Of a stretch of DNA of 64,000 nucleotides, positions 1 through 64,000 are shown one piece after another (positions within the stretch are counted from its first letter, which is position 1; every line of letters begins with the position of its first letter). Under the pieces are notes generated by a model, which saw nothing but the letters and a program-made list of their open reading frames with translations, did no database searches and was not told where the DNA came from. Source of the stretch: Candidatus Acetothermia bacterium (GTDB lineage: Bacteria > Bipolaricaulota > Bipolaricaulia > RBG-16-55-9 > JANLFV01); contig JANLFV010000002.1 in assembly GCA_024653345.1 (NCBI GenBank), positions 62,001-126,000 of the forward strand. The letters run 5' to 3'. The translations under genes were made by a program, and so were the position numbers.

Positions 1-63
1 TTGGTGAGAACTCGACTAAGTCGATCAAGGTGGTAAGCTACGGCCGAGCTGGAGAGGAGAAAG

Positions 64-1029
64 ATGAGAGGGACGATCGGCAAGGCGCTGTTCCTTAGCC
101 TCCTCTTGCTAGCCCTAGGCGGGTGCAAGGGCGAGCGGAGGCCAAGCGCCACGGGGCCCGAGCTTGCAGGGACGATCACGATCTCCGGCGCATGGGCCCT
201 CTACCCGATGGTCGTCCGCTGGGGGGAGGAGTTCCAGAAGCTCCACCCCCAGGTGCAATTTGACATCTCCGCCGGCGGCGCAGGTAAGGGGATGGCCGAT
301 GTCTTGGGGAAGCTAGCGGACATCGGGATGGTCTCGCGCCAGGTCTATCCCGTCGAGCTGGCAAAGGGCGCTCGGGCCATTGCCGTAGTCCGCGACGCCG
401 TCCTGCCGGTCGTCAATCGGGCCAATCCTGTCCTGCAGCGCCTTCTGAGCCGGGGCGTCAAGCACGAGACCTTCGTCGCCATCTGGGTTGACGGGACGGT
501 CAAGACCTGGGGCGAAGTGGTCGGTGACCCGGCTGCGACTGACCCGCTTAATGTCTACACCAGGTCCGACGCCTGCGGCGCGGCCCAGACCTGGGCTGAA
601 TACCTGGGATACGACCAAGAGGACCTCCGCGGGATCGGGGTCTATGGCGACCCCGGCCTGGCGGAGGCCGTGGCTCGCGACCCACTCGGCATCGGCTACA
701 ACAACCTGAACTACGCCTACGACCCGGGGACAGGGGAGCCAGCCCAGGGGATTGTGGTCCTTCCCATCGATGCTGACGGGGACGGCTTGGTCGACCCCGA
801 GGAGGGACCCTATCGCACTAAGGCCGAGGCAACAAGGGCTGTGGCCGAGGGCTGGTATCCCTCGCCCCCGGCGCGGGACCTCTATCTCGTGACCCTGGGC
901 AAGCCCGCGGGCCTGGTCCAAGCCTTCCTCATCTGGGCCTTGACGGACGGTCAGGCATTCGTCTCCGAAGCGGGCTACATCAGGCTGAGCGAGGAGCGGA
1001 TTGCCCGGCAACTGGAGGAGCTCAAATGA
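64..1029 (+). CDS. pstS: Phosphate ABC transporter substrate-binding lipoprotein PstS
   Basis: Binds phosphate outside the membrane and delivers it to PstCA. The 321-residue product starts with a lipoprotein signal: a basic start, a leucine-rich stretch and a lipobox ending at Cys21 (LGGC). Residues about 41-57 (SGAWALYPMVVRWGEEF) and 69-92 (AGGAGKGM...GMVSR) match the phosphate-binding loops of PstS proteins. A GGAGAGGAG ribosome site lies just before the ATG. Its stop overlaps the pstC start (ATGA), so the four pst genes form one operon. No PhoU gene follows. No promoter is visible in the 63 bases available upstream; it is probably outside the window. Confidence 0.9.
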   Translation: MRGTIGKALFLSLLLLALGGCKGERRPSATGPELAGTITISGAWALYPMVVRWGEEFQKLHPQVQFDISAGGAGKGMADVLGKLADIGMVSRQVYPVELAKGARAIAVVRDAVLPVVNRANPVLQRLLSRGVKHETFVAIWVDGTVKTWGEVVGDPAATDPLNVYTRSDACGAAQTWAEYLGYDQEDLRGIGVYGDPGLAEAVARDPLGIGYNNLNYAYDPGTGEPAQGIVVLPIDADGDGLVDPEEGPYRTKAEATRAVAEGWYPSPPARDLYLVTLGKPAGLVQAFLIWALTDGQAFVSEAGYIRLSEERIARQLEELK

Positions 1030-1967
1030 TGCCAGGCAGGGTGAGAGCGTCGCTCCGGAGGTGGAACGATCTGCTTGCCAGCCGGCTCATGCTGGTGGTC
1101 GCCGTCTTCTCCAGCTTGCTCGTGATTCTGATCATTGCCGCCCTCTGTTTCAAGGCCAGGCCGATCCTGGCCAGCTATCCGCTCCGCGAGCTGTTCTCCT
1201 CCTCTTGGCAGCCGCTGCGGGGGCAATTCGGCTTCCGGCCCTTCATCGCGGGGACGCTCTGGGTGACAGTCCTCGCGATGATCATCGCGATTCCTCCCTG
1301 CCTCCTTGCCGCTATCTATCTTGCAGAATATGCCCACGGCCGGGTCCGGGCGATCGTCCGGCCGCTCGTCGACCTCCTCGCGGGGATACCCTCGGTAGTC
1401 TACGGGATGTGGGGTGTGTTGTTCGTCGTCCCCTTGGTCAAGGACTATCTTGTGCCCTTCGCCAGGGAGCATCTCAGCTTTATTCCCTTGTTTTCCGCCA
1501 CGAACTCCAGCGGCTACAGCATCCTCGCCGGGGGCGTCGTTCTAGCGGTGATGGTCTTTCCGATCATCATCTCCGTTTCAGAGGAGGTGCTCCGGGCCGT
1601 CCCGCAGGAGCTCCGCGAGGCCTCGCTCGCCGTCGGGGCCACGCATTGGCAGACGATCAAGCATGTCGTTCTCCGCAGGGCGCTGCCGGGGATCGGAGCG
1701 GCGATCATCCTCGGCTTCTCGCGAGCCTTCGGCGAGACGATGGCCGTGCTGATGGTCGTGGGGAATGTCGCGCAAATTCCGTCCTCGATCTTCGATCCGG
1801 CCTACCCCCTCCCGGCCCTCATTGCCAACAGCTACGGGGAGATGATGTCCATACCGCTCTATGACTCAGCGCTCTTGCTCGCGGCGCTCATCCTGCTCCT
1901 CATCATCCTGGTCTTCACCATCCTGGCGCGGATCGTCCTGCTCCGCGCGATGAGGAGGGCTAGGTGA
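1026..1967 (+). CDS. pstC: Phosphate ABC transporter permease PstC
   Basis: One of the two membrane subunits of the high-affinity phosphate importer. The 313-residue protein has about six hydrophobic segments and, near residues 190-225, the permease EAA loop (QELREASLAVGATHW followed by ...RRALPGI) that docks onto the ATPase. The segment GIPSVVYGMWG is typical of Pst permeases. It overlaps pstS by 4 bp (ATGA) and pstA by 4 bp (GTGA), indicating translational coupling. Confidence 0.92.
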   Translation: MMPGRVRASLRRWNDLLASRLMLVVAVFSSLLVILIIAALCFKARPILASYPLRELFSSSWQPLRGQFGFRPFIAGTLWVTVLAMIIAIPPCLLAAIYLAEYAHGRVRAIVRPLVDLLAGIPSVVYGMWGVLFVVPLVKDYLVPFAREHLSFIPLFSATNSSGYSILAGGVVLAVMVFPIIISVSEEVLRAVPQELREASLAVGATHWQTIKHVVLRRALPGIGAAIILGFSRAFGETMAVLMVVGNVAQIPSSIFDPAYPLPALIANSYGEMMSIPLYDSALLLAALILLLIILVFTILARIVLLRAMRRAR

Positions 1968-2830
1968 AGAGGCTCCGGCTCCGGCGGAAGCAGCTCGAGG
2001 AGCGGTTCTTCAAGGGCCTGATGCTGCTGGCGACTCTTCTCATCGGCGCGAGCTTGGCCGCGATCTTGATGACGATCCTGATCAAGGGCCTGCCGGCCCT
2101 GAGCTGGGCGATGGTCAGTCACCTCCCGAAGGGAGGCTACTACTTCGGTCAGGAGGGAGGGATACTCAACGCGATCGTCGGGTCGCTCTATCTCGCCGGG
2201 GGGGCGACGCTGTTGGCCTTCGGGTTAAGCCTGGCTGTGGCTCTCTTCCTCCAGACCGAATACGCGGGCCCGACGAGGTTCGCCTGGCTCGTCCGCTTCT
2301 CCCTCGATGTCCTCTGGGGCGTCCCGTCGATCGTCTACGGGGCCTTCGGCTTCACGATCATGGTCCTGCTGGGGCTTCAGGCCTCCCTCTTGGGAGGGAT
2401 TATCGCCCTGGCCCTCCTGATCCTCCCCGTGCTGACCAGGGCTATGGACGAGGTGGTGCAACTGGTCTCACCTGAGCTGAAGGAGAGCTCCTACGCTCTG
2501 GGGGCAACGCGGCTGGAGACGGCCCTGAAAGTGGTCCTCCGCCAGGCACTGCCGGGGATCTCGACCGCGGTGCTCTTGGCCTTCGGGCGGGCGATCGGGG
2601 ACGCGGCCTCTGTGCTCTTCACTGCCGGCTACACTGACTCCCTGCCGACCTCGCTCCTCCGGCCTATTGCGTCCTTGCCGCTCGCCGTCTTCTTCCAGCT
2701 CGGCACGCCTTTCCCCAGGGTCCAGCAACGCGCGTTCGCCGCAGCCCTGGTTCTGACGCTGATCGTCCTCGTGATCAGCGTCGCCTCCCGCCTGCTCACC
2801 AGGAGGTTGACGAGGCATATAACGCGATGA
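1964..2830 (+). CDS. pstA: Phosphate ABC transporter permease PstA
   Basis: Second membrane subunit of the phosphate importer. The 288-residue protein has six predicted membrane helices, the Pst-type motif GVPSIVYGAFG and an EAA loop (SPELKESSYALGATRLETA) near residues 168-190. It starts with GTG overlapping the pstC stop, and its own stop overlaps the pstB ATG. The GTG is chosen because it gives the natural coupled overlap and the expected length. Confidence 0.92.
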   Translation: MKRLRLRRKQLEERFFKGLMLLATLLIGASLAAILMTILIKGLPALSWAMVSHLPKGGYYFGQEGGILNAIVGSLYLAGGATLLAFGLSLAVALFLQTEYAGPTRFAWLVRFSLDVLWGVPSIVYGAFGFTIMVLLGLQASLLGGIIALALLILPVLTRAMDEVVQLVSPELKESSYALGATRLETALKVVLRQALPGISTAVLLAFGRAIGDAASVLFTAGYTDSLPTSLLRPIASLPLAVFFQLGTPFPRVQQRAFAAALVLTLIVLVISVASRLLTRRLTRHITR

Positions 2831-3651
2831 ACGGCATCGAGCGCTCAGATGGAATATTGGAGCGTGGCCCTGGCTCCCAGGGGGCCAGGGTCGAGCTGGC
2901 CGAATCCCACATCGGTGTGGAGAGGCTCAATCTGTTCTACAAGGACCATCTGGCGCTGAAGGAGATCACGGTTGCCATCCCCGACCGGCAGATCACTTGC
3001 GTCATCGGCCCCTCCGGCTGCGGGAAGACGAGCCTCCTCAAGTGCCTGAACCGCCTGATCGAGCTCGTCGACGGTGCGCGGGTCTCCGGCCGGGTGCTGG
3101 TGGATGGGGTGGACATCTACGCCCCCGGAGTCGATGTGACCTACATCCGGAAGAAGATGGGGCTCCTCTCCCAGCGGCCCGCGCCGCTCCCGATGTCGAT
3201 CTACGACAATGTGGCCTACGGCCCGCGAATCCACGGGATCAGAAGCCGCAAGCGCCTGGACGAGCTGGTCGAGCGGAACCTCCGGGCGGCAGGGCTCTGG
3301 GAGGAGGTGGAGGATCGGCTGAAGAGCCCGGCCTCGCGCCTCTCGATCGGGCAGCAGCAGCGGCTTTGCCTCGCCCGCGGGCTGGCGGTCGAGCCGGAGA
3401 TCATCCTCGCGGACGAGCCGACGAGCGCGCTCGACCCGCTATCGGCCAAGAGGATCATTGAGATCTTCCGCCAGCTGAAGCAGAACTATACCGTCATCTG
3501 GGTCACGCACAACCTCCGTCAGGCCCGCGGCTTGGCCGATAATGTCCTCTTCCTCTACCTGGGCGAGCTCGTTGAATATGGCCCGGCGGAGCGGTTCTTC
3601 AACCGGCCGCAGGACCCCCGGACCATCGGCTATCTTCAAGAGGGGCTCTAG
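2827..3651 (+). CDS. pstB: Phosphate ABC transporter ATP-binding protein PstB
   Basis: Cytoplasmic ATPase that powers phosphate import. The 274-residue protein carries Walker A GPSGCGKTS (61-69), a Q-loop near 116, the ABC signature LSIGQQQRL (172-180, with Ile in place of the usual first Gly), Walker B ILADEP (193-198) and the switch His in WVTHNL (near 228). An N-terminal tail of about 30 residues before the nucleotide-binding domain is slightly longer than usual. It is the last gene of the pst operon; 20 bp separate it from dprA, which may be co-transcribed. Confidence 0.93.
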   Translation: MNGIERSDGILERGPGSQGARVELAESHIGVERLNLFYKDHLALKEITVAIPDRQITCVIGPSGCGKTSLLKCLNRLIELVDGARVSGRVLVDGVDIYAPGVDVTYIRKKMGLLSQRPAPLPMSIYDNVAYGPRIHGIRSRKRLDELVERNLRAAGLWEEVEDRLKSPASRLSIGQQQRLCLARGLAVEPEIILADEPTSALDPLSAKRIIEIFRQLKQNYTVIWVTHNLRQARGLADNVLFLYLGELVEYGPAERFFNRPQDPRTIGYLQEGL

Positions 3652-3671
3652 GCTGGCCGGGAGGTGGAACG

Positions 3672-4763
3672 ATGGACCTGGAGGATAAGCGCTACTGGAT
3701 CGGGCTGAACATGCTCCTCAGCCCCCGCCAGGTCCAGCTTGCTCTGGCCAGCTTCTCCTCGCCTGAGGAACTCTGGAAGGCGCCCCTCGAGGCCCTGAAG
3801 GCTGTCCCCGGCTTGGAGCGCATCGCTGAAGAAGTCGTTGCCAAGCGGGCTGAGCTCGCCGGAAGCCTTGAGCGGGAACTCGAGGGGGCCGGGCGCCTCG
3901 GCCTCAAGGTCATTACGCTCGCCGAGCCGGCCTATCCCCGCCCGCTGCGGGGCCTACCCAATCCGCCGCCGGTCCTCTATCTCCTCGGCGACTACCAGGA
4001 GCGGGACGAGCTGGCGATCGCCATCGTCGGGACGAGGAGGTCCACCCCCTACGGCCGGATGGCGGCCGAGCAGCTGGCCAAGGGCCTTGCGGAGCTGGGT
4101 CTGACGATCGTGAGCGGCCTGGCGCTGGGGATCGATACGGTCGCCCATCGGGGGGCCTTGGCTGCCGGGGGAAGGACAATTGCCGTTCTCGGCTCGGGCT
4201 TCGCCCGGCCTTATCCCCAACAGAACCTCCGGCTGATGCGGGAGATCGCCGCCTCAGGTGCAGTTCTTAGCGAGTTCCCCCTCCAGACCGAGCCGGACCG
4301 CTGGAACTTCCCCCGGCGGAACCGGATCATCTCCGGCCTCTCCCGCGGGGTGGTGGTCGTCGAGGCCCCGGAGCGGAGCGGGGCGCTGATCACCGCCCGC
4401 TTGGCGCTCGACCAGGGCCGAGAGGTCTTCGCCGTCCCGGGGAGGATCACCGACGAGGCGAGCCGCGGGGTCCATCAGTTGCTCAAGGCCGGGGCCAAGC
4501 TGGTCGAAGGCATTGAGGACATCATCGAGGAGTTCCCCGACCTGCGCGCCGTGCTGGCTACCCCACGGGCCAAGGCAAGGCCAGAGCTATCGCCGCTGGA
4601 GGAGCGGTTGCTCGCGGCCCTGGACTGGGAGCCACTCCACTTCGACGAGATCCTCGAGAGCACCGGGCTGTCGCACGCCGAGCTGGCTCAGGGGCTCCTC
4701 CAGCTCCAGCTCAAGGACCTGATCCGGGAGTTCCCCGGGAAGCGCTACGCCAAGCTCCCTTGA
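3672..4763 (+). CDS. dprA: DNA-processing protein DprA
   Basis: DprA protects incoming single-stranded DNA and loads RecA during natural transformation. The 363-residue protein has the usual architecture: a short N-terminal helical domain (LSPRQVQLALASF...AVPGL), the Rossmann-like domain at about 110-285 (IAIVGTRRSTPYGRMAAEQL, GLALGIDTVAHRGAL, LGSGFARPYPQQN, FPRRNRIISGLS) and a C-terminal winged-helix-like segment from about 300. An AGGTGG ribosome site precedes the ATG. No other competence gene is visible in the window. Confidence 0.93.
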   Translation: MDLEDKRYWIGLNMLLSPRQVQLALASFSSPEELWKAPLEALKAVPGLERIAEEVVAKRAELAGSLERELEGAGRLGLKVITLAEPAYPRPLRGLPNPPPVLYLLGDYQERDELAIAIVGTRRSTPYGRMAAEQLAKGLAELGLTIVSGLALGIDTVAHRGALAAGGRTIAVLGSGFARPYPQQNLRLMREIAASGAVLSEFPLQTEPDRWNFPRRNRIISGLSRGVVVVEAPERSGALITARLALDQGREVFAVPGRITDEASRGVHQLLKAGAKLVEGIEDIIEEFPDLRAVLATPRAKARPELSPLEERLLAALDWEPLHFDEILESTGLSHAELAQGLLQLQLKDLIREFPGKRYAKLP

Positions 4764-4765
4764 GC

Positions 4766-4771
4766 TATAAT
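4766..4771 (+). promoter_or_regulatory. Candidate -10 box upstream of ndk
   Basis: A perfect TATAAT lies immediately after the dprA stop and 30 bp before the ndk start. No good -35 hexamer is visible at the expected distance inside the dprA end, so the promoter may be weak or activator-dependent. Confidence 0.5.
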
Positions 4772-4800
4772 CAGGCCATCTCTCACGGCGGAGGTAGCAG

Positions 4801-5247
4801 ATGGTCGAACGGACCTTCGTGATGCTCAAGCCCGATGGGGTCCAGCGCGGGCTGGTGGGGGAGATCATCTCCCGGCTCGAGCGGAAGGGGCTAAAAATCG
4901 TGGCTTTGAAGATGATCCACCTGGACCGGGCCCTGGCCGAGCGGCAGTATGAGGTCCACCGCGGGAAGCACTTCTTCAATGAGCTGGTCGAGTTCGTCAC
5001 CTCCTCCCCAGTCGTGGCGCTGGTCGTGGAGGGGGAGGAGGCCATTAAAGTCGTCAGGAAATTGATGGGCGCGACCAACCCCTTCGAGGCCGAGCCGGGG
5101 AGCATCAGGGGGGACTTCGGGCTCGATCTGACGAAGAATCTGATACACGGCTCCGACTCGGCCGAGACGGCCAAGAGGGAGATCGCCCTCTTCTTCCGCG
5201 AGGAGGAGCTCCTCGACTACGACCTCTCCTCAGAAGCTTGGATGTAG
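4801..5247 (+). CDS. ndk: Nucleoside diphosphate kinase
   Basis: Transfers the gamma phosphate of ATP to nucleoside diphosphates through a phosphohistidine. The 148-residue length is canonical. The active-site motif NLIHGSDS places the catalytic histidine at residue 116, and the start ERTFVMLKPDGVQRGL is the standard Ndk N-terminus. A GGAGGT ribosome site precedes the ATG, and a TATAAT box just upstream suggests its own promoter. Confidence 0.96.
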   Translation: MVERTFVMLKPDGVQRGLVGEIISRLERKGLKIVALKMIHLDRALAERQYEVHRGKHFFNELVEFVTSSPVVALVVEGEEAIKVVRKLMGATNPFEAEPGSIRGDFGLDLTKNLIHGSDSAETAKREIALFFREEELLDYDLSSEAWM

Positions 5248-5618
5248 CTCCCAGGTGTCACGAGAGAGGTCATGCAGGCTTGCAAGGCGGAGCGCTGAGG
5301 CCAGCGAGCAACAACGTTCTGCGAGTCGCTTCCTTATGGCCCCAGCCTGACTGCCTTCCGCCTTCCAAGAGAACACCTGTGCTCGCGCTGAGGGCCGCAT
5401 CCAGCAAAGATATGTCTGAACAGGTCAAGATTTTAGAGATTCTTGAGGGGCGGGGTGTATAATCCTTCCGAGGCCAGCCAGGGTAGGGTGGCTGGCCGTG
5501 AAAGGGGTGACAGGAATGAGAGAATTCAGGGGGCTCGGGGTGGAGCAGTTCTCAGGCGAGGGTCTTGTATACGCCGGTCGCGCGGGCGACTGAAACCATA
5601 CCAAAGGGGTGACTACAG
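5248..5618 (+). promoter_or_regulatory. 371-bp leader region before the large secreted protein
   Basis: This gap holds a TATAAT (5458-5463) with no convincing -35. A perfect inverted repeat follows, GGCCAGCC (5472-5479) and GGCTGGCC (5490-5497), with a 10-nt loop. Next comes a 25-codon reading frame and then the start of the large gene. The ribosome-site string AAAGGGGTGAC occurs twice, once before the short frame (about 5501-5511) and once before the large gene (about 5602-5612). The first 200 bases hold nothing recognisable. It contains one of the few ACGT sites in the window (5314). Confidence 0.5.
5516..5593 (+). CDS. Possible 25-codon leader peptide
   Basis: An ATG preceded by AAAGGGGTGACAGGA opens a 25-residue frame ending at TGA 5591-5593, 25 bp before the next start. 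Its ribosome site is nearly identical to that of the large downstream gene, which is the only real argument for translation. The peptide has no recognisable motif. It could be a leader peptide, or the remnant of a duplicated translation-initiation region. Confidence 0.3.
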   Translation: MREFRGLGVEQFSGEGLVYAGRAGD

Positions 5619-8384
5619 ATGAGAAGCACAAACCAAGCACAGAGTAAAGCCAACCCAAAGGATAAGGGTAAGATGTTGTTTAGAATTCTTCAGATCGTAA
5701 CGTTAACTCTGGTCTTAGAGTTATTCGGCTGGATAGGAAGTGCTCAAGGTCCATCACCTACTGAGTTCCTGTCCCCATATGGTTCATTTCATGAGCATGG
5801 AACTAGGACGGATACACCATTAGGTACTGCCACAGCAAGATACCTATACGACTCTGAGAATGGGAACGAGGCGAGCGTCGTCGTCTTCGGCTTTGGAGGT
5901 GCTGTCGCTTGGTCAGCTCACGGTGTCCTGTATACTGCTCCTGTCACCGGCAACGCCGAAATTGAATGCGAACTGGAGTATTACAGCGCGCGGGGTGGAT
6001 TCGGCCTGGGCTCCGCTACGCAAAGGGTTAGCGCGATCCTGATAGCTAACGGCGCATACTTCGCTGACGAGCTTACCTTCGGCGTGGACCTTGGGACGGG
6101 AATAGAGCAAATCGACCTTGTCCTTCATGCAAAAACCATCGCCGAGGTTCTCGACCAGATTTATAAACTCCAATCACCTATCGCGCATAGAATAAAAAGA
6201 ACTGTGCCAATCGTCCAGGGAACCGGATATTCAATCTTTTGTGGAGTAGAGGCTAGTGTGCGCGCTGGTGGAGGCTTTACTGCTTTTGCTGATGGACTTG
6301 CATTCGTCAAGAGGATCATTGTTACCCCACAGCCATCTGGGCCAACACCGGATTTCGCTATCGTGAACCTGACCTCAAGCGATCCGAGCCCCCAGGTGGG
6401 GAGCTCAACCAACCTGCAGGTTACTGTCAAAAACAATGGAAACAAAGGCGGCGACGCATACCTCAAAATCTTTGTGGATAACCAACAACAAGGAGATCAG
6501 GTTTACCTCGGAAACCTAGCACCTGGCGTTGGCACTCAGCACTCTCGGTCATTCATATGTAACAAGGAGGGACCCCATGCTGTCAGAGCTGAGGTTGTCC
6601 CCGCTCCTGATGAGTGGCAAAGAGACAATAATGCGATGGAGATTTATATCACTTGCCGAGACCCTAATCCACCACATGTCTTTCTTAAGGCACCTATAAA
6701 TCCTGCCATCGGTGCACCGCTGTTTAAAGAACCAGGGGACATCATTGCACTTGAAGTTAGCGCTAATGATGACACTGCAGTACAGGGACTTGCCTTCTGG
6801 GACGAAATCGGGGGCACCCGTTATCCCATCCTCTGCCCTTGCACCTACACACCTCGTTTGCCGGCGAAGAGCTTAGAGGCACGTTGTAATTGGAACGCGG
6901 ACCGTGCAGCTAAAGGCCCCCACAGGGTCTATGCCGTAGCAGTAGACAGCAGCGGAAACACGGCGGAATATTACCAAATCCTCCATATCGATCGTGATCC
7001 TCCAGTTGTCTCATTCGAAACAAACCCGGGCCTGATGGATCCACCGCCTCATTTAAGCCCAGCTAAGGTAGTGGACAGGAAGGTGAAGGTTCTGGTTTCT
7101 GCACAGGACGAGGGTTACATCCGAAAGCTCTGGTGGGAACTCTGGTCGGAGCGCGACACAAGGTGGCAGAAGAAAGGCGAGAAAGATTTCATCGATCAGT
7201 GGCAATATGCAAGCGCCGAATTTGATTGGAACACTAGATCTCTCTCACCTGGGGCGGATTACAAAGTCAAGGCCTGTGCTCAAGATCCGTTTTGGCCAGC
7301 CGGTTGCAAGGAGCAAGCGGTCATTGTAGACAATGCCCCCCCGTATAAAGTCGAGATTTTGGAGCCGAAAAATAACGCCACGCTCAGTGCGGTTACTTTC
7401 ACTCTCAAGTGGATTGTGGGAGATTCCTTATCAGGCCTCTATGGATACATACCGATCTTTAGGCAAGGAGACAAGGTCGAGCCTCCCAAGCTCCTTGACT
7501 CCGCCATCAAGGGAGCCCTGCAAACGGATGATCCAGACTTGCGCTTGGCAGTAAACGACCCAAGCCTTTTGGGTAATCATGCTGCTCTCGTCAATTTGGG
7601 TTTAAAGGTAATTGGTGGTATAACGGCTCAAGGTACGCCGATAGACATTGAGCAAAGAGCCATCCAATTTACGGTATCTGAAAGCCCTCAGAGATACACC
7701 TTCTATGTAATTGGTGTTGATCGTGTAGGGAACTATTCCATTTCTGAGCCAGTGACCGTGGATGTGACCGCGATTATGCCACGGCTTACTGTGCGTGCTA
7801 GTTGCGACAATGCTCGAATTAAGGTGACACCCCCAGGGACCACCATCACAGGGCCTAAGTTTGGCTCCTTCACTTACGCTCAAGGAACGACGGTAGAGCT
7901 AGAAGCATTGGATCAGCAGCTCAACAGTTGTGGAATGCTTATGGTGCAGTCTGTGTTTAAGCAATGGGAGATGCAGGTAGGAACAAGCAAGACCACGTTT
8001 ACCACCCCAAAGATCCAAATCACTCTTACTCAGGATACTACGGCTACAGCGATCTATGAGCCTGCGCAGAGCGCTCAAGCCAAACTAGATGTCAAGGCTG
8101 TGGCGGAGATTTCATGGCCACTCCCCACGAGAATTGAGATTTCTGTCCCTGTGTTAGTCAACGGTATCCTAGTGTCTACACCTGCCAGCCAGCTATTCCC
8201 TGTAAATGGGCTTGTCTGGCTCGAGGCTCTTCAGCAAGAGGTGAATGTCCCGCCCTTTGGCACATTCTACTTTAGGCAGTGGGAGTGCGAGTCCCCAGCG
8301 TGGAGTAAGGTCTGCCAAACGCTGACGATCATGTTCACGCTCAACGAAGACACCGTGTGCACGGTGGTTTACGTGAAAGAATAG
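5619..8384 (+). CDS. Large secreted CARDB-domain protein, probably acquired
   Basis: A 921-residue extracellular protein. After a charged start (residues 1-18) comes a hydrophobic signal segment (about 19-44) ending near IGSAQG. A CARDB-type adhesion domain spans about 245-350 (DFAIVNLTSSDPSPQVGSS then LQVTVKNNGNKGGD). Several Ig-like segments follow (about 350-730). Two tandem C-terminal repeats share a QWE core and a T-rich TLT/TLN strand (about 776-815 and 883-921). No catalytic motif is visible. The gene is clearly AT-richer than its neighbours. It also holds four ACGT and three GTAC sites, words nearly absent elsewhere, which suggests horizontal acquisition. Surface binding or adhesion is likely but unproven. 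Confidence 0.8.
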   Translation: MRSTNQAQSKANPKDKGKMLFRILQIVTLTLVLELFGWIGSAQGPSPTEFLSPYGSFHEHGTRTDTPLGTATARYLYDSENGNEASVVVFGFGGAVAWSAHGVLYTAPVTGNAEIECELEYYSARGGFGLGSATQRVSAILIANGAYFADELTFGVDLGTGIEQIDLVLHAKTIAEVLDQIYKLQSPIAHRIKRTVPIVQGTGYSIFCGVEASVRAGGGFTAFADGLAFVKRIIVTPQPSGPTPDFAIVNLTSSDPSPQVGSSTNLQVTVKNNGNKGGDAYLKIFVDNQQQGDQVYLGNLAPGVGTQHSRSFICNKEGPHAVRAEVVPAPDEWQRDNNAMEIYITCRDPNPPHVFLKAPINPAIGAPLFKEPGDIIALEVSANDDTAVQGLAFWDEIGGTRYPILCPCTYTPRLPAKSLEARCNWNADRAAKGPHRVYAVAVDSSGNTAEYYQILHIDRDPPVVSFETNPGLMDPPPHLSPAKVVDRKVKVLVSAQDEGYIRKLWWELWSERDTRWQKKGEKDFIDQWQYASAEFDWNTRSLSPGADYKVKACAQDPFWPAGCKEQAVIVDNAPPYKVEILEPKNNATLSAVTFTLKWIVGDSLSGLYGYIPIFRQGDKVEPPKLLDSAIKGALQTDDPDLRLAVNDPSLLGNHAALVNLGLKVIGGITAQGTPIDIEQRAIQFTVSESPQRYTFYVIGVDRVGNYSISEPVTVDVTAIMPRLTVRASCDNARIKVTPPGTTITGPKFGSFTYAQGTTVELEALDQQLNSCGMLMVQSVFKQWEMQVGTSKTTFTTPKIQITLTQDTTATAIYEPAQSAQAKLDVKAVAEISWPLPTRIEISVPVLVNGILVSTPASQLFPVNGLVWLEALQQEVNVPPFGTFYFRQWECESPAWSKVCQTLTIMFTLNEDTVCTVVYVKE

Positions 8385-8393
8385 GACTAGTGG

Positions 8394-8428
8394 GAGGCCG
8401 GGCTCGCGAGGTTGGCGAGCTCGGCCTC
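8394..8428. terminator. Stem-loop between convergent genes
   Basis: Arms 8394-8407 and 8415-8428 form a 14-bp stem with one G-U wobble and a 7-nt loop, lying exactly between the stop of the secreted protein and the stop of the convergent amidohydrolase. There is no U-run on either side, so it may block RNA decay or act as a bidirectional, non-canonical terminator. Confidence 0.55.
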
Positions 8429-9798
8429 TACGGCTCCAGCCCCGTGATCGCCCGGGCCTTCCCCCGGTGGCGGAGCTTTAGCTTCTCCAGATCGACCGTC
8501 TGGATCTCATGCCCTTTGATCACGACCCGACCGCCGATGATCAGGGTCTCGACCGTCGTCGGGGCGCACAGCACGAGCGCCCCGAGCGGATCGCCCGCGC
8601 CGGAGTAGTTCAGCTCCTCCAGGTCGAAGATGGCGATGTCCGCTGCCATGCCCGGCTCGAGCTTACCCACATCTTCTCTCCCCAGGCAGTTTGCCCCTCC
8701 CGAGGTCGCCATCTGCAAGACATCCTGGACCCCGAGCGCACTCGGGCCGTGGACGACGCGCTGGAGATAGAGGGCCTGGCGGATCTCGAGGAGCATGTTC
8801 GAGGAGTCGTTTGAGGCACTCCCATCGACTCCGAGGCCCACGGGGACCCCAGCCCAGAGCGCGGCCACGATCGGGGCAATTCCCGAGCCGAGTCGCATGT
8901 TCGAGCTCGGGCAGTGGGCGATCGCCACGCCAGCCTCCACTAGGCGAGCAATCTCCCTCTTCCGGAGATGCACTGCGTGCGTGATCCACACGTCCGGGGC
9001 GAGCCAGCCCAGCTCCTCAAGATAATCGAGCGGGCGGCGTCCGAACCTCTCCAGGCAGAACGCCTCCTCATCGCGCGTCTCAGCCAGATGGGTGTTCAGC
9101 CTCACGCCGTATCTCCTCCCTAGCGCAGCGGTCTCCCTCATCAGCTCCGGGGTGACCGAGAAGGGCGAGCAGGGGGCGAGCGAGATCCGGACTGCCGCGC
9201 CGGGCGAGGGATCGTGGTATCGCTCGATCAGCCTCTCCGAGTCCGCTAGGATCTCCTCCTCGGTCTGGACCACGCTCTCCGGCGGGAGGCCGCCCTCACT
9301 CTCGCCGAGGCTCATCGAGCCGCGGCAGGGCTGGAACCTCATCCCGATCTCGCGGGCTGCCTCGATCTGGAGGTCGATCGCCCGCTTGAGGCCGGGCGTG
9401 AAGAGATAGTGATGATCCGTGGTCGTGGTGCAGCCGGAGAGCATCAGCTCGGCCATCCCTACCAGGGCACTCAGATAGACGGCCTCCTCATCGAGCTTGG
9501 CCCAGAGAGGATAGAGCCTCTTGAGCCAGTCGAAGAGCGGGGCGTCCATCACCGGCGGGTAGGCGCGGGTCAGGGTCTGGTAGAGATGGTGATGGGCATT
9601 GACGAAGCCCGGCAGGACGAGCTTCCCGGCGGCGTCGATCACCTCATCAGCAGTTCGTGGGGGCGCGCCGGCTCCGACCTCGGCGATGAACCCGCCGCGG
9701 ATCAGGAGGTAGGCGCCCCGGAGATAGGGCCGCTCCGGCTCGAGGAGGGCTAGCGCCTCGGCGTTCTTGATCAGCAGATCTCCCTTGGCTTTGCTCAT
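8428..9798 (-). CDS. Amidohydrolase, 8-oxoguanine deaminase-like
   Basis: A 456-residue amidohydrolase-superfamily enzyme of the TRZ/ATZ deaminase group. The metal-binding motif NAHHHLYQTLTRAYPP has the HxH pair at residues 69 and 71. NTHLAET, ITHAVHL and GLGVDGSASND supply the further His and Asp ligands. The segment LFDWLKRLYPLW and the run CTTTTDHHYLF closely resemble 8-oxoguanine deaminases, which convert 8-oxoguanine to urate. Hydroxyatrazine or other aminohydrolase activity is the alternative. The start has GGGGGAGG upstream. Nearby nucleoside-type transporters and xanthine-dehydrogenase accessory genes favour a purine substrate. Confidence 0.75.
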   Translation of the reverse strand: MSKAKGDLLIKNAEALALLEPERPYLRGAYLLIRGGFIAEVGAGAPPRTADEVIDAAGKLVLPGFVNAHHHLYQTLTRAYPPVMDAPLFDWLKRLYPLWAKLDEEAVYLSALVGMAELMLSGCTTTTDHHYLFTPGLKRAIDLQIEAAREIGMRFQPCRGSMSLGESEGGLPPESVVQTEEEILADSERLIERYHDPSPGAAVRISLAPCSPFSVTPELMRETAALGRRYGVRLNTHLAETRDEEAFCLERFGRRPLDYLEELGWLAPDVWITHAVHLRKREIARLVEAGVAIAHCPSSNMRLGSGIAPIVAALWAGVPVGLGVDGSASNDSSNMLLEIRQALYLQRVVHGPSALGVQDVLQMATSGGANCLGREDVGKLEPGMAADIAIFDLEELNYSGAGDPLGALVLCAPTTVETLIIGGRVVIKGHEIQTVDLEKLKLRHRGKARAITGLEP

Positions 9799-9830
9799 TC
9801 CGGACCGACCTCCCCCGCTCCAAGCAGGCC

Positions 9831-9859
9831 ATTATAGCCTCCGGGAGAGCCTCGGCAAA
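9831..9859 (-). promoter_or_regulatory. Promoter for the amidohydrolase gene
   Basis: On the minus strand TTTGCC (9854-9859) and a perfect TATAAT (9831-9836) are 17 bp apart, about 35 bp upstream of the start codon. The -10 is strong and the -35 weak. Confidence 0.6.
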
Positions 9860-9908
9860 GCGGCGGCGCTCAGGCGCGGGCTTGCCCCGGTGCACTATCT
9901 CGCCTAAC

Positions 9909-11159
9909 ATGGTCGGCGTGGACAAGGTCCGGCTGAGAGCGTTAAGCTCCTCCTTGCACAAGAAAGGCGAACTGGCAGCGCTCAAGGCCCAGCTCATCGC
10001 AGGGCTCAACGCCGCGGGCGAGGTTCTAGTCGAGGAGTCGAGCGGCGCTAAGCGAGATCTTACGCCCGAGGGGCTGCTGATCCTCACCGGCGGGGTGGAG
10101 CGAGAGGCACTCGAGGCCGCTCGCGCGCTGCGTGAGCCGATCGTCATCCTTGCCCATCCTCGGCATAACTCCCTCCCCGCGGCCCTCGAGGTCCTCGCCC
10201 GCCTCCGGCAGGAGGGGAGGCAAGGGCTCCTCCTCTACGGCGAGCCTGACCAGGTTGCAGCGCGACTGGCCCTGCAGGCCCGGGTCGCCGCCGCCTGGCG
10301 CAAGTTCGCCGGGTCGCGGCTCGGTCTGATCGGCCGGCCGTCGGATTGGCTGGTGGCGAGCGGCGTCAAGCCTGAGCGCCTGAGGGAGCTGGGGATCGAG
10401 CTCGTGGAACTGGATACCGCGGAGTTGCTCGGGCGCGTCCGGGCTCTCGAGGGCCGGGCCTTCGACAATGACCTGCGCAAGCTGAGGCAGGGCCGACTTC
10501 GCCGACCGGAGGTTGATCATGAGACGCTCGCGGTGGCGATTCGCGTCTACCATGGGCTCCGCGAGCTTGCCGAGGAGCACGGCCTTTCGGCCCTCACCAT
10601 CCGCTGCTTCGACTTGATCGAGTCACTGGGGAATACTGCCTGCTACGCCCTCTCCAGACTGAACGACGAGGGGATCACCGCCGGATGCGAGGGGGACATG
10701 CAGGCGCTCCTCTCGATGCATCTTGGACGGCTGCTCACCGGGCAGCCGGCGTTCATGGGGAATGTGGCCCAGCTCGACCTGGCGAAGTGCCAAGTCCTCC
10801 TCGCTCACTGCACATGTCCCCTCGCGCTCGCCTCCTCCCACGAGCTTCGCTCGCACTTCGAGTCCGGTCGGGGCGTGGGGATCGCCGCCAGGCTCCACCC
10901 TGGCCCGGCCACGCTCTTCCGCATCGGGGAAGAGGAGCTGAGCCGGCTCTTCGTCGCTCAGGGCATGATCAGGCCCAGAGAGCCGGAAGAGGGGCTCTGC
11001 CGCACCCAGGTGCTAATCGAGCTGGAGCGGCCACCGGAGGAGCTTCTCGAAGCACCGCTGGGGAACCACCATGTCCTCCTCCTCGGCCGCCATCGAGAGG
11101 AGCTCGAGGCCCTCTTCCACACATACCTTTGGAAAGGAGTGCCACAGATTGGAGGATAG
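9909..11159 (+). CDS. L-fucose/L-arabinose isomerase-like protein
   Basis: About 416 residues from the ATG at 9909; an in-frame TTG at 9882 would add nine. The C-terminal half has the signature region of the FucI/AraA fold: IRCFDLIESLGNTACYALS, then GCEGDMQALLSMHLGRLLTG and GNVAQLD, with the Glu and Asp that bind metal in characterised isomerases. HCTCPLALA and an N-terminal Rossmann-like half also fit. The substrate is not known; such proteins occur with sugar or nucleoside-sugar uptake genes. It sits 1 bp upstream of the transporter ATPase gene and is probably co-transcribed, suggesting handling of a pentose or nucleoside-derived sugar. Confidence 0.65.
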   Translation: MVGVDKVRLRALSSSLHKKGELAALKAQLIAGLNAAGEVLVEESSGAKRDLTPEGLLILTGGVEREALEAARALREPIVILAHPRHNSLPAALEVLARLRQEGRQGLLLYGEPDQVAARLALQARVAAAWRKFAGSRLGLIGRPSDWLVASGVKPERLRELGIELVELDTAELLGRVRALEGRAFDNDLRKLRQGRLRRPEVDHETLAVAIRVYHGLRELAEEHGLSALTIRCFDLIESLGNTACYALSRLNDEGITAGCEGDMQALLSMHLGRLLTGQPAFMGNVAQLDLAKCQVLLAHCTCPLALASSHELRSHFESGRGVGIAARLHPGPATLFRIGEEELSRLFVAQGMIRPREPEEGLCRTQVLIELERPPEELLEAPLGNHHVLLLGRHREELEALFHTYLWKGVPQIGG

Positions 11160-11160
11160 C

Positions 11161-12708
11161 ATGACAACAGCGCAGCGCCCGATCGAGAAAGGCGAAGTTC
11201 TTCTGGAGGGCAAGGGGATTTCCAAGGGCTTCCCCGGCGTTTGGGAATACCTCATCCTGGACCACATCGACTTCGATGTCCGTGCCGGGGAGGTCCACAC
11301 TCTGCTCGGGGAGAACGGCGCGGGGAAGACGGTGATCGCCAACATCCTCTCCGGCTTCTACAGCCTCACCTCCGGCCAGCTTTTCGTCCGGGGCGAGCCT
11401 GTGACCCTGAGGTCGCCGCGGGACGGCTTGGAGCACGGGATCGGAATGGTCCATCAGGAGCTGATGCTCGTCCGGACCTTCACCGTGGCGGAGAATGTCG
11501 CTCTCGGGCTGAAGGCGTTCGGCCTCTCCTTCCCCCTGCGCCGAGTGGAGCAGCGGCTTCGCGAGCTCTCCGAGCGCTACCAGCTCCAGGTCGATCCCCG
11601 CGCGAGGATCGAGGACCTCTCGGCCGGGGAGCAGCAGCGGGTCGAGATCCTCAAGGTCCTCTACCACGAGCCGCAGGTGCTGATCCTCGACGAGCCGACC
11701 TCGCTCTTGACCCCGGAGGAGGCGGAGCGGCTCTTCGAGGTCCTCCGCGGGATGGCCGCCGAGGGCCACGGGATAGTCTTCATCACGCACAAGATGAAGG
11801 AGGTCTTCAAAGTCTCGGACCGCGTGACCGTCCTCAAGCTGGGGAAGGCGATGGGGACGAAGCCGATCTCCGAGACAAGCGAGGAGGAGCTCTCCCGGCT
11901 GATGTTCGGGGAGCACATCGACATCCACATCGAACGGAAGCCGGTGAGGAGCGAGAAGATAGCCCTAGAGGTCCAGAACCTCGAGGCCCTGGGGCCCGAG
12001 GGCGAGCCGGCCCTGAGGGGCGTCTCCTTCGCCATTCGTGAGGGCGAGATCTTCGGGATTGCCGGGGTGGCCGGGAACGGCCAGTCCGAGCTGATCGAGG
12101 CCGTGACCGGGCTCCGGCGGGTGACGGGCGGCCGGGTGATCATCTTCGGGAGGGACATGACCAACCGCTCGCCGCGCGAGATCATCGAGGCCGGGGTCGC
12201 GCACATCCCGGAGAAGCGGCGCGAGATCGGGGTGGTCGAGCCGATGAATGTGGCCGAGAACGTGGTCCTCAAGGACTATCGCAAGCCGCCCTTCTCCCGC
12301 CGCTCCATCCTTAATATTCCTTATATATCCCGTCACTCGGAGAAGGTCGTGGCGCAGTTCGAGGCGCTCGTCCCCGACCTGTGGAGATCCCAGACGCGGA
12401 TCCTCTCCGGCGGGAACATCCAGCGGCTGATTCTGGGGCGGGAGACCTGGCGCCGGCCGCCGCTGATCGTCGCGGCTCACCCCACTGAAGGGCTCGACGC
12501 TCGGGCGATCCGCCACACCTGGGGATTGTTCTTGAGCCTGCGGGGCGAGGGCTCAGCGATCTTGCTCGTCTCGGAAGACCTCGATGAGGTCATGGCGCTC
12601 TCCGACCGGATCGCAGTGATGTTCGAGGGGAAGATCGTCGGGCTTGTCGAGGGGGCCGAGGCGCGGCGGGAGGAGATCGGGCTCCTGATGGCCGGGATAA
12701 GGGCTTGA
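11161..12708 (+). CDS. Nucleoside-type (BMP family) ABC importer, ATP-binding protein
   Basis: A 515-residue double ATPase of the kind that energises BMP-family nucleoside importers (YufO/RnsB-like). Domain 1 has Walker A GENGAGKT (50-57), signature LSAGEQQRVEIL and Walker B ILDEPTSLL. Domain 2 has the degenerate GVAGNGQSEL P-loop, signature LSGGNIQRLILGRE and AAHPTEGLD, the normal asymmetry of this family. The ATG at 11161 is preferred over longer in-frame starts because GGAGGA lies 5 bp upstream. It is the only ATPase gene for the two transporter clusters here and probably serves both. Confidence 0.9.
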   Translation: MTTAQRPIEKGEVLLEGKGISKGFPGVWEYLILDHIDFDVRAGEVHTLLGENGAGKTVIANILSGFYSLTSGQLFVRGEPVTLRSPRDGLEHGIGMVHQELMLVRTFTVAENVALGLKAFGLSFPLRRVEQRLRELSERYQLQVDPRARIEDLSAGEQQRVEILKVLYHEPQVLILDEPTSLLTPEEAERLFEVLRGMAAEGHGIVFITHKMKEVFKVSDRVTVLKLGKAMGTKPISETSEEELSRLMFGEHIDIHIERKPVRSEKIALEVQNLEALGPEGEPALRGVSFAIREGEIFGIAGVAGNGQSELIEAVTGLRRVTGGRVIIFGRDMTNRSPREIIEAGVAHIPEKRREIGVVEPMNVAENVVLKDYRKPPFSRRSILNIPYISRHSEKVVAQFEALVPDLWRSQTRILSGGNIQRLILGRETWRRPPLIVAAHPTEGLDARAIRHTWGLFLSLRGEGSAILLVSEDLDEVMALSDRIAVMFEGKIVGLVEGAEARREEIGLLMAGIRA

Positions 12709-12739
12709 TGGCAGATTTGCATCGCCGCAGGGGGACATG

Positions 12740-12782
12740 CTATATATAATTCTTTGACCAATGGGGTTAATGATGACCCCAT
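12740..12782 (+). promoter_or_regulatory. -10 box and overlapping palindromic operator
   Basis: TATAAT at 12745-12750, inside TGCTATATATAAT, is followed by a perfect inverted repeat ATGGGGT (12761-12767), an 8-nt spacer and ACCCCAT (12776-12782), then the AAGGAGGTGG ribosome site. The palindrome covers the predicted transcription start region, a usual place for a repressor operator; it could instead form an RNA hairpin. Confidence 0.55.
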
Positions 12783-12806
12783 CGAGCTTGAAGGAGGTGG
12801 GTTCAG

Positions 12807-14068
12807 ATGAGATTCCGGGTGGTTCTAGCCGTGTTGCTCGTGGCCGCGGTCGGGCTCACGGCTGGCTTGGGGAGGGTCGTGACCCAGGCCCAGCCGGGGG
12901 CGGTCTGCCTCTACTTCGACCAGACGGGGCGGGGCGACCTCAGCTTCAACGATATGGCCGCTTTAGGGGCGGAGCGAGCTGTGGCGGAGTTCGGCCTCCA
13001 GCTTAAGGAGGCGACCGCCAAGGGGCCGGCGGACTATCTTCCGGACCTCTTGGCCTTCGCCCGCTCCGGGGAGTGCAGCCTGATCATCGGGGTCGGCTTC
13101 CTCCTGGCTGTCGACCTCCCTGAGGCCGCTCGTTAGGCCCCGCAGCAGAAGTTCGCCTTCATCGACGGCTCCTCGGGAGGGATCCCGAATATCCTCGGGC
13201 TGCTCTTCAAGGAGGAGCAGGGCGGCGCGCCCGCGGGGGCACTGGCGGCCCTCACCGCGATCGCTGATGGGGCCAAGGCCGTCGGCTTCGTGGCCGGGAT
13301 GGAGATTCCCCCGGTCTGGCGCTACGAGGCCGGCTATCGCTATGGGGTCTACTGGGGCCTGAACTGGGCTAAGGCCCGATTTGGCACTAGCCAGGTCTGT
13401 GGATGCACAGTCTGCGCTTACATCGGGGAACAATGCGTCGGCCCTTGTGAGCCGAGGTGCGTCACGGTCCCTGACAAGCTCCAGATCCTCGGGACCTATG
13501 TCGGGCGGCTCGACGATCCCGCAGGAGGGAAGGTGGCGGCCGCGACCCAGATCCAGCAAGGGGCTGATGTGATCCTCGGGATCGCGGGCGCGACCCATCT
13601 TGGCGTCTTCGACGCTGCGGAGGAGGCTGGCCGGGCCGCGGGCAGGGAGTTCGGCCCGCCCTACGGCCTCGGCGCGGATGCGGCCCAGGAGTGGATCAAG
13701 CCTGGGTTCATCCTCGCCAGCGCGCGGAAGCGCGTCGATGAGGGCGCATATGTGGCGATCAAGCAGGTCGTGGAAGGGACCTTCGAGGGCGGGCGGGACC
13801 TCCTGCTGGGGATCGCGGAGCTCGGCGTCGGGATCAGCACCGTGAGGGACATTCTGGACTTCATCGACATCGCCATCGCAGCGGGAGCGCTCCCTTCCGC
13901 ACAGAGGGGGACGACATTCGACAAGATCATGGCGATGCGGAATGCCGTCCCTTACTGGGTCTGGGAGGGGGCCTTCGAGCTTCAGTCCAAGATCATCAGC
14001 GGCGAGATCACGCCCCCAGCCCAAGCACCTTCGAGGAGATCCAGGCGATCAGGCAGAGTTATCCGTAG
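12807..14068 (+). pseudogene. BMP family solute-binding protein gene, broken by amber codon and frameshift
   Basis: Encodes a periplasmic binding protein paralogous to the intact one at 18265-19455 (shared RGDLSFNDM, IIGVGFLL, QKFA-ID, YEAGYR/FEAGYR, PYWVW/PYWIW). The frame opens with an AAGGAGGTGG site and a signal peptide but hits TAG at 13134-13136. The same frame then continues with clear homology. Aligned to the paralogue, the TAG replaces a Glu codon, a one-base GAG-to-TAG change. A second lesion near 14012-14022 in a C-rich run loses one base: only in the shifted frame does the end read PSTFEEIQAIRQSYP, matching the paralogue's VDEMLAIRAQYP, with a stop at 14066-14068. A six-cysteine insert lies at about 13398-13464. 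TAG is a normal stop in neighbouring genes, so recoding is unlikely. Sequencing error is possible for either lesion. Confidence 0.8.
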
Positions 14069-14108
14069 GCCTTTGGAGAGCGAGCTAAGCTGGACTTAGA
14101 GTGACTGC

Positions 14109-14139
14109 GGGGCCCCCACTTCATCGCGGTGGGGGCCCC
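14109..14139 (+). terminator. Strong intercistronic stem-loop after the binding-protein gene
   Basis: GGGGCCCCCAC (14109-14119) and GTGGGGGCCCC (14129-14139) form a perfect 11-bp stem with a 9-nt loop, 40 bp after the binding-protein stop and directly before the permease start. The following TCTTGCTCCTT is only weakly U-rich, so partial termination or mRNA stabilisation is likely. A similar element occupies the same place in the second transporter cluster. Confidence 0.65.
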
Positions 14140-14141
14140 TC

Positions 14142-15254
14142 TTGCTCCTTGCCTTTATTCCTTTGAGGACTATCTTACTCACCATCGCTTCCAGGGGGAA
14201 GCCCGTCCTGGAGGTGATCGCGGCCTTGTTGATTGGGCTCCTCCTCGGAGCGGCCCTCATGGCCGGCTGGGGGTATGATCCCTGGAAGGCCTATCTGGCC
14301 CTCCTTGAGGGCTCCTTCGGGAACCTGTATAGCCTCGCCAGCACTCTCAGCAAGGCCACCCCACTAATCCTTACGGGCCTGACGTTCGCGATCGGGCTGC
14401 GGGCTGGGCTATTCAACATCGGAGCCCAGGGGCAGATGGTCCTCGGGGCTCTAGTGGCTGTGGCCGCCAGCACCCTTCGCCTCCCTACGGGGCTCCACCT
14501 GGTCGTCGCGTTAGCGCTGGCCATGTTTGCTGGAGCAGCTTGGAGCCTCCCAGCCTCCTGGCTCAAGGGCCGGCGCGGGATCAGCGAGGTCATCTCCACG
14601 ATCATGCTCAACTCGATCGCTGTCTGGCTCGCGCGCTATCTGCTCCTCCACTTCCTGAACGACCCCCAGCGGGGCGGCTGGATCTCGATCATGGCTGGCC
14701 CGAGCGCTCGCTTCCCCACGCTCGTCCCAGGGAGCGAGCTCACCTACTCGATCTTCGCCAGCCTGGCCTTCGCGCTCGCGGCCTATTGGCTTTTGTGGCA
14801 TATGGTCCCGGGCTTCGAACTCCGCTGCTCCGGCCTGAACGCCGCCGCCGCACGCTATGCCGGGATTGAGCCCCAGCGGAGCATCAATCTGGCCTTCATC
14901 CTCGGCGGCCTGGCGGCCGGCCTGACCGGCGCGACCCAGGTCTTGGGCCGATTCCCCTACTCGCTCGACAATGGGCTGACCATTCTCGGGACCCTGGGCT
15001 TCGACGGGATCGCCGTAGCCCTGGTGGGGCGGAACCATCCCCTGGGGATTATCGTCGCCGCGGTCTTCTTCGGGGCCCTCTCCGCCGGAGGGGGCTTGAT
15101 GGGCTTCAGAGCGAGGGTCCCCCTCGATGTGACCTACATCGTCCAAGGGGTCATCATCCTCGCCGTGGCCGCCCCGGAGATCTGGAGGATCTTGCGAGGC
15201 CTGTTTCCGACCTTGGGCTGCCTCCGCCGAGGCCGAGAGAGATGGAACTATTAG
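14142..15254 (+). CDS. Nucleoside-type ABC importer permease (YufP-like)
   Basis: A 370-residue permease of the branched-chain-amino-acid/nucleoside group with about ten hydrophobic segments. Family motifs include LILTGLTFAIGLRAGLFNIG with GAQGQMVLGA, and ISEVISTIMLNSIAVWL. The start is uncertain: TTG at 14142 is used because no ATG or good ribosome site occurs nearby, and initiation may depend on the hairpin just upstream. It overlaps the next permease by 13 bp. Its paralogue is the gene at 17042-18175 on the other strand. Confidence 0.87.
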   Translation: MLLAFIPLRTILLTIASRGKPVLEVIAALLIGLLLGAALMAGWGYDPWKAYLALLEGSFGNLYSLASTLSKATPLILTGLTFAIGLRAGLFNIGAQGQMVLGALVAVAASTLRLPTGLHLVVALALAMFAGAAWSLPASWLKGRRGISEVISTIMLNSIAVWLARYLLLHFLNDPQRGGWISIMAGPSARFPTLVPGSELTYSIFASLAFALAAYWLLWHMVPGFELRCSGLNAAAARYAGIEPQRSINLAFILGGLAAGLTGATQVLGRFPYSLDNGLTILGTLGFDGIAVALVGRNHPLGIIVAAVFFGALSAGGGLMGFRARVPLDVTYIVQGVIILAVAAPEIWRILRGLFPTLGCLRRGRERWNY

Positions 15255-16135
15255 CGGCCCTGCTGACCCTGGCCTTCCAGGCGATGGTCCCGATCACCCT
15301 GGCGGCGATCGGGGAGATCTTCAGCGAGCGGGCCGGAGTGGTGAACATCGGCCTGGAGGGGCTGATGGTCATCTCGGCCTTCTTTGCCGTCGTCGGGGCG
15401 AAGGGGACCGGTGACCCGTGGATCGGGTTGGTCTGCGGGTTGGGTGCGGGGGTGGTCGTGGGGCTGATCCATGGCCTGATCAGCGTCTATCTCCGCGGGG
15501 ACCAGGTGATCAGCGGGGTGGGGATCAACCTCCTCGGGCTGGGGCTCGTCGGCTCGGGAATGGTAGCCCTCTGGGGCGGCCCGCTCCAGCTCCCGGCGGC
15601 CTTGCAGGTCCCGAGCCTACCGGCTCCCTGGGGCAGGGTCAGCCCGATCTTCATAGTCATGCTCCTTCTCGCGGCCTTCACCTGGTGGCTCCTCTTTCGC
15701 ACTGCCCTCGGGCTCCGGGTCCGAGCGGTCGGGGAGAACCCTGCACCAGCCGATGTGGCCGGGATTCGGGTCGAGCGGCTCCGCTTCGGGGCTGTGATCT
15801 ACGGGGCATTCCTTGGCGGGCTCGCGGGGGCCTTCTTCAGCCTCGATTGGACCCACACGATCACCAAGACCCTCCCGGCCGAGCGGGGCTTCATCGCCCT
15901 GGCGAATGTGGTCTTCAGCAAGCTTAACCCGCTGTTGGCCCTCCTCGGGGGCTTCATTTTCGGCTTCTTCGACGCCCTGAGCTTCTGGGTCTCCAATGTC
16001 CCGGGGATCAATCGGTTCGTCCCCTGGCAGTTCGTCAGGATGATCCCTTATGTGGCGACCCTCCTCGTCCTGATGGGGGCCATCGGGAGGGCCAGGTTCC
16101 CCCAGGCCCTCGGAAGGCCCTACTGGCGGGAGTGA
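15242..16135 (+). CDS. Nucleoside-type ABC importer permease (YufQ-like)
   Basis: Second permease of the cluster, 297 residues, with about eight to nine hydrophobic segments. The motif AAIGEIFSERAGVVNIGLEG is typical of this subunit, and VGENPAPADVAGI matches the cytoplasmic coupling loop. It lies inside the end of the preceding permease gene. It ends four bases before the stop of the convergent paralogue at 16140-17045, so the two transporter clusters meet tail to tail with no room for a terminator. Confidence 0.88.
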   Translation: MELLAALLTLAFQAMVPITLAAIGEIFSERAGVVNIGLEGLMVISAFFAVVGAKGTGDPWIGLVCGLGAGVVVGLIHGLISVYLRGDQVISGVGINLLGLGLVGSGMVALWGGPLQLPAALQVPSLPAPWGRVSPIFIVMLLLAAFTWWLLFRTALGLRVRAVGENPAPADVAGIRVERLRFGAVIYGAFLGGLAGAFFSLDWTHTITKTLPAERGFIALANVVFSKLNPLLALLGGFIFGFFDALSFWVSNVPGINRFVPWQFVRMIPYVATLLVLMGAIGRARFPQALGRPYWRE

Positions 16136-16139
16136 GAGT

Positions 16140-17045
16140 TCATTCCCGGATGTAAGGTCGGCCCAAAGCGGCGGGGAATCGGACTCGCCCGATCGCCCCG
16201 GCGACCACGAGCAGCGTGACGATGTAAGGCGTCATCGGCACGATCTCCCAACGGACGACCGCCTTAATCCCGGGGAAGGTCGAGATCCAGGTGGCCAGGC
16301 TCTCGAAGAACCCGAAGATGAACCCCCCGAGCAAGACGAGCAACGGATTGAGCCCGCTGAAGACTACCGTCGCCAGGGCGATGAACCCCCGTCCGGCGGA
16401 GATCTCCTTGGTCACGGACCCGATCCAGTCGACACTGATGAAGGCCCCTCCCAGCCCGGCGAGCGAGGCCCCCCCGGTTGCCGCGAGGAGGCGGGTGATG
16501 TTGACCCTGATCCCGGCCACATCCGCGGCTGCCGGGTGCTCCCCCACTGCCTTGAGCTTCAGCCCGACCTGGGTCCGCGAGAGAAGATAGTAGGCGAAGA
16601 ATGGCAGAGCCAGGGTCAGGAAGATCAGCGGGCTCAGGTCCTTCCCCAGAGGGGTGTTGATGTTCGGCACCTGGGCCGCCCTCGGAACGGCATGGAATCC
16701 GGGCGCGCCGAGGATGATCAGTTGGAAGGCCACGAACCCGATGGCGAGAAGGTTGATCCCCACGCCGACGATCAGCTGGTCTCCCTTCCAGTAGGTCGAG
16801 ATCAGCCCGAAGAGCAGCCCGATCGCGACCCCTGTCCCGATGCCGGCTAGAAGCCCGACGACCCATCCCCCGGCCTCGGCCCCCAGAGCTCCGGTGAGCG
16901 CGCTGAGGAGGATGATCCCCTCCAGGCCGATGTTGAACAGCCCGGCCGTCTCCCCGAGCACCTCGCCCGTGGCAGCGAGCGTGATCGGGACCATCGCGTG
17001 CAGAGAGATGAAGAGGATCCCGAAGAAGTGGTCGAGGATCGTCAT
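16140..17045 (-). CDS. Nucleoside-type ABC importer permease (YufQ-like), second cluster
   Basis: A 301-residue permease, paralogue of the gene at 15242-16135: compare AATGEVLGETAGLFNIGLEG and VGEHPAAADVAGI with the same loops there. The ATG at 17045 is chosen because it overlaps the upstream permease stop (ATGA) and gives the family length; an upstream open stretch in the same frame is only the shadow of the previous gene. It probably forms a heterodimer with the product of 17042-18175. Confidence 0.88.
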   Translation of the reverse strand: MTILDHFFGILFISLHAMVPITLAATGEVLGETAGLFNIGLEGIILLSALTGALGAEAGGWVVGLLAGIGTGVAIGLLFGLISTYWKGDQLIVGVGINLLAIGFVAFQLIILGAPGFHAVPRAAQVPNINTPLGKDLSPLIFLTLALPFFAYYLLSRTQVGLKLKAVGEHPAAADVAGIRVNITRLLAATGGASLAGLGGAFISVDWIGSVTKEISAGRGFIALATVVFSGLNPLLVLLGGFIFGFFESLATWISTFPGIKAVVRWEIVPMTPYIVTLLVVAGAIGRVRFPAALGRPYIRE

Positions 17046-18175
17046 GCTCGCCTCCAGATGAGGAGCTTCCCCCGGAAGAGCCGGAAGATCCTGATCAGCT
17101 CCGGGACGGCTAGGGTGATGATGATCGCGCCCTCGACGACGCGGATCAGCTCCAGGGGGACGCCGGGGGAGATTTGCATCAAGCGCCCACCGGCCATCAG
17201 CCCGCCGAAGAAGATCGCGGCTAGGACAATCCCCACGGGATGATTCCGCCCGATCATCGCCACCCCCAGGCCGTTGAACCCCAAGTTCACCAAGCCGCCC
17301 AGCCCACTGAAGATCGCATAGCTCGGCGGGCGGCCCATCACATCCACCGCGCCCGCAAGGCCGGCAGTGAAACCCCCCATGACGAAGGCGAAGAGAGCGG
17401 TCCGCCACCGCTTAATCCCGGCGTAGCGGCAGGCGGCGGGGTTGAAGCCCATCGCCCGGACCTCGAACCCGATCGTGGTATACCAGAGGAGGAAGAGGAC
17501 CAGCCCGACAAAGAAGATCGAGACCAAGATCCCGTAGCTCAGGCTCGTTCGGGGCATGAGGACCGGGAATCGCGCGGTCGGCAAGATGCTGATCGTCTTC
17601 TCAGCCCGCCGGGGATCGACCAAGATGTTGGCAATCAGGTAGAACGAGAGAAAGTGGGCGATCCAGTTGAACATGATTGTGGAGATCACCTCGTGGACGC
17701 CGCGAGCGATCTTGAGGATCGCTGCCGGGAGGCTCCACAGAGCCCCGGCGAGCATCCCCGCCAGCAGCGTGACGATCAGGTGGAGGCCCGCGGGGAGCTT
17801 GAAGAGGCTCAGCGCGATCGCCGCCAGCGCCCCGATGTAGACCTGCCCCTCGGCCCCGATGTTGAAGAGCCCGCCCCGCAGGCCGATGGCGAAGGTGAGC
17901 CCGGTAAGGATCAGCGGCGTGGCGTTGGCCAGTGCCTCGGAGAGGCTGTAGACGGTCCCGAAGCTCCCGCGGAAGAGCGCGAAGTAGGCCTGAATCGGGT
18001 TGAAGTGGTAGATGAGCATGATAATCGCCCCCACGGCCAGGCCGATTAGCCCGGCGAGGAGTGATTCCCAAAGTGGCCGGAGCCTAGCGATCGCTCTTGC
18101 GGCCGGGCCAATAAGCCTGGCAAAAAGCCATGCCTTGAGCCGCCGGAGCCTCGCGATGAACGCCAGTCCCTTCAT
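17042..18175 (-). CDS. Nucleoside-type ABC importer permease (YufP-like), second cluster
   Basis: A 377-residue permease with about ten hydrophobic segments, paralogue of 14142-15254 (LILTGLTFAIGLRGGLFNIG with GAEGQVYIGA, and VHEVISTIMFNWI). The basic N-terminus precedes the first helix. It starts at ATG 18175 and overlaps the next permease by 4 bp. No ATPase gene accompanies this cluster, so the ATPase at 11161-12708 may serve both. Confidence 0.88.
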   Translation of the reverse strand: MKGLAFIARLRRLKAWLFARLIGPAARAIARLRPLWESLLAGLIGLAVGAIIMLIYHFNPIQAYFALFRGSFGTVYSLSEALANATPLILTGLTFAIGLRGGLFNIGAEGQVYIGALAAIALSLFKLPAGLHLIVTLLAGMLAGALWSLPAAILKIARGVHEVISTIMFNWIAHFLSFYLIANILVDPRRAEKTISILPTARFPVLMPRTSLSYGILVSIFFVGLVLFLLWYTTIGFEVRAMGFNPAACRYAGIKRWRTALFAFVMGGFTAGLAGAVDVMGRPPSYAIFSGLGGLVNLGFNGLGVAMIGRNHPVGIVLAAIFFGGLMAGGRLMQISPGVPLELIRVVEGAIIITLAVPELIRIFRLFRGKLLIWRRA

Positions 18176-18202
18176 CCGGGGGAAAGAGGACTATAAATCG
18201 GA

Positions 18203-18235
18203 GGAGGGAGAGAGGAGAGGCTCCTCTCTCCCTCC
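18203..18235 (-). terminator. Strong intercistronic stem-loop after the second binding-protein gene
   Basis: Arms 18203-18217 and 18221-18235 form a perfect 15-bp stem with a 3-nt loop between the binding-protein stop and the permease start on the minus strand. No U-run follows directly. It most likely lowers permease expression relative to the binding protein or stabilises the upstream mRNA. Confidence 0.65.
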
Positions 18236-18264
18236 GTAATCCACTGCCGCTTGCGGTATCGGCT

Positions 18265-19455
18265 CTATGGCAGGGGATACTGCGCGCGGATTGCCAGCAT
18301 CTCGTCGACAGTGTTGGCCGTGGGGACGACGATCTCGCCGGAGACGATCTTCATCTCCAGGTCGCTGACCGCGTCCCAGATCCAGTAGGGTATACCTTGC
18401 CGCATCGTCAGCCAGTTGCTGATGATCCTGTCCTTGTCAGCCGCAGTGATCGCTCCCGCGTTGATGCCGAACTCGATGAAGTCAAGCAGGTCCTGATACC
18501 GCGAGATGGCGATGCCGCGGTTGCTCACGCCTAGGCTGACGATCTCGCCCTGGAAGGTCCCGTGGACCACATCGGCCACGGCCTTGTAGCAGCCGCGATC
18601 GACCCGCTTCATCATGCTCGCGAGGACCCTGTGCCCATCGCCCAGGTAGTCCTGGTTCGCGTCGACGCCGATCATGAACGGAGGCCCGGCCTCGCGGCGC
18701 TGAGCGAAGACCGCCTCAGTGACGGCCTGGAGGTCGCCGATCCCGAGCGGGCCGGCAACATTGTAGATCAGGCCCGCGCCCTGGGCGAGCATCGCCTGGC
18801 TGGCAGCATAGCCCTTGGCGATGTCGCTGAAGGTCCCGGTGTAGGTCCACAGGAGGCCGATGTTGGGATTCGTGCCGGTGACCTGCTGATACTTCTTGTT
18901 GCCCCAGTCGATCCCGAACCGATACCCCGCCTCGAAGTGGTAGAGGACGGGGATCTCGATCCCCAGGACCACCCCGACCTTAGGGTAGCCGTAGTAGGCC
19001 GCGACCATCGCCGAGAGCGCCCCGACGAGGGCCGAGCCCTCGTTCTCCGCGAAGACGATGGACATCACATTCGGCTGGTCCACGACGCTATCGATGATCG
19101 CGAACTTCTGGTTGGGGAACTCCGCCGCGACGGTGTTGAAGGCATCAGTGAGCAGGAAGCCGACGCCGATGATCAGGTCATACTGGCCGGAGATGGCCGC
19201 ATTCCGGGTGTTCGGAAGGTAGTCGGCATCGCTCGCGCTCTGGATCTCGTCCATCTGGAGGCCGAAGTCCGCAGCCGCCTCGTCCGTCCCCTTGAAGCCC
19301 ATATCGTTGAAGGAGAGGTCTCCCCGCCCGCCGACATCGAGGATGACCGCGACCCTCCCCTTCAATGCCTGTCCCGCGCCCGGGAGCAGCACCAGACCCG
19401 TGATCAGCAGTGAGACCGCTACTACCAAGATCAGCAACCTTGACTTGCCCTGCAT
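18265..19455 (-). CDS. BMP family solute-binding protein (nucleoside-type importer)
   Basis: A 396-residue periplasmic binding protein of the BMP/PnrA family, which usually binds purine nucleosides. Residues 1-30 are a signal peptide (KSRLLILVVAVSLLITGLVL); no lipobox cysteine follows, so it is probably soluble or held by the signal anchor. Family features are VAVILDVGGRGDLSFNDMGF near the mature start, DLIIGVGFLLTDAF, and the EIPVLYHFEAGYRFGI segment. A good AGGAGG site precedes the start. It is intact, unlike the paralogue at 12807-14068, and would be the working binding protein of both clusters. Confidence 0.9.
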   Translation of the reverse strand: MQGKSRLLILVVAVSLLITGLVLLPGAGQALKGRVAVILDVGGRGDLSFNDMGFKGTDEAAADFGLQMDEIQSASDADYLPNTRNAAISGQYDLIIGVGFLLTDAFNTVAAEFPNQKFAIIDSVVDQPNVMSIVFAENEGSALVGALSAMVAAYYGYPKVGVVLGIEIPVLYHFEAGYRFGIDWGNKKYQQVTGTNPNIGLLWTYTGTFSDIAKGYAASQAMLAQGAGLIYNVAGPLGIGDLQAVTEAVFAQRREAGPPFMIGVDANQDYLGDGHRVLASMMKRVDRGCYKAVADVVHGTFQGEIVSLGVSNRGIAISRYQDLLDFIEFGINAGAITAADKDRIISNWLTMRQGIPYWIWDAVSDLEMKIVSGEIVVPTANTVDEMLAIRAQYPLP

Positions 19456-19605
19456 TGTGCAACCTCCTGTCTCTAGAGTTTAGAACTTCTCCAATCCGCT
19501 CCCTCGCTGGCTCTCGCCCCTCGATCACCTCCCTTCCCTACCTTGCTCTCCCAATCGGGCACCATCAGGCTTGACCTTCCGGACAGGTCGTGAGCCCGTA
19601 AGGTG
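19456..19605 (-). promoter_or_regulatory. 150-nt leader of the binding-protein mRNA
   Basis: Between the predicted transcription start and the ATG is an unusually long leader. Near its 5' end it can form GACCT/AGGTC with a 7-nt loop inside a GGGC/GCCC closing pair and a CACC/GGTG pair. The 3' part is purine-rich and ends with AGGAGG. It resembles no riboswitch class I can identify with confidence. Confidence 0.35.
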
Positions 19606-19634
19606 AATATAGCACATGCATCTCTTCAAGTCAA
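19606..19634 (-). promoter_or_regulatory. Promoter for the second transporter cluster
   Basis: On the minus strand TTGACT (19629-19634) and TATATT (19606-19611) are separated by exactly 17 bp, with a TGC extended -10. This is one of the best sigma-70 type promoters in the window. It lies about 150 bp upstream of the binding-protein start. Confidence 0.8.
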
Positions 19635-19703
19635 GCTCTGCCTGAACTGGCCAACCCCTGCCCAGGCAACAGGGACGGCTTGCAGACGCTGAGGCACCCC
19701 GAT

Positions 19704-19725
19704 GGCCGGGTTGCCATTCCCGGCC
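19704..19725 (-). terminator. Stem-loop downstream of yqeB
   Basis: GGCCGGG (19704-19710) and CCCGGCC (19719-19725) form a 7-bp GC-only stem with an 8-nt loop, 43 bp after the yqeB stop and before the next promoter. No U-run follows, so termination is only probable. The rest of the 312-bp gap between yqeB and the binding-protein gene holds only the promoter and leader listed here. Confidence 0.45.
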
Positions 19726-19767
19726 GACTGGGGCGTGATGATAGCCTCCCCGGCCCGCCCTCCGCCT

Positions 19768-20625
19768 CTAACGAGCGTGCGAGGCCAAGGCAGCGCGGGC
19801 GAAGAGCCCCCGCTCCAGGCCGAGAGTGAAGATCGCTTCCAGGACCCCGCAAGCCACCGAGTCGGCCTTCTCCGAGGTCCGGCAGCAATCCGAGGCTTCT
19901 CCGCGATGGTCCACATCCCCCAGCTTTGTCCCTTCCTCGACCTCGAGGCCGCTGTAGAGCAGGCCCCGGATCACCCCGGAGATCTTGGCCCTCACCGGCT
20001 CATCATCAACCCAGCCCACGACCTCGCCGGCCTGGACCTTATCACCGATCTCGTGGGCCGCGCGGAAGACGCCCGCAATGGGGGCCCGCAACGCGCGCTC
20101 CTCTCTATAGCCGTAGCTCTTGCAGGGGACGCCGGTGTCCTCGACGGCCCGGCCGCGGTAGATCACACGGCCGTCTTGAGGGCCGTCTTTGGTCTCGATC
20201 ACGGCATCGGCGTGGAAGCCAGCCTCGATTCCAGGCCCGAGAGCGATGACGATCGGGGCCTGGCCGATCCTGGTATCCAAAGGCCGCTTGGCCATCCGCC
20301 CGTCGATGAGCACAGCGGGCTTCAGCTCCTGTAAGCTCCTTCCCTCAGGGTCGATCAACACCGGGACTCCGCCGACTTCCATCGAGTAGCTCCTGGCCTC
20401 CGCGAGGTCCCGGACCAGCTTCCCGGGGACGCCCTCGACCTCGCACTCGCCGGCAAAGACGCACTGGGCGAAGGAGACGAGCCGCCGGACGGCCAGCGGC
20501 TTCTCCAGCTCCAGGACGACGGTGGGGAAGCCGGCCCAGTTGAGCCGCCGGATCGCGCCTGAGGCCAGCTCGCCCCCGCCGCGGACCAAGACCCAGATAT
20601 CCTTGAAGATCTCGCGAACTGCCAT
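19768..20625 (-). CDS. yqeB: YqeB / EF2563-type selenium-dependent molybdenum hydroxylase accessory protein
   Basis: A 285-residue protein of the YqeB (EF2563) family, which co-occurs with selenium-dependent molybdenum hydroxylases such as some xanthine dehydrogenases. The start DIWVLVRGGGELASGAIRRL is a Rossmann-like glycine motif typical of the family. Also typical are VVLELEKPLAVRR, the VLIDGRMAKR segment, IALGPGIEAG, and a biotinyl-like C-terminal part (APIAGVFRAAHEIGDKVQAGEVVG). Its ATG follows the xdhC stop directly. The hydroxylase itself is not in the window. The family's precise reaction is not established. Confidence 0.82.
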   Translation of the reverse strand: MAVREIFKDIWVLVRGGGELASGAIRRLNWAGFPTVVLELEKPLAVRRLVSFAQCVFAGECEVEGVPGKLVRDLAEARSYSMEVGGVPVLIDPEGRSLQELKPAVLIDGRMAKRPLDTRIGQAPIVIALGPGIEAGFHADAVIETKDGPQDGRVIYRGRAVEDTGVPCKSYGYREERALRAPIAGVFRAAHEIGDKVQAGEVVGWVDDEPVRAKISGVIRGLLYSGLEVEEGTKLGDVDHRGEASDCCRTSEKADSVACGVLEAIFTLGLERGLFARAALASHAR

Positions 20626-21699
20626 CTAATGCTCCTCCCGTGCGTTCTTGACCTTGATCATCTCCGCGAGGATGCTCACGGCGATCTCGCCCGGCTCCTT
20701 CCCCCCGATCGGCAGCCCGATCGGGGTGTGCACCCCGCTCAAGCGCGCTCTCGCTATGCCCTCCTCTCCTAGCTGCCGGAAGATCTCGTCCCTCTTCTTG
20801 GGACTTCCGATCATCCCCAGGTAGGCCGGGGCCCGGCCAGAGTCCAGGATCTGGCGGAGGACCACTGCGTCGACCTGATGCGAGTGGGTCACGATAGCAA
20901 CGAACGATCGCTCGTCCGGCAGGGGCAGATTTCCCTGAAAGTCCCGGCCGACCAGATGGACGCGGTCGACGAGCGGCCTGAGCGGCTCGAGCAGGTCCTC
21001 CCGCTCGTCCGCCACCTCGACCTCGAAGAGCTCCGTGGCCGCGGCCAGCTTGACAAGCTTCGCCCCGACATGCCCCGCGCCGAAGATCAGAAGCCGCGGC
21101 GGGCGCTCGACGACCTCTAGAAACGCCCAGAAGCGCCCCTCGCCCTGGGGATCGGCCAGTTCCTTGAGGGCCGCTCTCTTCCCCGAGGGCAGAAGCGCAG
21201 CCGCCTCCGCGCTGATCCTCTCCACTATCTGCGGAGAAGGGCCTACGCCGCAACACGAATCCGGCTCACCAGCGGCCGACAGGATGAGCCTCGCCTCACG
21301 GGCTGAGCTGGGGCCGGCCCGGCTGAAGAGGTGGGCGATGACGATTGGCCCTCCCTCGCGGAGCAACTCCTGAACCCGAGCGCAGAACTGCCGCATCTCC
21401 GGGCCGCGCACGGCCTCATAGAACACGCTCACCTCGCCGCCGCAATGCATTCCCAGGTCCCGCAGGGCATAATCCTTGAGCACAGGAGGAGTTTCGGGGA
21501 AGAGCCTGAGCGCCTCCTGGACAACATGCATCTCCAGCGCTCCTCCGCCGACGGTGAACTCCGTGGTTCCGTCAGGATGGACAATCAGCTTCGCCCCGGC
21601 CCGCTGCGGCGCCGGCCCGCGGGCCTCCGCCAGATGGGCGAGGACAAGGGCGCGCCCCTCCTCCAGCAGCTCAGCCACGCGGTCGTAGAACGATCTCAT
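20626..21699 (-). CDS. xdhC: XdhC/CoxI family protein (molybdenum cofactor maturation)
   Basis: XdhC-type proteins bind molybdenum cofactor and help its sulfuration and insertion into xanthine dehydrogenase-like enzymes. The 357-residue protein has two XdhC/CoxI segments at the N-terminus: residues about 1-75 with GGGALE, and a diverged second copy at about 100-165 with SCCGVGPSP. A C-terminal Rossmann domain follows (about 190-340; LLIFGAGHVGAKLVKLA and VAIVTHSHQVD, GMIGSPKKRDEI). ATG 21699 is chosen because it overlaps the mocA stop (ATGA); a much longer open frame upstream is a shadow of mocA. The duplicated, unequal N-terminal domain is slightly unusual. Confidence 0.85.
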   Translation of the reverse strand: MRSFYDRVAELLEEGRALVLAHLAEARGPAPQRAGAKLIVHPDGTTEFTVGGGALEMHVVQEALRLFPETPPVLKDYALRDLGMHCGGEVSVFYEAVRGPEMRQFCARVQELLREGGPIVIAHLFSRAGPSSAREARLILSAAGEPDSCCGVGPSPQIVERISAEAAALLPSGKRAALKELADPQGEGRFWAFLEVVERPPRLLIFGAGHVGAKLVKLAAATELFEVEVADEREDLLEPLRPLVDRVHLVGRDFQGNLPLPDERSFVAIVTHSHQVDAVVLRQILDSGRAPAYLGMIGSPKKRDEIFRQLGEEGIARARLSGVHTPIGLPIGGKEPGEIAVSILAEMIKVKNAREEH

Positions 21700-22304
21700 C
21701 TCCGCTCCAGTTCGAGCAGCCACGCGTAGTCCTCGGGCGTATCGAGGTCCAATTGCGTCGCCCCATCTCTCAGGGGCAGTTTGACTGCCTCGGCCCAGTG
21801 CCTCTTCACCACGCCCCAGCCGCTCTGGTCGCCTGTGAGCGTGGCCAGCTCTCGCAGCAGTTCCCGGGAGAAGGCGACCGGATGGCCCTTCTCGCCATTG
21901 TAGAGTGGGAAGCAGAGCGGCGCACCGGTCCTCAAGAGCCCCTCGGCTACCGAGTCGATCAACTGGGCGGTCATGAGCGGCATGTCGCCCTGGAGGAAGA
22001 GGGCCCCGCGCGCTTCCTTTGGCAGCGCCTCGATGGCTGTCTTCACCGAGGAGGCTCGACCGGAGGGCCAATCTGGGTTCTCGACCACTCTGATCCTGGG
22101 GTGAGAGGCTAACTCGGCCAGGGCCGCTAAGATCTTCTCCCCCTCGTGGCCGATCACCAGGATGATCGGCTCGAGTCGCGATCCCAAGGCCGCGCGGACC
22201 ACATGATAGACCACCGCCCGGCCACGAAAGGGGAGGAGGAGCTTGTTCCTCCCTCGGAAACGACTCCCCTCGCCCGCGGCGAGGATCACGCCAGCTATGG
22301 CCAT
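21696..22304 (-). CDS. mocA: Molybdenum cofactor nucleotidyltransferase (MocA/MobA-like)
   Basis: A 202-residue nucleotidyltransferase. The N-terminal signature VILAAGEGSRFRGRNKLLLPF (split: VILAAGEGSRF then KLLLPF) is the NTP-binding loop of MobA/MocA enzymes. LFLQGDMPLMTAQLID carries the metal-binding Asp, and HPVAFSRELL the pterin-side loop. With xdhC and yqeB downstream, cytidylylation of molybdopterin for a xanthine dehydrogenase-like enzyme is the natural role. It is first in the operon, behind a good promoter. Confidence 0.83.
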   Translation of the reverse strand: MAIAGVILAAGEGSRFRGRNKLLLPFRGRAVVYHVVRAALGSRLEPIILVIGHEGEKILAALAELASHPRIRVVENPDWPSGRASSVKTAIEALPKEARGALFLQGDMPLMTAQLIDSVAEGLLRTGAPLCFPLYNGEKGHPVAFSRELLRELATLTGDQSGWGVVKRHWAEAVKLPLRDGATQLDLDTPEDYAWLLELERR

Positions 22305-22330
22305 TTGCTCGGAATCCTTGCCCTGGCCGA

Positions 22331-22359
22331 ATCCTAGCCGAGTTTCCTCCCCAAGTCAA
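22331..22359 (-). promoter_or_regulatory. Promoter of the mocA-xdhC-yqeB operon
   Basis: On the minus strand TTGACT (22354-22359) and TAGGAT (22331-22336) are separated by 17 bp, about 27 bp upstream of the mocA ATG. Confidence 0.75.
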
Positions 22360-22400
22360 GGATTCTGCGCTCCGGCTCACAACACCGCTTGAAGCGGGTC

Positions 22401-23375
22401 TCACTCGCTGTCGCCGAGCTCGGCGCTCCCTTCGCGGGGCTGTGCCATTCCCGTGATGGCTAGAACGATCCTGTAGAGTGCTTCCTCGGGCTCGGCCTCG
22501 CCCCGCTTGAGCCGGGCATCCTTGCGGTGCAAGAGGTAGATTAGGTCGATCAACTCCTCCTCGCGGAAGCTCTTCACCTGGCTCAGGCGGCGCTTGACGA
22601 GCCAGGGGTATTGCCCCGTCTCGGCGGTGATCTCCTGGAGGCTGCGGCCCGCCTCGGCCAGGGACTTCACGGCCAGGAGCGCCCGGATCTCCCCGGCGAT
22701 CATGAAGAAGACTCTGTTCGGGTCCTCACCCTCTGCAAGGAGCTGCCGGAGGCTCACCAGCGCCTGAGGCCGGCGCGAGCCGAGCTCCTCGAGGAAGGCA
22801 AAGATGCCCGCCCCTCGCCCACCGAAGATCAAGCCCTTGAGGTCCTCGACCCCCAGCGGGCCCTCGTGCGGATAGAGCGAGAGCTTCTCGATCTCGTTCG
22901 CCAGATGGTGCAGCTCGGGCTCGCTCATCTCCAAGAGGCAGCGGAAGGCCTCGGCTGTCAGCTCGACCCCTTGCTCGCGGAGGAGGTCCCGGACCAGCTT
23001 CGGCAGGCTCCGCCGGTCCGGCTTGGGGAAGTCCTCAGCCTCGCCCCGCTCGGCAATCAAGTGGACTAACTTGCTCCGCTGATCCAGCTTCTCCGCGCTC
23101 AGCAGGAGGAAGAACCCCGCGGGCAGGCCCCGCTCGAGTAACTGGACGAGTCCCGCGCCCTCGGGGAGCTTCTCGACGCGACGGATGAGGATCAACTTCC
23201 CCGGGGCGAAGAGCGAGGGGGTGAAGAGCTCCTCGAGCAGCTTCTCGTTGTCGAGCCCTTCGGCGTCGAGGTGGACCTCGTCCAGTTGGCCATGGGCCTT
23301 AATCTCGGCGATCTTCCGCTGGAGCGCCCGCTCGCGCAGGAAATCGTCGCCGGTGAAGAGGTAAACTTGCTTCAC
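22401..23375 (-). CDS. holA: DNA polymerase III delta subunit HolA
   Basis: Delta subunit of the clamp loader, which opens the sliding clamp. The 324-residue product begins KQVYLFTGDDFLRERALQRKI, the typical HolA start. It also has the LDQRSKLVHLI segment, LIFGGRGAGIFAFLEELG and VKSFREEELIDLIYLLHRKDARLKRGEAEPEEAL (in pieces), all seen in HolA. It starts at GTG overlapping the upstream HD gene stop by 4 bp (GTGA). Confidence 0.88.
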   Translation of the reverse strand: MKQVYLFTGDDFLRERALQRKIAEIKAHGQLDEVHLDAEGLDNEKLLEELFTPSLFAPGKLILIRRVEKLPEGAGLVQLLERGLPAGFFLLLSAEKLDQRSKLVHLIAERGEAEDFPKPDRRSLPKLVRDLLREQGVELTAEAFRCLLEMSEPELHHLANEIEKLSLYPHEGPLGVEDLKGLIFGGRGAGIFAFLEELGSRRPQALVSLRQLLAEGEDPNRVFFMIAGEIRALLAVKSLAEAGRSLQEITAETGQYPWLVKRRLSQVKSFREEELIDLIYLLHRKDARLKRGEAEPEEALYRIVLAITGMAQPREGSAELGDSE

Positions 23376-23917
23376 AGCCCGAGCTGGGAGGCGATCCCCT
23401 GCATCGCCGCCAGGACGAACCCGATGTGCTCGTCGAGGTCCACCCCGAGCTCGGCCGCCCCCCGGACAAGGTCGTCCCGGTTCACCCCCCGGGCAAAGGA
23501 TTTATCTTTCATCTTCTTCCGGACCGAGCTCGGCTTCACCTCCGCCAGGGTCTTGTTCGGCTGGACCAGGGCCGCGGCCACGAGGAAGCCCGTGAGCTCA
23601 TCGACCGCGAAGAGGGCCCGGTCGAGCAGGCTCTCCCTTTTCACCCCGGTGAAGTCGGCGTGGGCCCGCACGGCATGGACCAGCTCCGGGGGATAGCCGA
23701 GCTCCTCGAGGAGCTTCGCTCCCTTTAACGGGTGCTCCTCGGGGTAGCGCTCGTAATCGAAGTCGTGGAGCAGGCCGGTGAGGCCCCAGAGCTCCTCATC
23801 TTCCCCAAAGCGGCGGGCATAGGCCCGCATCGCTGCCTCGACCGCCAGGGCATGCTTCACCAGGTTCTCGTTCTTCGTGTATTCCCGCAGGAGCTTGAGC
23901 GGCGCTTCCCGATCCAT
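23372..23917 (-). CDS. HD-domain hydrolase
   Basis: A 181-residue HD-superfamily phosphohydrolase. Metal-binding residues are visible in order: LVKHALAVEAAM (His), GLLHDFDYERYPEEHP (the HD pair, then a further His) and RAHADF, with AVDELTGFLVAAALV as the distal Asp motif. ATG 23917 is chosen over upstream starts because GGAGGG lies just before it and the family N-terminus begins there. It overlaps holA. The substrate, perhaps a nucleotide, is unknown. Confidence 0.82.
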   Translation of the reverse strand: MDREAPLKLLREYTKNENLVKHALAVEAAMRAYARRFGEDEELWGLTGLLHDFDYERYPEEHPLKGAKLLEELGYPPELVHAVRAHADFTGVKRESLLDRALFAVDELTGFLVAAALVQPNKTLAEVKPSSVRKKMKDKSFARGVNRDDLVRGAAELGVDLDEHIGFVLAAMQGIASQLGL

Positions 23918-23927
23918 CAGCCCTCCT

Positions 23928-25067
23928 TCACAGCCCCAGTGCCATCTGTTTGCCCTCTTCTCTCCGCCCCTCGCGACCCTGCTGGGCCGCCGCGGAGCAG
24001 AGCTCATGGGCCAGGCGGATCGGCTCGGGGAGCCGATGGGAAGAGGAGGCGAGGGGCAGCGTCAGCTCGATCGCCCCCTCCAGGTCGATCTTATTCCCCG
24101 GGGAGATGAAGATCGGCTGGGCCCGCTCGCTCAGCCGGACCGCCGCCCCGACCCGCTCGCCCGAAAGCAAGACATACCTCACCTCGCGGACTCCCAGCCC
24201 AGCGAGCTCGACCTGGCCGCAGAGGAGAGACTTAGTGATCCCGATCGTGGGGATATCCAAGAGGACCCCGAGGTGGGAGGCGATCCCGGCGTGCCGTGGG
24301 TGCAAGATCCCGTTCCCGTCGACCATCACCACATCGGCCAGCTTGCCAACCCCGCGGACCCTCTCCAACAGCTCCAGGAGGATCGGCAGCTCCCGGAAGG
24401 CGAGGTAGGTCGGGATGTAAGGGAAGGCGACCTCCCGTTCGACCGTCTCAAAGCCCACGGCTCGGCCCGCAAGGTCGAGGAGCGCATACCCGGCCACCGC
24501 TCGCTCTCGCTCCCCCTCCCCGCGGCCATAGGCCACATCGACCCCGGCGACGGTCTTTGGCTCCTTTGGCAGGGGCTCGAGCGAGATCGCCGCGCTCAGC
24601 TCCTCCTGGAGCGCACGAAGCTGCTCGAGGGGCCTGGAGCTCTTGAAGTCGGTGAAGAGATACCTGTGCAAGCCCACGATCCGCCCGTCCTGGATCTCGA
24701 TCCCCTCGGCCCGAAGCTTGGCGATCTTCGCCGCCGACCCGCCGGGGGCGGAGTAGGCCCCCACCTCGCCGCTCGAGTGGACCACCTTGTAGCAAGGGAA
24801 TCTCTCCGGCTGATCGTTCGCGGCCATGATCTGGCCGACGGCCCGGGCCGCCGCCTCATCCCCTAAGGCCACGGCCAGGGCATGGTAGGTCGTGACCTTC
24901 CCCTTGGGGATCTGCAGCAGCAGCTCCAGCGCCTCCCGCCGCAGGTCCGGGACCTGGAGCCTCAAGCTCTCTATCTTCCCCTCCTCGGTGGCCGATTCGC
25001 CTCTTGTGTTGATTCTAGCCCTCCCTTGCGGCTCTTTCAAACTGAACCGTGGTGTTCGGGCTGGCAC
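23928..25067 (-). CDS. Alkyltransferase-like domain fused to endonuclease V
   Basis: A 379-residue two-domain DNA repair protein. Residues about 35-140 form an O6-alkylguanine-DNA alkyltransferase C-terminal-type domain (IPKGKVTTYHALA, ARAVGQIMAAND). The acceptor motif reads PCYKVV instead of PCHRV, keeping Cys92 but replacing His with Tyr. Residues about 145-365 are endonuclease V: VDVAYG (Asp177), FPYIPTYLAFRELP, MVDGNGILHPRHAGIASH (Asp250) and IGITKS (Lys279), which cleaves near deaminated adenine. A fusion of these two activities is known from Ferroplasma. The annotated start overlaps mutM by 31 bp; a TTG near residue 35 after GAGGAGGGG is an alternative. Confidence 0.85.
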   Translation of the reverse strand: MPARTPRFSLKEPQGRARINTRGESATEEGKIESLRLQVPDLRREALELLLQIPKGKVTTYHALAVALGDEAAARAVGQIMAANDQPERFPCYKVVHSSGEVGAYSAPGGSAAKIAKLRAEGIEIQDGRIVGLHRYLFTDFKSSRPLEQLRALQEELSAAISLEPLPKEPKTVAGVDVAYGRGEGERERAVAGYALLDLAGRAVGFETVEREVAFPYIPTYLAFRELPILLELLERVRGVGKLADVVMVDGNGILHPRHAGIASHLGVLLDIPTIGITKSLLCGQVELAGLGVREVRYVLLSGERVGAAVRLSERAQPIFISPGNKIDLEGAIELTLPLASSSHRLPEPIRLAHELCSAAAQQGREGRREEGKQMALGL

Positions 25068-25855
25068 TCGGAGCAGAAGTAGGTGCTCCTCCCGCCCTGA
25101 CTGGTCTGCTCAATCGGGGCCCCGCAGCGGGGGCAGGGCTCGCCCCCACGGCCGTAGACCTTCAGGAAGAGCTGAAAGCTCCCCGAGTCGCCCGTGGCCG
25201 TCCGGTAGTCGGAGATCGTCGTCCCTTGAAGGGCGATCGCCTCCTCCAGGAGTTGAGGGATCGCCTCAAATAGGCGCTGGGCCTCCTCTAGTGAGAGCGA
25301 ATCGGCCCGCCGCTGGGGGTGAATCCCGGCCCGGAAGAGGGCCTCATTGGCGTAGATGTTCCCCAGGCCGGCGAGCTTCCGCTGGTCGAGGAGAAGCCGC
25401 TTGATCTCTTGCTTCGTCTGCAGGAGCTTCTGGAAATTCCCGAGAGTATAGCTTGCGGTGAAGGGCTCGAGCCCGAGCCTCCGGAGCGGCTCGAACTCCT
25501 CTAATCTCTCGGCCCGGACGCAGTGGAGGGTGGCGAACCGCCGCGGGTCGTCCAGGACCAAGCGCTTGCCATCGGAGAAGCCCAGGACGAGCCTGGTATG
25601 CCCTTCCTCTTGGGGCAGGAGCCGGCCGGTCATCCGGAGGTGAATGACTAAAGCCAGGCCGGAGAAGTCGAGGATCAGGAACTTCCCCCGCCGGGCGACC
25701 CTCTCCAGGGCCTTCCCTCGGAGCCCTTCCAGATCGGGAAGGGGGCAATCCCGTAGCAATCGCGGATCGCGGACCTCGACGGCCGCGAGCCGGGCCCCGA
25801 CGAGGAGCCCCTCCAGCCCGCGACGAATGGTCTCGACCTCCGGCAGCTCCGGCAT
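25037..25855 (-). CDS. mutM: Formamidopyrimidine-DNA glycosylase MutM
   Basis: Excises 8-oxoguanine and formamidopyrimidines and nicks the strand. The 272-residue protein starts PELPEVETIRRGL with the catalytic Pro2 and Glu3. It has the beta-elimination Lys in RRGKFLI, the DNA-binding helix-two-turn-helix (LLLDQRKLAGLGNIYANEAL, in part) and a C-terminal zinc finger with two CxxC pairs (CPRCGAP and CSECQP). It probably forms an operon with the AGT-EndoV fusion, the HD gene and holA. Confidence 0.95.
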   Translation of the reverse strand: MPELPEVETIRRGLEGLLVGARLAAVEVRDPRLLRDCPLPDLEGLRGKALERVARRGKFLILDFSGLALVIHLRMTGRLLPQEEGHTRLVLGFSDGKRLVLDDPRRFATLHCVRAERLEEFEPLRRLGLEPFTASYTLGNFQKLLQTKQEIKRLLLDQRKLAGLGNIYANEALFRAGIHPQRRADSLSLEEAQRLFEAIPQLLEEAIALQGTTISDYRTATGDSGSFQLFLKVYGRGGEPCPRCGAPIEQTSQGGRSTYFCSECQPEHHGSV

Positions 25856-25872
25856 CTTTGTCTCCGGCCAGA

Positions 25873-25901
25873 TTGATCGGCCAGGCCTGCCAAACTATAA
25901 T
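25873..25901 (+). promoter_or_regulatory. Promoter of the acyl-CoA mutase operon
   Basis: TTGATC (25873-25878), a 17-bp spacer and a perfect TATAAT (25896-25901), about 30 bp before the mutase start. The same hexamers and spacing precede the gene at 61738. Confidence 0.85.
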
Positions 25902-25932
25902 AAGCTCAGGAGCCTGAGGCAAAGGAGGGGCG

Positions 25933-27618
25933 ATGAAGGAGCTGACCCTGAAGAGCGAACGGGCGCGCTGGGAGAAGGAGGTCCTCCAGCCCTTTTTAGA
26001 GGAGCACGGCGAGCGGAAGGGGCGGTTCATCACCGTCTCGGGCGAGGAGATCAAGCGGCTCTATACCCCCGAAGATGTCCAGGGCCTGGACTACGACCGC
26101 GACCTCGGCTACCCCGGGGAATACCCCTTCACCCGCGGGGTCTACCCCACGATGTATCGCGGCCGGCTGTGGACGATGCGCCAGTTCTCCGGCTACGGCG
26201 GGGCGGAGGAGACCAACCGCCGGTTCAAGTATCTCCTGAAGGAGGGCGAGACCGGGCTCTCTACGGCCTTCGATATGCCGACGCTGATGGGCTACGACCC
26301 CGACCATCCTTTGGCCGACGGCGAGGTGGGCGTGGAAGGGGTCTCGGTCGCCACCTTAAGGGACTTCGAGATCCTCTTCGACGGGATCCCCTTGGATAGG
26401 GTGAGCACCTCCTTCACCATCAACCCCACGGCCGCGGTCATCTATGCCATGTATATCGCGATCGCGGACCAGCAGGGTGTCCCGAGGACGGAGCTCCGCG
26501 GGACGATCCAGAACGATATGCTCAAGGAATTCATCGCCCAGAAGGAGTGGGTGATCCCCCCAAAGCCGGCGATCGACCTGATCGTCGATATCTTCGAGTT
26601 CGGGATCAAGGAGACCCCGAAGTTCAATCTGATTAGCATTTCGGGCTACCACATCCGCGAGGCCGGGGCCACGGCCGTCCAAGAATTGGCTTTTACACTG
26701 GCCGACGGGTTCGCCTATGTCGAGGCCGGGCTGGAGCGGGGGCTCGATCTGGATAGCTTCGCGCCCCAGTTAAGCTTCTTCTTCAACTCCCACAACTCCT
26801 TCTTCGAGGAGATCGCCAAGTTCAGAGCGGCGAGGCGGATCTGGGCGAGGAGGATGCGCGAGCACTACGGCGCGAAGCGCCCGGAGTCCTGGCGGTTGCG
26901 GTTCCACACCCAGACGGCCGGCTGCACCCTCACCGAGCAGCAGCCCTTGAATAACATCATCCGGGTCGCGCTCCAGGCCCTCGCGGCCGTCCTCGGCGGG
27001 ACCCAGAGCCTCCATACCAACTCCTACGATGAGGCCCTAGCTTTGCCGTCGGAGGAGGCGGTCCGGATCGCCCTCCGGACCCAGCAGATCATCGCCCATG
27101 AGAGCGGGGTGGCGGACACGATCGACCCCCTGGCGGGGAGCTACTTCGTGGAGAGCCTGACGGACGAGATGGAACGGGAGGCACTGGACTACATCGGCCG
27201 GATCGAGCGGATGGGCGAGGGCTCGCTCCTCAAGGGGGTCCTACGCGGGATCGAGGAGGGCTTCTTCCAGCGGGAGATCGCGCGCGCGGCCTACGAATAC
27301 CAGAAGCGGGTCGACTCCGGGGAGCAGGTGATCGTCGGGGTCAACAAATATGTCATCGAGGAGGACCATAAGCCCCGTATCCTGAGGGTCGACCCCGAGG
27401 TCCAGCGGCGGCAGATCGCCCGGCTGAACCAGGTGAAGCAAGAGCGGGATCAGGCCAAGGTGAAGGCCGCGCTCGCGGGGCTAAGGCGGGCCTGCGAGCG
27501 GGGCGAGAACCGGATGCCGCACATCCTCGAGGCTGTGAAGGCCCAAGCTAGCCTGCAGGAGATCATGGACACCCTGCGCGAGGTCTATGGCCAGTATCGG
27601 GAGCCAGCGATGTTCTAG
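25933..27618 (+). CDS. Acyl-CoA mutase large subunit, isobutyryl-CoA mutase-like pocket
   Basis: A B12-dependent carbon-skeleton mutase of the methylmalonyl-CoA mutase family, 561 residues, with only the substrate-binding TIM barrel; the B12 domain is the next gene. Family motifs are [61 protein letters not shown], and [13 protein letters not shown]. Positions that set substrate choice are Phe85 (Tyr89 in Propionibacterium methylmalonyl-CoA mutase), Ala112 and Gln203 (Arg207 there). Phe plus Gln is the isobutyryl-CoA mutase pattern, and Ala112 argues against 2-hydroxyisobutyryl-CoA mutase. An AAGGAGGGG site precedes the ATG. No MeaB chaperone or epimerase gene is adjacent. Confidence 0.88.
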
Positions 27619-27626
27619 GGGGCAAG

Positions 27627-28025
27627 ATGGGAAAGATCCGGGTTCTGATGGCGAAGGTCGGCCTTGACGGGCACGATCGGGGCGTGAAGGTCCTCTGCAG
27701 CGCCCTGCGGGACGCGGGGATGGAGGTGATCTATACCGGCCTGCACAACACGCCGGAACAGGTGGTCCGGGCCGCCCTCCAGGAGGATGTGGATGTCATC
27801 GGAATCAGCCTGCTCTCCGGGGCCCACATGGCGATCTTCCCCAAGGTCCGAAGGCTGATGGACGAGCACGGCTTGAAAGATGTCCTCCTCCTCGGCGGGG
27901 GGATCATCCCCGACGAGGACAAGGAGGCACTAAGGAAGCTCGGGGTCAAGGGGCTCTTCGGCCCGGGGACCCCGCTGAGCGAGATCGTGGAATACATCAA
28001 GCGGGAGGTCCAACAACGCCACTAG
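27627..28025 (+). CDS. Acyl-CoA mutase small subunit, B12-binding
   Basis: A 132-residue B12-binding domain that completes the mutase encoded just upstream. The base-off B12 motif is DGHDRG (residues 14-19) with the cobalt-ligating His16, followed by ISLLSGAH and LLGGGIIP, all in the standard order. It lies 8 bp after the large subunit with its own GGGG-rich ribosome site. Two-subunit mutases of this size pair (about 560 and 135 residues) are typical of isobutyryl-CoA-type and archaeal enzymes. Confidence 0.93.
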
Positions 28026-28113
28026 CCCGGGCTCCTCTCTTAGGTCAATGCGATTGGACGCCCGGATGCGAGATGCCCCTTGGCAAGTAGCCTGTTCCCT
28101 CGTCGCAAGGGAC

Positions 28114-28141
28114 CGCTCGCCGGGCTGGCGCAGCGCGAGCG
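28114..28141. terminator. Stem-loop between convergent mutase and U32-like genes
   Basis: CGCTCGC (28114-28120) and GCGAGCG (28135-28141) form a 7-bp stem; the loop itself can form GCTG/CAGC. It lies in the 147-bp gap between convergent stops. No U-run is present. Confidence 0.5.
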
Positions 28142-28172
28142 ATCTCGAGGGACTTCTCTTCTAACCCGGCCC

Positions 28173-29123
28173 TCAGGGCCTGGGGACCGCCAGGTCCGCC
28201 GGGCCCTGCCTCGAGAGAGTGGCCTGGGGGAAGTTCTCCTGGATCGTCTCGTGGATGATCTGGGCGTATTTCACCTTCTCGCGAGCCCAATCGGCGAGCA
28301 TCCCAGCGCTCACCCACGGCTTATAGAGGGCCTGGGGCCCGGCGGCGCAGGCCGGGCCGGGCTCGATCTTGAAGTAGCACGGCGCGGTCACCCGCGCGAG
28401 CTCCGGGCCATCGTAGATCCGGATGTAGCCCCCGAAGGACTCCGTGAGCATGATGTGCACATCCAAGGGGATGGAGATGGCCTTCCGGATCGCGGCGAAC
28501 TGCGGCAATGTGAGGTCGGCCACGGGGTTGAACGAGCCCGCGCCTGAAGACTCGAGGAGCTTGCCACCGGCGGGATTGGCATGGCCGGCGTAGATCGAGA
28601 CCTTGAAGGTCACATCCTTGGGGAGCTCGCCGGCCTTCTTCATCTTGTTGAGCAGCCAGAGGAGCCCCTCGTCGATCACCAGGAACCCGCGGAAGCCGAG
28701 CTCGATGCCCCGCATGATATCGGCGATCACTTGTTTCAGCGCGTCCGCGCCACGGAACCGCAGCCCGGAGATGATCCCTTCAGGAGTAAGAGGCTGCCGC
28801 CCGATGTCCCAGGCCGCCCGCGGGCCGGGAGTTAAGATCACCTCCAGTTTCGCCTCGGCCGCCATCTGGGCGAAGGCCCGCAGCTCAGCCTTATCGAGCA
28901 GGGTCGCGCCCATCACGACCGAGATGACCCGATGGATCGGGATCTTCCGCTTCTCCATCTCCAAGATGACCGCCTCCAGGACCTGGGGCCGCTCGACCCC
29001 TGAGATCTCCATCCGATACCAGGCCCCGTCGGGGAACCGCTTCTCCGAGGTCGGGAGGTCATGGGCATCCCTGCCCGGGATCCCATGCCGTTCCATCAGC
29101 TCGGCTACCTTCTCCAGCTTCAT
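28173..29123 (-). CDS. Conserved TIM-barrel-like protein, possibly peptidase U32-related
   Basis: A 316-residue cytoplasmic protein without signal peptide. Segments LPTSEKRFPDGAWYRMEISG, LTPGPRAAWDIGR, GFRGFLVIDEGLLWLLNKM, VSIYAGHANPAGGKLLE, NPVADLTLPQFAAIRKA and PCYFKIEPGP look strongly conserved. The alternation of strands and helices suits a TIM barrel, and the pattern recalls a group often labelled peptidase U32. I see no catalytic residues that prove peptidase activity, so function is open. The start has GGAGGG upstream. It is separated from the walJ-like gene by a hairpin with a U-rich tail. Confidence 0.6.
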   Translation of the reverse strand: MKLEKVAELMERHGIPGRDAHDLPTSEKRFPDGAWYRMEISGVERPQVLEAVILEMEKRKIPIHRVISVVMGATLLDKAELRAFAQMAAEAKLEVILTPGPRAAWDIGRQPLTPEGIISGLRFRGADALKQVIADIMRGIELGFRGFLVIDEGLLWLLNKMKKAGELPKDVTFKVSIYAGHANPAGGKLLESSGAGSFNPVADLTLPQFAAIRKAISIPLDVHIMLTESFGGYIRIYDGPELARVTAPCYFKIEPGPACAAGPQALYKPWVSAGMLADWAREKVKYAQIIHETIQENFPQATLSRQGPADLAVPRP

Positions 29124-29146
29124 CGAGCCCTCCTTAAATTTGAAAC

Positions 29147-29165
29147 CCCTCCTTGCGAGGGAGGG
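29147..29165 (-). terminator. Terminator-like hairpin after the walJ-like gene
   Basis: On the minus strand CCCTCC, a 7-nt loop and GGAGGG are followed by GTTTCAAATTT. It sits between the walJ-like stop and the U32-like start, so it should end the former's transcript. Confidence 0.55.
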
Positions 29166-29171
29166 TAAGGA

Positions 29172-29936
29172 TCATAGTATTAGCAGCTCACTCCGACGAT
29201 CCTGCCAGGTGAGATGGAGCTCGGCCCGCCCATCCAGATAGCTCTGGACCGTCTGGAGGGCCAGCTCGGGCCGGTTGTTCGTCCGGGAGAGGTGGGCGAG
29301 GAAGGCCGTGCGCAGCCTTCCGGAGCGGGTCAGCTCCGCGAGGGCCTCCCCGCAGGCGTCGTTCGAGAGATGGCCGACCTCGCTCCGGATCCGTTGCTTC
29401 AGCTCCCAGGGGTAAGGGCCGGTCTTGAGCATCTCCAGGTCGTGGTTCGCCTCGAGGATCACGGCATCACAGGTAGCGAGGGCCTCGAGCGCGGCCCGGC
29501 TCACCACCCCCAGGTCGGTGGCCAGCCCGACGGTCCCTTCCTCGGAGCGGATCAGGTAGCCGCAGGGCTCGGCCGCGTCGTGGAAGATGGGGAAGGAGGC
29601 GATCCGGAAGTCGCCGATCTCGAACTCCTGGCCCAGCTCGAACGGGCGCAGCTCTTCCAGGCCGCTGAGGGACCACCGGAGCGCCGCGAGTGTCCGGCGC
29701 GTGCCATAGAGCGGGCAGCGGAACCGGCGGGCGAGCGAGCCGGCCTCGCTGCAGTGGTCCCCGTGTTCGTGAGTAATGAGGATCGCTTTGACCACCCGCG
29801 GCTCGATCCCCAGAGTCTCCAACTCCTGCCGAATGCGGAGGTAGCTCAGCCCTCCGTCGATGAGGAGCGCCGTGCCACCTCGCTCGATGAAGGTCGAGTT
29901 TCCACCGCTCCCGCTGCCTAGAACACAGATCCTCAC
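29172..29936 (-). CDS. Metallo-beta-lactamase-fold hydrolase, WalJ/YycJ-like
   Basis: A 254-residue metal-dependent hydrolase. The start MRICVLGSGSGGNSTFI and the zinc motif THEHGDH (His56, His58, Asp60, His61) are characteristic of the WalJ/YycJ group, which has been linked to DNA processing or cell-wall regulation in Firmicutes. FPIFHDAAEPCGYLI and ILEANHDLEML supply the further ligands. The start is GTG with a weak ribosome site. Confidence 0.85.
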   Translation of the reverse strand: MRICVLGSGSGGNSTFIERGGTALLIDGGLSYLRIRQELETLGIEPRVVKAILITHEHGDHCSEAGSLARRFRCPLYGTRRTLAALRWSLSGLEELRPFELGQEFEIGDFRIASFPIFHDAAEPCGYLIRSEEGTVGLATDLGVVSRAALEALATCDAVILEANHDLEMLKTGPYPWELKQRIRSEVGHLSNDACGEALAELTRSGRLRTAFLAHLSRTNNRPELALQTVQSYLDGRAELHLTWQDRRSELLIL

Positions 29937-29971
29937 CGGATTGGCCGGCCTCTTTGCGCCAGACTGAGGCG

Positions 29972-30002
29972 ATTATAGCAACGAGCGCTCTCCTCGGCCA
30001 AA
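29972..30002 (-). promoter_or_regulatory. Promoter for the walJ-like gene
   Basis: A perfect TATAAT on the minus strand (29972-29977) lies 36 bp before the GTG start. The best -35 is TTGGCC (29997-30002) at a 19-bp spacing, which is long. Confidence 0.5.
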
Positions 30003-30045
30003 TTGCCAGGGGGAGCGGGCTGGCTGTTGGCATCAGTATAGTGCC

Positions 30046-30075
30046 TTGCGGCCGATTGTGGTCTTCGGCTATACT
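30046..30075 (+). promoter_or_regulatory. Promoter for the first Crp/Fnr gene
   Basis: TTGCGG (30046-30051), an 18-bp spacer and TATACT (30070-30075), about 35 bp before the start codon. An ATTGCCAGGGG string at about 30002 resembles the tandem motif upstream of the first glutamate dehydrogenase. Confidence 0.55.
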
Positions 30076-30110
30076 CCCCAAGAACGAGGTGAGGAGGAAC
30101 GGCACGAGAA

Positions 30111-30869
30111 GTGGGTAGAGGGGAGCGTCTGACTCCCCGCGCTGATCCGCAGGAGTTAGCCCAGTTCCTTAGCTCCATCTTTGCGGGCCTAGGCCAGGCT
30201 GAATTGCGGGAGCTGCTGGACTCGACCCTCATGCTGAGCTATGGGGAAGGCGATCTGATTGTCCAGGAGGGCTCATACTTCTCGGGGATCTATATCGTCT
30301 ATCGTGGGCTAGTCCAGATCGGAAAATACTCTTCCACCGGGAAGCGGCGGGTCCTGCGCTTCTTGGCCCCCCGGGAGATGTTCGGCCTGGAGGCGCTGTT
30401 CATGCGCGAGCAGGAGATGAACATCCAGTATGCCAGGGCTCTGGTCGACTCCGACGTCTTGTTCATCAAGGAGCGGGGATTCTGCGATTTTCTGAAGAGC
30501 CATCCGGCGGCGCTCTTCACGCTATGTCAGTGGTTCGCGCGGGAGGTGGCGATGCTAGAGTTCAAGCTCACGCGAGATGCCACTGAAGGGAGCTTGCAGA
30601 ACTTCGCCCTGCTCCTGGCAGCTCTCAAAGACAAATACGGGTCGAGGACGGCCTCGGGAATACAGATCAAGCTGGAGCTCCCGCGCCAACTGCTCGCGGA
30701 GCTCCTCGGGGTCTCCGTCGAGACGATAATCCGCCTGATGAAGAACTTGAAGGACAGGGGCATTATCACAGCGGAGAACAGTGAGATAACCATAACTGAC
30801 GAGGACAAGCTGACCTCTATCGGCCGGACGACAGCCTTCTACCTGGAGATACTGAAGGAGACCCTCTGA
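30111..30869 (+). CDS. Crp/Fnr family transcription regulator
   Basis: A 252-residue regulator with an N-terminal cyclic-nucleotide-binding-type beta-roll (about 25-140: GDLIVQEGSYFSGIYIVYRG, RFLAPREMFGLEALF), a dimer helix and a C-terminal winged helix (about 185-225: LPRQLLAELLGVSVETIIRL then MKNLKDRGII). No FNR-type cysteine cluster is present, and the cAMP-pocket residues are not clearly conserved, so the ligand is unknown. It starts at GTG with a GGAGG somewhat far upstream. It converges on a paralogue and lies near glutamate and Nuo-like genes, its likely targets. Confidence 0.88.
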   Translation: MGRGERLTPRADPQELAQFLSSIFAGLGQAELRELLDSTLMLSYGEGDLIVQEGSYFSGIYIVYRGLVQIGKYSSTGKRRVLRFLAPREMFGLEALFMREQEMNIQYARALVDSDVLFIKERGFCDFLKSHPAALFTLCQWFAREVAMLEFKLTRDATEGSLQNFALLLAALKDKYGSRTASGIQIKLELPRQLLAELLGVSVETIIRLMKNLKDRGIITAENSEITITDEDKLTSIGRTTAFYLEILKETL

Positions 30870-30878
30870 GCTAGGCTA

Positions 30879-31634
30879 TTACAGGACTTGAGGCACGAGG
30901 GGATCGAGCCCGGCCAGCTCGGCTAGCCCCTCAGGATCGAGGACTACCAGTTTCCGCCCCTCTGCAGCGACCAATCCCTGCTCTTTCAGCTCCCTCAGGG
31001 CACGGATGAGCGATTCAGTGGAGACACCGAGCAGATCAGCGAGCACGCTCCGCTTGAGCTCCAGCTCAACAGACCACGCCCGACCACCGTTGGCGCGGAA
31101 TTTGCGCGCTAGAGCCAACAGCACGAGCGCAAGGTTCCTCGTGGGAGTCTCGCTCCCATCCCAGGCCAATCTAATCTCGAGCGCGAGCAGCTCGCGGGCT
31201 AGCCAGTTGCAGAGCCTGATGGCTACATCGGGGCGGGCCTCAAGCAAGTCGAGAAAGGTGTCCCGATCGATGAAGCGCACCCGCATATCTGTGAGGGCGC
31301 GGGCGTAGCCAAAATGCGGCCAATCGCCGTGCAACAGCAGAGTATCGGCTCCCAGTAAGTCCTGGGGGCCGACAATCTTGATGATCCTCTCCCTGGACCC
31401 GTCGCCGGAGCGTCGCCCGTAGGCCGCCAGTCCTTCGGTGATCACATGGATGCCAGCAGTGATGGCTCCCTGCTGAAAGAGCAGGTCGCCCGCCTGATAC
31501 TGAACGGATATCGATGCATCGTTGAGCCAGGCCAGCTCATCTTCCCCAAGGCCGCCGAAGATTGATTGAGGGAGGCCCTCAGCCACCCCGGGCTGCTCTA
31601 GTGTCTCGAGTGCAACTGGTGTGGTCTCTAACAT
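30879..31634 (-). CDS. Crp/Fnr family transcription regulator, paralogue
   Basis: A 251-residue protein with the same layout as the convergent neighbour: beta-roll domain (YQAGDLLFQQGAITAGIHVI, IVGPQDLLGADTLLL), dimer helix (RLCNWLARELLALEIRL) and winged helix (LKRSVLADLLGVSTESLIRA then LRELKEQGLV). The recognition helices differ moderately between the two, so their sites may be related but not identical. Only nine bases separate the two stops. The upstream region contains tandem 21-bp repeats shared with gdh. Confidence 0.87.
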   Translation of the reverse strand: MLETTPVALETLEQPGVAEGLPQSIFGGLGEDELAWLNDASISVQYQAGDLLFQQGAITAGIHVITEGLAAYGRRSGDGSRERIIKIVGPQDLLGADTLLLHGDWPHFGYARALTDMRVRFIDRDTFLDLLEARPDVAIRLCNWLARELLALEIRLAWDGSETPTRNLALVLLALARKFRANGGRAWSVELELKRSVLADLLGVSTESLIRALRELKEQGLVAAEGRKLVVLDPEGLAELAGLDPLVPQVL

Positions 31635-31737
31635 GATGCTGCCCTCACTCTAGCGAAGAATCCGGGCGCCAGCACTGTCTTTTCTCATAGCGCGATACCT
31701 CTCTCCCTCATGCCCGGAGGAGGCCGACAGTCAGCAA

Positions 31738-31779
31738 ATTGCCAGTCATTTGGCGAGGATTGCCACTCAATTGGGCGGG
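31738..31779. repeat. Two tandem 21-bp repeats, candidate operator
   Basis: 31738-31758 and 31759-31779 match at 16 of 21 positions and abut exactly. Each begins ATTGCCA and contains CCA-N6-TGG at the same offset. The 21-bp period places both on the same DNA face. They lie between the divergent Crp/Fnr gene and the first glutamate dehydrogenase gene. Confidence 0.5.
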
Positions 31780-31894
31780 CCACAGCTGGCAGAGACGACA
31801 GCGGCGGGCACCACAAAATGCGCTCCCTTTGCTGCGGTCGATCCTGGAGCCATGTTTCTGCTCGTCCTTAGAATCGCAGCGGAGGTGGTCGCAA

Positions 31895-33214
31895 TTGATC
31901 AAGATGAGAGACATTGCTGGAGCTGCCGTCGCTGAGGCCATACCCAGGCAGCGCGAATTAGGCACCAATCCCTATGAGATGGTCCTGGCCCAGTTAGATG
32001 GCGTCGGGAAGGAGCTCGATCTGGACCGCGGCCTGCTCGAGATCCTCAAGCGGCCGGAGCGCGTGGTCGAGGTCTCCGTCCCGGTGGTGATGGATGACGG
32101 CCGGATCGAGGTGTTCACCGGATACAGGGTGCAGCACAACAGCGCTCGCGGCCCCTACAAGGGGGGAATCAGATATCACCCCGATGTCACCCTCGATGAA
32201 GTGAAAGCCCTCGCAGCCTGGATGACCTGGAAGTGCGCCGTGGTCAATATCCCCTACGGCGGCGGGAAGGGCGGGATCAAGTGCGACCCGACCCAGATGT
32301 CTGAGGGGGAGCTCCAGAGGATGACGCGGCGATATGTCACGATGCTCCTCCCACTCCTCGGGCCGGAGAAGGACATCCCGGCACCGGATGTGAACACCAA
32401 CGCCACGATCATGGACTGGATCATGGATACGGCCAGCATCTTCAGCGGGCATTATCTCCCGGGGATTGTCACGGGGAAGTCGGTCGAGCTGGGAGGAGCC
32501 CTGGGGAGGCGCGAAGCGACCGGCCGAGGCGTGACGATCATCACCAAGGAGGTCCTGAAGCGGCTCGGCATGAGCCTTCAGGAAACGACCGTGGCTATTC
32601 AAGGCTACGGTAACGTCGGCTCTGTCAGCGCGACCTTGCTGGCCCAGGAGGGTTGCCGGATCGTCGGCGTGAGCGATATCTCCGGCGGATTCTACAACCC
32701 AAACGGCTTGGATATCCCGGATATCAATCGGTATGTCCGCACATCGCCGGGGCATCTCCTGCGAGGATACACCGCCCGCGGAGCCGCGCCGATCTCCAAC
32801 GAAGAGCTATTGACGCTACAGGCGGATGTGCTGATCCCCGCCGCTATGGAATGCCAGATCACCGAGGAGAACGCCCCTGAAGTTCGGGCCCGAGTCATCG
32901 TCGAGGGGGCCAACGGGCCGACGACTCCCGAGGCTGATCTAATCCTCGAAGAGAGGGGCATCTACGTTGTGCCGGACATCCTCGCCAATGCCGGCGGGGT
33001 GGTCGGCTCCTACTTCGAGTGGGTGCAGAGCCTGCAGGCCTTCCCTTGGACCGAGGAGGAGACGAACGCCAGACTCGCGCGGATCATGAGCCAGAGCTTT
33101 GCCGAGGTCTGGGAGTGCGCACGCGAGCGGTCAGTCACCCTCAGAAAAGCTGCCCTGATGCTGGCTGTCAATCGCGTGGCGGAAGCCATTCGGAGGCGCG
33201 GGATCTTCCCGTAA
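31895..33214 (+). CDS. gdhA: Glutamate dehydrogenase 1 (Glu/Leu/Phe/Val family)
   Basis: Interconverts glutamate and 2-oxoglutarate plus ammonia. About 439 residues. The substrate-binding motif is PYKGGIRYHP, the catalytic region IPYGGGKGGIKCDP carries the lysine, and the NAD(P) fold is AIQGYGNVGS followed by DISGGFYN. VEGANGPTTPEAD is also typical. TTG at 31895 is chosen because GGAGGTGG lies 6 bp upstream; ATG 31904 is an alternative with poor spacing. It is about half identical by eye to the second copy at 39848. The residue after the dinucleotide beta-2 strand is Asp in both copies, which favours NAD over NADP. Confidence 0.93.
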   Translation: MIKMRDIAGAAVAEAIPRQRELGTNPYEMVLAQLDGVGKELDLDRGLLEILKRPERVVEVSVPVVMDDGRIEVFTGYRVQHNSARGPYKGGIRYHPDVTLDEVKALAAWMTWKCAVVNIPYGGGKGGIKCDPTQMSEGELQRMTRRYVTMLLPLLGPEKDIPAPDVNTNATIMDWIMDTASIFSGHYLPGIVTGKSVELGGALGRREATGRGVTIITKEVLKRLGMSLQETTVAIQGYGNVGSVSATLLAQEGCRIVGVSDISGGFYNPNGLDIPDINRYVRTSPGHLLRGYTARGAAPISNEELLTLQADVLIPAAMECQITEENAPEVRARVIVEGANGPTTPEADLILEERGIYVVPDILANAGGVVGSYFEWVQSLQAFPWTEEETNARLARIMSQSFAEVWECARERSVTLRKAALMLAVNRVAEAIRRRGIFP

Positions 33215-33226
33215 TGAGGTGTGAAC

Positions 33227-33448
33227 ATGCAAAGGTATGAAGTGGTCTTTACTGACGAGGAAGCTGGCGGTGCAAGATCTTACCGGGTGTTCGAGTCTAT
33301 GGAACAAGCCCTCGCTTTCATCGAGAGGCTCTGCTACCCCTTCCAAGGTCATCTGCTGCACGAATTGAACGTCTATGAGGAGGAGCTGGGGCAGAGCCTG
33401 GCTCTTGAAGCAGAGGAAGAGGCGGAGCCAGTTCTGCACCGCGCCTAG
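33227..33448 (+). CDS. Small conserved-looking hypothetical protein
   Basis: A 73-residue acidic protein starting 12 bp after the dehydrogenase stop, with GAGGTG as ribosome site. Sequence features are RYEVVFTDEEAGGARSYRVF, a short helix (MEQALAFIERL) and an acidic, glutamate-rich tail. No family is recognised. Its position suggests co-expression with glutamate dehydrogenase 1. Confidence 0.6.
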   Translation: MQRYEVVFTDEEAGGARSYRVFESMEQALAFIERLCYPFQGHLLHELNVYEEELGQSLALEAEEEAEPVLHRA

Positions 33449-33498
33449 GTATAGAGCCTCTGAGGAGATAGGGCCTCATAGACCTCAGAGGGCAGGCG

Positions 33499-33574
33499 TT
33501 AGAAGCTAACCCCCTTTCTTTCAAGTGAGGCCCAGGGCCTGTCCAACCCCGGGCCTTGGGCCTCCCCCTCCCTC
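33499..33574. repeat. 76-bp hairpin repeat, copy 1
   Basis: Matches 41207-41282 at about 69 of 76 positions without gaps. It centres on a hairpin with arms GAGGCCCAGGGCC and GGCCTTGGGCCTC. The one difference from a perfect 13-bp stem is a G-U pair on the plus-strand RNA. CCCCCTTTCTTTCAA precedes and CCCCTCCCTC follows. Confidence 0.75.
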
Positions 33575-33682
33575 AGTCGCCCTCCCGGGCTGCCCTTCAC
33601 CCTGCCCATGCTCGAGCGAGACGGCGGGATCATCATTGCTGCTTCACCCAAGCTAGCCTGTTTGCCAGGGGTCAGGATCGCG

Positions 33683-33725
33683 CATGATGAATGTCATGTC
33701 TCCGAGGGCATTGCCCTGCTATAAT
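33683..33725 (+). promoter_or_regulatory. Crp-like site and extended -10 promoter of the nuoE operon
   Basis: CATGA-N6-TCATG (33683-33698) has the geometry of Crp sites (TGTGA-N6-TCACA). It precedes an extended -10, TGCTATAAT, with TATAAT at 33720-33725. Taking transcription to start about 7 nt after the -10, the palindrome centre is at about -41.5, the classical class II activator position, and the -35 element is poor. Confidence 0.55.
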
Positions 33726-33885
33726 CCCGCCGCAAATGGCCTCCTCACAAAGGTCATTTGCTGTGAGGCGCGCCCGGAATGACGGCCTGGTGTGCCGGTC
33801 ATGCAGGCTGAACACTAGCAAGCTCTGAGATGGGCAGCGGCCTGGCCCAGAGAGTCGAGTAGGCGGGAGAGGAGCAGTTGCCAGG

Positions 33886-34356
33886 GTGGAGAAGGTTGAT
33901 GAGATAATCGCAAGATACAACGGGGATAGATCAGCTCTGATCTCTATCCTGCAGGATATCCAGGCCGAATACAACTGGCTGCCTCGCGAGGTCCTCACCG
34001 AAGTCGCTAAGAAAATGGGCCTGTCACTAACTGAGCTATGCGGCACCGTCACCTTCTACAGATCCTTCCGCCTGAAGCCGCGGGGCAAGCACTTGATCAC
34101 GGTCTGCATGGGGACAGCCTGCCATGTCCGCGGGGCGCCCAGGGTGCTGGAAGAGTTGGAGAAGAAGCTCAAGACTAGTGCGGGCGCAACGACGCCGGAT
34201 AGGCTCTTCACGCTCGAGACAGTCAGGTGCCTCGGGGCCTGCGCTCTCGGCCCGATCGTCGTGCTGGGCGATGAGTATCATGGCCAGATGACTAAGGCGA
34301 AGGTTGATGCGCTCCTGTCAGAGGTGCGCCAGAGCGAGAGGGGTGCCAGCCAGTGA
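33886..34356 (+). CDS. NuoE-like [2Fe-2S] subunit
   Basis: A 156-residue thioredoxin-fold iron-sulfur subunit of NADH dehydrogenase/hydrogenase diaphorase modules. The cluster ligands are CMGTAC and CLGAC, giving the usual C-x4-C and C-x3-C pattern. The N-terminal helical part (ALISILQDIQAEYNWLPREV, GTVTFYRSF) is standard NuoE/HoxE. It starts at GTG 33886 and its stop overlaps the next gene by 4 bp. It passes electrons between the NuoF flavin and the partner clusters. Confidence 0.9.
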   Translation: MEKVDEIIARYNGDRSALISILQDIQAEYNWLPREVLTEVAKKMGLSLTELCGTVTFYRSFRLKPRGKHLITVCMGTACHVRGAPRVLEELEKKLKTSAGATTPDRLFTLETVRCLGACALGPIVVLGDEYHGQMTKAKVDALLSEVRQSERGASQ

Positions 34357-37300
34357 GGAGGATCGCCGGTCGCCGGGACTTAGAGAAGCTAAGAATCCAG
34401 CTGCTCAAGCAGACGCCTTCCAGCCGACCCTGCATCACGATCTCTTCAGGCACCTGCGGGCGGGCCCGCGGCTCGGAGAAGGTGGGGCAAGCCTTCCGGG
34501 AAGCGCTCAGAAAGCATGGCCTCGATGGCAAGGTTACGATAAGGGTCTCGGGCTGCCACGGCTTCTGCCAAGCAGAGCCCCATGTGCTAGTCCATCCCGA
34601 GGGAATCTTCTACCAAAGGCTCCGCCCGGAGGATGCTGAGGAGATCGTCGTGCAGACCCTTCTCCACGGGAGAATCATCGACCGCCTGCTGTATGTTGAC
34701 CCTGCCACTGGGAAGAAATCTGTTTATGAGGGGGAAATCCCCTTCTACAAGAGGCAGCAGCGGAACCTCCTGGCAAGCAATGCCCTGCTCGACCCCACGA
34801 GCATTGATGACTACATTGCCATCGGCGGCTATACAGCCCTAGCTAAGGCCCTCACCACCATGAGGCCAGAGGAAGTAATCGAGGAGATCAAGCGCTCCGG
34901 CCTGCGCGGGAGGGGCGGGGCCGGCTTCCCCACGGGGATCAAGTGGGAGCTCTGCCGCCGCTCGCCCGGGGACCAGAAGTATGTCATCTGCAACGCCGAT
35001 GAGGGCGACCCCGGAGCCTACATGGATAGGAGCCTCCTCGAGGGCAATCCGCACTCGGTGATCGAGGGGATGATCATCGGCGCTTACGCCATCGGCGCGT
35101 CCTACGGATTCATCTATGTCCGCGCGGAATACCCGCTGGCGGTGAAGCATGTGGGTATTGCTCTTGAGCAAGCAAGGGAATACGGTCTTCTCGGAGAGGA
35201 TATCCTGGCCTCGGGGTTTGATTTCGACCTCAAGGTTGTTCGCGGCGCTGGAGCATTTGTCTGCGGCGAGGAGACGGCCTTGATGGCCTCGATCGAGGGG
35301 AGGAAGGGCGAGCCGCGCCAGCGCCCGCCCTTCCCCGTTCAGAAGGGCCTCTGGGGTAAGCCGACGAATATCAACAATGTCGAGACCTGGGCCAATGTCC
35401 CGCTGATCATCAATCGTGGAGCTGAGTGGTATGCCAGCATCGGGACGGAGAGGAGCAAGGGGACGAAGATCTTCTCCCTCGTGGGGAAGATCAACAACAC
35501 CGGCCTGGTCGAGGTCCCGATGGGGATCACTTTGAAGGAGATCATCTACGACATCGGCGGGGGGATCCCTAAGGGGAAGAAGTTCAAGGCCGTCCAGACC
35601 GGCGGGCCATCAGGAGGCTGCATCCCCGCTGAGCTGCTCGACCTCCCGGTCGATTATGAGAAGTTGGCCGAGGCCGGCTCGATGATGGGCTCCGGCGGGA
35701 TGGTTGTGATGGATGAGGACACCTGCATGGTCGATGTGGCCAGATACTTCCTCGACTTCTTAAGGGATGAGTCCTGCGGGAAGTGCCTCTCCTGCCGCGA
35801 GGGGACCCAGAGGATGTTCGAGATCCTCACTGCCATCACCGAGGGGCGGGGGAAGGAGGGGGACCTCGAGCTTCTCGAGGAGTTGGCCCTCGTGGTCAAG
35901 GAGACCTCGATGTGCGGACTCGGCCAGACCGCCCCTAATCCGGTCCTCTCGACGCTCCGCCACTTCCGTGACGAGTATGAGGCCCATATCAAATACAAGC
36001 GCTGCCCGGCGGCGGTCTGTAAGGAGCTGATCTCCTCGCCCTGCCAGCACATCTGCCCGATCGGGACGGAGGTCCCGGTCTATGTCGCCCTGATCGCTCA
36101 GGGGAGGTTCGCCGAGGCCCTAGAAGTAATTAGGAAGGACAACCCCCTCCCCTCGGTCTGCGGGCGGGTCTGCCACCATCCCTGCGAGGCCAAGTGCCGT
36201 GCGGGCGAGGGGGGCGAGCCGATCGCCATCCGGGCGCTCAAGCGGTTTGCCACCGACTATGGGCTGCGGGAGGGGCTCGAGCCCCAGCCGAGCCGCGGCC
36301 CCGGGAGGGAGGAGAAGGTGGCCGTGATCGGCTCCGGGCCGGCGGGCCTGAGCTGCGCCGCCGAGCTGGCCAAGCTCGGTTATCCCGTGACCGTGTTCGA
36401 GGCCCTTCCCGTGGCGGGCGGGATGCTCGCGGTCGGGATCCCGGAATATCGGCTGCCTAAGAGGATCTTGCAGGCCGACATTAGGGCGATCGAGAGCCTC
36501 GGCGTGGAGATCAAGACGAACACCGCTTTGGGGAGGGAGATCACGCTCGACGGGCTCTTCGCTCAGGGATATAAGGCCATCTTCATCGCCATCGGGGCCC
36601 ACAAGAGCCTGAAGCTCGGCCTCCCCGGCGAGGAGGCCGAAGGGGTCCTCCCGGCGATGGACTTCCTGACCGCCGTTAACCTCGGGAAGAAGGTCCAGCT
36701 CGGCCCGCGGGTGGGGATCATCGGCGGGGGAAATGCCGCCGTCGACGCCGCGCGGGTCGCCCGCCGCCTCCTGAGAGATGGCGAGGTTACCATCATTTAT
36801 CGCCGGACCAGGGCAGAGATGCCGGCCTACCCCGAGGAGGTGGAGGCCGCCCTGGAGGAGGGGATCGCGATAGAGTTCCTCGCCGCGCCGGTGGAGATCC
36901 TCAGCTCGAACGGGAAGCTCGAGGGCGTGAAGCTCGTCCGCATGGAGTTGGGCGAGGTGGACGAGACCGGGCGGCGGAGGCCGATCCCGATCCCCGGCTC
37001 GGAGTTCACCCTCGAGCTCGACACCCTGATCGCCGCGATCGGCGAGGAGCCGGAGATCCCCTTCCAGGACGGGCAGGTTCGTGTCTCCAAGTGGAAGACG
37101 ATCGAGGTCGATCCGGAGACCTTTGCGACAGGCCGGCCAGGGGTCTTCGCTGGCGGAGATGTGGTGAGCGGGCCGGGGACAGTGATCGAGGCGATCGCGG
37201 CCGGGAAGGTCGCGGCCCAATCGATCGACAGTTATCTCCGCGGCTTGCCCCTCACGCGGGAGTATCGCTTGACCCGCCCCTCGGTCTACATCCCGCCGGT

Positions 37301-37514
37301 CGAGCTCTCCGAGGAGGAAGTAATCCAGGCCCGACGGCCGGCGATGCCGCTTCTCCGGCCAGAGGAGCGGGCCAGCAACTTTAAGGAGGTCGAGCTCGGC
37401 CTCACCGAGGAGCAAGCGATTAAGGAAGCACGAAGGTGCCTCCGCTGCGACCTCGAGACGAAGGAAGGGAAGGCCGCCATCTCCGGGAGGGCCGTCGAGG
37501 CCGGGAGGGCTTAA
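34353..37514 (+). CDS. NuoF-GltD fusion: NADH-oxidising flavoprotein joined to a glutamate-synthase-beta-like module
   Basis: A 1053-residue fusion. Residues 25-100 are a thioredoxin-like ferredoxin domain with Cys27, Cys35, Cys68 and Cys72; the usual first ligand before GTC is Ser. Residues 150-545 are NuoF: FMN/NADH motifs GRGGAGFPTGIKW and NADEGDPGAYMDR, a SLBB region and a [4Fe-4S] site CGKCLSC with Cys521. From about 560 comes a GltD/NfnB-like part: cluster region CQHICP (564-569) and CGRVCHHPCEAKC (603-615), FAD motif GSGPAGLSCAA (660-670), NAD(P) motif GIIGGGNAAVDAAR and YRRTRAEMPA, as in NADPH-using GltD proteins. The fusion joins an NADH site, an NADPH-type site and several clusters, an arrangement suited to transhydrogenation or electron bifurcation. 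Confidence 0.88.
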   Translation: MRRIAGRRDLEKLRIQLLKQTPSSRPCITISSGTCGRARGSEKVGQAFREALRKHGLDGKVTIRVSGCHGFCQAEPHVLVHPEGIFYQRLRPEDAEEIVVQTLLHGRIIDRLLYVDPATGKKSVYEGEIPFYKRQQRNLLASNALLDPTSIDDYIAIGGYTALAKALTTMRPEEVIEEIKRSGLRGRGGAGFPTGIKWELCRRSPGDQKYVICNADEGDPGAYMDRSLLEGNPHSVIEGMIIGAYAIGASYGFIYVRAEYPLAVKHVGIALEQAREYGLLGEDILASGFDFDLKVVRGAGAFVCGEETALMASIEGRKGEPRQRPPFPVQKGLWGKPTNINNVETWANVPLIINRGAEWYASIGTERSKGTKIFSLVGKINNTGLVEVPMGITLKEIIYDIGGGIPKGKKFKAVQTGGPSGGCIPAELLDLPVDYEKLAEAGSMMGSGGMVVMDEDTCMVDVARYFLDFLRDESCGKCLSCREGTQRMFEILTAITEGRGKEGDLELLEELALVVKETSMCGLGQTAPNPVLSTLRHFRDEYEAHIKYKRCPAAVCKELISSPCQHICPIGTEVPVYVALIAQGRFAEALEVIRKDNPLPSVCGRVCHHPCEAKCRAGEGGEPIAIRALKRFATDYGLREGLEPQPSRGPGREEKVAVIGSGPAGLSCAAELAKLGYPVTVFEALPVAGGMLAVGIPEYRLPKRILQADIRAIESLGVEIKTNTALGREITLDGLFAQGYKAIFIAIGAHKSLKLGLPGEEAEGVLPAMDFLTAVNLGKKVQLGPRVGIIGGGNAAVDAARVARRLLRDGEVTIIYRRTRAEMPAYPEEVEAALEEGIAIEFLAAPVEILSSNGKLEGVKLVRMELGEVDETGRRRPIPIPGSEFTLELDTLIAAIGEEPEIPFQDGQVRVSKWKTIEVDPETFATGRPGVFAGGDVVSGPGTVIEAIAAGKVAAQSIDSYLRGLPLTREYRLTRPSVYIPPVELSEEEVIQARRPAMPLLRPEERASNFKEVELGLTEEQAIKEARRCLRCDLETKEGKAAISGRAVEAGRA

Positions 37515-38242
37515 TGAATGGCATGATAACGCTGCGGATCAACGGATTGGATGTCCAGGTCGAGGAAGGGACGACCCTGCTCGAGGCCGCCCGATTCCTG
37601 GGGTTCAAGATCCCGACCCTCTGCTACCACGAGGGCTTGAGCCCTTATGGGGCCTGCCGCCTCTGCATCGTCGAGATCGGCGAGGGGAAGCGGGCCAGGC
37701 TCGTCTCCTCCTGCACTTATCCGGCGGAGGAAGGGCTAGTGGTCCGGACCCATTCCGAGAGGGTGATCCGGGCGCGGAAGATGCTGGTGGAACTGATGCT
37801 CTCGATCGCGCCGAACTCCAAGACCATCCAGGATCTGGCCTCCGAGCTGGGAGTGCAACAGGTGCGGTTTGAGGTGAGGAACGAGGAATGCATCCTCTGC
37901 GGCCTCTGTGTCCGGATGTGCGCCGAGCAGATGGACGCTCGGGCGATCGGGTTCGTCGGGCGGGGCCAGGAGCGGCGGATCACTACCCCGTTCGACATGA
38001 AGTCCGAAGCCTGCCGGACCTGTGGTGGCTGCATCTACATCTGCCCGGTCTGCCAGCTCCGCTGCCAGGGACCGGAGGCACCGAGCGCGGTCTGCGGCTC
38101 CTGCCTCCAGCTGGAGCCCACCTGTCTCGAGGCCTACGATGACCTAATGTGCTACATGGGCCCAGCCGGGGTCTGCGGGACCTGCATCAGGCCTGTTCCG
38201 GACGAGCTGCGAGAGCGCGAACGGACCAAGGTCAAGGTATAG
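37514..38242 (+). CDS. HoxU/NuoG-N-terminal-like iron-sulfur protein
   Basis: A 242-residue electron-transfer subunit. An N-terminal [2Fe-2S] ferredoxin domain has CYHEGLSPYGACRLC and a later Cys near residue 64. Two [4Fe-4S] motifs follow at about 128-180: CILCGLCVRMC and CRTCGGCIYICPVC. The C-terminal 60 residues add seven more cysteines (CQG, CGSC, C-L, C-Y, CGTC), unusual for HoxU. ATG 37514 overlaps the previous stop by one base (TAATG). It would link the NuoEF part to a partner, here probably the FMN protein encoded next. Confidence 0.85.
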   Translation: MNGMITLRINGLDVQVEEGTTLLEAARFLGFKIPTLCYHEGLSPYGACRLCIVEIGEGKRARLVSSCTYPAEEGLVVRTHSERVIRARKMLVELMLSIAPNSKTIQDLASELGVQQVRFEVRNEECILCGLCVRMCAEQMDARAIGFVGRGQERRITTPFDMKSEACRTCGGCIYICPVCQLRCQGPEAPSAVCGSCLQLEPTCLEAYDDLMCYMGPAGVCGTCIRPVPDELRERERTKVKV

Positions 38243-38273
38243 CCGGTTCTCAAAGAGAGGAGGAGAGATAAAG

Positions 38274-39851
38274 ATGTCGATCACTAGGCTGAACTCGAGC
38301 GCGGCCACGCTGAGCAAGAATCGGACTGACGGCTCGGTGACGCCGATCAGCGGGATGTGCGTCACTTGCGTTGATGGCTGCATCGGGATGTGCGAGATCG
38401 GGAAGTCGGCCTATCGCGGGAGCGAGGCGATCTACCCCCAGCCGTTCGGGATCATCACCACTGCCTCGGAGAAGGCCTATCCGCTGGACCTCTCTCACTT
38501 CAACATCATGGGGACGACCGTTGGGGCGCATGGGATCGAGGCGGACAGCGATGTGGCTATCTTCCCCAGTGTGCGATTGGAGAGGGAGATCGGGCGGGAG
38601 AAGAAGGTCAAATTGAAGCTCCCTTTGGCCGTCCTAGCCATGGGCTCGACGAATGTGGCCAGGAATAACTGGGAAGGGCTAGCCATCGGCGCGGCCTTGG
38701 CAGGGATCCCGGTCACCATCGGGGAGAACGTCGCCGGGATGGACCCGGAATCGAGGATTGTCAAGGGGAAGCTGGTCGATTCCCCAGAGCTGGCCCGCCG
38801 CGTCCGGCTATACAGGGACTGGCAGCGGGACGGCTACGGAGAGATCATCCTTCAGGCCAATGTGGAGGACACCCGCCTGGGGGCGCAGGAGTATGCTCTC
38901 AGCAAGCTGGGGGTGAGCGCAGTTGAGCTGAAGTGGGGCCAGGGGGCGAAGGACATCGGCGGCGAGGTGAAGATCAGGGACTTAAGGACGGCCCAGCTCC
39001 TTAAGAAGCGGGGCTACATCGTCCTTCCTGACCCCGAGGACCCCCGTGTGATCGCGGCCTTCGAGGCGGGGAGCTTCAAGGAGTTCGAGCGCCACTCGCG
39101 GGTGGGGATGGTCACCGAGGAGGGCTTCCTGGAAAGGGTGAAAGAGCTCCGCCAGGCCGGGGCGAAGTTCATCTCCTTGAAGACCGGGGCTTATCGCCCT
39201 GCAGACCTGGCTCGGGCGGTCAAGTTCGCCTCCGAAGGGAAGCTTGACCTGCTAGTGGCGGATGCGGCCGGCGGGGGGACCGGGATGAGCCCCTGGCGGA
39301 TGATGAACGAGTGGGGCGTCCCGGGCGTGGAGCTCTGGTCCCTCCTCTATCGCTATGCGGACAAGCTTGCCAAGCGCGGGGAGTATGTGCCGGATATCGC
39401 CATCGCTGGCGGCTTCATCTTGGAGGATCAGATCTTCAAGGGGCTGGCCCTCGGGGCTCCCTATTTCAAACTGATTGGGATGGCTCGTGGCCCGATGGCG
39501 GCGGCAATGGTCGGGAAGACGATCGGGCGGCGGATCGACCAGGGCGAAGTCCCTGTCTATGTCGCCCGCTTCGGCAGCACCAAGGAGGAGATCTTCGTCA
39601 CTGCAGCGGAACTGAAGCACGAACTCGGAGCTGACTTTGAGAGGGTTCCGACCGGGGCTCTGGGGCTCTACACCTATCTCCAGCGGCTCGCGCAGGGGCT
39701 GCGACAGTTGATGTGCGGTGCGCGGAAGTTCGCTTTGGAGTATATTACTCGTGACGACATCGCTGCCCTCACGAGAGAGGCGGCGGAGGTCAGCGGTGTT
39801 CCCTACATCACAGAGGTAGATGCGGCAGAGGTGGAGCGGATACTCGCATGA
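38274..39851 (+). CDS. FMN-binding glutamate synthase-like protein
   Basis: A 525-residue protein corresponding to the FMN synthase domain of glutamate synthase, without the glutaminase domain. Motifs are SVELKWGQGAKDIGGEVK (in part), FISLKTGAY, VADAAGGGTGMSPW and GLRQLMCGARKF. At the N-terminus CVTCVDGCIGMC (Cys29, 32, 36, 40) looks like a cluster site. Relatives include archaeal glutamate synthases and methylglutamate synthase MgsC, so the product could be glutamate or an N-substituted relative. A GAGGAGGAGAG ribosome site lies upstream. Context points to reduction via the NuoF-GltD protein. Confidence 0.85.
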   Translation: MSITRLNSSAATLSKNRTDGSVTPISGMCVTCVDGCIGMCEIGKSAYRGSEAIYPQPFGIITTASEKAYPLDLSHFNIMGTTVGAHGIEADSDVAIFPSVRLEREIGREKKVKLKLPLAVLAMGSTNVARNNWEGLAIGAALAGIPVTIGENVAGMDPESRIVKGKLVDSPELARRVRLYRDWQRDGYGEIILQANVEDTRLGAQEYALSKLGVSAVELKWGQGAKDIGGEVKIRDLRTAQLLKKRGYIVLPDPEDPRVIAAFEAGSFKEFERHSRVGMVTEEGFLERVKELRQAGAKFISLKTGAYRPADLARAVKFASEGKLDLLVADAAGGGTGMSPWRMMNEWGVPGVELWSLLYRYADKLAKRGEYVPDIAIAGGFILEDQIFKGLALGAPYFKLIGMARGPMAAAMVGKTIGRRIDQGEVPVYVARFGSTKEEIFVTAAELKHELGADFERVPTGALGLYTYLQRLAQGLRQLMCGARKFALEYITRDDIAALTREAAEVSGVPYITEVDAAEVERILA

Positions 39852-41110
39852 AGAGGCAAGAGGCGGCGAAGAAGTTCTCCCTCGCCGAGATGGCGAGGGA
39901 GCAGATCGCGCGAGCAGCCCGGGTGATGGAGCTGCCAGCTGACCTATTGACAATCCTCAACTGCCCCAAGCGGGTGTTGACCGTCTCCCTGCCCATCGAG
40001 CGAGACGATGGGAGCATCAGCTGCTTCACCGGCTTCCGCTGCCAATACAACAATATGCGCGGGCCGACCAAGGGCGGGGTCCGGATCCATCCCGATGTCA
40101 CTGAGGACGAGGTGATCGCGCTGGCAGCCTGGATGACCTGGAAGTGCGCCCTGGTCGATTTGCCTTACGGAGGCGCGAAGGGCGGGATCATCTGCGACCC
40201 TACGAAGCTCTCGGAGAAGGAGCTCGAGCGGCTGATCCGACGCTATACTACGGAGATCATGCCCCTCCTCGGCCCGCACCAGGACATCCCGGCCCCCGAT
40301 GTCTTCACCACCTCCAAAGAGATGGCCTGGATGATGGATACCTTCAGCATGTTCAAGGGGTATACCGAGCCGAGCGTCGTCACTGGGAAGCCCGAGGTCC
40401 TCGGTGGCTCGCCGATCCGGAAAGAGGCCACCGGGCGGGGTGTGGCCATTGTGACGCGGCAGCTTTTCGAGAAGCTCGGCTGGAGCCTGAAGGGAGCGAG
40501 AGCCGCCATCCAAGGCTTCGGGAATGTCGGCAGCTTTACGGCCCTCTTCCTCTCAGAGATGGGGGTGAAGATCGTCGCCGTCTCCGATGTCTATGGAGGT
40601 TATGCCGATGACCGGGGCTTCAAGATCCCAGAGCTCATGGCTTACGCGGAGAAACACGGCTCGCTGCGGGGCTGGCCGGGAGAGAGGATCGAACGGGACG
40701 AGATCCTCTACCAAGATGTCGATCTCCTCGTCCCAGCAGCTCTGGAGAATCAGTTACACGCGGGTAATGCGGCCAGAATAAGAGCCAGGGCCATCGTCGA
40801 GGGCGCTAACGGCCCGACAACGCCCGAAGCGGACGAGGTCCTGGAGAAGCGGGGCATCCATGTTGTCCCCGACATCTTAGCCAACTCCGGAGGGGTCATC
40901 GTCAGCCACCTCGAGTGGGTTCAAGCTCTGAGCGGGCTTCTTTGGGAGAGAGAGGAAACGATCAGCCGGCTCGAGCGCCGGCTGGTCCGGAGCTTCGATG
41001 CGGTCTGGAAGAAGGCGCAAGAGAAGAGGGTCTCCTTGCGAACGGCAGCCTACATCGTGGCCTTGGAAAGGGTCGTGGAGACCTATCGCTATCGGGGCCT
41101 CTTCCCCTGA
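39848..41110 (+). CDS. gdhA: Glutamate dehydrogenase 2 (Glu/Leu/Phe/Val family)
   Basis: A 420-residue dehydrogenase overlapping the glutamate-synthase-like gene by 4 bp (ATGA). Motifs mirror copy 1: GPTKGGVRIHP, LPYGGAKGGIICDP, AIQGFGNVGS, SDVYGGYAD and VEGANGPTTPEAD. The active-site loop has GGA rather than GGG before the catalytic Lys. Translational coupling to the synthase gene suggests they act together, for example producing glutamate and then 2-oxoglutarate plus NAD(P)H, or the reverse. Confidence 0.93.
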   Translation: MKRQEAAKKFSLAEMAREQIARAARVMELPADLLTILNCPKRVLTVSLPIERDDGSISCFTGFRCQYNNMRGPTKGGVRIHPDVTEDEVIALAAWMTWKCALVDLPYGGAKGGIICDPTKLSEKELERLIRRYTTEIMPLLGPHQDIPAPDVFTTSKEMAWMMDTFSMFKGYTEPSVVTGKPEVLGGSPIRKEATGRGVAIVTRQLFEKLGWSLKGARAAIQGFGNVGSFTALFLSEMGVKIVAVSDVYGGYADDRGFKIPELMAYAEKHGSLRGWPGERIERDEILYQDVDLLVPAALENQLHAGNAARIRARAIVEGANGPTTPEADEVLEKRGIHVVPDILANSGGVIVSHLEWVQALSGLLWEREETISRLERRLVRSFDAVWKKAQEKRVSLRTAAYIVALERVVETYRYRGLFP

Positions 41111-41123
41111 GGTGACCGGGCAC

Positions 41124-41152
41124 TTGTCAGGCGAGCGCGGATGTGGTATATT
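41124..41152 (+). promoter_or_regulatory. Strong promoter downstream of gdh 2
   Basis: TTGTCA (41124-41129), a 17-bp spacer and TATATT (41147-41152) with a TGG extended -10. It faces a 12-codon frame and the hairpin repeat, not directly a larger gene, whose start is about 215 bp away. Confidence 0.75.
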
Positions 41153-41178
41153 CCCTGGCAGAAAGAGGTGCGGGGCTG

Positions 41179-41217
41179 ATGGCGAAGATGGATTTCTGCC
41201 TTGAGATTGGAGTCTAA
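41179..41217 (+). CDS. Possible 12-codon leader frame
   Basis: ATG at 41179 follows GAGGTG and encodes 12 residues ending at TAA 41215-41217, just inside the 76-bp repeat. It could be a leader peptide read between the promoter and the hairpin, or chance. Confidence 0.25.
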   Translation: MAKMDFCLEIGV

Positions 41218-41282
41218 CCCCCTTTCTTTCAACTGAGGCCCAAGGCCTAACCAACCCCGGGCCTTGGGCCTCCCCCTCCCTC
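41207..41282. repeat. 76-bp hairpin repeat, copy 2
   Basis: About 91% identical to 33499-33574. Arms GAGGCCCAAGGCC and GGCCTTGGGCCTC form a perfect 13-bp stem around an 11- to 12-nt loop. It follows glutamate dehydrogenase 2 as copy 1 follows glutamate dehydrogenase 1. Bases 41283-41368 hold nothing recognisable. Confidence 0.75.
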
Positions 41283-41368
41283 CCCCGCTGCCCAATGTCC
41301 CCTGCCCAGAGGAAGAACGGGCCTCCCCTCTCCGGATCGGGCCGCTAGCATCTCGCTGGTGACAGGAA

Positions 41369-41596
41369 ATGCTTGACCAGAGCTGGGAAGAGGCCTTCAA
41401 GCTCCTCTACGGGAAGGACTCCTTGCGTGCCTACCGGAGCCGAAGCTGCGCCAAGTGCCACCAGGAGTATGATGCGCTGCTCCACCTCGGCCGCTGCCCC
41501 CATTGCGGCCACCGCTCGATCCTGGCGGGCTTCCTGGAGAAGGCCACAGCAAAAGTGGACCAACTCCTGGAGAGGGAGGCCCAAGGTGTCTGTTGA
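41369..41596 (+). CDS. Small zinc-ribbon protein
   Basis: A 75-residue protein with one zinc-ribbon: CAKCHQEY and CPHCGHRS, two CxxC pairs 18 residues apart. The preceding region and the C-terminal helix (EKATAKVDQLLE) have no recognised motif. It overlaps the next small gene by 11 bp, so both belong to one unit. No function can be assigned. Confidence 0.65.
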   Translation: MLDQSWEEAFKLLYGKDSLRAYRSRSCAKCHQEYDALLHLGRCPHCGHRSILAGFLEKATAKVDQLLEREAQGVC

Positions 41597-41840
41597 GGCT
41601 GGAGACCGCCTCTCTTACCTCTACCAATTGCTCCGGCGCGGGCGGATCCCGCGCCGCGGCCTCCTCCAATACCTGGAGACCGAGCGGGGCCTGAAGGTCG
41701 GGCAATTGGAGAACCTGCCGCCGGAGCAGGTCAATGCGCTGATCCAGGAGCTGCGCGATCGGCAGCAGCGGGCGATCCTGCAGGAGCGGATCCTCACCAT
41801 CGACATGGAGCCGCTCTTCCCCGAGCTGGCCGTCCGCTAG
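41586..41840 (+). CDS. Small helical hypothetical protein
   Basis: An 84-residue protein starting at GTG within the end of the zinc-ribbon gene, with GGGAGG upstream. It is helix-rich and charged (LSYLYQLLRRGRIPRRGLLQ, NALIQELRDRQQRAILQ). A longer upstream extension in this frame is shadow sequence. No family is recognised. Confidence 0.6.
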   Translation: MSVEAGDRLSYLYQLLRRGRIPRRGLLQYLETERGLKVGQLENLPPEQVNALIQELRDRQQRAILQERILTIDMEPLFPELAVR

Positions 41841-41876
41841 CTTGCCTCAGCCCGCCATCATCCCGTATCCTAGGCC

Positions 41877-43859
41877 ATGTTCAAGCCAGCTGTCGAGGCC
41901 ATTCGCGCCGAGTGCTCGGGCGAGCGGGCGCTCGACCTCGTCGCTTCCATCTCGCGGCATCATCGCATCCAGGCCAGCCCGGGGTTCCGCGCCGCGGCGG
42001 AGTTCGCTCTCGCCGAGCTGGAGAGAGCCGGCCTGGAAGCGGAGCTCCTCTCCTTCCCCGCAGAGCACGCGACGAGCTTCTGGTCCCTTCCGATGTTCCA
42101 AGAGTGGGAGGCGACCCAGGGGGAGCTCTGGCTGATCGAGCCCGAGGAGCGGAAGCTCGCGGACTATCAGGAATGCCCGCTCGCACTCATTCAGCGGAGC
42201 GGGCCGGGGGCGCTCGAGGCCGATCTGCTCCTCCTCGAGGATGGTGAAGAGCTCGAGGAGTATGCGGGCCTCGACCTCCACGGGAAGGCCGTCCTGACGA
42301 AGGGCGACATCCGGCGGGTCTACGACCTGGCGGTCGAGCGGGGCGGCGCGGAGGGGCTCCTGTTCGACGGGATGCGCGAGCTCCCGATCCGCTCCCGGCT
42401 CGACCTGCTCGATGCCCGGCAATACACCTCCTTCTGGTGGACCGGGGAGGAGCGGAAATGCTTCGGGTTCGTCCTCACCCCGCGGGAGGGGGAGAGGCTC
42501 CGCCAGTTCTTCAAGGAGGGGAAGAGGCTCAAGATTCGGGCGCGGGTCAAGAGCTGCTTCTGGGACGGCCAGATCGAGACCGTCTCCGCGCTCATCCCCG
42601 GCGCCTCGGCCCAGGAGGTGGTGGTCATCGCTCATCTCTGCCACCCGAAGCCGAGCGCGAACGACAACGCCTCCGGCGCGGCAGCGCTCCTCGAGAGCGC
42701 CCGCGCGCTCCAGGCCCTGATCGCTCAGGGGAAGCTGAGGAGGCCCAAGCGGAGCATCCGCTTCCTCCTCGTCCCGGAGATGACGGGGACGATCGCCTAC
42801 CTCGCCTCCCGCGAGGAGGCGATCCCCAGGATAATCGCCGGGATCAACCTCGACATGGTCGGTGAGGACCAGGAGCGGTGCGGGAGCACCTTCCTCATCG
42901 ACCGCCTTCCCGGGGCGGCGGCCAGCTTCATCGAGGTCCTCGTGAGAACTCTGAGGCAGGAGTTCACCGGTGAGCTCAAGGGCTTCAGCGGCCTCGGCGG
43001 GTATGCCTCCTTCCGCTACGGCGAGGTCCCCTTCTCCGGAGGGAGCGACCACTATGTCCTCTCCGATCCGACGGTAGGCGTCCCTGCGGTGATGCTGATC
43101 CAGTGGCCCGATCGGTTCTATCATACCAGCTTCGACACCCTGGATAAGGTCAGCCCGAAGATGCTCCATCTCGCGGCCAGTCTAGCCGGGAGCTCGGCCT
43201 ACGCCGCGGCCAGTGCGGGGGAGCGAGAGGCCCGCTGGCTGGCCACGGAGATGGTGGCCCAGTTCAAGAGCGAGCTTCTCAAGCTGATCCAGCTCAGGCT
43301 GGGGGAAACGCTCGCCGCGGATGGCGAAGGAAGGGTCCGCGAGCTCGCCCAGAGGCTGGCGCGCGAGGGCGCCTATCTGGCCGAGCGGGCTGGGAAGGGG
43401 CTGGAGTCGCTCCTAGCCCTCGGGGCGATCGAGCTTGGAGAGGAGCGGCGCGAGGTGTTGGAGTTCGCGGGGCGCGAGCTGGCCCGGGCTAGGGAGCTCA
43501 TCTCCCGCGAGACGAAAGTGGGGCTCGCCGAGAAGCAAGCGGGTAAGCCTCCTCTCGAGAACGATCAGGCCCGGCTCATCGTCAGGCGGCGCTACCGCGG
43601 CCCGCTGGCCCAGCTCCAGCCCTATGTCCGGAAGCTCTCCCCGGAGGACCAGGAGGCGTGGCACAGGCTGGCGAAGGAGTCCAAAGAGCGCCCCTCGATC
43701 CTCCCCACGCTCGCCCTGTATTGGGCTGACGGCACCCGCACGCTCGGCGAGATCGCGGCGTTGGTCGAGCTGGAGAGCGGCGAGCGAGCGGAGCAGCTCC
43801 TCGCCCAGCACTTCCGCCTGTTGGAGAAGATGGGCCTGGTCGAGCTGCGAGCTCGCTAG
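41877..43859 (+). CDS. M28-like aminopeptidase with PA-type domain (DUF4910-like)
   Basis: A 660-residue cytoplasmic metallopeptidase-like protein. The metal site HLCHPKPSANDNASGAAAL (about 253-271) has the His and Asp ligands of the M28 zinc-peptidase fold. EMTGTIAYL, NLDMVGED and GGSDHYVLSDP give the later Glu, Asp and His. The inserted region at about 100-230 resembles a PA domain. Residues from about 480 form a helical extension, and the last 110 look like a winged-helix module (DGTRTLGEIAALVELESGE). That C-terminal layout resembles proteins that pair this peptidase with a DNA-binding-like domain. No signal peptide is present. The substrate is unknown. Confidence 0.75.
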   Translation: MFKPAVEAIRAECSGERALDLVASISRHHRIQASPGFRAAAEFALAELERAGLEAELLSFPAEHATSFWSLPMFQEWEATQGELWLIEPEERKLADYQECPLALIQRSGPGALEADLLLLEDGEELEEYAGLDLHGKAVLTKGDIRRVYDLAVERGGAEGLLFDGMRELPIRSRLDLLDARQYTSFWWTGEERKCFGFVLTPREGERLRQFFKEGKRLKIRARVKSCFWDGQIETVSALIPGASAQEVVVIAHLCHPKPSANDNASGAAALLESARALQALIAQGKLRRPKRSIRFLLVPEMTGTIAYLASREEAIPRIIAGINLDMVGEDQERCGSTFLIDRLPGAAASFIEVLVRTLRQEFTGELKGFSGLGGYASFRYGEVPFSGGSDHYVLSDPTVGVPAVMLIQWPDRFYHTSFDTLDKVSPKMLHLAASLAGSSAYAAASAGEREARWLATEMVAQFKSELLKLIQLRLGETLAADGEGRVRELAQRLAREGAYLAERAGKGLESLLALGAIELGEERREVLEFAGRELARARELISRETKVGLAEKQAGKPPLENDQARLIVRRRYRGPLAQLQPYVRKLSPEDQEAWHRLAKESKERPSILPTLALYWADGTRTLGEIAALVELESGERAEQLLAQHFRLLEKMGLVELRAR

Positions 43860-43932
43860 CACATAGTCCGGAAGAGAATTGCCGTTCTCCCAGCCGGAGG
43901 CGAGGGCCCGCGGATCGCTGCTCGATCGAGCT

Positions 43933-44640
43933 CTACTCTTCGGGACCCTCCTCGAGTGTTCCTCGCCCCCCGAAGGTGACCATCACCTGGACAAGCGGGG
44001 CGCTCAGGGACTCGGGCGGGCCGACGAGCGGGAGGCCGGCCTGCTTCCAGGGCTCGCCGAGGGTCCACAGATACCCCAGGTTCACCTTGAGCATGATCCA
44101 GTCGAGAAGCGCGAACTCCAGCCCCGCGTAGGCCTGGACGCCGAAGAAGCCCCGCGTGAGGGCCGTGTTGGCAGGGTTGCTCAAGGCGTCATCGAACGAG
44201 GTCGAGCGATGGTCGAGCAAGTCGAGGTCGGCGCCCCCGCCGCCGATCACCGCCCCGAGCGAGAGGCTGTAGCCTCTCCCGGCGAAGAGCCCGCGCTCGA
44301 CCATGAAGCCCCCAAACCCGATGGAGAAGGTGGCGACCTTCTGGCCCTGGAGCGAGGTGGCATCCCCGCCCCAGCCCAGGCCGCCGAACCGCAGGCCCCG
44401 GACCTCGCCGCCGTAGCCACCCCCGCCCATCACGATGACCATCTCCGGCAAGGGCGCGTAACCGTTGGCCGCGAGCCGCTCGTTCAGCCCCGCCAGGTCG
44501 AGAAGGACGACCCCGGGCATCGCCCCGCCGCCGCCGATCCCTTCCTCCGCCTCGGGCGCAGCCTCTTGGGCCCCGAGCGAGGCCAGCGGCAGGCCGATCA
44601 GAACCACTGACAACAGAACAGCCAGCCTATGTCTAGCCAT
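43933..44640 (-). CDS. Secreted glycine-rich, porin-like protein
   Basis: A 235-residue exported protein. ATG 44640 follows AAGGAGGG and starts a signal peptide (RLAVLLSVVLIGLPLASLGA) with an AxA-like cleavage site near residue 24. The mature part alternates glycine-rich turns and amphipathic strands (VIVMGGGGYGGEV, FSIGFGGFMVE, LSLGAVIGGGG, VQVMVTFGG), as in small outer-membrane beta-barrels, although the protein ends in an acidic tail. No family is recognised. Confidence 0.6.
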   Translation of the reverse strand: MARHRLAVLLSVVLIGLPLASLGAQEAAPEAEEGIGGGGAMPGVVLLDLAGLNERLAANGYAPLPEMVIVMGGGGYGGEVRGLRFGGLGWGGDATSLQGQKVATFSIGFGGFMVERGLFAGRGYSLSLGAVIGGGGADLDLLDHRSTSFDDALSNPANTALTRGFFGVQAYAGLEFALLDWIMLKVNLGYLWTLGEPWKQAGLPLVGPPESLSAPLVQVMVTFGGRGTLEEGPEE

Positions 44641-44665
44641 ATCGATACCCTCCTTCGCTACGGTG

Positions 44666-44694
44666 ATCATAGTCGCGCGCCACAGCCAAGCCAA
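44666..44694 (-). promoter_or_regulatory. Promoter for the porin-like gene
   Basis: On the minus strand TTGGCT (44689-44694), a 17-bp spacer and TATGAT (44666-44671), about 26 bp before the ATG. Confidence 0.7.
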
Positions 44695-44712
44695 CATTCC
44701 ACTGGCGAGCCT

Positions 44713-44735
44713 TCCCTGAGGCAGCTGCTCAGGGA
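44713..44735 (-). terminator. Stem-loop downstream of the flavodoxin gene
   Basis: TCCCTGAG (44713-44720) and CTCAGGGA (44728-44735) form a perfect 8-bp stem with a 7-nt loop between the flavodoxin stop and the next promoter on the same strand. No U-run follows. Confidence 0.45.
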
Positions 44736-44821
44736 CCCGCTCGAAGCCGACGATCGTGAGCGACCGCCGCTGCCGTGTTCGCGCCAGCCGCCCGGCTGAT
44801 GCCGCAGCCTTCTCGCCGCTC

Positions 44822-45277
44822 TCAGCGGCCGCTCCTCCGCTCGGCCCCTTCCAGGATCTGGTTCGCCCAGGCGGCAGCTCTATCCAGCTCGCCCTCGAGG
44901 AGCGGCCCCTCGGTCCCCTTCACGAAGAACCGCGTGGCCGGGGCGACGATGGTGCAGCCCCGCTGCCGGAGGGCGCGCTCGATCTTCTTCGCCGCTGAGC
45001 CGGAGAAGCGCGAGGTGAAACCGGTGTCGAAGGCCGCAGCCCGCACGCCCGAGAGAGCGCCGCGCGGCAGGCCGCTCAGGAAGACCTTCGTCGGCCTGCT
45101 CGCGCTCCAGGCCTGGGTCGGGCTCCCCACAACCAGCAAGTCTAGCCCCTCGATCTCCTCCGGGCTGATCGTCTCGGCTCTCGCTGCCCGGACTTCCGGC
45201 CCGAGGGCCGCCGCGATCGCTCGGGCCACCTTCTCCGTGTTCCCGAACTTCGTGTCGTAGACCACTAAGGCTCTCAT
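44822..45277 (-). CDS. Flavodoxin-like protein
   Basis: A 151-residue flavodoxin-fold protein. The phosphate-binding loop TKFGNTEKVARAI, the 50s-type loop LLVVGSPTQAW and the third loop near FDTGFTSRF match FMN-binding flavodoxins. ATG 45277 follows GAGGAGGAG and the family N-terminus RALVVYDTKFG. It probably serves as a soluble electron carrier, but it could be a flavodoxin-domain regulator. One base separates it from a small upstream frame. Confidence 0.85.
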   Translation of the reverse strand: MRALVVYDTKFGNTEKVARAIAAALGPEVRAARAETISPEEIEGLDLLVVGSPTQAWSASRPTKVFLSGLPRGALSGVRAAAFDTGFTSRFSGSAAKKIERALRQRGCTIVAPATRFFVKGTEGPLLEGELDRAAAWANQILEGAERRSGR

Positions 45278-45278
45278 C

Positions 45279-45428
45279 TCACTCCTCCTCGGCCCACTCG
45301 CGGAACTTCCGCTTGAGCTCCTCCCGCGTCCGCCGCCTGAACCGCCACCTGGCCCCGGAACCACTCTCCCAGACGGCGATCACTTCCAGAAGCAACCCGA
45401 AGTCATGCCGCCCGCCGTGGTTGTTCAC
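45279..45428 (-). CDS. Possible small basic protein upstream of flavodoxin
   Basis: A 49-residue frame from GTG 45428 to TGA 45279-45281, ending one base before the flavodoxin ATG. It has a hydrophobic start (FGLLLEVIAVWES) followed by an arginine-rich helix (RWRFRRRTREELKRKFREW). A plausible promoter lies just upstream. The tight coupling and coding-like composition support it; no homologue is recognised. Confidence 0.45.
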   Translation of the reverse strand: MNNHGGRHDFGLLLEVIAVWESGSGARWRFRRRTREELKRKFREWAEEE

Positions 45429-45450
45429 CTCGTCGAGATCATCTTCCCTG

Positions 45451-45479
45451 ATGCTAGTCGCTTAGCCGGTGGACGGCAA
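45451..45479 (-). promoter_or_regulatory. Candidate promoter for the flavodoxin unit
   Basis: On the minus strand TTGCCG (45474-45479), a 17-bp spacer and TAGCAT (45451-45456). The -10 matches at four of six positions. Confidence 0.4.
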
Positions 45480-45550
45480 ACTGCGACTTACGACATGGCC
45501 TTCGCTGGCTTGGGTGATACAATTGCCCCTTGGAAGGAGATGATCAAGCA

Positions 45551-46768
45551 ATGGAGGAGATCATTCGCGCGATCGCGCAGAAGACGGATTCCAAGATCGT
45601 CCTCGTCGTCCTCGACGGTTTGGGCGACCTCCCGGTCGAGGGAAAGACCCCCCTCGAGGCGGCGCGGACCCCGACCTTGGACGAGCTGGCCGGGAATTCC
45701 GCTCTGGGCCTGCTGGACCCGATCGCAAGGGGGATCACCCCCGGGAGCGGGCCGGGGCACCTCGGGCTCTTCGGCTACGATCCCTTGCAGTATGAGGTCG
45801 GGCGGGGGGTCCTCGAGGCCCTGGGGATCGGACTGGACCTCGAGCCGGAGGATGTGGCCGTCCGGGGGAACTTCGCCACGGTCGACGAGAACGGCGTGCT
45901 GACGGACCGCCGGGCCGGGCGGCTCCCGACAGACGAGAACAAGAGGATCTGCGCCAAGCTCCAGCGGCAGATCAGGAAGATCGAGGATGTCTCGGTCCAG
46001 ATCGAGCCGGTGATGGACCACCGCTTCGCGTTGGTCCTCCGCGGGCCGGGGCTGGGGAGCGGCGTGGCCGACACCGACCCGCAGAAGACCGGCCTCAAGC
46101 CCCTCCCGGTCACGGCAGTTGCGCAGGACCGCGGCTCGCGGAAGACGGCCCGGATCGCCGAGCGGTTCGTCTTCCAGGCGATGGCCGTCCTGAAGGACGA
46201 AGTGAAGGCCAATGCCGTCCTCTTGCGCGGGTTCGGGAAGCTCCCCAAGATCCCGAAGCTGCAGGAGTTGTATAAGCTCACCCCGGCGGTCATCGCCGGC
46301 TACCCGATGTATCGCGGCTTGGCAAGGCTCATCGGGATGGAGATCCTCCCACTTGAGCTAGGGGACGAGCGGCTCGAGGAGAAGATGCGCCTCCTCCGCG
46401 AGCACTGGGAGAGGTTCGACTTCTTCTTCATCCACATCAAGCGGACCGACAGCGCCGGCGAGGACGGGAACTTCTCGAGGAAGGTCGAGCTGATCGAGGA
46501 GTTCGACGCCCATCTCCCGGAGATCCTGGCGCTCGAGCCCGATGTCCTGGCGATCACCGCCGACCACTCCACGCCCGTGCCGCTAAGGAGCCATTCCTGG
46601 CATCCCGTCCCGCTCTTGCTCCATTCGCGCTATATCTGGCCTGGAGGGAGCGATCAGCGGTTCACCGAGCGGGCCTGCCGCCGGGGCGGGCTCGGCCGCT
46701 TCCGGGCGGTCGAGCTGATGCCGGAGCTACTGGCCCATGCCCTCAAATTGCAGAAGTTCGGAGCTTGA
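45551..46768 (+). CDS. apgM: Archaeal-type cofactor-independent phosphoglycerate mutase
   Basis: Interconverts 3- and 2-phosphoglycerate without 2,3-bisphosphoglycerate. The 405-residue product belongs to the alkaline-phosphatase superfamily: VLVVLDGLGDLPVEGKTPL with metal-binding Asp, then GSGPGHLGLFGYDP, where the usual nucleophile Ser lies in the GSGPGH region. FFIHIKRTDSAGEDG and LAITADHSTPVPLRSHSWHPVP supply the remaining ligands. ATG 45551 is chosen because AAGGAG lies 12 bp upstream. This enzyme type is common in archaea and some thermophilic bacteria. Confidence 0.92.
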   Translation: MEEIIRAIAQKTDSKIVLVVLDGLGDLPVEGKTPLEAARTPTLDELAGNSALGLLDPIARGITPGSGPGHLGLFGYDPLQYEVGRGVLEALGIGLDLEPEDVAVRGNFATVDENGVLTDRRAGRLPTDENKRICAKLQRQIRKIEDVSVQIEPVMDHRFALVLRGPGLGSGVADTDPQKTGLKPLPVTAVAQDRGSRKTARIAERFVFQAMAVLKDEVKANAVLLRGFGKLPKIPKLQELYKLTPAVIAGYPMYRGLARLIGMEILPLELGDERLEEKMRLLREHWERFDFFFIHIKRTDSAGEDGNFSRKVELIEEFDAHLPEILALEPDVLAITADHSTPVPLRSHSWHPVPLLLHSRYIWPGGSDQRFTERACRRGGLGRFRAVELMPELLAHALKLQKFGA

Positions 46769-46800
46769 GCTCCAGCCGAAGGGGAAGGGGTGATGAACTG

Positions 46801-49422
46801 GTGAGCCCAAGCCAGAGGACGGCGAGAGTAATTTCTATCACACTTATGAGCCTGCTCGGCTTAGTCTCCCTCGGGGCTGTCCCTTCGATCACGATCGCTA
46901 CCGCCGACGGCTTGATCCTCGCTTTCTCCCTAAAGGGCGAAATCGTGGGCCTGAGCGTCGATGGCGTCGAGCTTGTTACGGAAGAGGCCCCCGCGCTCTG
47001 GATCCGGGATCTATCCCGGGCCAATGAGACGGGCCAGCCGAACTTGGTTGACAATCCAGGCTTCGAGAACGGGCTTCCCGGCTGGCGGCAGCTCGTCAAC
47101 AACCGCTTGAGCGTCCAGGTAATGCAAACCCAAGCCCACGGAGGCAAGCAGGCGCTGGAGTTTACCAGCCAGTCTGAGGCGCCCGGCTTCGCCGCCTATG
47201 CCGGTGAGCCCATACCCGTTGAGGCCGGACGGCGGTATCGAGTGAGCGCCTGGTGGAAGAGCAAAGAGGGCTACCTCTCGACGCTCTCCGGGCCCCCGCC
47301 AAATCTTTGTATGGACCTCTATCGCGAGCCCCAGCGAGTCACAGGCCTCTATCTCCAGTGGCTCGACCGTCGTGGCGAGCCGCTGGGAGATCCGGAGCTG
47401 GCCGTGGCCTTGCACACGAACGCTAACAACTGGCGGCTCATCCAGCGGGAGGTCGCCGCCCCTGAGGAGGCCGCACAGGTTCAGGTGGTCATCGCGGCTA
47501 AGCTGCAGAACGAGACCTTGTGGGCCGATGATATCCGATTCATCGCCAGTGTTGAATCGGAGGAGCCGGTCGCAGGCACGGTGGAGCAGGAGGGCAAGCG
47601 GCTCATCCAGACGGCCGAGAGCAATGACCTCGACATTCAGGTGACATATGAAGCCCATGATGACTTTATCGCGATCCACGGCGAGGCCCTCAACTTACGG
47701 ACCGAAGATCGAGCCTTGGAGTTGGGCTTCGCGTTGCCCGCTGTGGCTATAGGCTGGCGCTTCTGGGACGATGCCCATCGTAGCCGTGAGATCTCAAGAG
47801 GCGGTTATGAAAACGCGATCAGCGCGCTCTTCGACGGCTGGCTCCCCATCTCTCTCTACCCCTACGCCGGGATCGAGGACGGAAAAGTCGGCTTGGCCCT
47901 GGCTTTGCCACCCGACCGCCCGCAGCTCGCGCTGCTGCGTTACGAGGCCGATCGAGGCCGGTTCGAGGCCGTCTTCCACCTGGGGATCTCCCCCCAGGCG
48001 GTGAAGCTGGAGAATAAGGCCACCTTCGACCTTTTAATCTATCGCTTCGACGCGGAGTGGGGCTTCCGGAGCGTAATCGCCAAGCACGTGGAGCTCTACC
48101 CCCGGGTCTACAATACGGACCTCCCGATCTACGACTACCGCGGCGCGGAGCAGGGTTACTTCCTCACCCCGCAGGCGGCTGAGATTGTAAGAGAACACGA
48201 CGGACAGGGGATCTACACCGCGCAATACACCCCTACGGAGCTGGGGATCAAGGTGTGGCCGAGCGATGCCCCGCGCCCCACGCTGGAGGAGATCTTGAAG
48301 GCTGTGGATGAGCTGGCCCGAGGCGGGAAGCCCGGCGCGGCGGAGTTCGCCCAGGCGATCCGCCAGAGCGCGGCGATCGATACCAACGGCGACTGGATCT
48401 TGAAGCACGTCGGGATCTTCTCCTGGGACCCGGGGAACTGGGAGGCCACCTGGGCGGCGAACCTCGACCCCGACCTCGCTCAGGGCTTTGCCCGCTGGCT
48501 CATCGCCTGGCGGATCGACCCGGCATTTGAGGCCGCAGAAGAGATCGGCGCGCACCTCGACGGCGTCCAGCTCGATAACTTCCTATCTACACCCGCGATT
48601 GATTTCCGCCCCGAGGCTTTGCAAAATGCCGCCCACACGCTCACCTACAGCCCGCATACTTACAAGCCGGGCGTGCATAGCGGCTTTGCCATGTTCGATT
48701 ATCTCCAGTTCTTGCGTGGGTATCTGGACGCCAACTGGGGCGAGGACCGCGGGATCAGCGTCAACTTCTGGGGGCTGGGCCACCCCAATTACCTCGCGGA
48801 GTTCATCGACGCCTTCGGCGGCGAGGGGAACACCCCGGACGGCCAAGGGATCAGCTGGAACCCCGAGATCCTCGATTATCGCCGCGCAGTGGCCTACCAT
48901 AAGCCGCTGCTCTTTGCCAATCAGACCTCTGAGCTTACAGAAGAGGCCGCCCGGCGCTTCCGGGCCCTGGCGCTGCTCTACGGCGTTTGGCCGCGACAGG
49001 GGCCACACGGCACCGGCTGGAGCCCCGCCGTGAACGAAATCTTTGCCGAAACTGCTGCCGTAGTCGAGCAATATTGGCGAGCCGGCTGGGAGCCGATGAC
49101 CTATGCCCGGGCCGATAACCCGGATATCTGGGTGGAGCGGTTCGGCCGCGATCCTGAGGAGGGGATCTTCCTCGCCGTCCACAATCGTGCCGAGGGCCCT
49201 GCTGGCTTCACCCTGAATGTCGATGTGGTAGCGCTAGGGATTAGAGCCGGCGGGCCACTCAATATCACCGAACTTGTCTCGGGCGAGGCAGTCCCCTTCG
49301 ACCAGATTGGGGCTGTGATCCGAATCCCTGGCCTGCTGGAGAGATGGAGCACTGTGATCTTTAGCGTGAGGGCCTCTTGCCCCTCGCAAGCGCATCTCCT
49401 AGAATCCTCGTTGAGAAAATAG
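46801..49422 (+). CDS. Large secreted protein with carbohydrate-binding-like domain, putative glycoside hydrolase
   Basis: An 873-residue exported protein. Residues about 11-35 form a signal segment (VISITLMSLLGLVSLGAV). A jelly-roll CBM4/9-like domain at about 80-240 starts with NLVDNPGFENGLPGW. A beta-rich region follows to about 420. From about 450 the sequence reads like a TIM barrel: GIYTAQYTPTELGIKVWP, HVGIFSWDPGNWEATW, HLDGVQLDNF (acidic, possible catalytic strand end), ISVNFWGLGHPNYL, and a C-terminal beta domain. GTG 46801 follows AAGGGGTGATGAACTG. I cannot name the hydrolase family; polysaccharide degradation is likely. It lies 32 bp after apgM. Confidence 0.65.
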   Translation: MSPSQRTARVISITLMSLLGLVSLGAVPSITIATADGLILAFSLKGEIVGLSVDGVELVTEEAPALWIRDLSRANETGQPNLVDNPGFENGLPGWRQLVNNRLSVQVMQTQAHGGKQALEFTSQSEAPGFAAYAGEPIPVEAGRRYRVSAWWKSKEGYLSTLSGPPPNLCMDLYREPQRVTGLYLQWLDRRGEPLGDPELAVALHTNANNWRLIQREVAAPEEAAQVQVVIAAKLQNETLWADDIRFIASVESEEPVAGTVEQEGKRLIQTAESNDLDIQVTYEAHDDFIAIHGEALNLRTEDRALELGFALPAVAIGWRFWDDAHRSREISRGGYENAISALFDGWLPISLYPYAGIEDGKVGLALALPPDRPQLALLRYEADRGRFEAVFHLGISPQAVKLENKATFDLLIYRFDAEWGFRSVIAKHVELYPRVYNTDLPIYDYRGAEQGYFLTPQAAEIVREHDGQGIYTAQYTPTELGIKVWPSDAPRPTLEEILKAVDELARGGKPGAAEFAQAIRQSAAIDTNGDWILKHVGIFSWDPGNWEATWAANLDPDLAQGFARWLIAWRIDPAFEAAEEIGAHLDGVQLDNFLSTPAIDFRPEALQNAAHTLTYSPHTYKPGVHSGFAMFDYLQFLRGYLDANWGEDRGISVNFWGLGHPNYLAEFIDAFGGEGNTPDGQGISWNPEILDYRRAVAYHKPLLFANQTSELTEEAARRFRALALLYGVWPRQGPHGTGWSPAVNEIFAETAAVVEQYWRAGWEPMTYARADNPDIWVERFGRDPEEGIFLAVHNRAEGPAGFTLNVDVVALGIRAGGPLNITELVSGEAVPFDQIGAVIRIPGLLERWSTVIFSVRASCPSQAHLLESSLRK

Positions 49423-49434
49423 GAGAGGTCAAAG

Positions 49435-50313
49435 ATGGAAGGGCTCTTGCGGGCAGTTGAGCAGGTCCGGGAGCAGATCGGGCGGTATCGAGCCGAGCTC
49501 CAGAAGAGCGAGGCCCTCACCCGCTATGCCCTGATCGACCCGATCCTGCGGGCCTTGGGCTGGGACACCGAGGACCCGGGGCAGGTCAAGCCCGAGTTCA
49601 TCACAAAGAAAGGCCGGGCAGATTACGCTCTCCTCCAGGACAATAAACCGCTAGTCGTGATCGAGGCCAAACCGCTTGATAGCGACCTTGAGAGTGCTCA
49701 AAGCCAAGGGGTCAACTATTGTGTTACCGAAGGCATCCCCTACTTCATCTGCACCGATGGCCAGAAGTGGGAACTCTATGATGTCTTCCGCAGCGTTCCT
49801 CTGGAGCAGAAGCGGATCTTCGAGGCCGATCTGCTCAATGAGGGCCCCGGCGAAGTCGCCCGTAAGCTCCTCGCCCTCTGGCGTCCGGCGGCACCTAAAG
49901 TTGAAACTGCTCCGGCATCAATTAGTGTACAACGTCCACTGCCTCCGCTTTCAGGAATCACGCTCAGCGAGCTGAGAAAAGAGGTTACGCATGGGAGAAA
50001 GCCACCGCGGGCTGTGGCCTTCCCAGATGGAAGTCGGCAGGACTTAAAGTGCTGGAAGGATCTGTTGGCAGCCGTCGGACAATTGGTTGCCCCGAGAATC
50101 CCCAAGAACCAAGTGCCCATCTATTTTGGCCCTAAGGGTATCTTGCTAGGTTTAGAACCTGTTCATCCTACAGGGAAGAAGTTTTATGCACCTGTGCAAG
50201 TAGGTAAACTCTGGTTGGAAACAGGCATCGATGCCCCAGCTTGCGTCCGCCACGCCTGTCGGCTGCTGGAGGCGGTTGGCGTCTCTCCCGATCAGGTCCG
50301 GGTCGAGTTCTGA
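49435..50313 (+). CDS. Protein with restriction-enzyme HsdR-type N-terminal nuclease domain
   Basis: A 292-residue protein. Residues about 20-150 match the HsdR N-terminal domain, a PD-(D/E)xK fold: ALIDPILRALGWD, then GRADYALL (Asp63) and VVIEAKP (Glu77, Lys79), then IPYFICTDGQKWELY. The remaining 140 residues are unassigned. There is no helicase part, so it is not a type I restriction subunit. Next to a DNA methyltransferase it may be the nuclease of a restriction system, or an accessory protein; similar stand-alone proteins exist. GAGGTC precedes the ATG. Confidence 0.75.
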   Translation: MEGLLRAVEQVREQIGRYRAELQKSEALTRYALIDPILRALGWDTEDPGQVKPEFITKKGRADYALLQDNKPLVVIEAKPLDSDLESAQSQGVNYCVTEGIPYFICTDGQKWELYDVFRSVPLEQKRIFEADLLNEGPGEVARKLLALWRPAAPKVETAPASISVQRPLPPLSGITLSELRKEVTHGRKPPRAVAFPDGSRQDLKCWKDLLAAVGQLVAPRIPKNQVPIYFGPKGILLGLEPVHPTGKKFYAPVQVGKLWLETGIDAPACVRHACRLLEAVGVSPDQVRVEF

Positions 50314-50361
50314 TCGTATTACCCCCGGGCGATGTCTATGTTTGTTCCCTCAGGGGAAAGG

Positions 50362-50391
50362 TTGATCATCCTGCCAGAGGGGTGCTACACT
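50362..50391 (+). promoter_or_regulatory. Promoter for the methyltransferase gene
   Basis: TTGATC (50362-50367), an 18-bp spacer and TACACT (50386-50391) with a TGC extended -10, about 33 bp before the methyltransferase ATG. The 110-bp gap after the nuclease gene contains nothing else. Confidence 0.6.
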
Positions 50392-50423
50392 TCGATTGGG
50401 ATAAGCCGATGGGAGAGGGCACG

Positions 50424-51926
50424 ATGCCGGATCAGCAGTTGAGGTTGTTCGCTGAGGTTGTGTCTCCTTCGCAGAAGTTAAGGCACTTTGCCTCGAAGGA
50501 GAAGATCTTGGGGCAGTTCTTCACTCCCAAAGCTATAGCTCGCTTTATGGTCGCCTGGGCAGAGTTGCTCGGTATCCCCAAAGGAATAGCGATAGACCCT
50601 GCCTGCGGCGACGGCGTATTCTTGAAAGAGCTAGTGGCCGCCGGGTTCGAGCATATCCTGGGTGTGGATATCGACGATGGTATTTTGCGAAAACTCGCGA
50701 ATCAGGTCCCTGCAGCGGTAGAGCTTCGCCAGGCCGATGGCTTAATGACCTCCCAAGAGGGTTTTGCCGATTTTGTGGTCGGCAACCCCCCGTTCAGCGC
50801 GAAGTATGGCCGGGTTAAGGATCGCTCCATCCTCAACTGCTTCGCCCTAGGCAAGGGCCGGAGGAGCCAAGCGCCGGAAGTGCTCTTCTTGGAAAAGTTT
50901 GTGAGACTCGCCAAACCGGGAGGACTTATAGCTATCATCTTGCCTGAAGGGGTCTTCGCCTCGCTCCCCATGCAGCCAGTGCGTGACTACATTGCCTCTC
51001 ACCTCTTGCCCCTCGCGGTGATCAGCCTCTCTCGGCGCTTCTTCCCTGCTAAGACGAGCATCTTGATCGCCCGCAAGGAACTTTATGGCAGGGCATCCGA
51101 TTGGCCAGTCTTCCTAGGCACAGCAGAAGACGAAGCGGGGCTGAACAAGCTGTTAGAGCTCTATCGAGCTGGTCAGGAGGGAGATTCCGCCCTCTTTAGG
51201 CCGCTTCGGAGGTTGCGGGCGAATATGTCGGTCGAGTTCCATCTCCCGATGCCGGATGTGCTGAGCGAGATCGATCCCTCCATTCCACTCGTCCCGCTCT
51301 CCCGACTCTTAAAGAGCCTGAGAACCGGGCGAACTGAATACGGGCCGGGACGAGAATTCGTCCCTTCAGGCTTCCGCTGGATCGGAGCGTCGGTGGTCAC
51401 ACCCTTAGGGCTCGATTTCAGGAAGGAAGAGCGATTTATCCGACCAGGCAGCCCTATGGACAAGCGGACTGCCTACACCCAGGTTGGCGATGTGCTCTTC
51501 GTGCGCGTGGGAGTCGGGTGCGCCGGTCGAGTCGCGGCTGTTTTGAGCGAGGAGGAGTGTGGGATCGCAGATGACTATATCTACATCCTGAGGCTTAACG
51601 AAGAGGAGATCCTTCCCGAGTATTTTGCGCTCTTTGCGGCCACAAGATTCTTCAAGGCCCAGATCGAGCGGCTGAAAAGGGGCGTAGGCACGGTGAATAT
51701 CCCACAGAGCGCATTGAAGACAGTGCGAGTGGCCGTGCCGCTGCTTTCTGTGCAGGAGCGATTCGCCAGCCTCTACCGTCAACTCCACTATTGCTGCCCA
51801 AGCGCGTCGACCAAAGGGACTTATCGAGAGGTATTGGCCTCGTTCGATGCGGCTGTGGCTGAATTGGAAGCCCTACTTGAAGGAGGAAAGACCTGTGGCA
51901 GAGCCAGTCCAAGTTGTGTGGGCTGA
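50424..51926 (+). CDS. N6-adenine DNA methyltransferase fused to a target-recognition domain
   Basis: A 500-residue methyltransferase. Motif X/I region: KILGQFFTPKAIARFM and DPACGDGVFLKEL (SAM binding); catalytic motif IV is GNPPFS, diagnostic of N6-adenine methylation. Residues from about 270 form a specificity-subunit-like target-recognition domain, ending NIPQSALKTVRVAVPLLSVQERF, as in type I S subunits and type IIG enzymes. ATG 50424 is chosen because GGGAGAGG lies 6 bp upstream. The downstream gene overlaps it by 32 bp. No nuclease domain lies within it. Confidence 0.87.
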   Translation: MPDQQLRLFAEVVSPSQKLRHFASKEKILGQFFTPKAIARFMVAWAELLGIPKGIAIDPACGDGVFLKELVAAGFEHILGVDIDDGILRKLANQVPAAVELRQADGLMTSQEGFADFVVGNPPFSAKYGRVKDRSILNCFALGKGRRSQAPEVLFLEKFVRLAKPGGLIAIILPEGVFASLPMQPVRDYIASHLLPLAVISLSRRFFPAKTSILIARKELYGRASDWPVFLGTAEDEAGLNKLLELYRAGQEGDSALFRPLRRLRANMSVEFHLPMPDVLSEIDPSIPLVPLSRLLKSLRTGRTEYGPGREFVPSGFRWIGASVVTPLGLDFRKEERFIRPGSPMDKRTAYTQVGDVLFVRVGVGCAGRVAAVLSEEECGIADDYIYILRLNEEEILPEYFALFAATRFFKAQIERLKRGVGTVNIPQSALKTVRVAVPLLSVQERFASLYRQLHYCCPSASTKGTYREVLASFDAAVAELEALLEGGKTCGRASPSCVG

Positions 51927-52542
51927 AGGGCTTACTTGCCTTCTCCCATTGACGACACCTAAAGGCCATGTGCGGGTTAGAAGGAATCATCAGCAGTTAA
52001 CCAGCACGCGAACAACCGCTTTGTCCGAGAGAGATGTTATTGAATGGCAGATATCCTATTTCGGAGCGGATGGCGAACTCGTAGAGCTGGGCAAGCTTCT
52101 CTCCCTAGGGCTTGCGCATGAGCTGATCAAGCCAGAGCGGCTACAGACGCTCAAGGAAGAGATTATCAGGCAGCAAACCTTCTTCTTGGACAAATGCCAA
52201 TTAAAGCAAATTCCTACAGAGGAGATCTTTCAAGGGTTCAAGATTATATATAAAGGATATCCGATTTGGCACAAGGATGTAGGCGATGTGAGTATAGAGA
52301 TAGAAATGAGGCCAAGACAGAAGGCTGCTGGCTATCAACCGATGCTTTTCCTCTTGATCCCCATGAAGAGTCTGGTCGGGCACGAGGACTTGATCGGAAA
52401 ATGTGCGCGCAAGAAGCAGGTTGTGCAATGGCGCCCTTCTCTTGATATCCTCTTTGAGGTCGTCCGAGCCTTCGCTATCGTCTCCCCTCAGCATCAGAAG
52501 GACATGTTAGAGATGCTCTCGAGGATTCTGGAACAAACTTGA
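51895..52542 (+). CDS. Unknown protein of the restriction-modification-like cassette
   Basis: A 215-residue protein starting at GTG 51895 after AAGGAGG, inside the methyltransferase end. It is AT-richer than the flanks. It contains EWQISYFGADGELVELG, FKIIYKGYPIWHKDVG and IEIEMRPRQKAAGYQPMLFL. The charged strands resemble a nuclease fold, but I cannot identify a confident PD-(D/E)xK triad. Its overlap with the methyltransferase makes it the best candidate for the cognate restriction enzyme. Confidence 0.6.
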   Translation: MAEPVQVVWAEGLTCLLPLTTPKGHVRVRRNHQQLTSTRTTALSERDVIEWQISYFGADGELVELGKLLSLGLAHELIKPERLQTLKEEIIRQQTFFLDKCQLKQIPTEEIFQGFKIIYKGYPIWHKDVGDVSIEIEMRPRQKAAGYQPMLFLLIPMKSLVGHEDLIGKCARKKQVVQWRPSLDILFEVVRAFAIVSPQHQKDMLEMLSRILEQT

Positions 52543-52587
52543 TCCCGCTCTGCTAGATCAAGCTTGAGATGAGGCTTAAAGAGGGTC

Positions 52588-54093
52588 TTAGTGAAGCCGA
52601 TAGACCTCGCTGAACTTCTCCTTGTTGTAGCGGAGGAAGTGCTGGGGGTTCGGCCCCTCGGCGGTCACCCGCTCGAGCAGCTCCTTCGGCTCGGAGATCT
52701 TCCCAAGCCGATGGATCTTCTCCCGCTGCCACTCCCTCAAGGGGAGGAGCTCGCCTTTGGCGATCTTCTTCTCCAGGTCTGGGATCTCCCTCTTGGCTGC
52801 ATTGAAGAGCTGGGCGGCGTAGAGGTTCCCCAGCATGTAGGAGGGGAAGTAGCCGAAGTAGCCCGCGGACCAGTGGACATCCTGGAGGACCCCTTTCGCG
52901 TCGTCCGGTGGGACGAGCCCGAGATACCGCTTCATCGCGTCGTTCCAGAGCGGGGGTAGCTCCTCGACCTCGATCCGCCTGTTGAGGAGCCCCTCCTCGA
53001 GCTCGAACCGGAGCATGATGTGCAAGTTATAAGTCACCTCGTCGGCCTCGACGCGGATGAACGAGGGCTCGACATAGTTGACCGCGCGGTAGAAATCCTC
53101 GAGCGGGACCCTCCTGAAGCGGGGGAAGAGCTCCTGCAAGCTGGGATAGAAGAACTCCCAGAAGGGGCGACTCCTTCCGACGAGGTTCTCCCAGGTCCGG
53201 GACTGGGACTCGTGGAGCCCCATCGAGGCCCCATCATCGAGGCCGGTCCAGCGGAGCTCGGGCGCGATCCCCTGGTCGTAGAGGGCGTGGCCGCCCTCGT
53301 GGATCGAGCCGAAGAGGGCCGAGAGCAGGTCCTTGGGATCGAACCGGGTCGTGACGCGGACATCCCCCGGCCCGATGGTGATGGTGAAGGGATGGGCGGT
53401 GGTGTCCTGTCTTCCGGCCTCGAAGTCGTAGCCCATGGCCCTCAAGGCCCGGAGGGTCAGCTCCTCCTGCTTCTTGATCGGGAAGGTCCCTCGAAGGAAG
53501 GCCCGCCTTGGCCGCTCGCCCTCCTCGAGCAGCCGCTTGAGGAAGGGGACCAGCTCCCGCTGGAGGGGCTCGATGATCGCCTTAAGGTCGCGGGCCGTTA
53601 GCCCGGGCTCGTAGTCCTCGAGCAGGGCATCGTAAGGGTTCTCCTTATAGCCGTATAGCTCGGCGAACTGGCGGACGAAGTCCACGATCTTCTCTAGATA
53701 AGGCTTGAAGAGGGCGAAGTCCGCCTTCTCCCTTGCCTCCTGCCAGACCGAGTGGGCCTTGGAGGTGGTGATGACGAACTGCTCGTATAGCTCTGGTGGG
53801 ATCGCCTTCCTCCGGCGGTGCTCCTTGGCCAGGACCCGGACCATCGCCCGGTCCTGCTCGCTCAGGCCGGCCTTGACCTCCGGCCGGTCGAGTTTATCGA
53901 TGAACTCGGCCATCTGGGGCGAGACGAGCATCTCGAAGGCCAGCCGCGCCAGCTTACCTAGCACCTCAGCCCGGCCCTCGTGGCCCCTCTTGGGGATGTA
54001 GGTCTGCTGGTCCCAGTTGAGCAGGGCCGCGGCCGAGCCGAGCTTCCCCATCTCTCGGACATACTCCTTGAACCGCTTCAGCTCTTCCACCAT
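52588..54093 (-). CDS. Carboxypeptidase Taq (M32 family)
   Basis: A zinc carboxypeptidase of 501 residues, the usual M32 length. The active-site motif is HEGGH (265-269) with the third ligand in LHESQSRTWENLVGRS. WDQQTYIPKRG near residue 27 and DVHWSAGYFGYFPSYMLGN near the C-terminus are hallmark segments. It releases C-terminal amino acids in the cytoplasm and is frequent in thermophiles. It lies 9 bp after acylphosphatase on the same strand. Confidence 0.95.
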   Translation of the reverse strand: MVEELKRFKEYVREMGKLGSAAALLNWDQQTYIPKRGHEGRAEVLGKLARLAFEMLVSPQMAEFIDKLDRPEVKAGLSEQDRAMVRVLAKEHRRRKAIPPELYEQFVITTSKAHSVWQEAREKADFALFKPYLEKIVDFVRQFAELYGYKENPYDALLEDYEPGLTARDLKAIIEPLQRELVPFLKRLLEEGERPRRAFLRGTFPIKKQEELTLRALRAMGYDFEAGRQDTTAHPFTITIGPGDVRVTTRFDPKDLLSALFGSIHEGGHALYDQGIAPELRWTGLDDGASMGLHESQSRTWENLVGRSRPFWEFFYPSLQELFPRFRRVPLEDFYRAVNYVEPSFIRVEADEVTYNLHIMLRFELEEGLLNRRIEVEELPPLWNDAMKRYLGLVPPDDAKGVLQDVHWSAGYFGYFPSYMLGNLYAAQLFNAAKREIPDLEKKIAKGELLPLREWQREKIHRLGKISEPKELLERVTAEGPNPQHFLRYNKEKFSEVYRLH

Positions 54094-54102
54094 GCCTCCT
54101 TT

Positions 54103-54378
54103 TCAGTATCTTATCTCGAAATCGCTGAACTCGCCGCGAAAGTCCTCCCAGCGAGCCTCGACCGCGCGGACGACCGCCCCCGGCGGGCCGTGATGGCACC
54201 AGGCGACCAACTCCTTGAGCCGCTCCTCCTCCCCTTCGACGACGGCCTCGACCCGCCCGTCGGGGAGGTTCCGCACCCAGCCGGAGAGGCCGAGCCGGCG
54301 GGCCTCGTCGCGCGTGTGAGCGCGGTAGAAGACCCCCTGGACCTTCCCGGAGATGAGGAGGTGAGCCCGCCGCTTCAT
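54103..54378 (-). CDS. acyP: Acylphosphatase
   Basis: Hydrolyses acyl phosphates. The 91-residue length is canonical. [16 protein letters not shown] holds the phosphate-binding loop and catalytic Arg, and [14 protein letters not shown] the catalytic Asn. It overlaps the nitroreductase stop by 4 bp. Confidence 0.95.
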
Positions 54379-54893
54379 ATCTCGCGGAGGAATTCCTGGA
54401 GCGGCCGGCGCACTCGCGGGCCGGGCGGGCTGGCCTCGCTCGGGGCCGGGTGGCCGACGAGGAGGAGCATGACCAACTCCTCGTTCCCCTTGAGCTCCAA
54501 GACCTTCGCTGCCTCCTCCTTGGACCCGGAGACGCCGCCGACCCAGCAGGCTCCCAAGCCCAGGGCATGGGCCGCGAGGAACATGTTCTCCACGCAGGCG
54601 CCGATCCCCTGCATGTCCTTGTCCCGGTCATAGCCGCGCTCGCGGTCGAGCAGGACCGCCAGGCAGACCGGCGCCGATTCGATGAGCTCCTTCTGGCGGC
54701 TGAGCCCGGCGAGCGCCGCCCGCTTCGCCTTGCTCTTCACCAGGATGAAGGCCCAAGGCTGGGTGTTCTTCCCAGAGGGGGCCCACCTCCCGGCCTCGAG
54801 GATCTTCTCCAAGTCAGACGCGCTCACCGGCTCGGGGGAGAACGCCCGCACGCTCCGCCTCTCCCTAATTGCCTGCAACACCTCTTCTGCCAT
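54375..54893 (-). CDS. Nitroreductase family flavoprotein
   Basis: A 172-residue FMN-dependent NAD(P)H oxidoreductase. The N-terminal [20 protein letters not shown], the [15 protein letters not shown] segment and [25 protein letters not shown] (in pieces) are the family hallmarks. The substrate cannot be told from sequence. GAGGAGG precedes the ATG. It is first in the unit with acyP and the carboxypeptidase. Confidence 0.9.
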
Positions 54894-54912
54894 ACTGTCC
54901 TCCTCTGGAAGG

Positions 54913-54942
54913 AGTATAGAGCTGCGTTGTTGAGCGAGTCAA
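54913..54942 (-). promoter_or_regulatory. Promoter of the nitroreductase-acyP-carboxypeptidase unit
   Basis: On the minus strand TTGACT (54937-54942), an 18-bp spacer and TATACT (54913-54918), 20 bp before the ATG. The remaining 158 bases up to the next gene show no feature. Confidence 0.75.
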
Positions 54943-55100
54943 GGCTGATGGCCCAGCTCTTCGCCCTGTTGCCTTCGCTCGCTAGTGCTTCAAGCCCGGC
55001 TCTGCTGCGGGCCGAGTCAGGATCCTCTGCGAGCCCTTCATCGGCTGCAAGCCCTGCTAGCGTTGCGAGAGGTGGGCGCCAGCGGGGCACAGCACTTTGG

Positions 55101-56378
55101 CTACAGATACTGCTCGGCCTCCTCCGCCGCCTCCTCGAGGACCTTCTGCGGATCCTCTCGTCCGAAGAGGGCCTTCTCCAGGGCCAGGCCGATGATTCGC
55201 GAGATCTCGGTGTAGCCAGGGAGGGCCGGTCGGGGCCGAGTGTAGAGCAGTTCCTCAAGCGAGGTCTCTGCTCCGGGGGTCCGCTCCAGGTATTCCTGGA
55301 ACGGGCGGGAGCGGAGCACGGAGAGCCTGATCGGGCTGTAGCCAGTAGTGATGCTCCACCTGAGGTTCTGCTCCGCCGCGGTGAGCCAACGGATGAACTC
55401 CCAGGCGGCCTGCTGCTTCCTCTCGTCCTGGGTGAAGACGGCCAGGCCCTTTCCCCCTAGGATCGTCGCCCGCTCGGCGTTCATCGGGAGGGGGGCAACT
55501 CCCAGCTCGAACCCCGCTTGGGCCAAGTAGTAGCCCAGCTTTGCTGAGGAGCCGAGGGTCATGGCCACCCGGCCGGCGAGGAAGCCCTCGATCGGCGGTG
55601 CCAGGGGCACGATCCCGTATCCGTGGATCAGATCGACCCAGAACTGGAGTGCTTCCACGCCCTCAGTAGCGGCGAAGAGGAGTCCGGTCCCGTCGGGGTT
55701 GAGGAGTTCCCCGCCCTTCTGCCAGAGGAAGGGGAGCCAGTAGTAGACGACGCCCGTCTGGGCCGTGAGGGGGAAGCTCAGGGCCCACTGGTCAGTCCGG
55801 CCGTCCCCATCGAGGTCTCTGGTGAGAGCGAGGCCCACGCTCACCAGCTCGTCCCAGGTGCGGGGAGGAGCCTCGGGGTCCAGCCCGGCCTCACGGAAGA
55901 GATCCTTGTTGTAATACATCATCAGGTTGCTCATCGCGTAGGGCATGGCCCAAACTGTCCCCGCGTAGCTCCAGCTCCGCCAGAAGAGCGGATAGATGTC
56001 ATCCTCGAGCGCCCGGCCTTCCCCGGCGATGAGCCCATCTAGTTCGAGGAGCGCCCCGCTCGACGCGAGCTTGGCCGTCCAGTAGTCCTCGATCAGGGCT
56101 AGATCGGGCGCAGTCCCCGCGGCGATCGCCAGGACGAGCTTGTCCCATCCGGTCCAGGAGTCGCCGCTGTAGGAGTATCTGACCCGGATGTCGGTGCGGC
56201 TCGAGTTGAACTCCTCGACCAGCTCCTCATGGGCCCGCCCGAGGTCCCCGCCGAGGATGTGCCAATACTCGAGCTCGACCGGCCCCTCCCCGCTCCAGCC
56301 CGGCCCGGGCCACCAGAGGGCGGCGAGCGCTAGTAGCAGCAGAAGAGAGCGCCGCAGCACAGAGCATCTGCGTTTCAT
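55101..56378 (-). CDS. Sugar-type ABC transporter solute-binding protein (orphan)
   Basis: A 425-residue binding protein of the UgpB/MalE group. Signal peptide residues 1-30 end near GWSGEG. ELEYWHILGGD, AIAAGTAPDLALIEDYW, WAMPYAMSNLMMYYNKDLF and the calcium-loop-like DLDGDGRTDQW are family features. No permease or ATPase gene lies near, so the partner genes must be elsewhere or the protein acts differently. It has its own promoter, and the predicted leader is only about 14 nt. Confidence 0.87.
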   Translation of the reverse strand: MKRRCSVLRRSLLLLLALAALWWPGPGWSGEGPVELEYWHILGGDLGRAHEELVEEFNSSRTDIRVRYSYSGDSWTGWDKLVLAIAAGTAPDLALIEDYWTAKLASSGALLELDGLIAGEGRALEDDIYPLFWRSWSYAGTVWAMPYAMSNLMMYYNKDLFREAGLDPEAPPRTWDELVSVGLALTRDLDGDGRTDQWALSFPLTAQTGVVYYWLPFLWQKGGELLNPDGTGLLFAATEGVEALQFWVDLIHGYGIVPLAPPIEGFLAGRVAMTLGSSAKLGYYLAQAGFELGVAPLPMNAERATILGGKGLAVFTQDERKQQAAWEFIRWLTAAEQNLRWSITTGYSPIRLSVLRSRPFQEYLERTPGAETSLEELLYTRPRPALPGYTEISRIIGLALEKALFGREDPQKVLEEAAEEAEQYL

Positions 56379-56398
56379 GTCACCCTCGCTACTGGGGT

Positions 56399-56427
56399 AT
56401 TATACCTCACAGGCCGGAGGGCGACAG
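56399..56427 (-). promoter_or_regulatory. Promoter for the sugar-binding protein gene
   Basis: On the minus strand a perfect TATAAT (56399-56404) preceded at 17 bp by CTGTCG (56422-56427). The start codon follows 20 bp after the -10. Confidence 0.6.
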
Positions 56428-56451
56428 CCATTGGATAGGAGGCGAGACGAG

Positions 56452-56958
56452 ATGACCCTGGCGAACATCATCACTCTGGCGCGGTTGGCGTTGATCCCGG
56501 CGATCATCGCCCTTCTGCTGACTGGGCGGACGATCGCGGCCTTCGCCCTCTTCCTGACATTCCTCATCGGCGACCTTGCCGACGGGGCCCTGGCCCGGGC
56601 CCGCCGGGAGACGACCGCGCTCGGGGAGTTTCTCGATCCACTGGCCGATAAGCTGCTCGCGGCCGGGCTTCTGGCGGCGTTCGCGGCCCAGGGGCGGCTC
56701 TCCTGGCTGGCCTTCGCGCTGCTCGCCGTCCCGCAGCTCGCCCTCCTCGGCGGGGCGGCCTTCTTGTCTCGCCGCCGGCTCAGGATCTTCCCCGCCAAGG
56801 CCTGGGGCAAGGCCGCGGCCACGGTCCTCGCCGTCGGGCTGGCCATGACCTTCTCCGCCCTCCCCGGCTACTGGGCCGTCATCTACCTAGGGATCTTCCT
56901 CTCCTATCTTGCGGGGCTAGACTATCTTCGGCTCCTCCTCCGGCCAGCCAAGGGCTGA
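56452..56958 (+). CDS. CDP-alcohol phosphatidyltransferase (PgsA-like)
   Basis: A 168-residue membrane enzyme with about five hydrophobic segments. It carries the full family signature GDLADGALARARRETTALG then EFLDPLADK, i.e. D-x2-DG-x2-AR-x8-G-x3-D-x3-D. It probably makes phosphatidylglycerol phosphate from CDP-diacylglycerol, though the alcohol cannot be fixed from sequence. ATG 56452 follows AGGAGG. Its last 80 bp overlap the 3' end of the opposite-strand pseudouridine synthase gene. Confidence 0.87.
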   Translation: MTLANIITLARLALIPAIIALLLTGRTIAAFALFLTFLIGDLADGALARARRETTALGEFLDPLADKLLAAGLLAAFAAQGRLSWLAFALLAVPQLALLGGAAFLSRRRLRIFPAKAWGKAAATVLAVGLAMTFSALPGYWAVIYLGIFLSYLAGLDYLRLLLRPAKG

Positions 56959-57823
56959 ACTCCGCCGGGGGCGGGGCACTGAACTTGACCCGCTCACCGG
57001 TCCGAGGGTGGGCAAGCTCGATCTCCCAGGCATGGAGCATCATCCTCGGGGCATCGTCCTGCCTCCGGCCATACTTCCGATCGCCCACCACAGGATGGCC
57101 GATGTGGCGGAAGTGGACGCGGATCTGGTGCATTCGGCCCGTCCTCGGGCGGGCCTCGACGAGCGTCTTCTGCTCAGCCTTGAATCTCTGGAGGACCACG
57201 AACTCGGTCGAGGCGCGCTTACCCCCCGCGCTCACGCGCACCTCTTCTCGTCGGCGCGCGTCCCGCCCGAGGGGAAGCTCGATCAGCCCCTCGTCCTCCT
57301 CGATGATCCCCTGGACGAGCGCCAGGTATCTCTTCCGCACGGAGCCGCGCTTGAACTGCTCCACGAGCTTCCGATGAGCCTCCTCCGACTTCGCCGCGAC
57401 GAGGACCCCGCTCGTCTCCCGATCGAGCCGCTGGACCAGCCCCGGCCGGCGCGGGTCATCAGTCTCCGCCAAGTGGCAGTGGTAGAGCAGGGCATTGACG
57501 AGCGTCCCGCTCAGGTGCCCCGCGCCGGGATGAGTCACCATTCCCGCGGGCTTGTCCACGACGATGATCTCCTCGTCCTCGAAGATGATCCTCAACGGGA
57601 GAAGTTCGGGCTGCGGGGCGAGCGGGCCCGGGGGCGGGAGCTCGATCTGGACGCGGTCCCCGACACGGAGAGGGTAGCCTGGCTTGGCCTGGCTCCCGTT
57701 CACCAGGGCCTTCCCTTCGCGGATCAGCCGTTGGATCTCCGCCCGCGAGCGGCCCGTCCGCTCGGCCAGCCAGCGGTCGAGCCGCAGGCCCACCGCCTCC
57801 GCAGGAACGGTCAAGTCCTCCAT
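56879..57823 (-). CDS. RluD-type 23S rRNA pseudouridine synthase
   Basis: A 314-residue RluA-family synthase. An N-terminal S4 RNA-binding domain (LRLDRWLAERTGRSRAEIQR) precedes the catalytic domain (IVVDKPAGMVTHPG; QRLDRETSGVLVAAKS with the catalytic Asp). The usual His of HRLD is Gln here. PRTGRMHQIRVHFRHIGHPVVGDRKYG, read in pieces, is also standard. ATG 57823 is used; a TTG six bases upstream is possible. The final residues form a basic tail encoded opposite the phosphatidyltransferase gene. Confidence 0.9.
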   Translation of the reverse strand: MEDLTVPAEAVGLRLDRWLAERTGRSRAEIQRLIREGKALVNGSQAKPGYPLRVGDRVQIELPPPGPLAPQPELLPLRIIFEDEEIIVVDKPAGMVTHPGAGHLSGTLVNALLYHCHLAETDDPRRPGLVQRLDRETSGVLVAAKSEEAHRKLVEQFKRGSVRKRYLALVQGIIEEDEGLIELPLGRDARRREEVRVSAGGKRASTEFVVLQRFKAEQKTLVEARPRTGRMHQIRVHFRHIGHPVVGDRKYGRRQDDAPRMMLHAWEIELAHPRTGERVKFSAPPPAEFSPWLAGGGAEDSLAPQDRRGRSLGR

Positions 57824-57870
57824 CTGCAACCTAGGCCAACCCCCCTGCGCTTATCCTCGCTCAACTCCAG

Positions 57871-57898
57871 TTGCAACACCGCGCCTTTCAAGTATAAT
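57871..57898 (+). promoter_or_regulatory. Promoter for nusA
   Basis: TTGCAA (57871-57876), a 16-bp spacer and a perfect TATAAT (57893-57898), about 47 bp before the nusA ATG. Confidence 0.75.
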
Positions 57899-57944
57899 CT
57901 TTCAGTGAGGTTTTCGCGATGGACCGGGAGAAGGAGACGATCCG

Positions 57945-58919
57945 ATGAACGTCGAGTTCCTGGAGGCGCTGGAGGAGATCGCCAAGGAAGAGGGGATCGA
58001 GCGGGAGGAGCTCTACGCGATCGTCGCCGCCGGGCTTGAGGTGGCCTACCGGACCGAGCACGGCGAGGCGAAGGAGATCAAGGTCGAGATCGACCGGAGC
58101 TCCGGCGACATCAAGATCCTCGCCGACGGGCAGGAGAAGGAGATCGACATCAGCGACTTCGGGCGGATCGCAGCCCGCCGCGCTGAGGAGGCGATCCGGC
58201 AGGGGATCATCCAGCGCCGGCGGGAGATCATCTACGAGCGCTATGCCCCCAAGGTGGGGGAGCTGATCAGCGGCGCGGTCCACCGCTTCGAGGGAGGGAG
58301 GGTCTGGCTCAATCTCGGCCGGGCCGAGGCCCTCCTCGCCGAGGAGGAGCGGATCCCCGGCGAACGCTACCGCCCCGGTGAGCAGCTGCGGGCCTACCTC
58401 TTCCGCGTGGAGAAGACCCAGGGCGATCCGCGGATCCTCGTCTCGCGGACCCATCCCAAGTTTGTCGAGCGGCTCCTCGAGCTGGAGGTCCCGGAGATCC
58501 TCCAGGGGCTGGTGAGGATCGAGGCCGTGGCCCGCGAACCAGGGGTCCGGGCCAAGGTGGCTGTCTCCTCCGCCTCCCCGGAGATCGACCCCGTCGGGAC
58601 TTGCGTCGGCCCGAACGGCGCGCGGGTCCGGGCCGTGGTCCGCGAATTGAACGGGGAGAAGATCGATGTCATCCCCTGGAGCCCGGATGTTCGGACGCTC
58701 CTCAAGAGCTGCCTCGAGCCGGCCCGTGTCCTGGAGATCGAGGTGGACGAGCAGAACCGCCGGGCGAGACTGGTCGTCCCCGACGACGAACTCTCGCTCG
58801 CCATCGGGAAGAACGGCCAGAACGCCCGCCTCGCGGCCAAGCTCACAGGCTACGATGTCGAGGTGACCAGTCCCAAGGAGCTTGCGGCCAAGAAGGGCAA
58901 CGAGCAAGCGGGCCGATGA
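57945..58919 (+). CDS. nusA: Transcription elongation/termination factor NusA
   Basis: A 324-residue NusA with the compact layout lacking C-terminal repeats. It has an N-terminal polymerase-binding domain (about 1-125: FLEALEEIAKEEGI, ARRAEEAIRQGIIQ), an S1 domain (about 130-195) and two KH domains (about 200-320: VGTCVGPNGARVRAVVREL, GEKIDVIPWSPD, AIGKNGQNARLAAKLTGYD, read in parts). Bacterial nusA usually follows rimP; here no rimP is present and the gene has its own promoter. Its stop overlaps the exporter start by 4 bp. Confidence 0.95.
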   Translation: MNVEFLEALEEIAKEEGIEREELYAIVAAGLEVAYRTEHGEAKEIKVEIDRSSGDIKILADGQEKEIDISDFGRIAARRAEEAIRQGIIQRRREIIYERYAPKVGELISGAVHRFEGGRVWLNLGRAEALLAEEERIPGERYRPGEQLRAYLFRVEKTQGDPRILVSRTHPKFVERLLELEVPEILQGLVRIEAVAREPGVRAKVAVSSASPEIDPVGTCVGPNGARVRAVVRELNGEKIDVIPWSPDVRTLLKSCLEPARVLEIEVDEQNRRARLVVPDDELSLAIGKNGQNARLAAKLTGYDVEVTSPKELAAKKGNEQAGR

Positions 58920-61681
58920 GCGAGCGCCTCTTCCTCTCCGTCTACCGGTTCGTCCGCGATCGCGCAAAGTGGGTGCTGCTCGGAGCATTCTCCCTGGCAT
59001 TCCTCGCCTTCCTCTACACCTTCGTCATCTCCGGCCTCACGGTCCGCAGCTCGTTTCTCGACCTTCTTCCCCGGGACGACCCGCTGATCGCGCGGTTTAG
59101 GGAGACCCAAGAGGCCCTGGAGCGGGTCGACTACCTCCAGATCCTCGTCCGGCTGAAGAGCCCGCCCGCGGATGTGGGGGAGCGGAGGAGGACCCTTCTG
59201 GAAGCCTCCTCCAGGCTGATCGCCCAGCTCCGCGCCAGCCCCGAGATCGTCGAGGCGAGCGATCGCCCGGAAGTGGCCCTCCCTGAGGTGCTGATCCTCG
59301 CCGGTGGGCAGGAGCAGCTCCAGGAGTTGCTAAGCTATGTCGAGCGGATCGAGGCCCGTCTCCCCGCGGGCGGGGCAGCCCCGGCAGGCAGTGAGAGATT
59401 GAGCGAGGTCTACGGCCAAATAAATGCTGCTCTCGAGGCGGCGATCTCCGGCGAGGGCAGCGGCGGGGGCGAGTTCGACCCGGACCAGCTGAAGCAGACG
59501 GCCCTTGAACTGCGCGGGCTTACCCTGGGCGTGACGGAGATGGTCGCCCTCCTCGACCAGCCGGAGGGGCTGGAGGGGGATATTGCCGGTCTGATCAGCA
59601 GCCTGGATGAACTCCAGCAGCGAGCGGAGGAGCAGGTCTTCTTCTCTCAGGATAGTGCCGCGATCTTGATCAACGCCCGACCACGGTTCTCCTCGCAAGC
59701 CGGAGGCGTGAGCTATGCCCACGAGGTGGTGCGGACGGTGAGAGAGGCGGTCCGCGCGGCCGGGCTCGACTCCGCTCGGTTCACGGTCGGCCTGGCCGGC
59801 TCTTATGCCACCGCCGCCGAGGGTGACCTCTTGATCAAGGGCGACATGGGGAAGGCCACAATCTTCTCCGCGATCGGGATCGTGCTCATCCTCCTCCTCG
59901 CCTTCAAGCAACTCCTCCTCCCGCTACTGGCGATCATCCCTCTTCTGTTGGCGCTGGTCCTGACCCTCGGCTGGGCCCAGCTCGCCACCGCCGGGCTCAA
60001 TCTGATCACGGCCTTCCTCCCCGCCCTGATCATGGGGCTGGGGATCGACTACGGGGCGCACTTCCTCACCCGCTACCTCGAGGAGCGCCGGGCCGGGCGG
60101 CCGGGCGGCCCCGCCTGGGAGAAGACCCTCCAGATGAAGGGCCCGGCAGTGGCCGTCGCCGGGCTCACCACGGCGATCGTCCTCCTCTCGCTCCTCTCCT
60201 CCCGCTCGCGGGGGATCTTCGAGATGGGGGTGATCGGGGCCGTCGGAATCCTTCTGGCCCTGCTGCTGTTCATCTTCCTCCTCCCCTCGCTCGCCATCGT
60301 CTGCCAGGGGCTCTTCGGCCAAGGCCTGCTCGGCCAGCTCCGGCAGCGTCAACTCCTCCCCTGGGGAAAGCTCCTCTCCTGGCTGTTGAAGCGGAAGCGG
60401 GCCGTGGTGTTAAGCATCATCGTCCTCTCCCTCGTGCTCATCTACCCTGCCTCGCAGGTCCGGCTCCGGTTCGTCTCCCAGACCCTCCTCCCCCAGGAGA
60501 TGGAGAGCCAGCTCGTCCAGCGGGCGATTCAGGAGGGCGGGTTCAACCTTGAGCAACTCAAGCTGGGGGACTACTTCATCTTCTACGCCCGCGATGCCGA
60601 GGAGCTCCAGAGAGTTGCCACCCGGCTGAGGGAGGTCCCCCTCGTGGAGGGAGTCCAATCCCTGGCCGATTATCTCTCTCCGGAGTTCCAGGCCTATGGC
60701 CTGGAGGGGGTGAGCTTCAGCGCGGGGCTCGCGGCTGCGGGGCGGCAGCTCGAGCTGGTCCGGACGAACCTGGGCGAGCGGGAGGCGATCCGCGCCGAGG
60801 CGGAACGGCTGGTCATCAACCTCAGCTCGCTCCAGGCCCTCTCGGCCCTCTACGGCCAGGGGGAGATCGCCGCGACGCTCAGCTCGCTCATCCAGGGGCT
60901 CCTCGGGCTGATCGACTCCCTGGAGCACCTCGACCCGGAGAGGATCGCCGCGCACATCGAGGCCTTGGGTGAGGAACTGGCCCGCTTGGAAGCCAAGATC
61001 AGGGAGGCTTTCCCCAAGGGCGATCCCTTCACCCTCGCCTGGGGCCTCCTCCAGGAGTGGTTCCGCACGGCCAAGGGCGAGTTCATCATCTATGCCAAAG
61101 TGGACAGTAGCAAGATCTATCAGCCGGAGTATTACCGGCAGTTCATCGCGCAAGTCTCGCAATTCAGCCAGGTCTTCTTCGGCGCGGCGATGATCCAAGA
61201 CCGGCTCGAGCAGCACATGAAGCGGGACTTCTGGGTGACGACCTTAATCTCGTCTCTCTTGATCCTGGCGCTCCTTTTGTGGAACTTCCGCCGGCGCGGG
61301 CAGCGCCGGTTCGCGCTGCTCGCAGTCCTCCCGCTTCTCCTCGGCTACCTCTGGATGCTGGCGGGGATGAGGCTCTTGGGGCTCAACTTCAATTTCACCA
61401 ACATGATCATCTCCCCCCTGTTGATCGGCATGGGGATCGGCTATGGAGTCTACATCATCCATCGCTACCTCGAGGAGGACGATGTCCAGCGGGCCACGGC
61501 TTCTACCGCCCTAGCGGTCCTGGTCTCGGCCACAACCACCATGGTCTCATTCGGCTCGCTCCTCCTCGCCCGGACCCCCGGGCTCCGCTTCCTCGGCCAG
61601 TCGGCCCTGCTCGGCCTCGGGTTCAATGCCATCTTCAACCTCGTCCTCCTCCCCGCCGTGATCGCCCTGCGCAAGGATTGA
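58916..61681 (+). CDS. RND/MMPL-family exporter
   Basis: A 921-residue membrane protein with the RND topology: one N-terminal helix (about 18-42), a large periplasmic domain, five helices (about 320-480), a second set starting near 490, another periplasmic domain and five C-terminal helices (about 775-915). Twin membrane motifs IMGLGIDYGAHFLTRYLEER and LIGMGIGYGVYIIHRYLEE are typical of MMPL/HpnN-like lipid or hopanoid exporters. ATG 58916 overlaps the nusA stop. The cargo is unknown. Confidence 0.85.
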   Translation: MSERLFLSVYRFVRDRAKWVLLGAFSLAFLAFLYTFVISGLTVRSSFLDLLPRDDPLIARFRETQEALERVDYLQILVRLKSPPADVGERRRTLLEASSRLIAQLRASPEIVEASDRPEVALPEVLILAGGQEQLQELLSYVERIEARLPAGGAAPAGSERLSEVYGQINAALEAAISGEGSGGGEFDPDQLKQTALELRGLTLGVTEMVALLDQPEGLEGDIAGLISSLDELQQRAEEQVFFSQDSAAILINARPRFSSQAGGVSYAHEVVRTVREAVRAAGLDSARFTVGLAGSYATAAEGDLLIKGDMGKATIFSAIGIVLILLLAFKQLLLPLLAIIPLLLALVLTLGWAQLATAGLNLITAFLPALIMGLGIDYGAHFLTRYLEERRAGRPGGPAWEKTLQMKGPAVAVAGLTTAIVLLSLLSSRSRGIFEMGVIGAVGILLALLLFIFLLPSLAIVCQGLFGQGLLGQLRQRQLLPWGKLLSWLLKRKRAVVLSIIVLSLVLIYPASQVRLRFVSQTLLPQEMESQLVQRAIQEGGFNLEQLKLGDYFIFYARDAEELQRVATRLREVPLVEGVQSLADYLSPEFQAYGLEGVSFSAGLAAAGRQLELVRTNLGEREAIRAEAERLVINLSSLQALSALYGQGEIAATLSSLIQGLLGLIDSLEHLDPERIAAHIEALGEELARLEAKIREAFPKGDPFTLAWGLLQEWFRTAKGEFIIYAKVDSSKIYQPEYYRQFIAQVSQFSQVFFGAAMIQDRLEQHMKRDFWVTTLISSLLILALLLWNFRRRGQRRFALLAVLPLLLGYLWMLAGMRLLGLNFNFTNMIISPLLIGMGIGYGVYIIHRYLEEDDVQRATASTALAVLVSATTTMVSFGSLLLARTPGLRFLGQSALLGLGFNAIFNLVLLPAVIALRKD

Positions 61682-61706
61682 TCTCACCCCGAGAAGCCTC
61701 TATAAT
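61678..61706 (+). promoter_or_regulatory. Promoter for the 61738 gene and rny
   Basis: TTGATC (61678-61683), a 17-bp spacer and a perfect TATAAT (61701-61706), about 30 bp before the next start. It is the same promoter as upstream of the acyl-CoA mutase. Confidence 0.85.
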
Positions 61707-61737
61707 CGAGTTAAGCCCTCAAAGGGCGGGGCCTTCG

Positions 61738-62280
61738 ATGATCGTGAAACTGGATGGAGAGAAGCTGGAGGTGGCCGACGGGCTGACCTTTCCGGAGCTG
61801 ATCGCCCATGTCCGAAGCATCCTCAAGCAGCGGGCGTTGAGCGAGCTCCGGCTCAATGGGGCTACCGTCTCACAGGCGCTCCTTGATGAACTGAGCGGCC
61901 GGCCGATCTTCGGCCAGATCGAGCTCTTCTCGATCGAGCCGCGCGAGCTGGTCGCGGAGCTCGCCCGCCAGGGCCGGCGCTATTTGGAGCAGTTGGCGGG
62001 CGTGGAGCTGACACCGGAGGTCGTCCCTGGCCTGCTCGAAGGCTTCGTCTGGCTGAACCAGGCCCTGGCGCTCATCCCCTTAGGGGTCGGCTTCCCCGAG
62101 CTCCAGGCCCGCGTCCGGGAGCTGCTGATCGAGAATCGTCGCCTCCGCGAGCGGCTCAGTCGGAGCTCGGAAGAAGGGCTCGAGGAGCTAGAAGAGGAGC
62201 TGGGGCGCGAGTTGGTCGCTTACCAGGAGATCTTCACTGAGGTAGGAAAGAGGTTGGAGAGATGTGGTGGGGATACTTAA
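61738..62280 (+). CDS. Uncharacterised protein upstream of RNase Y
   Basis: A 180-residue soluble protein with no recognised family. It starts with a ubiquitin-like pattern ([21 protein letters not shown]), followed by helical segments. A charged coiled-coil-like tail ([35 protein letters not shown]) ends it. ATG 61738 is chosen from the promoter position and the family-like start. It overlaps rny by 19 bp, so a role linked to RNA decay or the RNase Y complex is possible but unproven. Confidence 0.7.
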
Positions 62281-63791
62281 TTCTCGGCGGGCTCTTGGTA
62301 GCCCTAGGGGGCTACTGGCTGGGAAGGGCCCATCTGGCGCGCCGGCTGGCGCGCGAGGAGCGTCAAGCCGGTGAGATCATCGCCGCGGCGAAGGAGGAGG
62401 CCGAGCGCCTCCGCCAGGAGGCCCTCCTCAGCGGGCAGGAAGAGCTCCAGCGAAGAAGAGAGGAGCTGGAGCGCGAGGTCAGACGGCGGGAGGAGAAGCT
62501 CGAGACGCTCGAGGCCCGCTTGCTCAAGCGCGAGGAGCGGCTGGAGGAGAAGAGCGAGCAGCTCGAGCGGCTCGAGGGGAGCCTCAAGGAGGAGCTCCGG
62601 CAGCTCGGGGAGCTGGCCGAGCGGGGGAAGCGGCTCCTGGCCGAGGAGCAGCAATCGCTCGAGCGGATCGCCGGGCTCTCACGGGAGGAGGCGCGGGAGG
62701 AATTGCTCCACCTCCTTGAGGCCGAGGCCGAGCGCTCGTTCGCCAAGTGGCTCGAGCGGCGGAGGGCCCAGGTCGAGGCCGAGGCCGAGCAGGAGGCGCG
62801 GAAGATCATCGCCACTGCGATCCAACGCTACGCCGCTGAGGAGGTGGAGGAGACGACCTTCAGCTCCGTCCCCCTCCCCAGTGACGACTACAAGGGGCGG
62901 ATCATCGGCCGCGAGGGGAGGAACATCCGGACATTCGAGGCCCTCACGGGCGTGGAGGTGCTCGTGGACGACACGCCCGACACGGTCGTGCTCTCCTCGT
63001 TCAACCCCCTGAGGCGGGAGATGGCCCGGATGGCGATGGAGAAGCTGATCGAGGACGGCCGGATCCATCCGGCCCAGATCAAGAAGCAGGTCGAGCGGGC
63101 GGAGCAGCGCCTGATTGAGCACATCCGCGAGCTGGGCCAGAAGGCGATCTTCGAGCTGGGGATCGACAACATCCATCCCGAGCTGGTGATGCTTATCGGG
63201 CGGCTCAACTACCGCCTGAGCTACGGGCAGAACCAGCTCCGCCACTCCCTCGAGGTTGCCTACCTCGCGGGGATGCTCGCGGCGGAACTCGGGCTCGACC
63301 CGAAGCCAGCCAAGCGGGCGGGGATCCTCCACGACATCGGGAAGGCGGTCGATCACAAGGTCGAGGGCTCGCACTCGCTGATCAGCGCGGACCTGGCCCG
63401 GCGCTACGGCGAGCCGGAGAGCATCGTGCACGCGATCGCGGCCCACAACGGCGAGGTCGAGCCCCAGACGGTCCTGGCGATCCTGCTCCAGGCGGCGGAC
63501 GCGCTCTCAGCCGCCCGGCCGGGGGCACGCCAGGAGACCTTCGAGGCCTACATCCAGCGCCTCCAGGAGCTCGAGGAGATCTGCACTTCCTTCCCCGGGG
63601 TAGCGGAGGCCTACGCGATCCAGGCCGGAAGAGAGGTGCGGGTGATCGTCAAGCCGGAGGAGGTCGATGACGAGCTTGCGGCCAAGCTCTCCTACGACAT
63701 CGCCCGGATGGTCGAGCAGGAGCTGGACTATCCCGGCGAGATCAAGGTGAATGTGATCCGTGAGACCCAGTTCGTTCAGGTAGCGAGATGA
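62262..63791 (+). CDS. rny: Ribonuclease Y
   Basis: Membrane-anchored endoribonuclease that initiates mRNA decay. The 509-residue protein has an N-terminal helix (residues 2-21), a long charged coiled coil (about 30-190), a KH domain with [19 protein letters not shown] and an HD domain with [11 protein letters not shown] and [19 protein letters not shown]. It overlaps the preceding gene by 19 bp. Confidence 0.96.
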
Positions 63792-63818
63792 TCCCAGGCT
63801 TAGCAAAGGAGGTAACGA

Positions 63819-64000
63819 TGGCTGTGTTGAAGGTCTCATCCCACTCGAACCCGAGCGCCACCGCCGGGGCGTTGGCCAACACCATTCGCAGTCAGGGCTG
63901 GGCCGAGATCCAGGTGATCGGGCCGAAGGCCGTGAATCAGGCGGTCAAGGCCATCGCCATCGCCAGAGGCTACATCGCCCCTTCCGGGATCGACCTCGTC
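63819..64000 (+). CDS. spoVS: Stage V sporulation protein S (SpoVS), cut by window end
   Basis: The first 60 codons are present: VLKVSSHSNPSATAGALANT, IQVIGPKAVNQAVKAIAIARG and APSGIDLV match SpoVS, a small Alba-fold nucleic-acid-binding protein of about 86 residues also found in non-sporulating bacteria. A near-perfect AAAGGAGGTAA ribosome site lies 4 bp before the ATG. Rny-SpoVS adjacency recurs in several thermophilic and Gram-positive lineages. Confidence 0.95.

Follow-up and report, generated by a model that had tools for sequence, protein, structure and literature searches.

The stretch of DNA analyzed here, referred to as the window, comprises 64,000 nt of a Candidatus Acetothermia bacterium genome (GCA_024653345.1, contig JANLFV010000002.1, contig positions 62,001 to 126,000). 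It contains five genuine genes on the forward strand that overlap or follow each other at close spacing, at the positions given in a preliminary description of this DNA. These genes encode a BfuC/NuoE-like [2Fe-2S] thioredoxin-fold subunit (33886..34356; PF01257, 173 bits), a BfuB-GltD fusion protein of 1053 amino acids (34353..37514), a BfuA/HoxU-like electron wire of 242 amino acids (37514..38242), a GltS-like FMN (beta/alpha)8-barrel protein of 525 amino acids (38274..39851) and a glutamate dehydrogenase, GDH2 (39848..41110; PF00208, 257 bits; PF02812, 192 bits). Overlaps of 4 bp connect the BfuC gene with the fusion gene and the GltS-like gene with GDH2. The BfuA open reading frame had been listed from position 37436; it probably starts with the ATG at 37514, sharing one base with the TAA of the fusion gene. 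The BfuA and GltS-like genes are separated by a gap of 31 bp that contains the stretch AGAGAGGAGGAGA. A second glutamate dehydrogenase gene, GDH1, is located 671 bp upstream of this block on the same strand (long open reading frame 31739..33214, likely start near 31904; PF00208, 265 bits; PF02812, 204 bits). Its match to the NF040817 model (GdhA_Arch) reached 530 bits, which is under the cut-off of that model. A scan of the operon for promoters and terminators yielded signals at chance level only.

The first two proteins were compared with the Bfu family of HydABC-like bifurcating enzymes (Schut et al. 2022, PMC9304861). Pfam and cysteine conservation identify the first as a BfuC with the C1 [2Fe-2S] site, whose ligands C74, C79, C115 and C119 are kept in 69-70 of 70 GltS-linked relatives. 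The 'NuoF' half of the fusion (aa 28-561, 34434..36035, forward strand) is BfuB/HydB-like, as it matched 7t2r_B with 791 bits, whereas no complex I chain exceeded 418 bits (2fug_1). Structural comparison of this core returned 9mqx_B (Z 53.8) and 7p8n_b (Z 51.4). It consists of a reduced N-terminal thioredoxin domain, the BfuB FMN/NADH domain (PF01512 and PF10589) and the B1 and B2 cluster sites. The ligands of the B1 [4Fe-4S] cluster (C475, C478, C481, C521) and of the B2 [2Fe-2S] cluster (C458, H545, C551, C556) are invariant in 21/21 fusions, and the latter align with C438, H525, C531 and C536 of 7t2r_B. The B2 ligands, including the histidine, are absent from non-bifurcating homologues (PMC9304861). 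At the BfuB N-terminus, the B5 [2Fe-2S] site is represented by three of four cysteines (C35, C68, C72), with C68 and C72 invariant and C35 variable. Judged by the B2 ligands and the 7t2r_B match, the NuoE/NuoF pair is of the bifurcating-hydrogenase-core type and not an ordinary NuoEF, which agrees with the preliminary description.

The C-terminal B3/B4 ferredoxin domain of BfuB (IPR017896) is missing from the window fusion and a GltD/NfnB-like module (aa 562-1034, 36036..37454, forward strand) is found in its place. Pfam placed PF14691 and PF07992 behind the NADH_4Fe-4S domain, and sequence matches to 9bov_A (433 bits) and 9n5u_A (408 bits) agree with this assignment, so that the proposed fusion of GltD to a NuoF-like protein was verified. 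The AlphaFold2 model of the fusion (pLDDT 86) showed the module to match 9bov_A (Z 46.2), 8oh5_C (Z 45.8) and 5jca_L (Z 37.6). The module has FAD and NADP(H) sites and two Fe-S sites that are completed by C1029 and C1032. Among 21 fusions, C564, C568, C607, C611, C615, C1029 and C1032 are invariant, while C603, R817 and R818 are nearly so. C564 lies only eight residues past the last B2 ligand, C556. Unfused GltS-linked relatives carry a two-cluster ferredoxin domain exactly where the fusion has GltD, and the BfuB C-terminus alternates between these two arms within the GltS-linked clade. On the BfuB tree, the GltS-linked proteins form one side of a single branch (one change of association), and within them the C-terminal arm switched 15 times, of which at least eight switches are forced by the starred branches. 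Because GltD takes the very place of the ferredoxin domain, NADPH should replace ferredoxin as the electron partner of the window complex. The earlier proposal that NADH, NADPH and perhaps ferredoxin meet in one complex is not supported.

The BfuA protein matched 9mqx_A with 139 bits over aa 5-186, and its [2Fe-2S] and two [4Fe-4S] motifs are fully conserved in 77 sequences. Residues 187-242 lie outside this best PDB match. A C-terminal tail (38051..38185, forward strand) contributes eight cysteines (C180, C184, C194, C197, C204, C213, C221, C224) that are kept in 70-76 sequences and are missing from the short BfuA proteins of two loci without GltS (L042 and L044). This tail likely binds one or more further [4Fe-4S] clusters that would face the GltS-like subunit.

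The GltS-like protein matched Pfam Glu_synthase (PF01645) weakly, with 50 bits at a cut-off of 20.4. Nevertheless, this was the best family match for all 41 relatives tested, and a family profile aligned with the FMN domains of GOGAT over 296 columns (E 3e-6). The GOGAT-like QGAK and GGTGxSP stretches are retained. The profile had no meaningful match among PDB sequences and NCBIfam contains no model specific to this protein. The predicted structure (pLDDT 80) matched FMN barrels with Z values of about 25, and alpha-hydroxyacid oxidases and IPP isomerase match the fold as well as glutamate synthase does. The only conserved cysteines in 89 sequences form the motif C29-x2-C32-x3-C36-x3-C40 (38358..38393, forward strand; at least 97% of the sequences), which is a probable [4Fe-4S] site. 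The [3Fe-4S] cysteine triad is absent, as the GOGAT triad region aligns without cysteines. The Pfam scan detected no glutaminase domain in any of the operon proteins, as had been suggested for the FMN protein. No other Glu_synthase protein is encoded in the window genome, and some GltS-like genes occur without Bfu genes.

The order BfuC-BfuB-BfuA-GltS was intact in all 80 loci with a sufficiently long contig, which span about 20 phyla of both prokaryotic domains. Since the four genes recur in identical order in every one of them, their grouping is above chance. Counted beside GltS, the partners were present in 79/79 (BfuA), 74/74 (BfuB) and 70/70 (BfuC) cases. This survey of taxonomic spread and constant neighbors established the FMN protein as a constant partner; the block, whose combination the preliminary description called unusual, is carried by hundreds of genomes and is not rare. 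BfuB-GltD proteins were reported in 2024 for FeFe-hydrogenases (PMC11406978). In related genomes, the BfuB-GltD fusion is also found with FdhA-like and FeFe-hydrogenase A subunits, and it therefore occurs with hydrogenase, formate dehydrogenase and FMN protein partners alike, contrary to the pattern by which the preliminary description would have been refuted, namely a fusion that never accompanies the FMN protein. The proposed link to glutamate metabolism was supported: GDH genes lie within 11 kb of the block in 15/50 genomes (expected 0.5, a roughly 30-fold excess), and glutamine synthetase (GlnA) is the next gene at one locus (L077). GDH1 and GDH2, which flank the block, are the only ELFV-type dehydrogenases detected in the 1.7 Mb genome. 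A canonical GOGAT domain is absent from 38/50 block carriers, and canonical GOGAT is rare in the phylum of the window organism. A role as a GOGAT substitute was rejected in a comparison of 297 genomes of one class, in which GOGAT was present in 20/32 carriers and 151/265 non-carriers (Fisher p 0.58). As carriers have GOGAT as often as non-carriers, the GltS-Bfu system is no simple GOGAT replacement.

These observations point foremost to a soluble Bfu-like complex that would couple NADH and either ferredoxin or NADPH to a glutamate-synthase-type reaction, a tentative reading with slightly less than even confidence. The four central gene products would assemble into a single HydABC-like complex with a glutamate-synthase-type catalytic subunit. 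NADH would reduce the BfuB FMN, and the second electron partner would be ferredoxin wherever relatives keep the canonical ferredoxin domain. In the window version, electrons from NADPH would pass through FAD to two Fe-S clusters adjoining the B2 gate. The pooled electrons would flow through BfuA and its additional cysteine-rich tail into the GltS-like protein, reaching its N-terminal Fe-S cluster and its FMN. Although devoid of a glutaminase domain, this protein would reduce 2-oxoglutarate and ammonia, in the form of 2-iminoglutarate, to glutamate. GDH1 and GDH2 would provide separate conventional routes to glutamate. With a potential near -120 mV, the 2-oxoglutarate/glutamate couple ranks above NADH and NADPH, and this favors the reductive direction. 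In its broadest form, that of a widespread class of electron-confurcating enzymes in which NADH and ferredoxin or NADPH drive reductive amination with free ammonia, the proposal is possible but rather unlikely.

Several points speak against this reading. Proven glutamate synthases are only distant relatives of the GltS-like family, whose fold match is shared with other enzymes, and carriers and non-carriers of the family have canonical GOGAT equally often. If glutamate is the product, both donors lie well below its couple and coupling would be energetically unneeded. In addition, the B5 site has three of four cysteines and some GltS-like genes stand apart from Bfu genes. A coupled Bfu-type enzyme acting on another substrate (e.g. 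another amino acid, a 2-hydroxy acid or a cofactor) carries an appreciable minority share of the probability; it agrees with the remote relationship and the shared folds, coupling makes more energetic sense for a potential between NADH and ferredoxin, and an association with GOGAT absence is lacking. It must be reconciled with Glu_synthase being the best match of 41/41 members, with the retained QGAK and GGTGxSP stretches and with the strong GDH and GlnA neighborhood. Somewhat less probable is a real but uncoupled complex, in which BfuBC and GltD would be independent inlets to a glutamate synthase taking NADH or NADPH. The potential of the glutamate couple allows each donor to act by itself and GltD is a plain NADPH inlet in classical GOGAT, whereas the fusions invariantly keep the B2 ligands that non-bifurcating homologues lack, unfused relatives retain the full ferredoxin arm and the Wor-Bfu enzyme requires both partners simultaneously (PMC9304861). 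Oxidation of glutamate in amino acid fermentation, with electrons passed to NAD+ and to NADP+ or ferredoxin, is improbable: all proposed acceptors outrank glutamate as reductants, so that bifurcation cannot rescue this direction, and GDH already performs the NAD(P)+-linked oxidation, even though Bfu enzymes are reversible (PMC9304861) and two GDHs flank the operon. Least probable, by a slight further step, is a mainly NADH:NADPH (or NADH:ferredoxin) transhydrogenase in which the GltS-like protein would have a sensory or regulatory role, as BfuB and the GltD module do resemble Stn/Nfn-Bfu parts (PMC10482914) but the GltS-like protein conserves its FMN barrel and Fe-S motif and stays constant while the NADPH arm is gained and lost.

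If the coupled glutamate-forming complex is real, it adds to the Bfu family a large branch whose third substrate is biosynthetic. The ferredoxin arm of the family would then appear as an exchangeable plug, the GltS-linked core having been refitted many times with a ferredoxin or an NADPH domain. Such exchanges would constitute a natural experiment on Bfu electron gating through the B2 cluster. Many uncultured anaerobes of both domains would have a candidate way to make or balance glutamate, and the NADPH arm in place of the ferredoxin arm suggests an unexpected powering or balancing of nitrogen assimilation in anaerobes. Confurcation, if true, would provide strongly driven, ATP-free and glutamine-free nitrogen assimilation distinct from GDH and GS-GOGAT.

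Among known systems, the Bfu family shares the BfuB FMN/NADH core with B1 and B2 ligands, BfuC, a BfuA with [2Fe-2S] and two [4Fe-4S] clusters and a co-encoded third-substrate subunit; the window differs in having GltD for the B3/B4 ferredoxin domain and a reduced B5 site. The third substrates listed for Bfu enzymes in PMC9304861 include no GltS-like partner, the text of that paper having no match to glutamate synthase, and no paper joining a Bfu core with a subunit resembling glutamate synthase was found in the open-access literature. NfnAB, represented by 5jca_L, has a comparable GltD/NfnB-like module, while the operon is without an NfnA-like partner. Glutamate synthase (GOGAT; PDB 1OFD) likewise combines a related PF01645 FMN barrel with a GltD module that serves NADPH; its glutaminase, GXGXG domain and [3Fe-4S] cysteine triad are missing in the window, which adds the N-terminal four-cysteine motif and the NADH-handling bifurcase core. 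The StnABC/Nfn-Bfu transhydrogenase (PMC7483475, PMC10482914) has a homologous BfuBC core, and its structures 8OH5, 9BOV and 9N5U contain the closest solved GltD modules. There, GltD resides in the A subunit (StnC) together with NuoG-like domains and BfuB retains its ferredoxin domain, whereas the window has GltD fused to BfuB and a short BfuA of 242 amino acids. A further known architecture is the sub-type I BfuB of Hydrogenedentota FeFe-hydrogenases, in which DPD_II and FAD/NAD(P) domains replace B3/B4 (Zheng and Huang 2024, PMC11406978). The window fusion shows this same defining exchange, yet the partner is an FeFe-hydrogenase BfuA in that system and a short BfuA with a GltS-like protein here. 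The BfuB-GltD architecture itself is already known, whereas the GltS-linked complex apparently represents a widespread and undescribed system.

Five genes form a single run on the plus strand (33886-41110), and were assigned by Pfam and NCBIfam to a NuoE-like protein (BfuC, 33886-34356), a 1053-aa fusion of the NuoF/HydB-like BfuB with GltD (34353-37514), the HoxU-like BfuA (open reading frame from 37436, likely start 37514), a GltS-like protein of the Glu_synthase family (38274-39851) and the glutamate dehydrogenase GDH2 (39848-41110). The NuoE and fusion genes overlap by 4 bases, as do those of GltS and GDH2; the stop codon of the fusion shares one base with the start codon of BfuA, and the 31-base gap between BfuA and GltS contains a AGAGAGGAGGAGA stretch. 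A second glutamate dehydrogenase, GDH1 (31739-33214), lies upstream of the BfuC-BfuB-BfuA-GltS block, immediately preceded by two Crp/Fnr-type regulators placed end to end on opposite strands (30111-31634). The window also encodes a methylmalonyl-CoA mutase large subunit (25933-27618) and an XdhC/CoxI-family protein (20626-22404). In the window's genome (1.7 Mb, 92% complete), GDH1 and GDH2 are the only ELFV-type dehydrogenases, no PF01645 protein besides the GltS-like one was found, and two glutamine synthetase copies are located elsewhere.

Sequence and structure prediction identify the NuoEF pair as a bifurcase core. Against BfuB of a bifurcating NiFe-hydrogenase (7t2r_B), residues 28-561 of the fusion score 791 bits, and BfuB and HydB matches are far better than the best complex I NuoF match (418 bits). 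The predicted structure (pLDDT 86) agrees (9mqx_B, Z 53.8; 7p8n_b, Z 51.4). The unusual B2 cluster is ligated by C438, H525, C531 and C536, and non-bifurcating homologues lack the B2 His (PMC9304861). In 21 fusions drawn from many phyla, neither the counterparts of these B2 residues (C458, H545, C551 and C556) nor the B1 ligands vary. The fifth position (C476 in that paper's protein) is Thr, Ser, Cys or Ala among the fusions and Thr in the window, while the N-terminal B5 site retains three Cys, including C35, which is not invariant.

BfuB usually ends in a two-cluster ferredoxin domain (B3/B4), the docking site for ferredoxin. In the fusion, GltD begins where this domain would, its first cluster ligand C564 lying 8 residues past the B2 ligand C556; relatives without GltD carry the ferredoxin domain, with its first Cys about 13 residues past the same ligand. 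The B3/B4 domain of a strictly defined Bfu enzyme is absent from the window protein and present in its unfused sisters. In sequence and predicted structure the GltD module is nearest to Nfn-Bfu and Stn modules (9bov_A, 9n5u_A), and its Fe-S ligands and NADPH-type YRR motif are kept. The same replacement was described for FeFe-hydrogenase BfuB by Zheng and Huang (PMC11406978). The fusion is modular, since in related genomes BfuB-GltD pairs with FdhA-like A subunits (loci L040, L045-L047), a FeFe-hydrogenase A subunit (L041) or a short BfuA without GltS (L042, L044). The fusions of L040, L041 and L045-L047, whose A subunits resemble molybdopterin formate dehydrogenase or are of the FeFe-hydrogenase type, are candidate NADPH-linked versions of those enzymes.

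A genome-collection scan yielded at least 532 relatives, and the best 80 loci (67-76% identity), which span about twenty bacterial and archaeal groups of phylum rank, were analysed. Wherever the contig was long enough, BfuA (79/79, counted from the tblastn match in L095 and L112, since the reading frame was extended), BfuB (74/74) and BfuC (70/70) precede GltS in the same order. On the short contig of L053 (661-2746), a GDH gene immediately precedes BfuA, with BfuB missing between, reflecting a rearrangement or an assembly fault. GltS-linked proteins occupy one side of a branch in the BfuB tree, and fused and unfused forms are mixed, with 15 changes, of which well-supported branches require at least 8, in a quick tree with many weak branches, where recombination may add to the changes. 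This constancy of the catalytic partner while the electron arm is repeatedly exchanged is the strongest argument that NADPH fills the role of ferredoxin.

In BfuA, motifs for one [2Fe-2S] and two [4Fe-4S] clusters are conserved across 77 relatives, and a C-terminal tail adds eight further Cys, conserved in 70-76 sequences. The best PDB match leaves BfuA uncovered beyond residue 186, and the eight-Cys tail is missing in short BfuA proteins without GltS; the tail is the natural candidate for a wire to GltS. BfuC of L073 (5237-6085) and of about 41/70 relatives is extended to 280-340 aa and carries eight extra conserved Cys, absent from the window BfuC, which perhaps form zinc or Fe-S sites.

The GltS-like protein (525 aa) is predicted to fold into an FMN barrel; among the structures matched by its model are FMN alpha-hydroxyacid oxidases and type 2 IPP isomerase (Z ~25) as well as glutamate synthase 1ofd. 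Glu_synthase was the best Pfam match for 41/41 relatives tested, and the profile of this family aligns with FMN domains of canonical GOGAT over 296 columns, with KxxQGAK and GGTGxSP common to both. Unlike canonical GOGAT, the protein has no glutaminase domain, GXGXG domain or [3Fe-4S] Cys; conservation of Cys in its family is limited to C29, C32, C36 and C40. A PDB sequence search with it found no near chain. Its substrate is the weakest link, because the sequence relation is remote and the folds of other FMN enzymes match too. Second GltS-like genes (50-61% identical) occur near the block at L064 (4129-5712), L078 (2114-3718), L062 (5015-6604) and L126 (10270-11859), in L064 and L078 between IclR-type regulators. 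Further copies at 59-60% identity are found in three genomes (L003/L049 in G032, L005/L050 in G038, L004 in G023); tryptophan synthase genes adjoin that of L003, and L004 is a short contig end. Those of L049 and L050 lack Bfu neighbours and must therefore draw on another electron donor.

We infer that the subunits form one complex using both nucleotides jointly. NADH would deliver electrons at the FMN of BfuB, NADPH would be used together with it, entering at the FAD of GltD (in unfused relatives ferredoxin would take the place of NADPH), and electrons would leave through BfuA to the Fe-S/FMN centres of the GltS-like subunit, which would make glutamate out of 2-oxoglutarate and ammonia. As the 2-oxoglutarate/glutamate couple lies at about -120 mV and NADH and NADPH much lower, glutamate formation is the only favourable direction. 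Coupling is therefore not required; its use would have to lie in driving the reaction when ammonia is low or in balancing redox. Coupling would be more sensible with a substrate whose potential lies between NADH and ferredoxin, and a Bfu-type coupled complex whose FMN protein takes something other than 2-oxoglutarate/glutamate is a somewhat unlikely alternative. Glutamate formation, the preferred reading, is consistent with the neighbourhood: by hand comparison of positions in 50 carrier genomes with 75 ELFV-dehydrogenase genes, a GDH lies no more than 11 kb from the GltS-like gene in 15 genomes (0.5 expected; Poisson p ~1e-17), and in L077 glutamine synthetase directly follows it. A histidine kinase and an NtrC-type regulator stand ahead of the block in many loci. 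L057 (1285-4356) and about eight other loci encode a protein of ~1000 aa that combines a response regulator with PPDK_N; at several of these loci it adjoins a GDH gene near the block. A simple GOGAT substitute was rejected, as hand counts in 297 genomes of one class (carriers defined by at least 68% identity) placed a canonical GOGAT domain in 20/32 carriers versus 151/265 others (Fisher p 0.58).

The Bfu core and BfuB-GltD are already known. Glutamate synthase is not mentioned in the Bfu paper (PMC9304861), and no description of the GltS-linked branch was found in the open-access literature searched. Parts, gene order, ligands, arm exchange and neighbourhood are established at the sequence level. 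The GltS-linked complex appears to work like a Bfu enzyme, differing from that family in its new catalytic partner, the GltS-like protein, and in the exchange of the ferredoxin arm for GltD.
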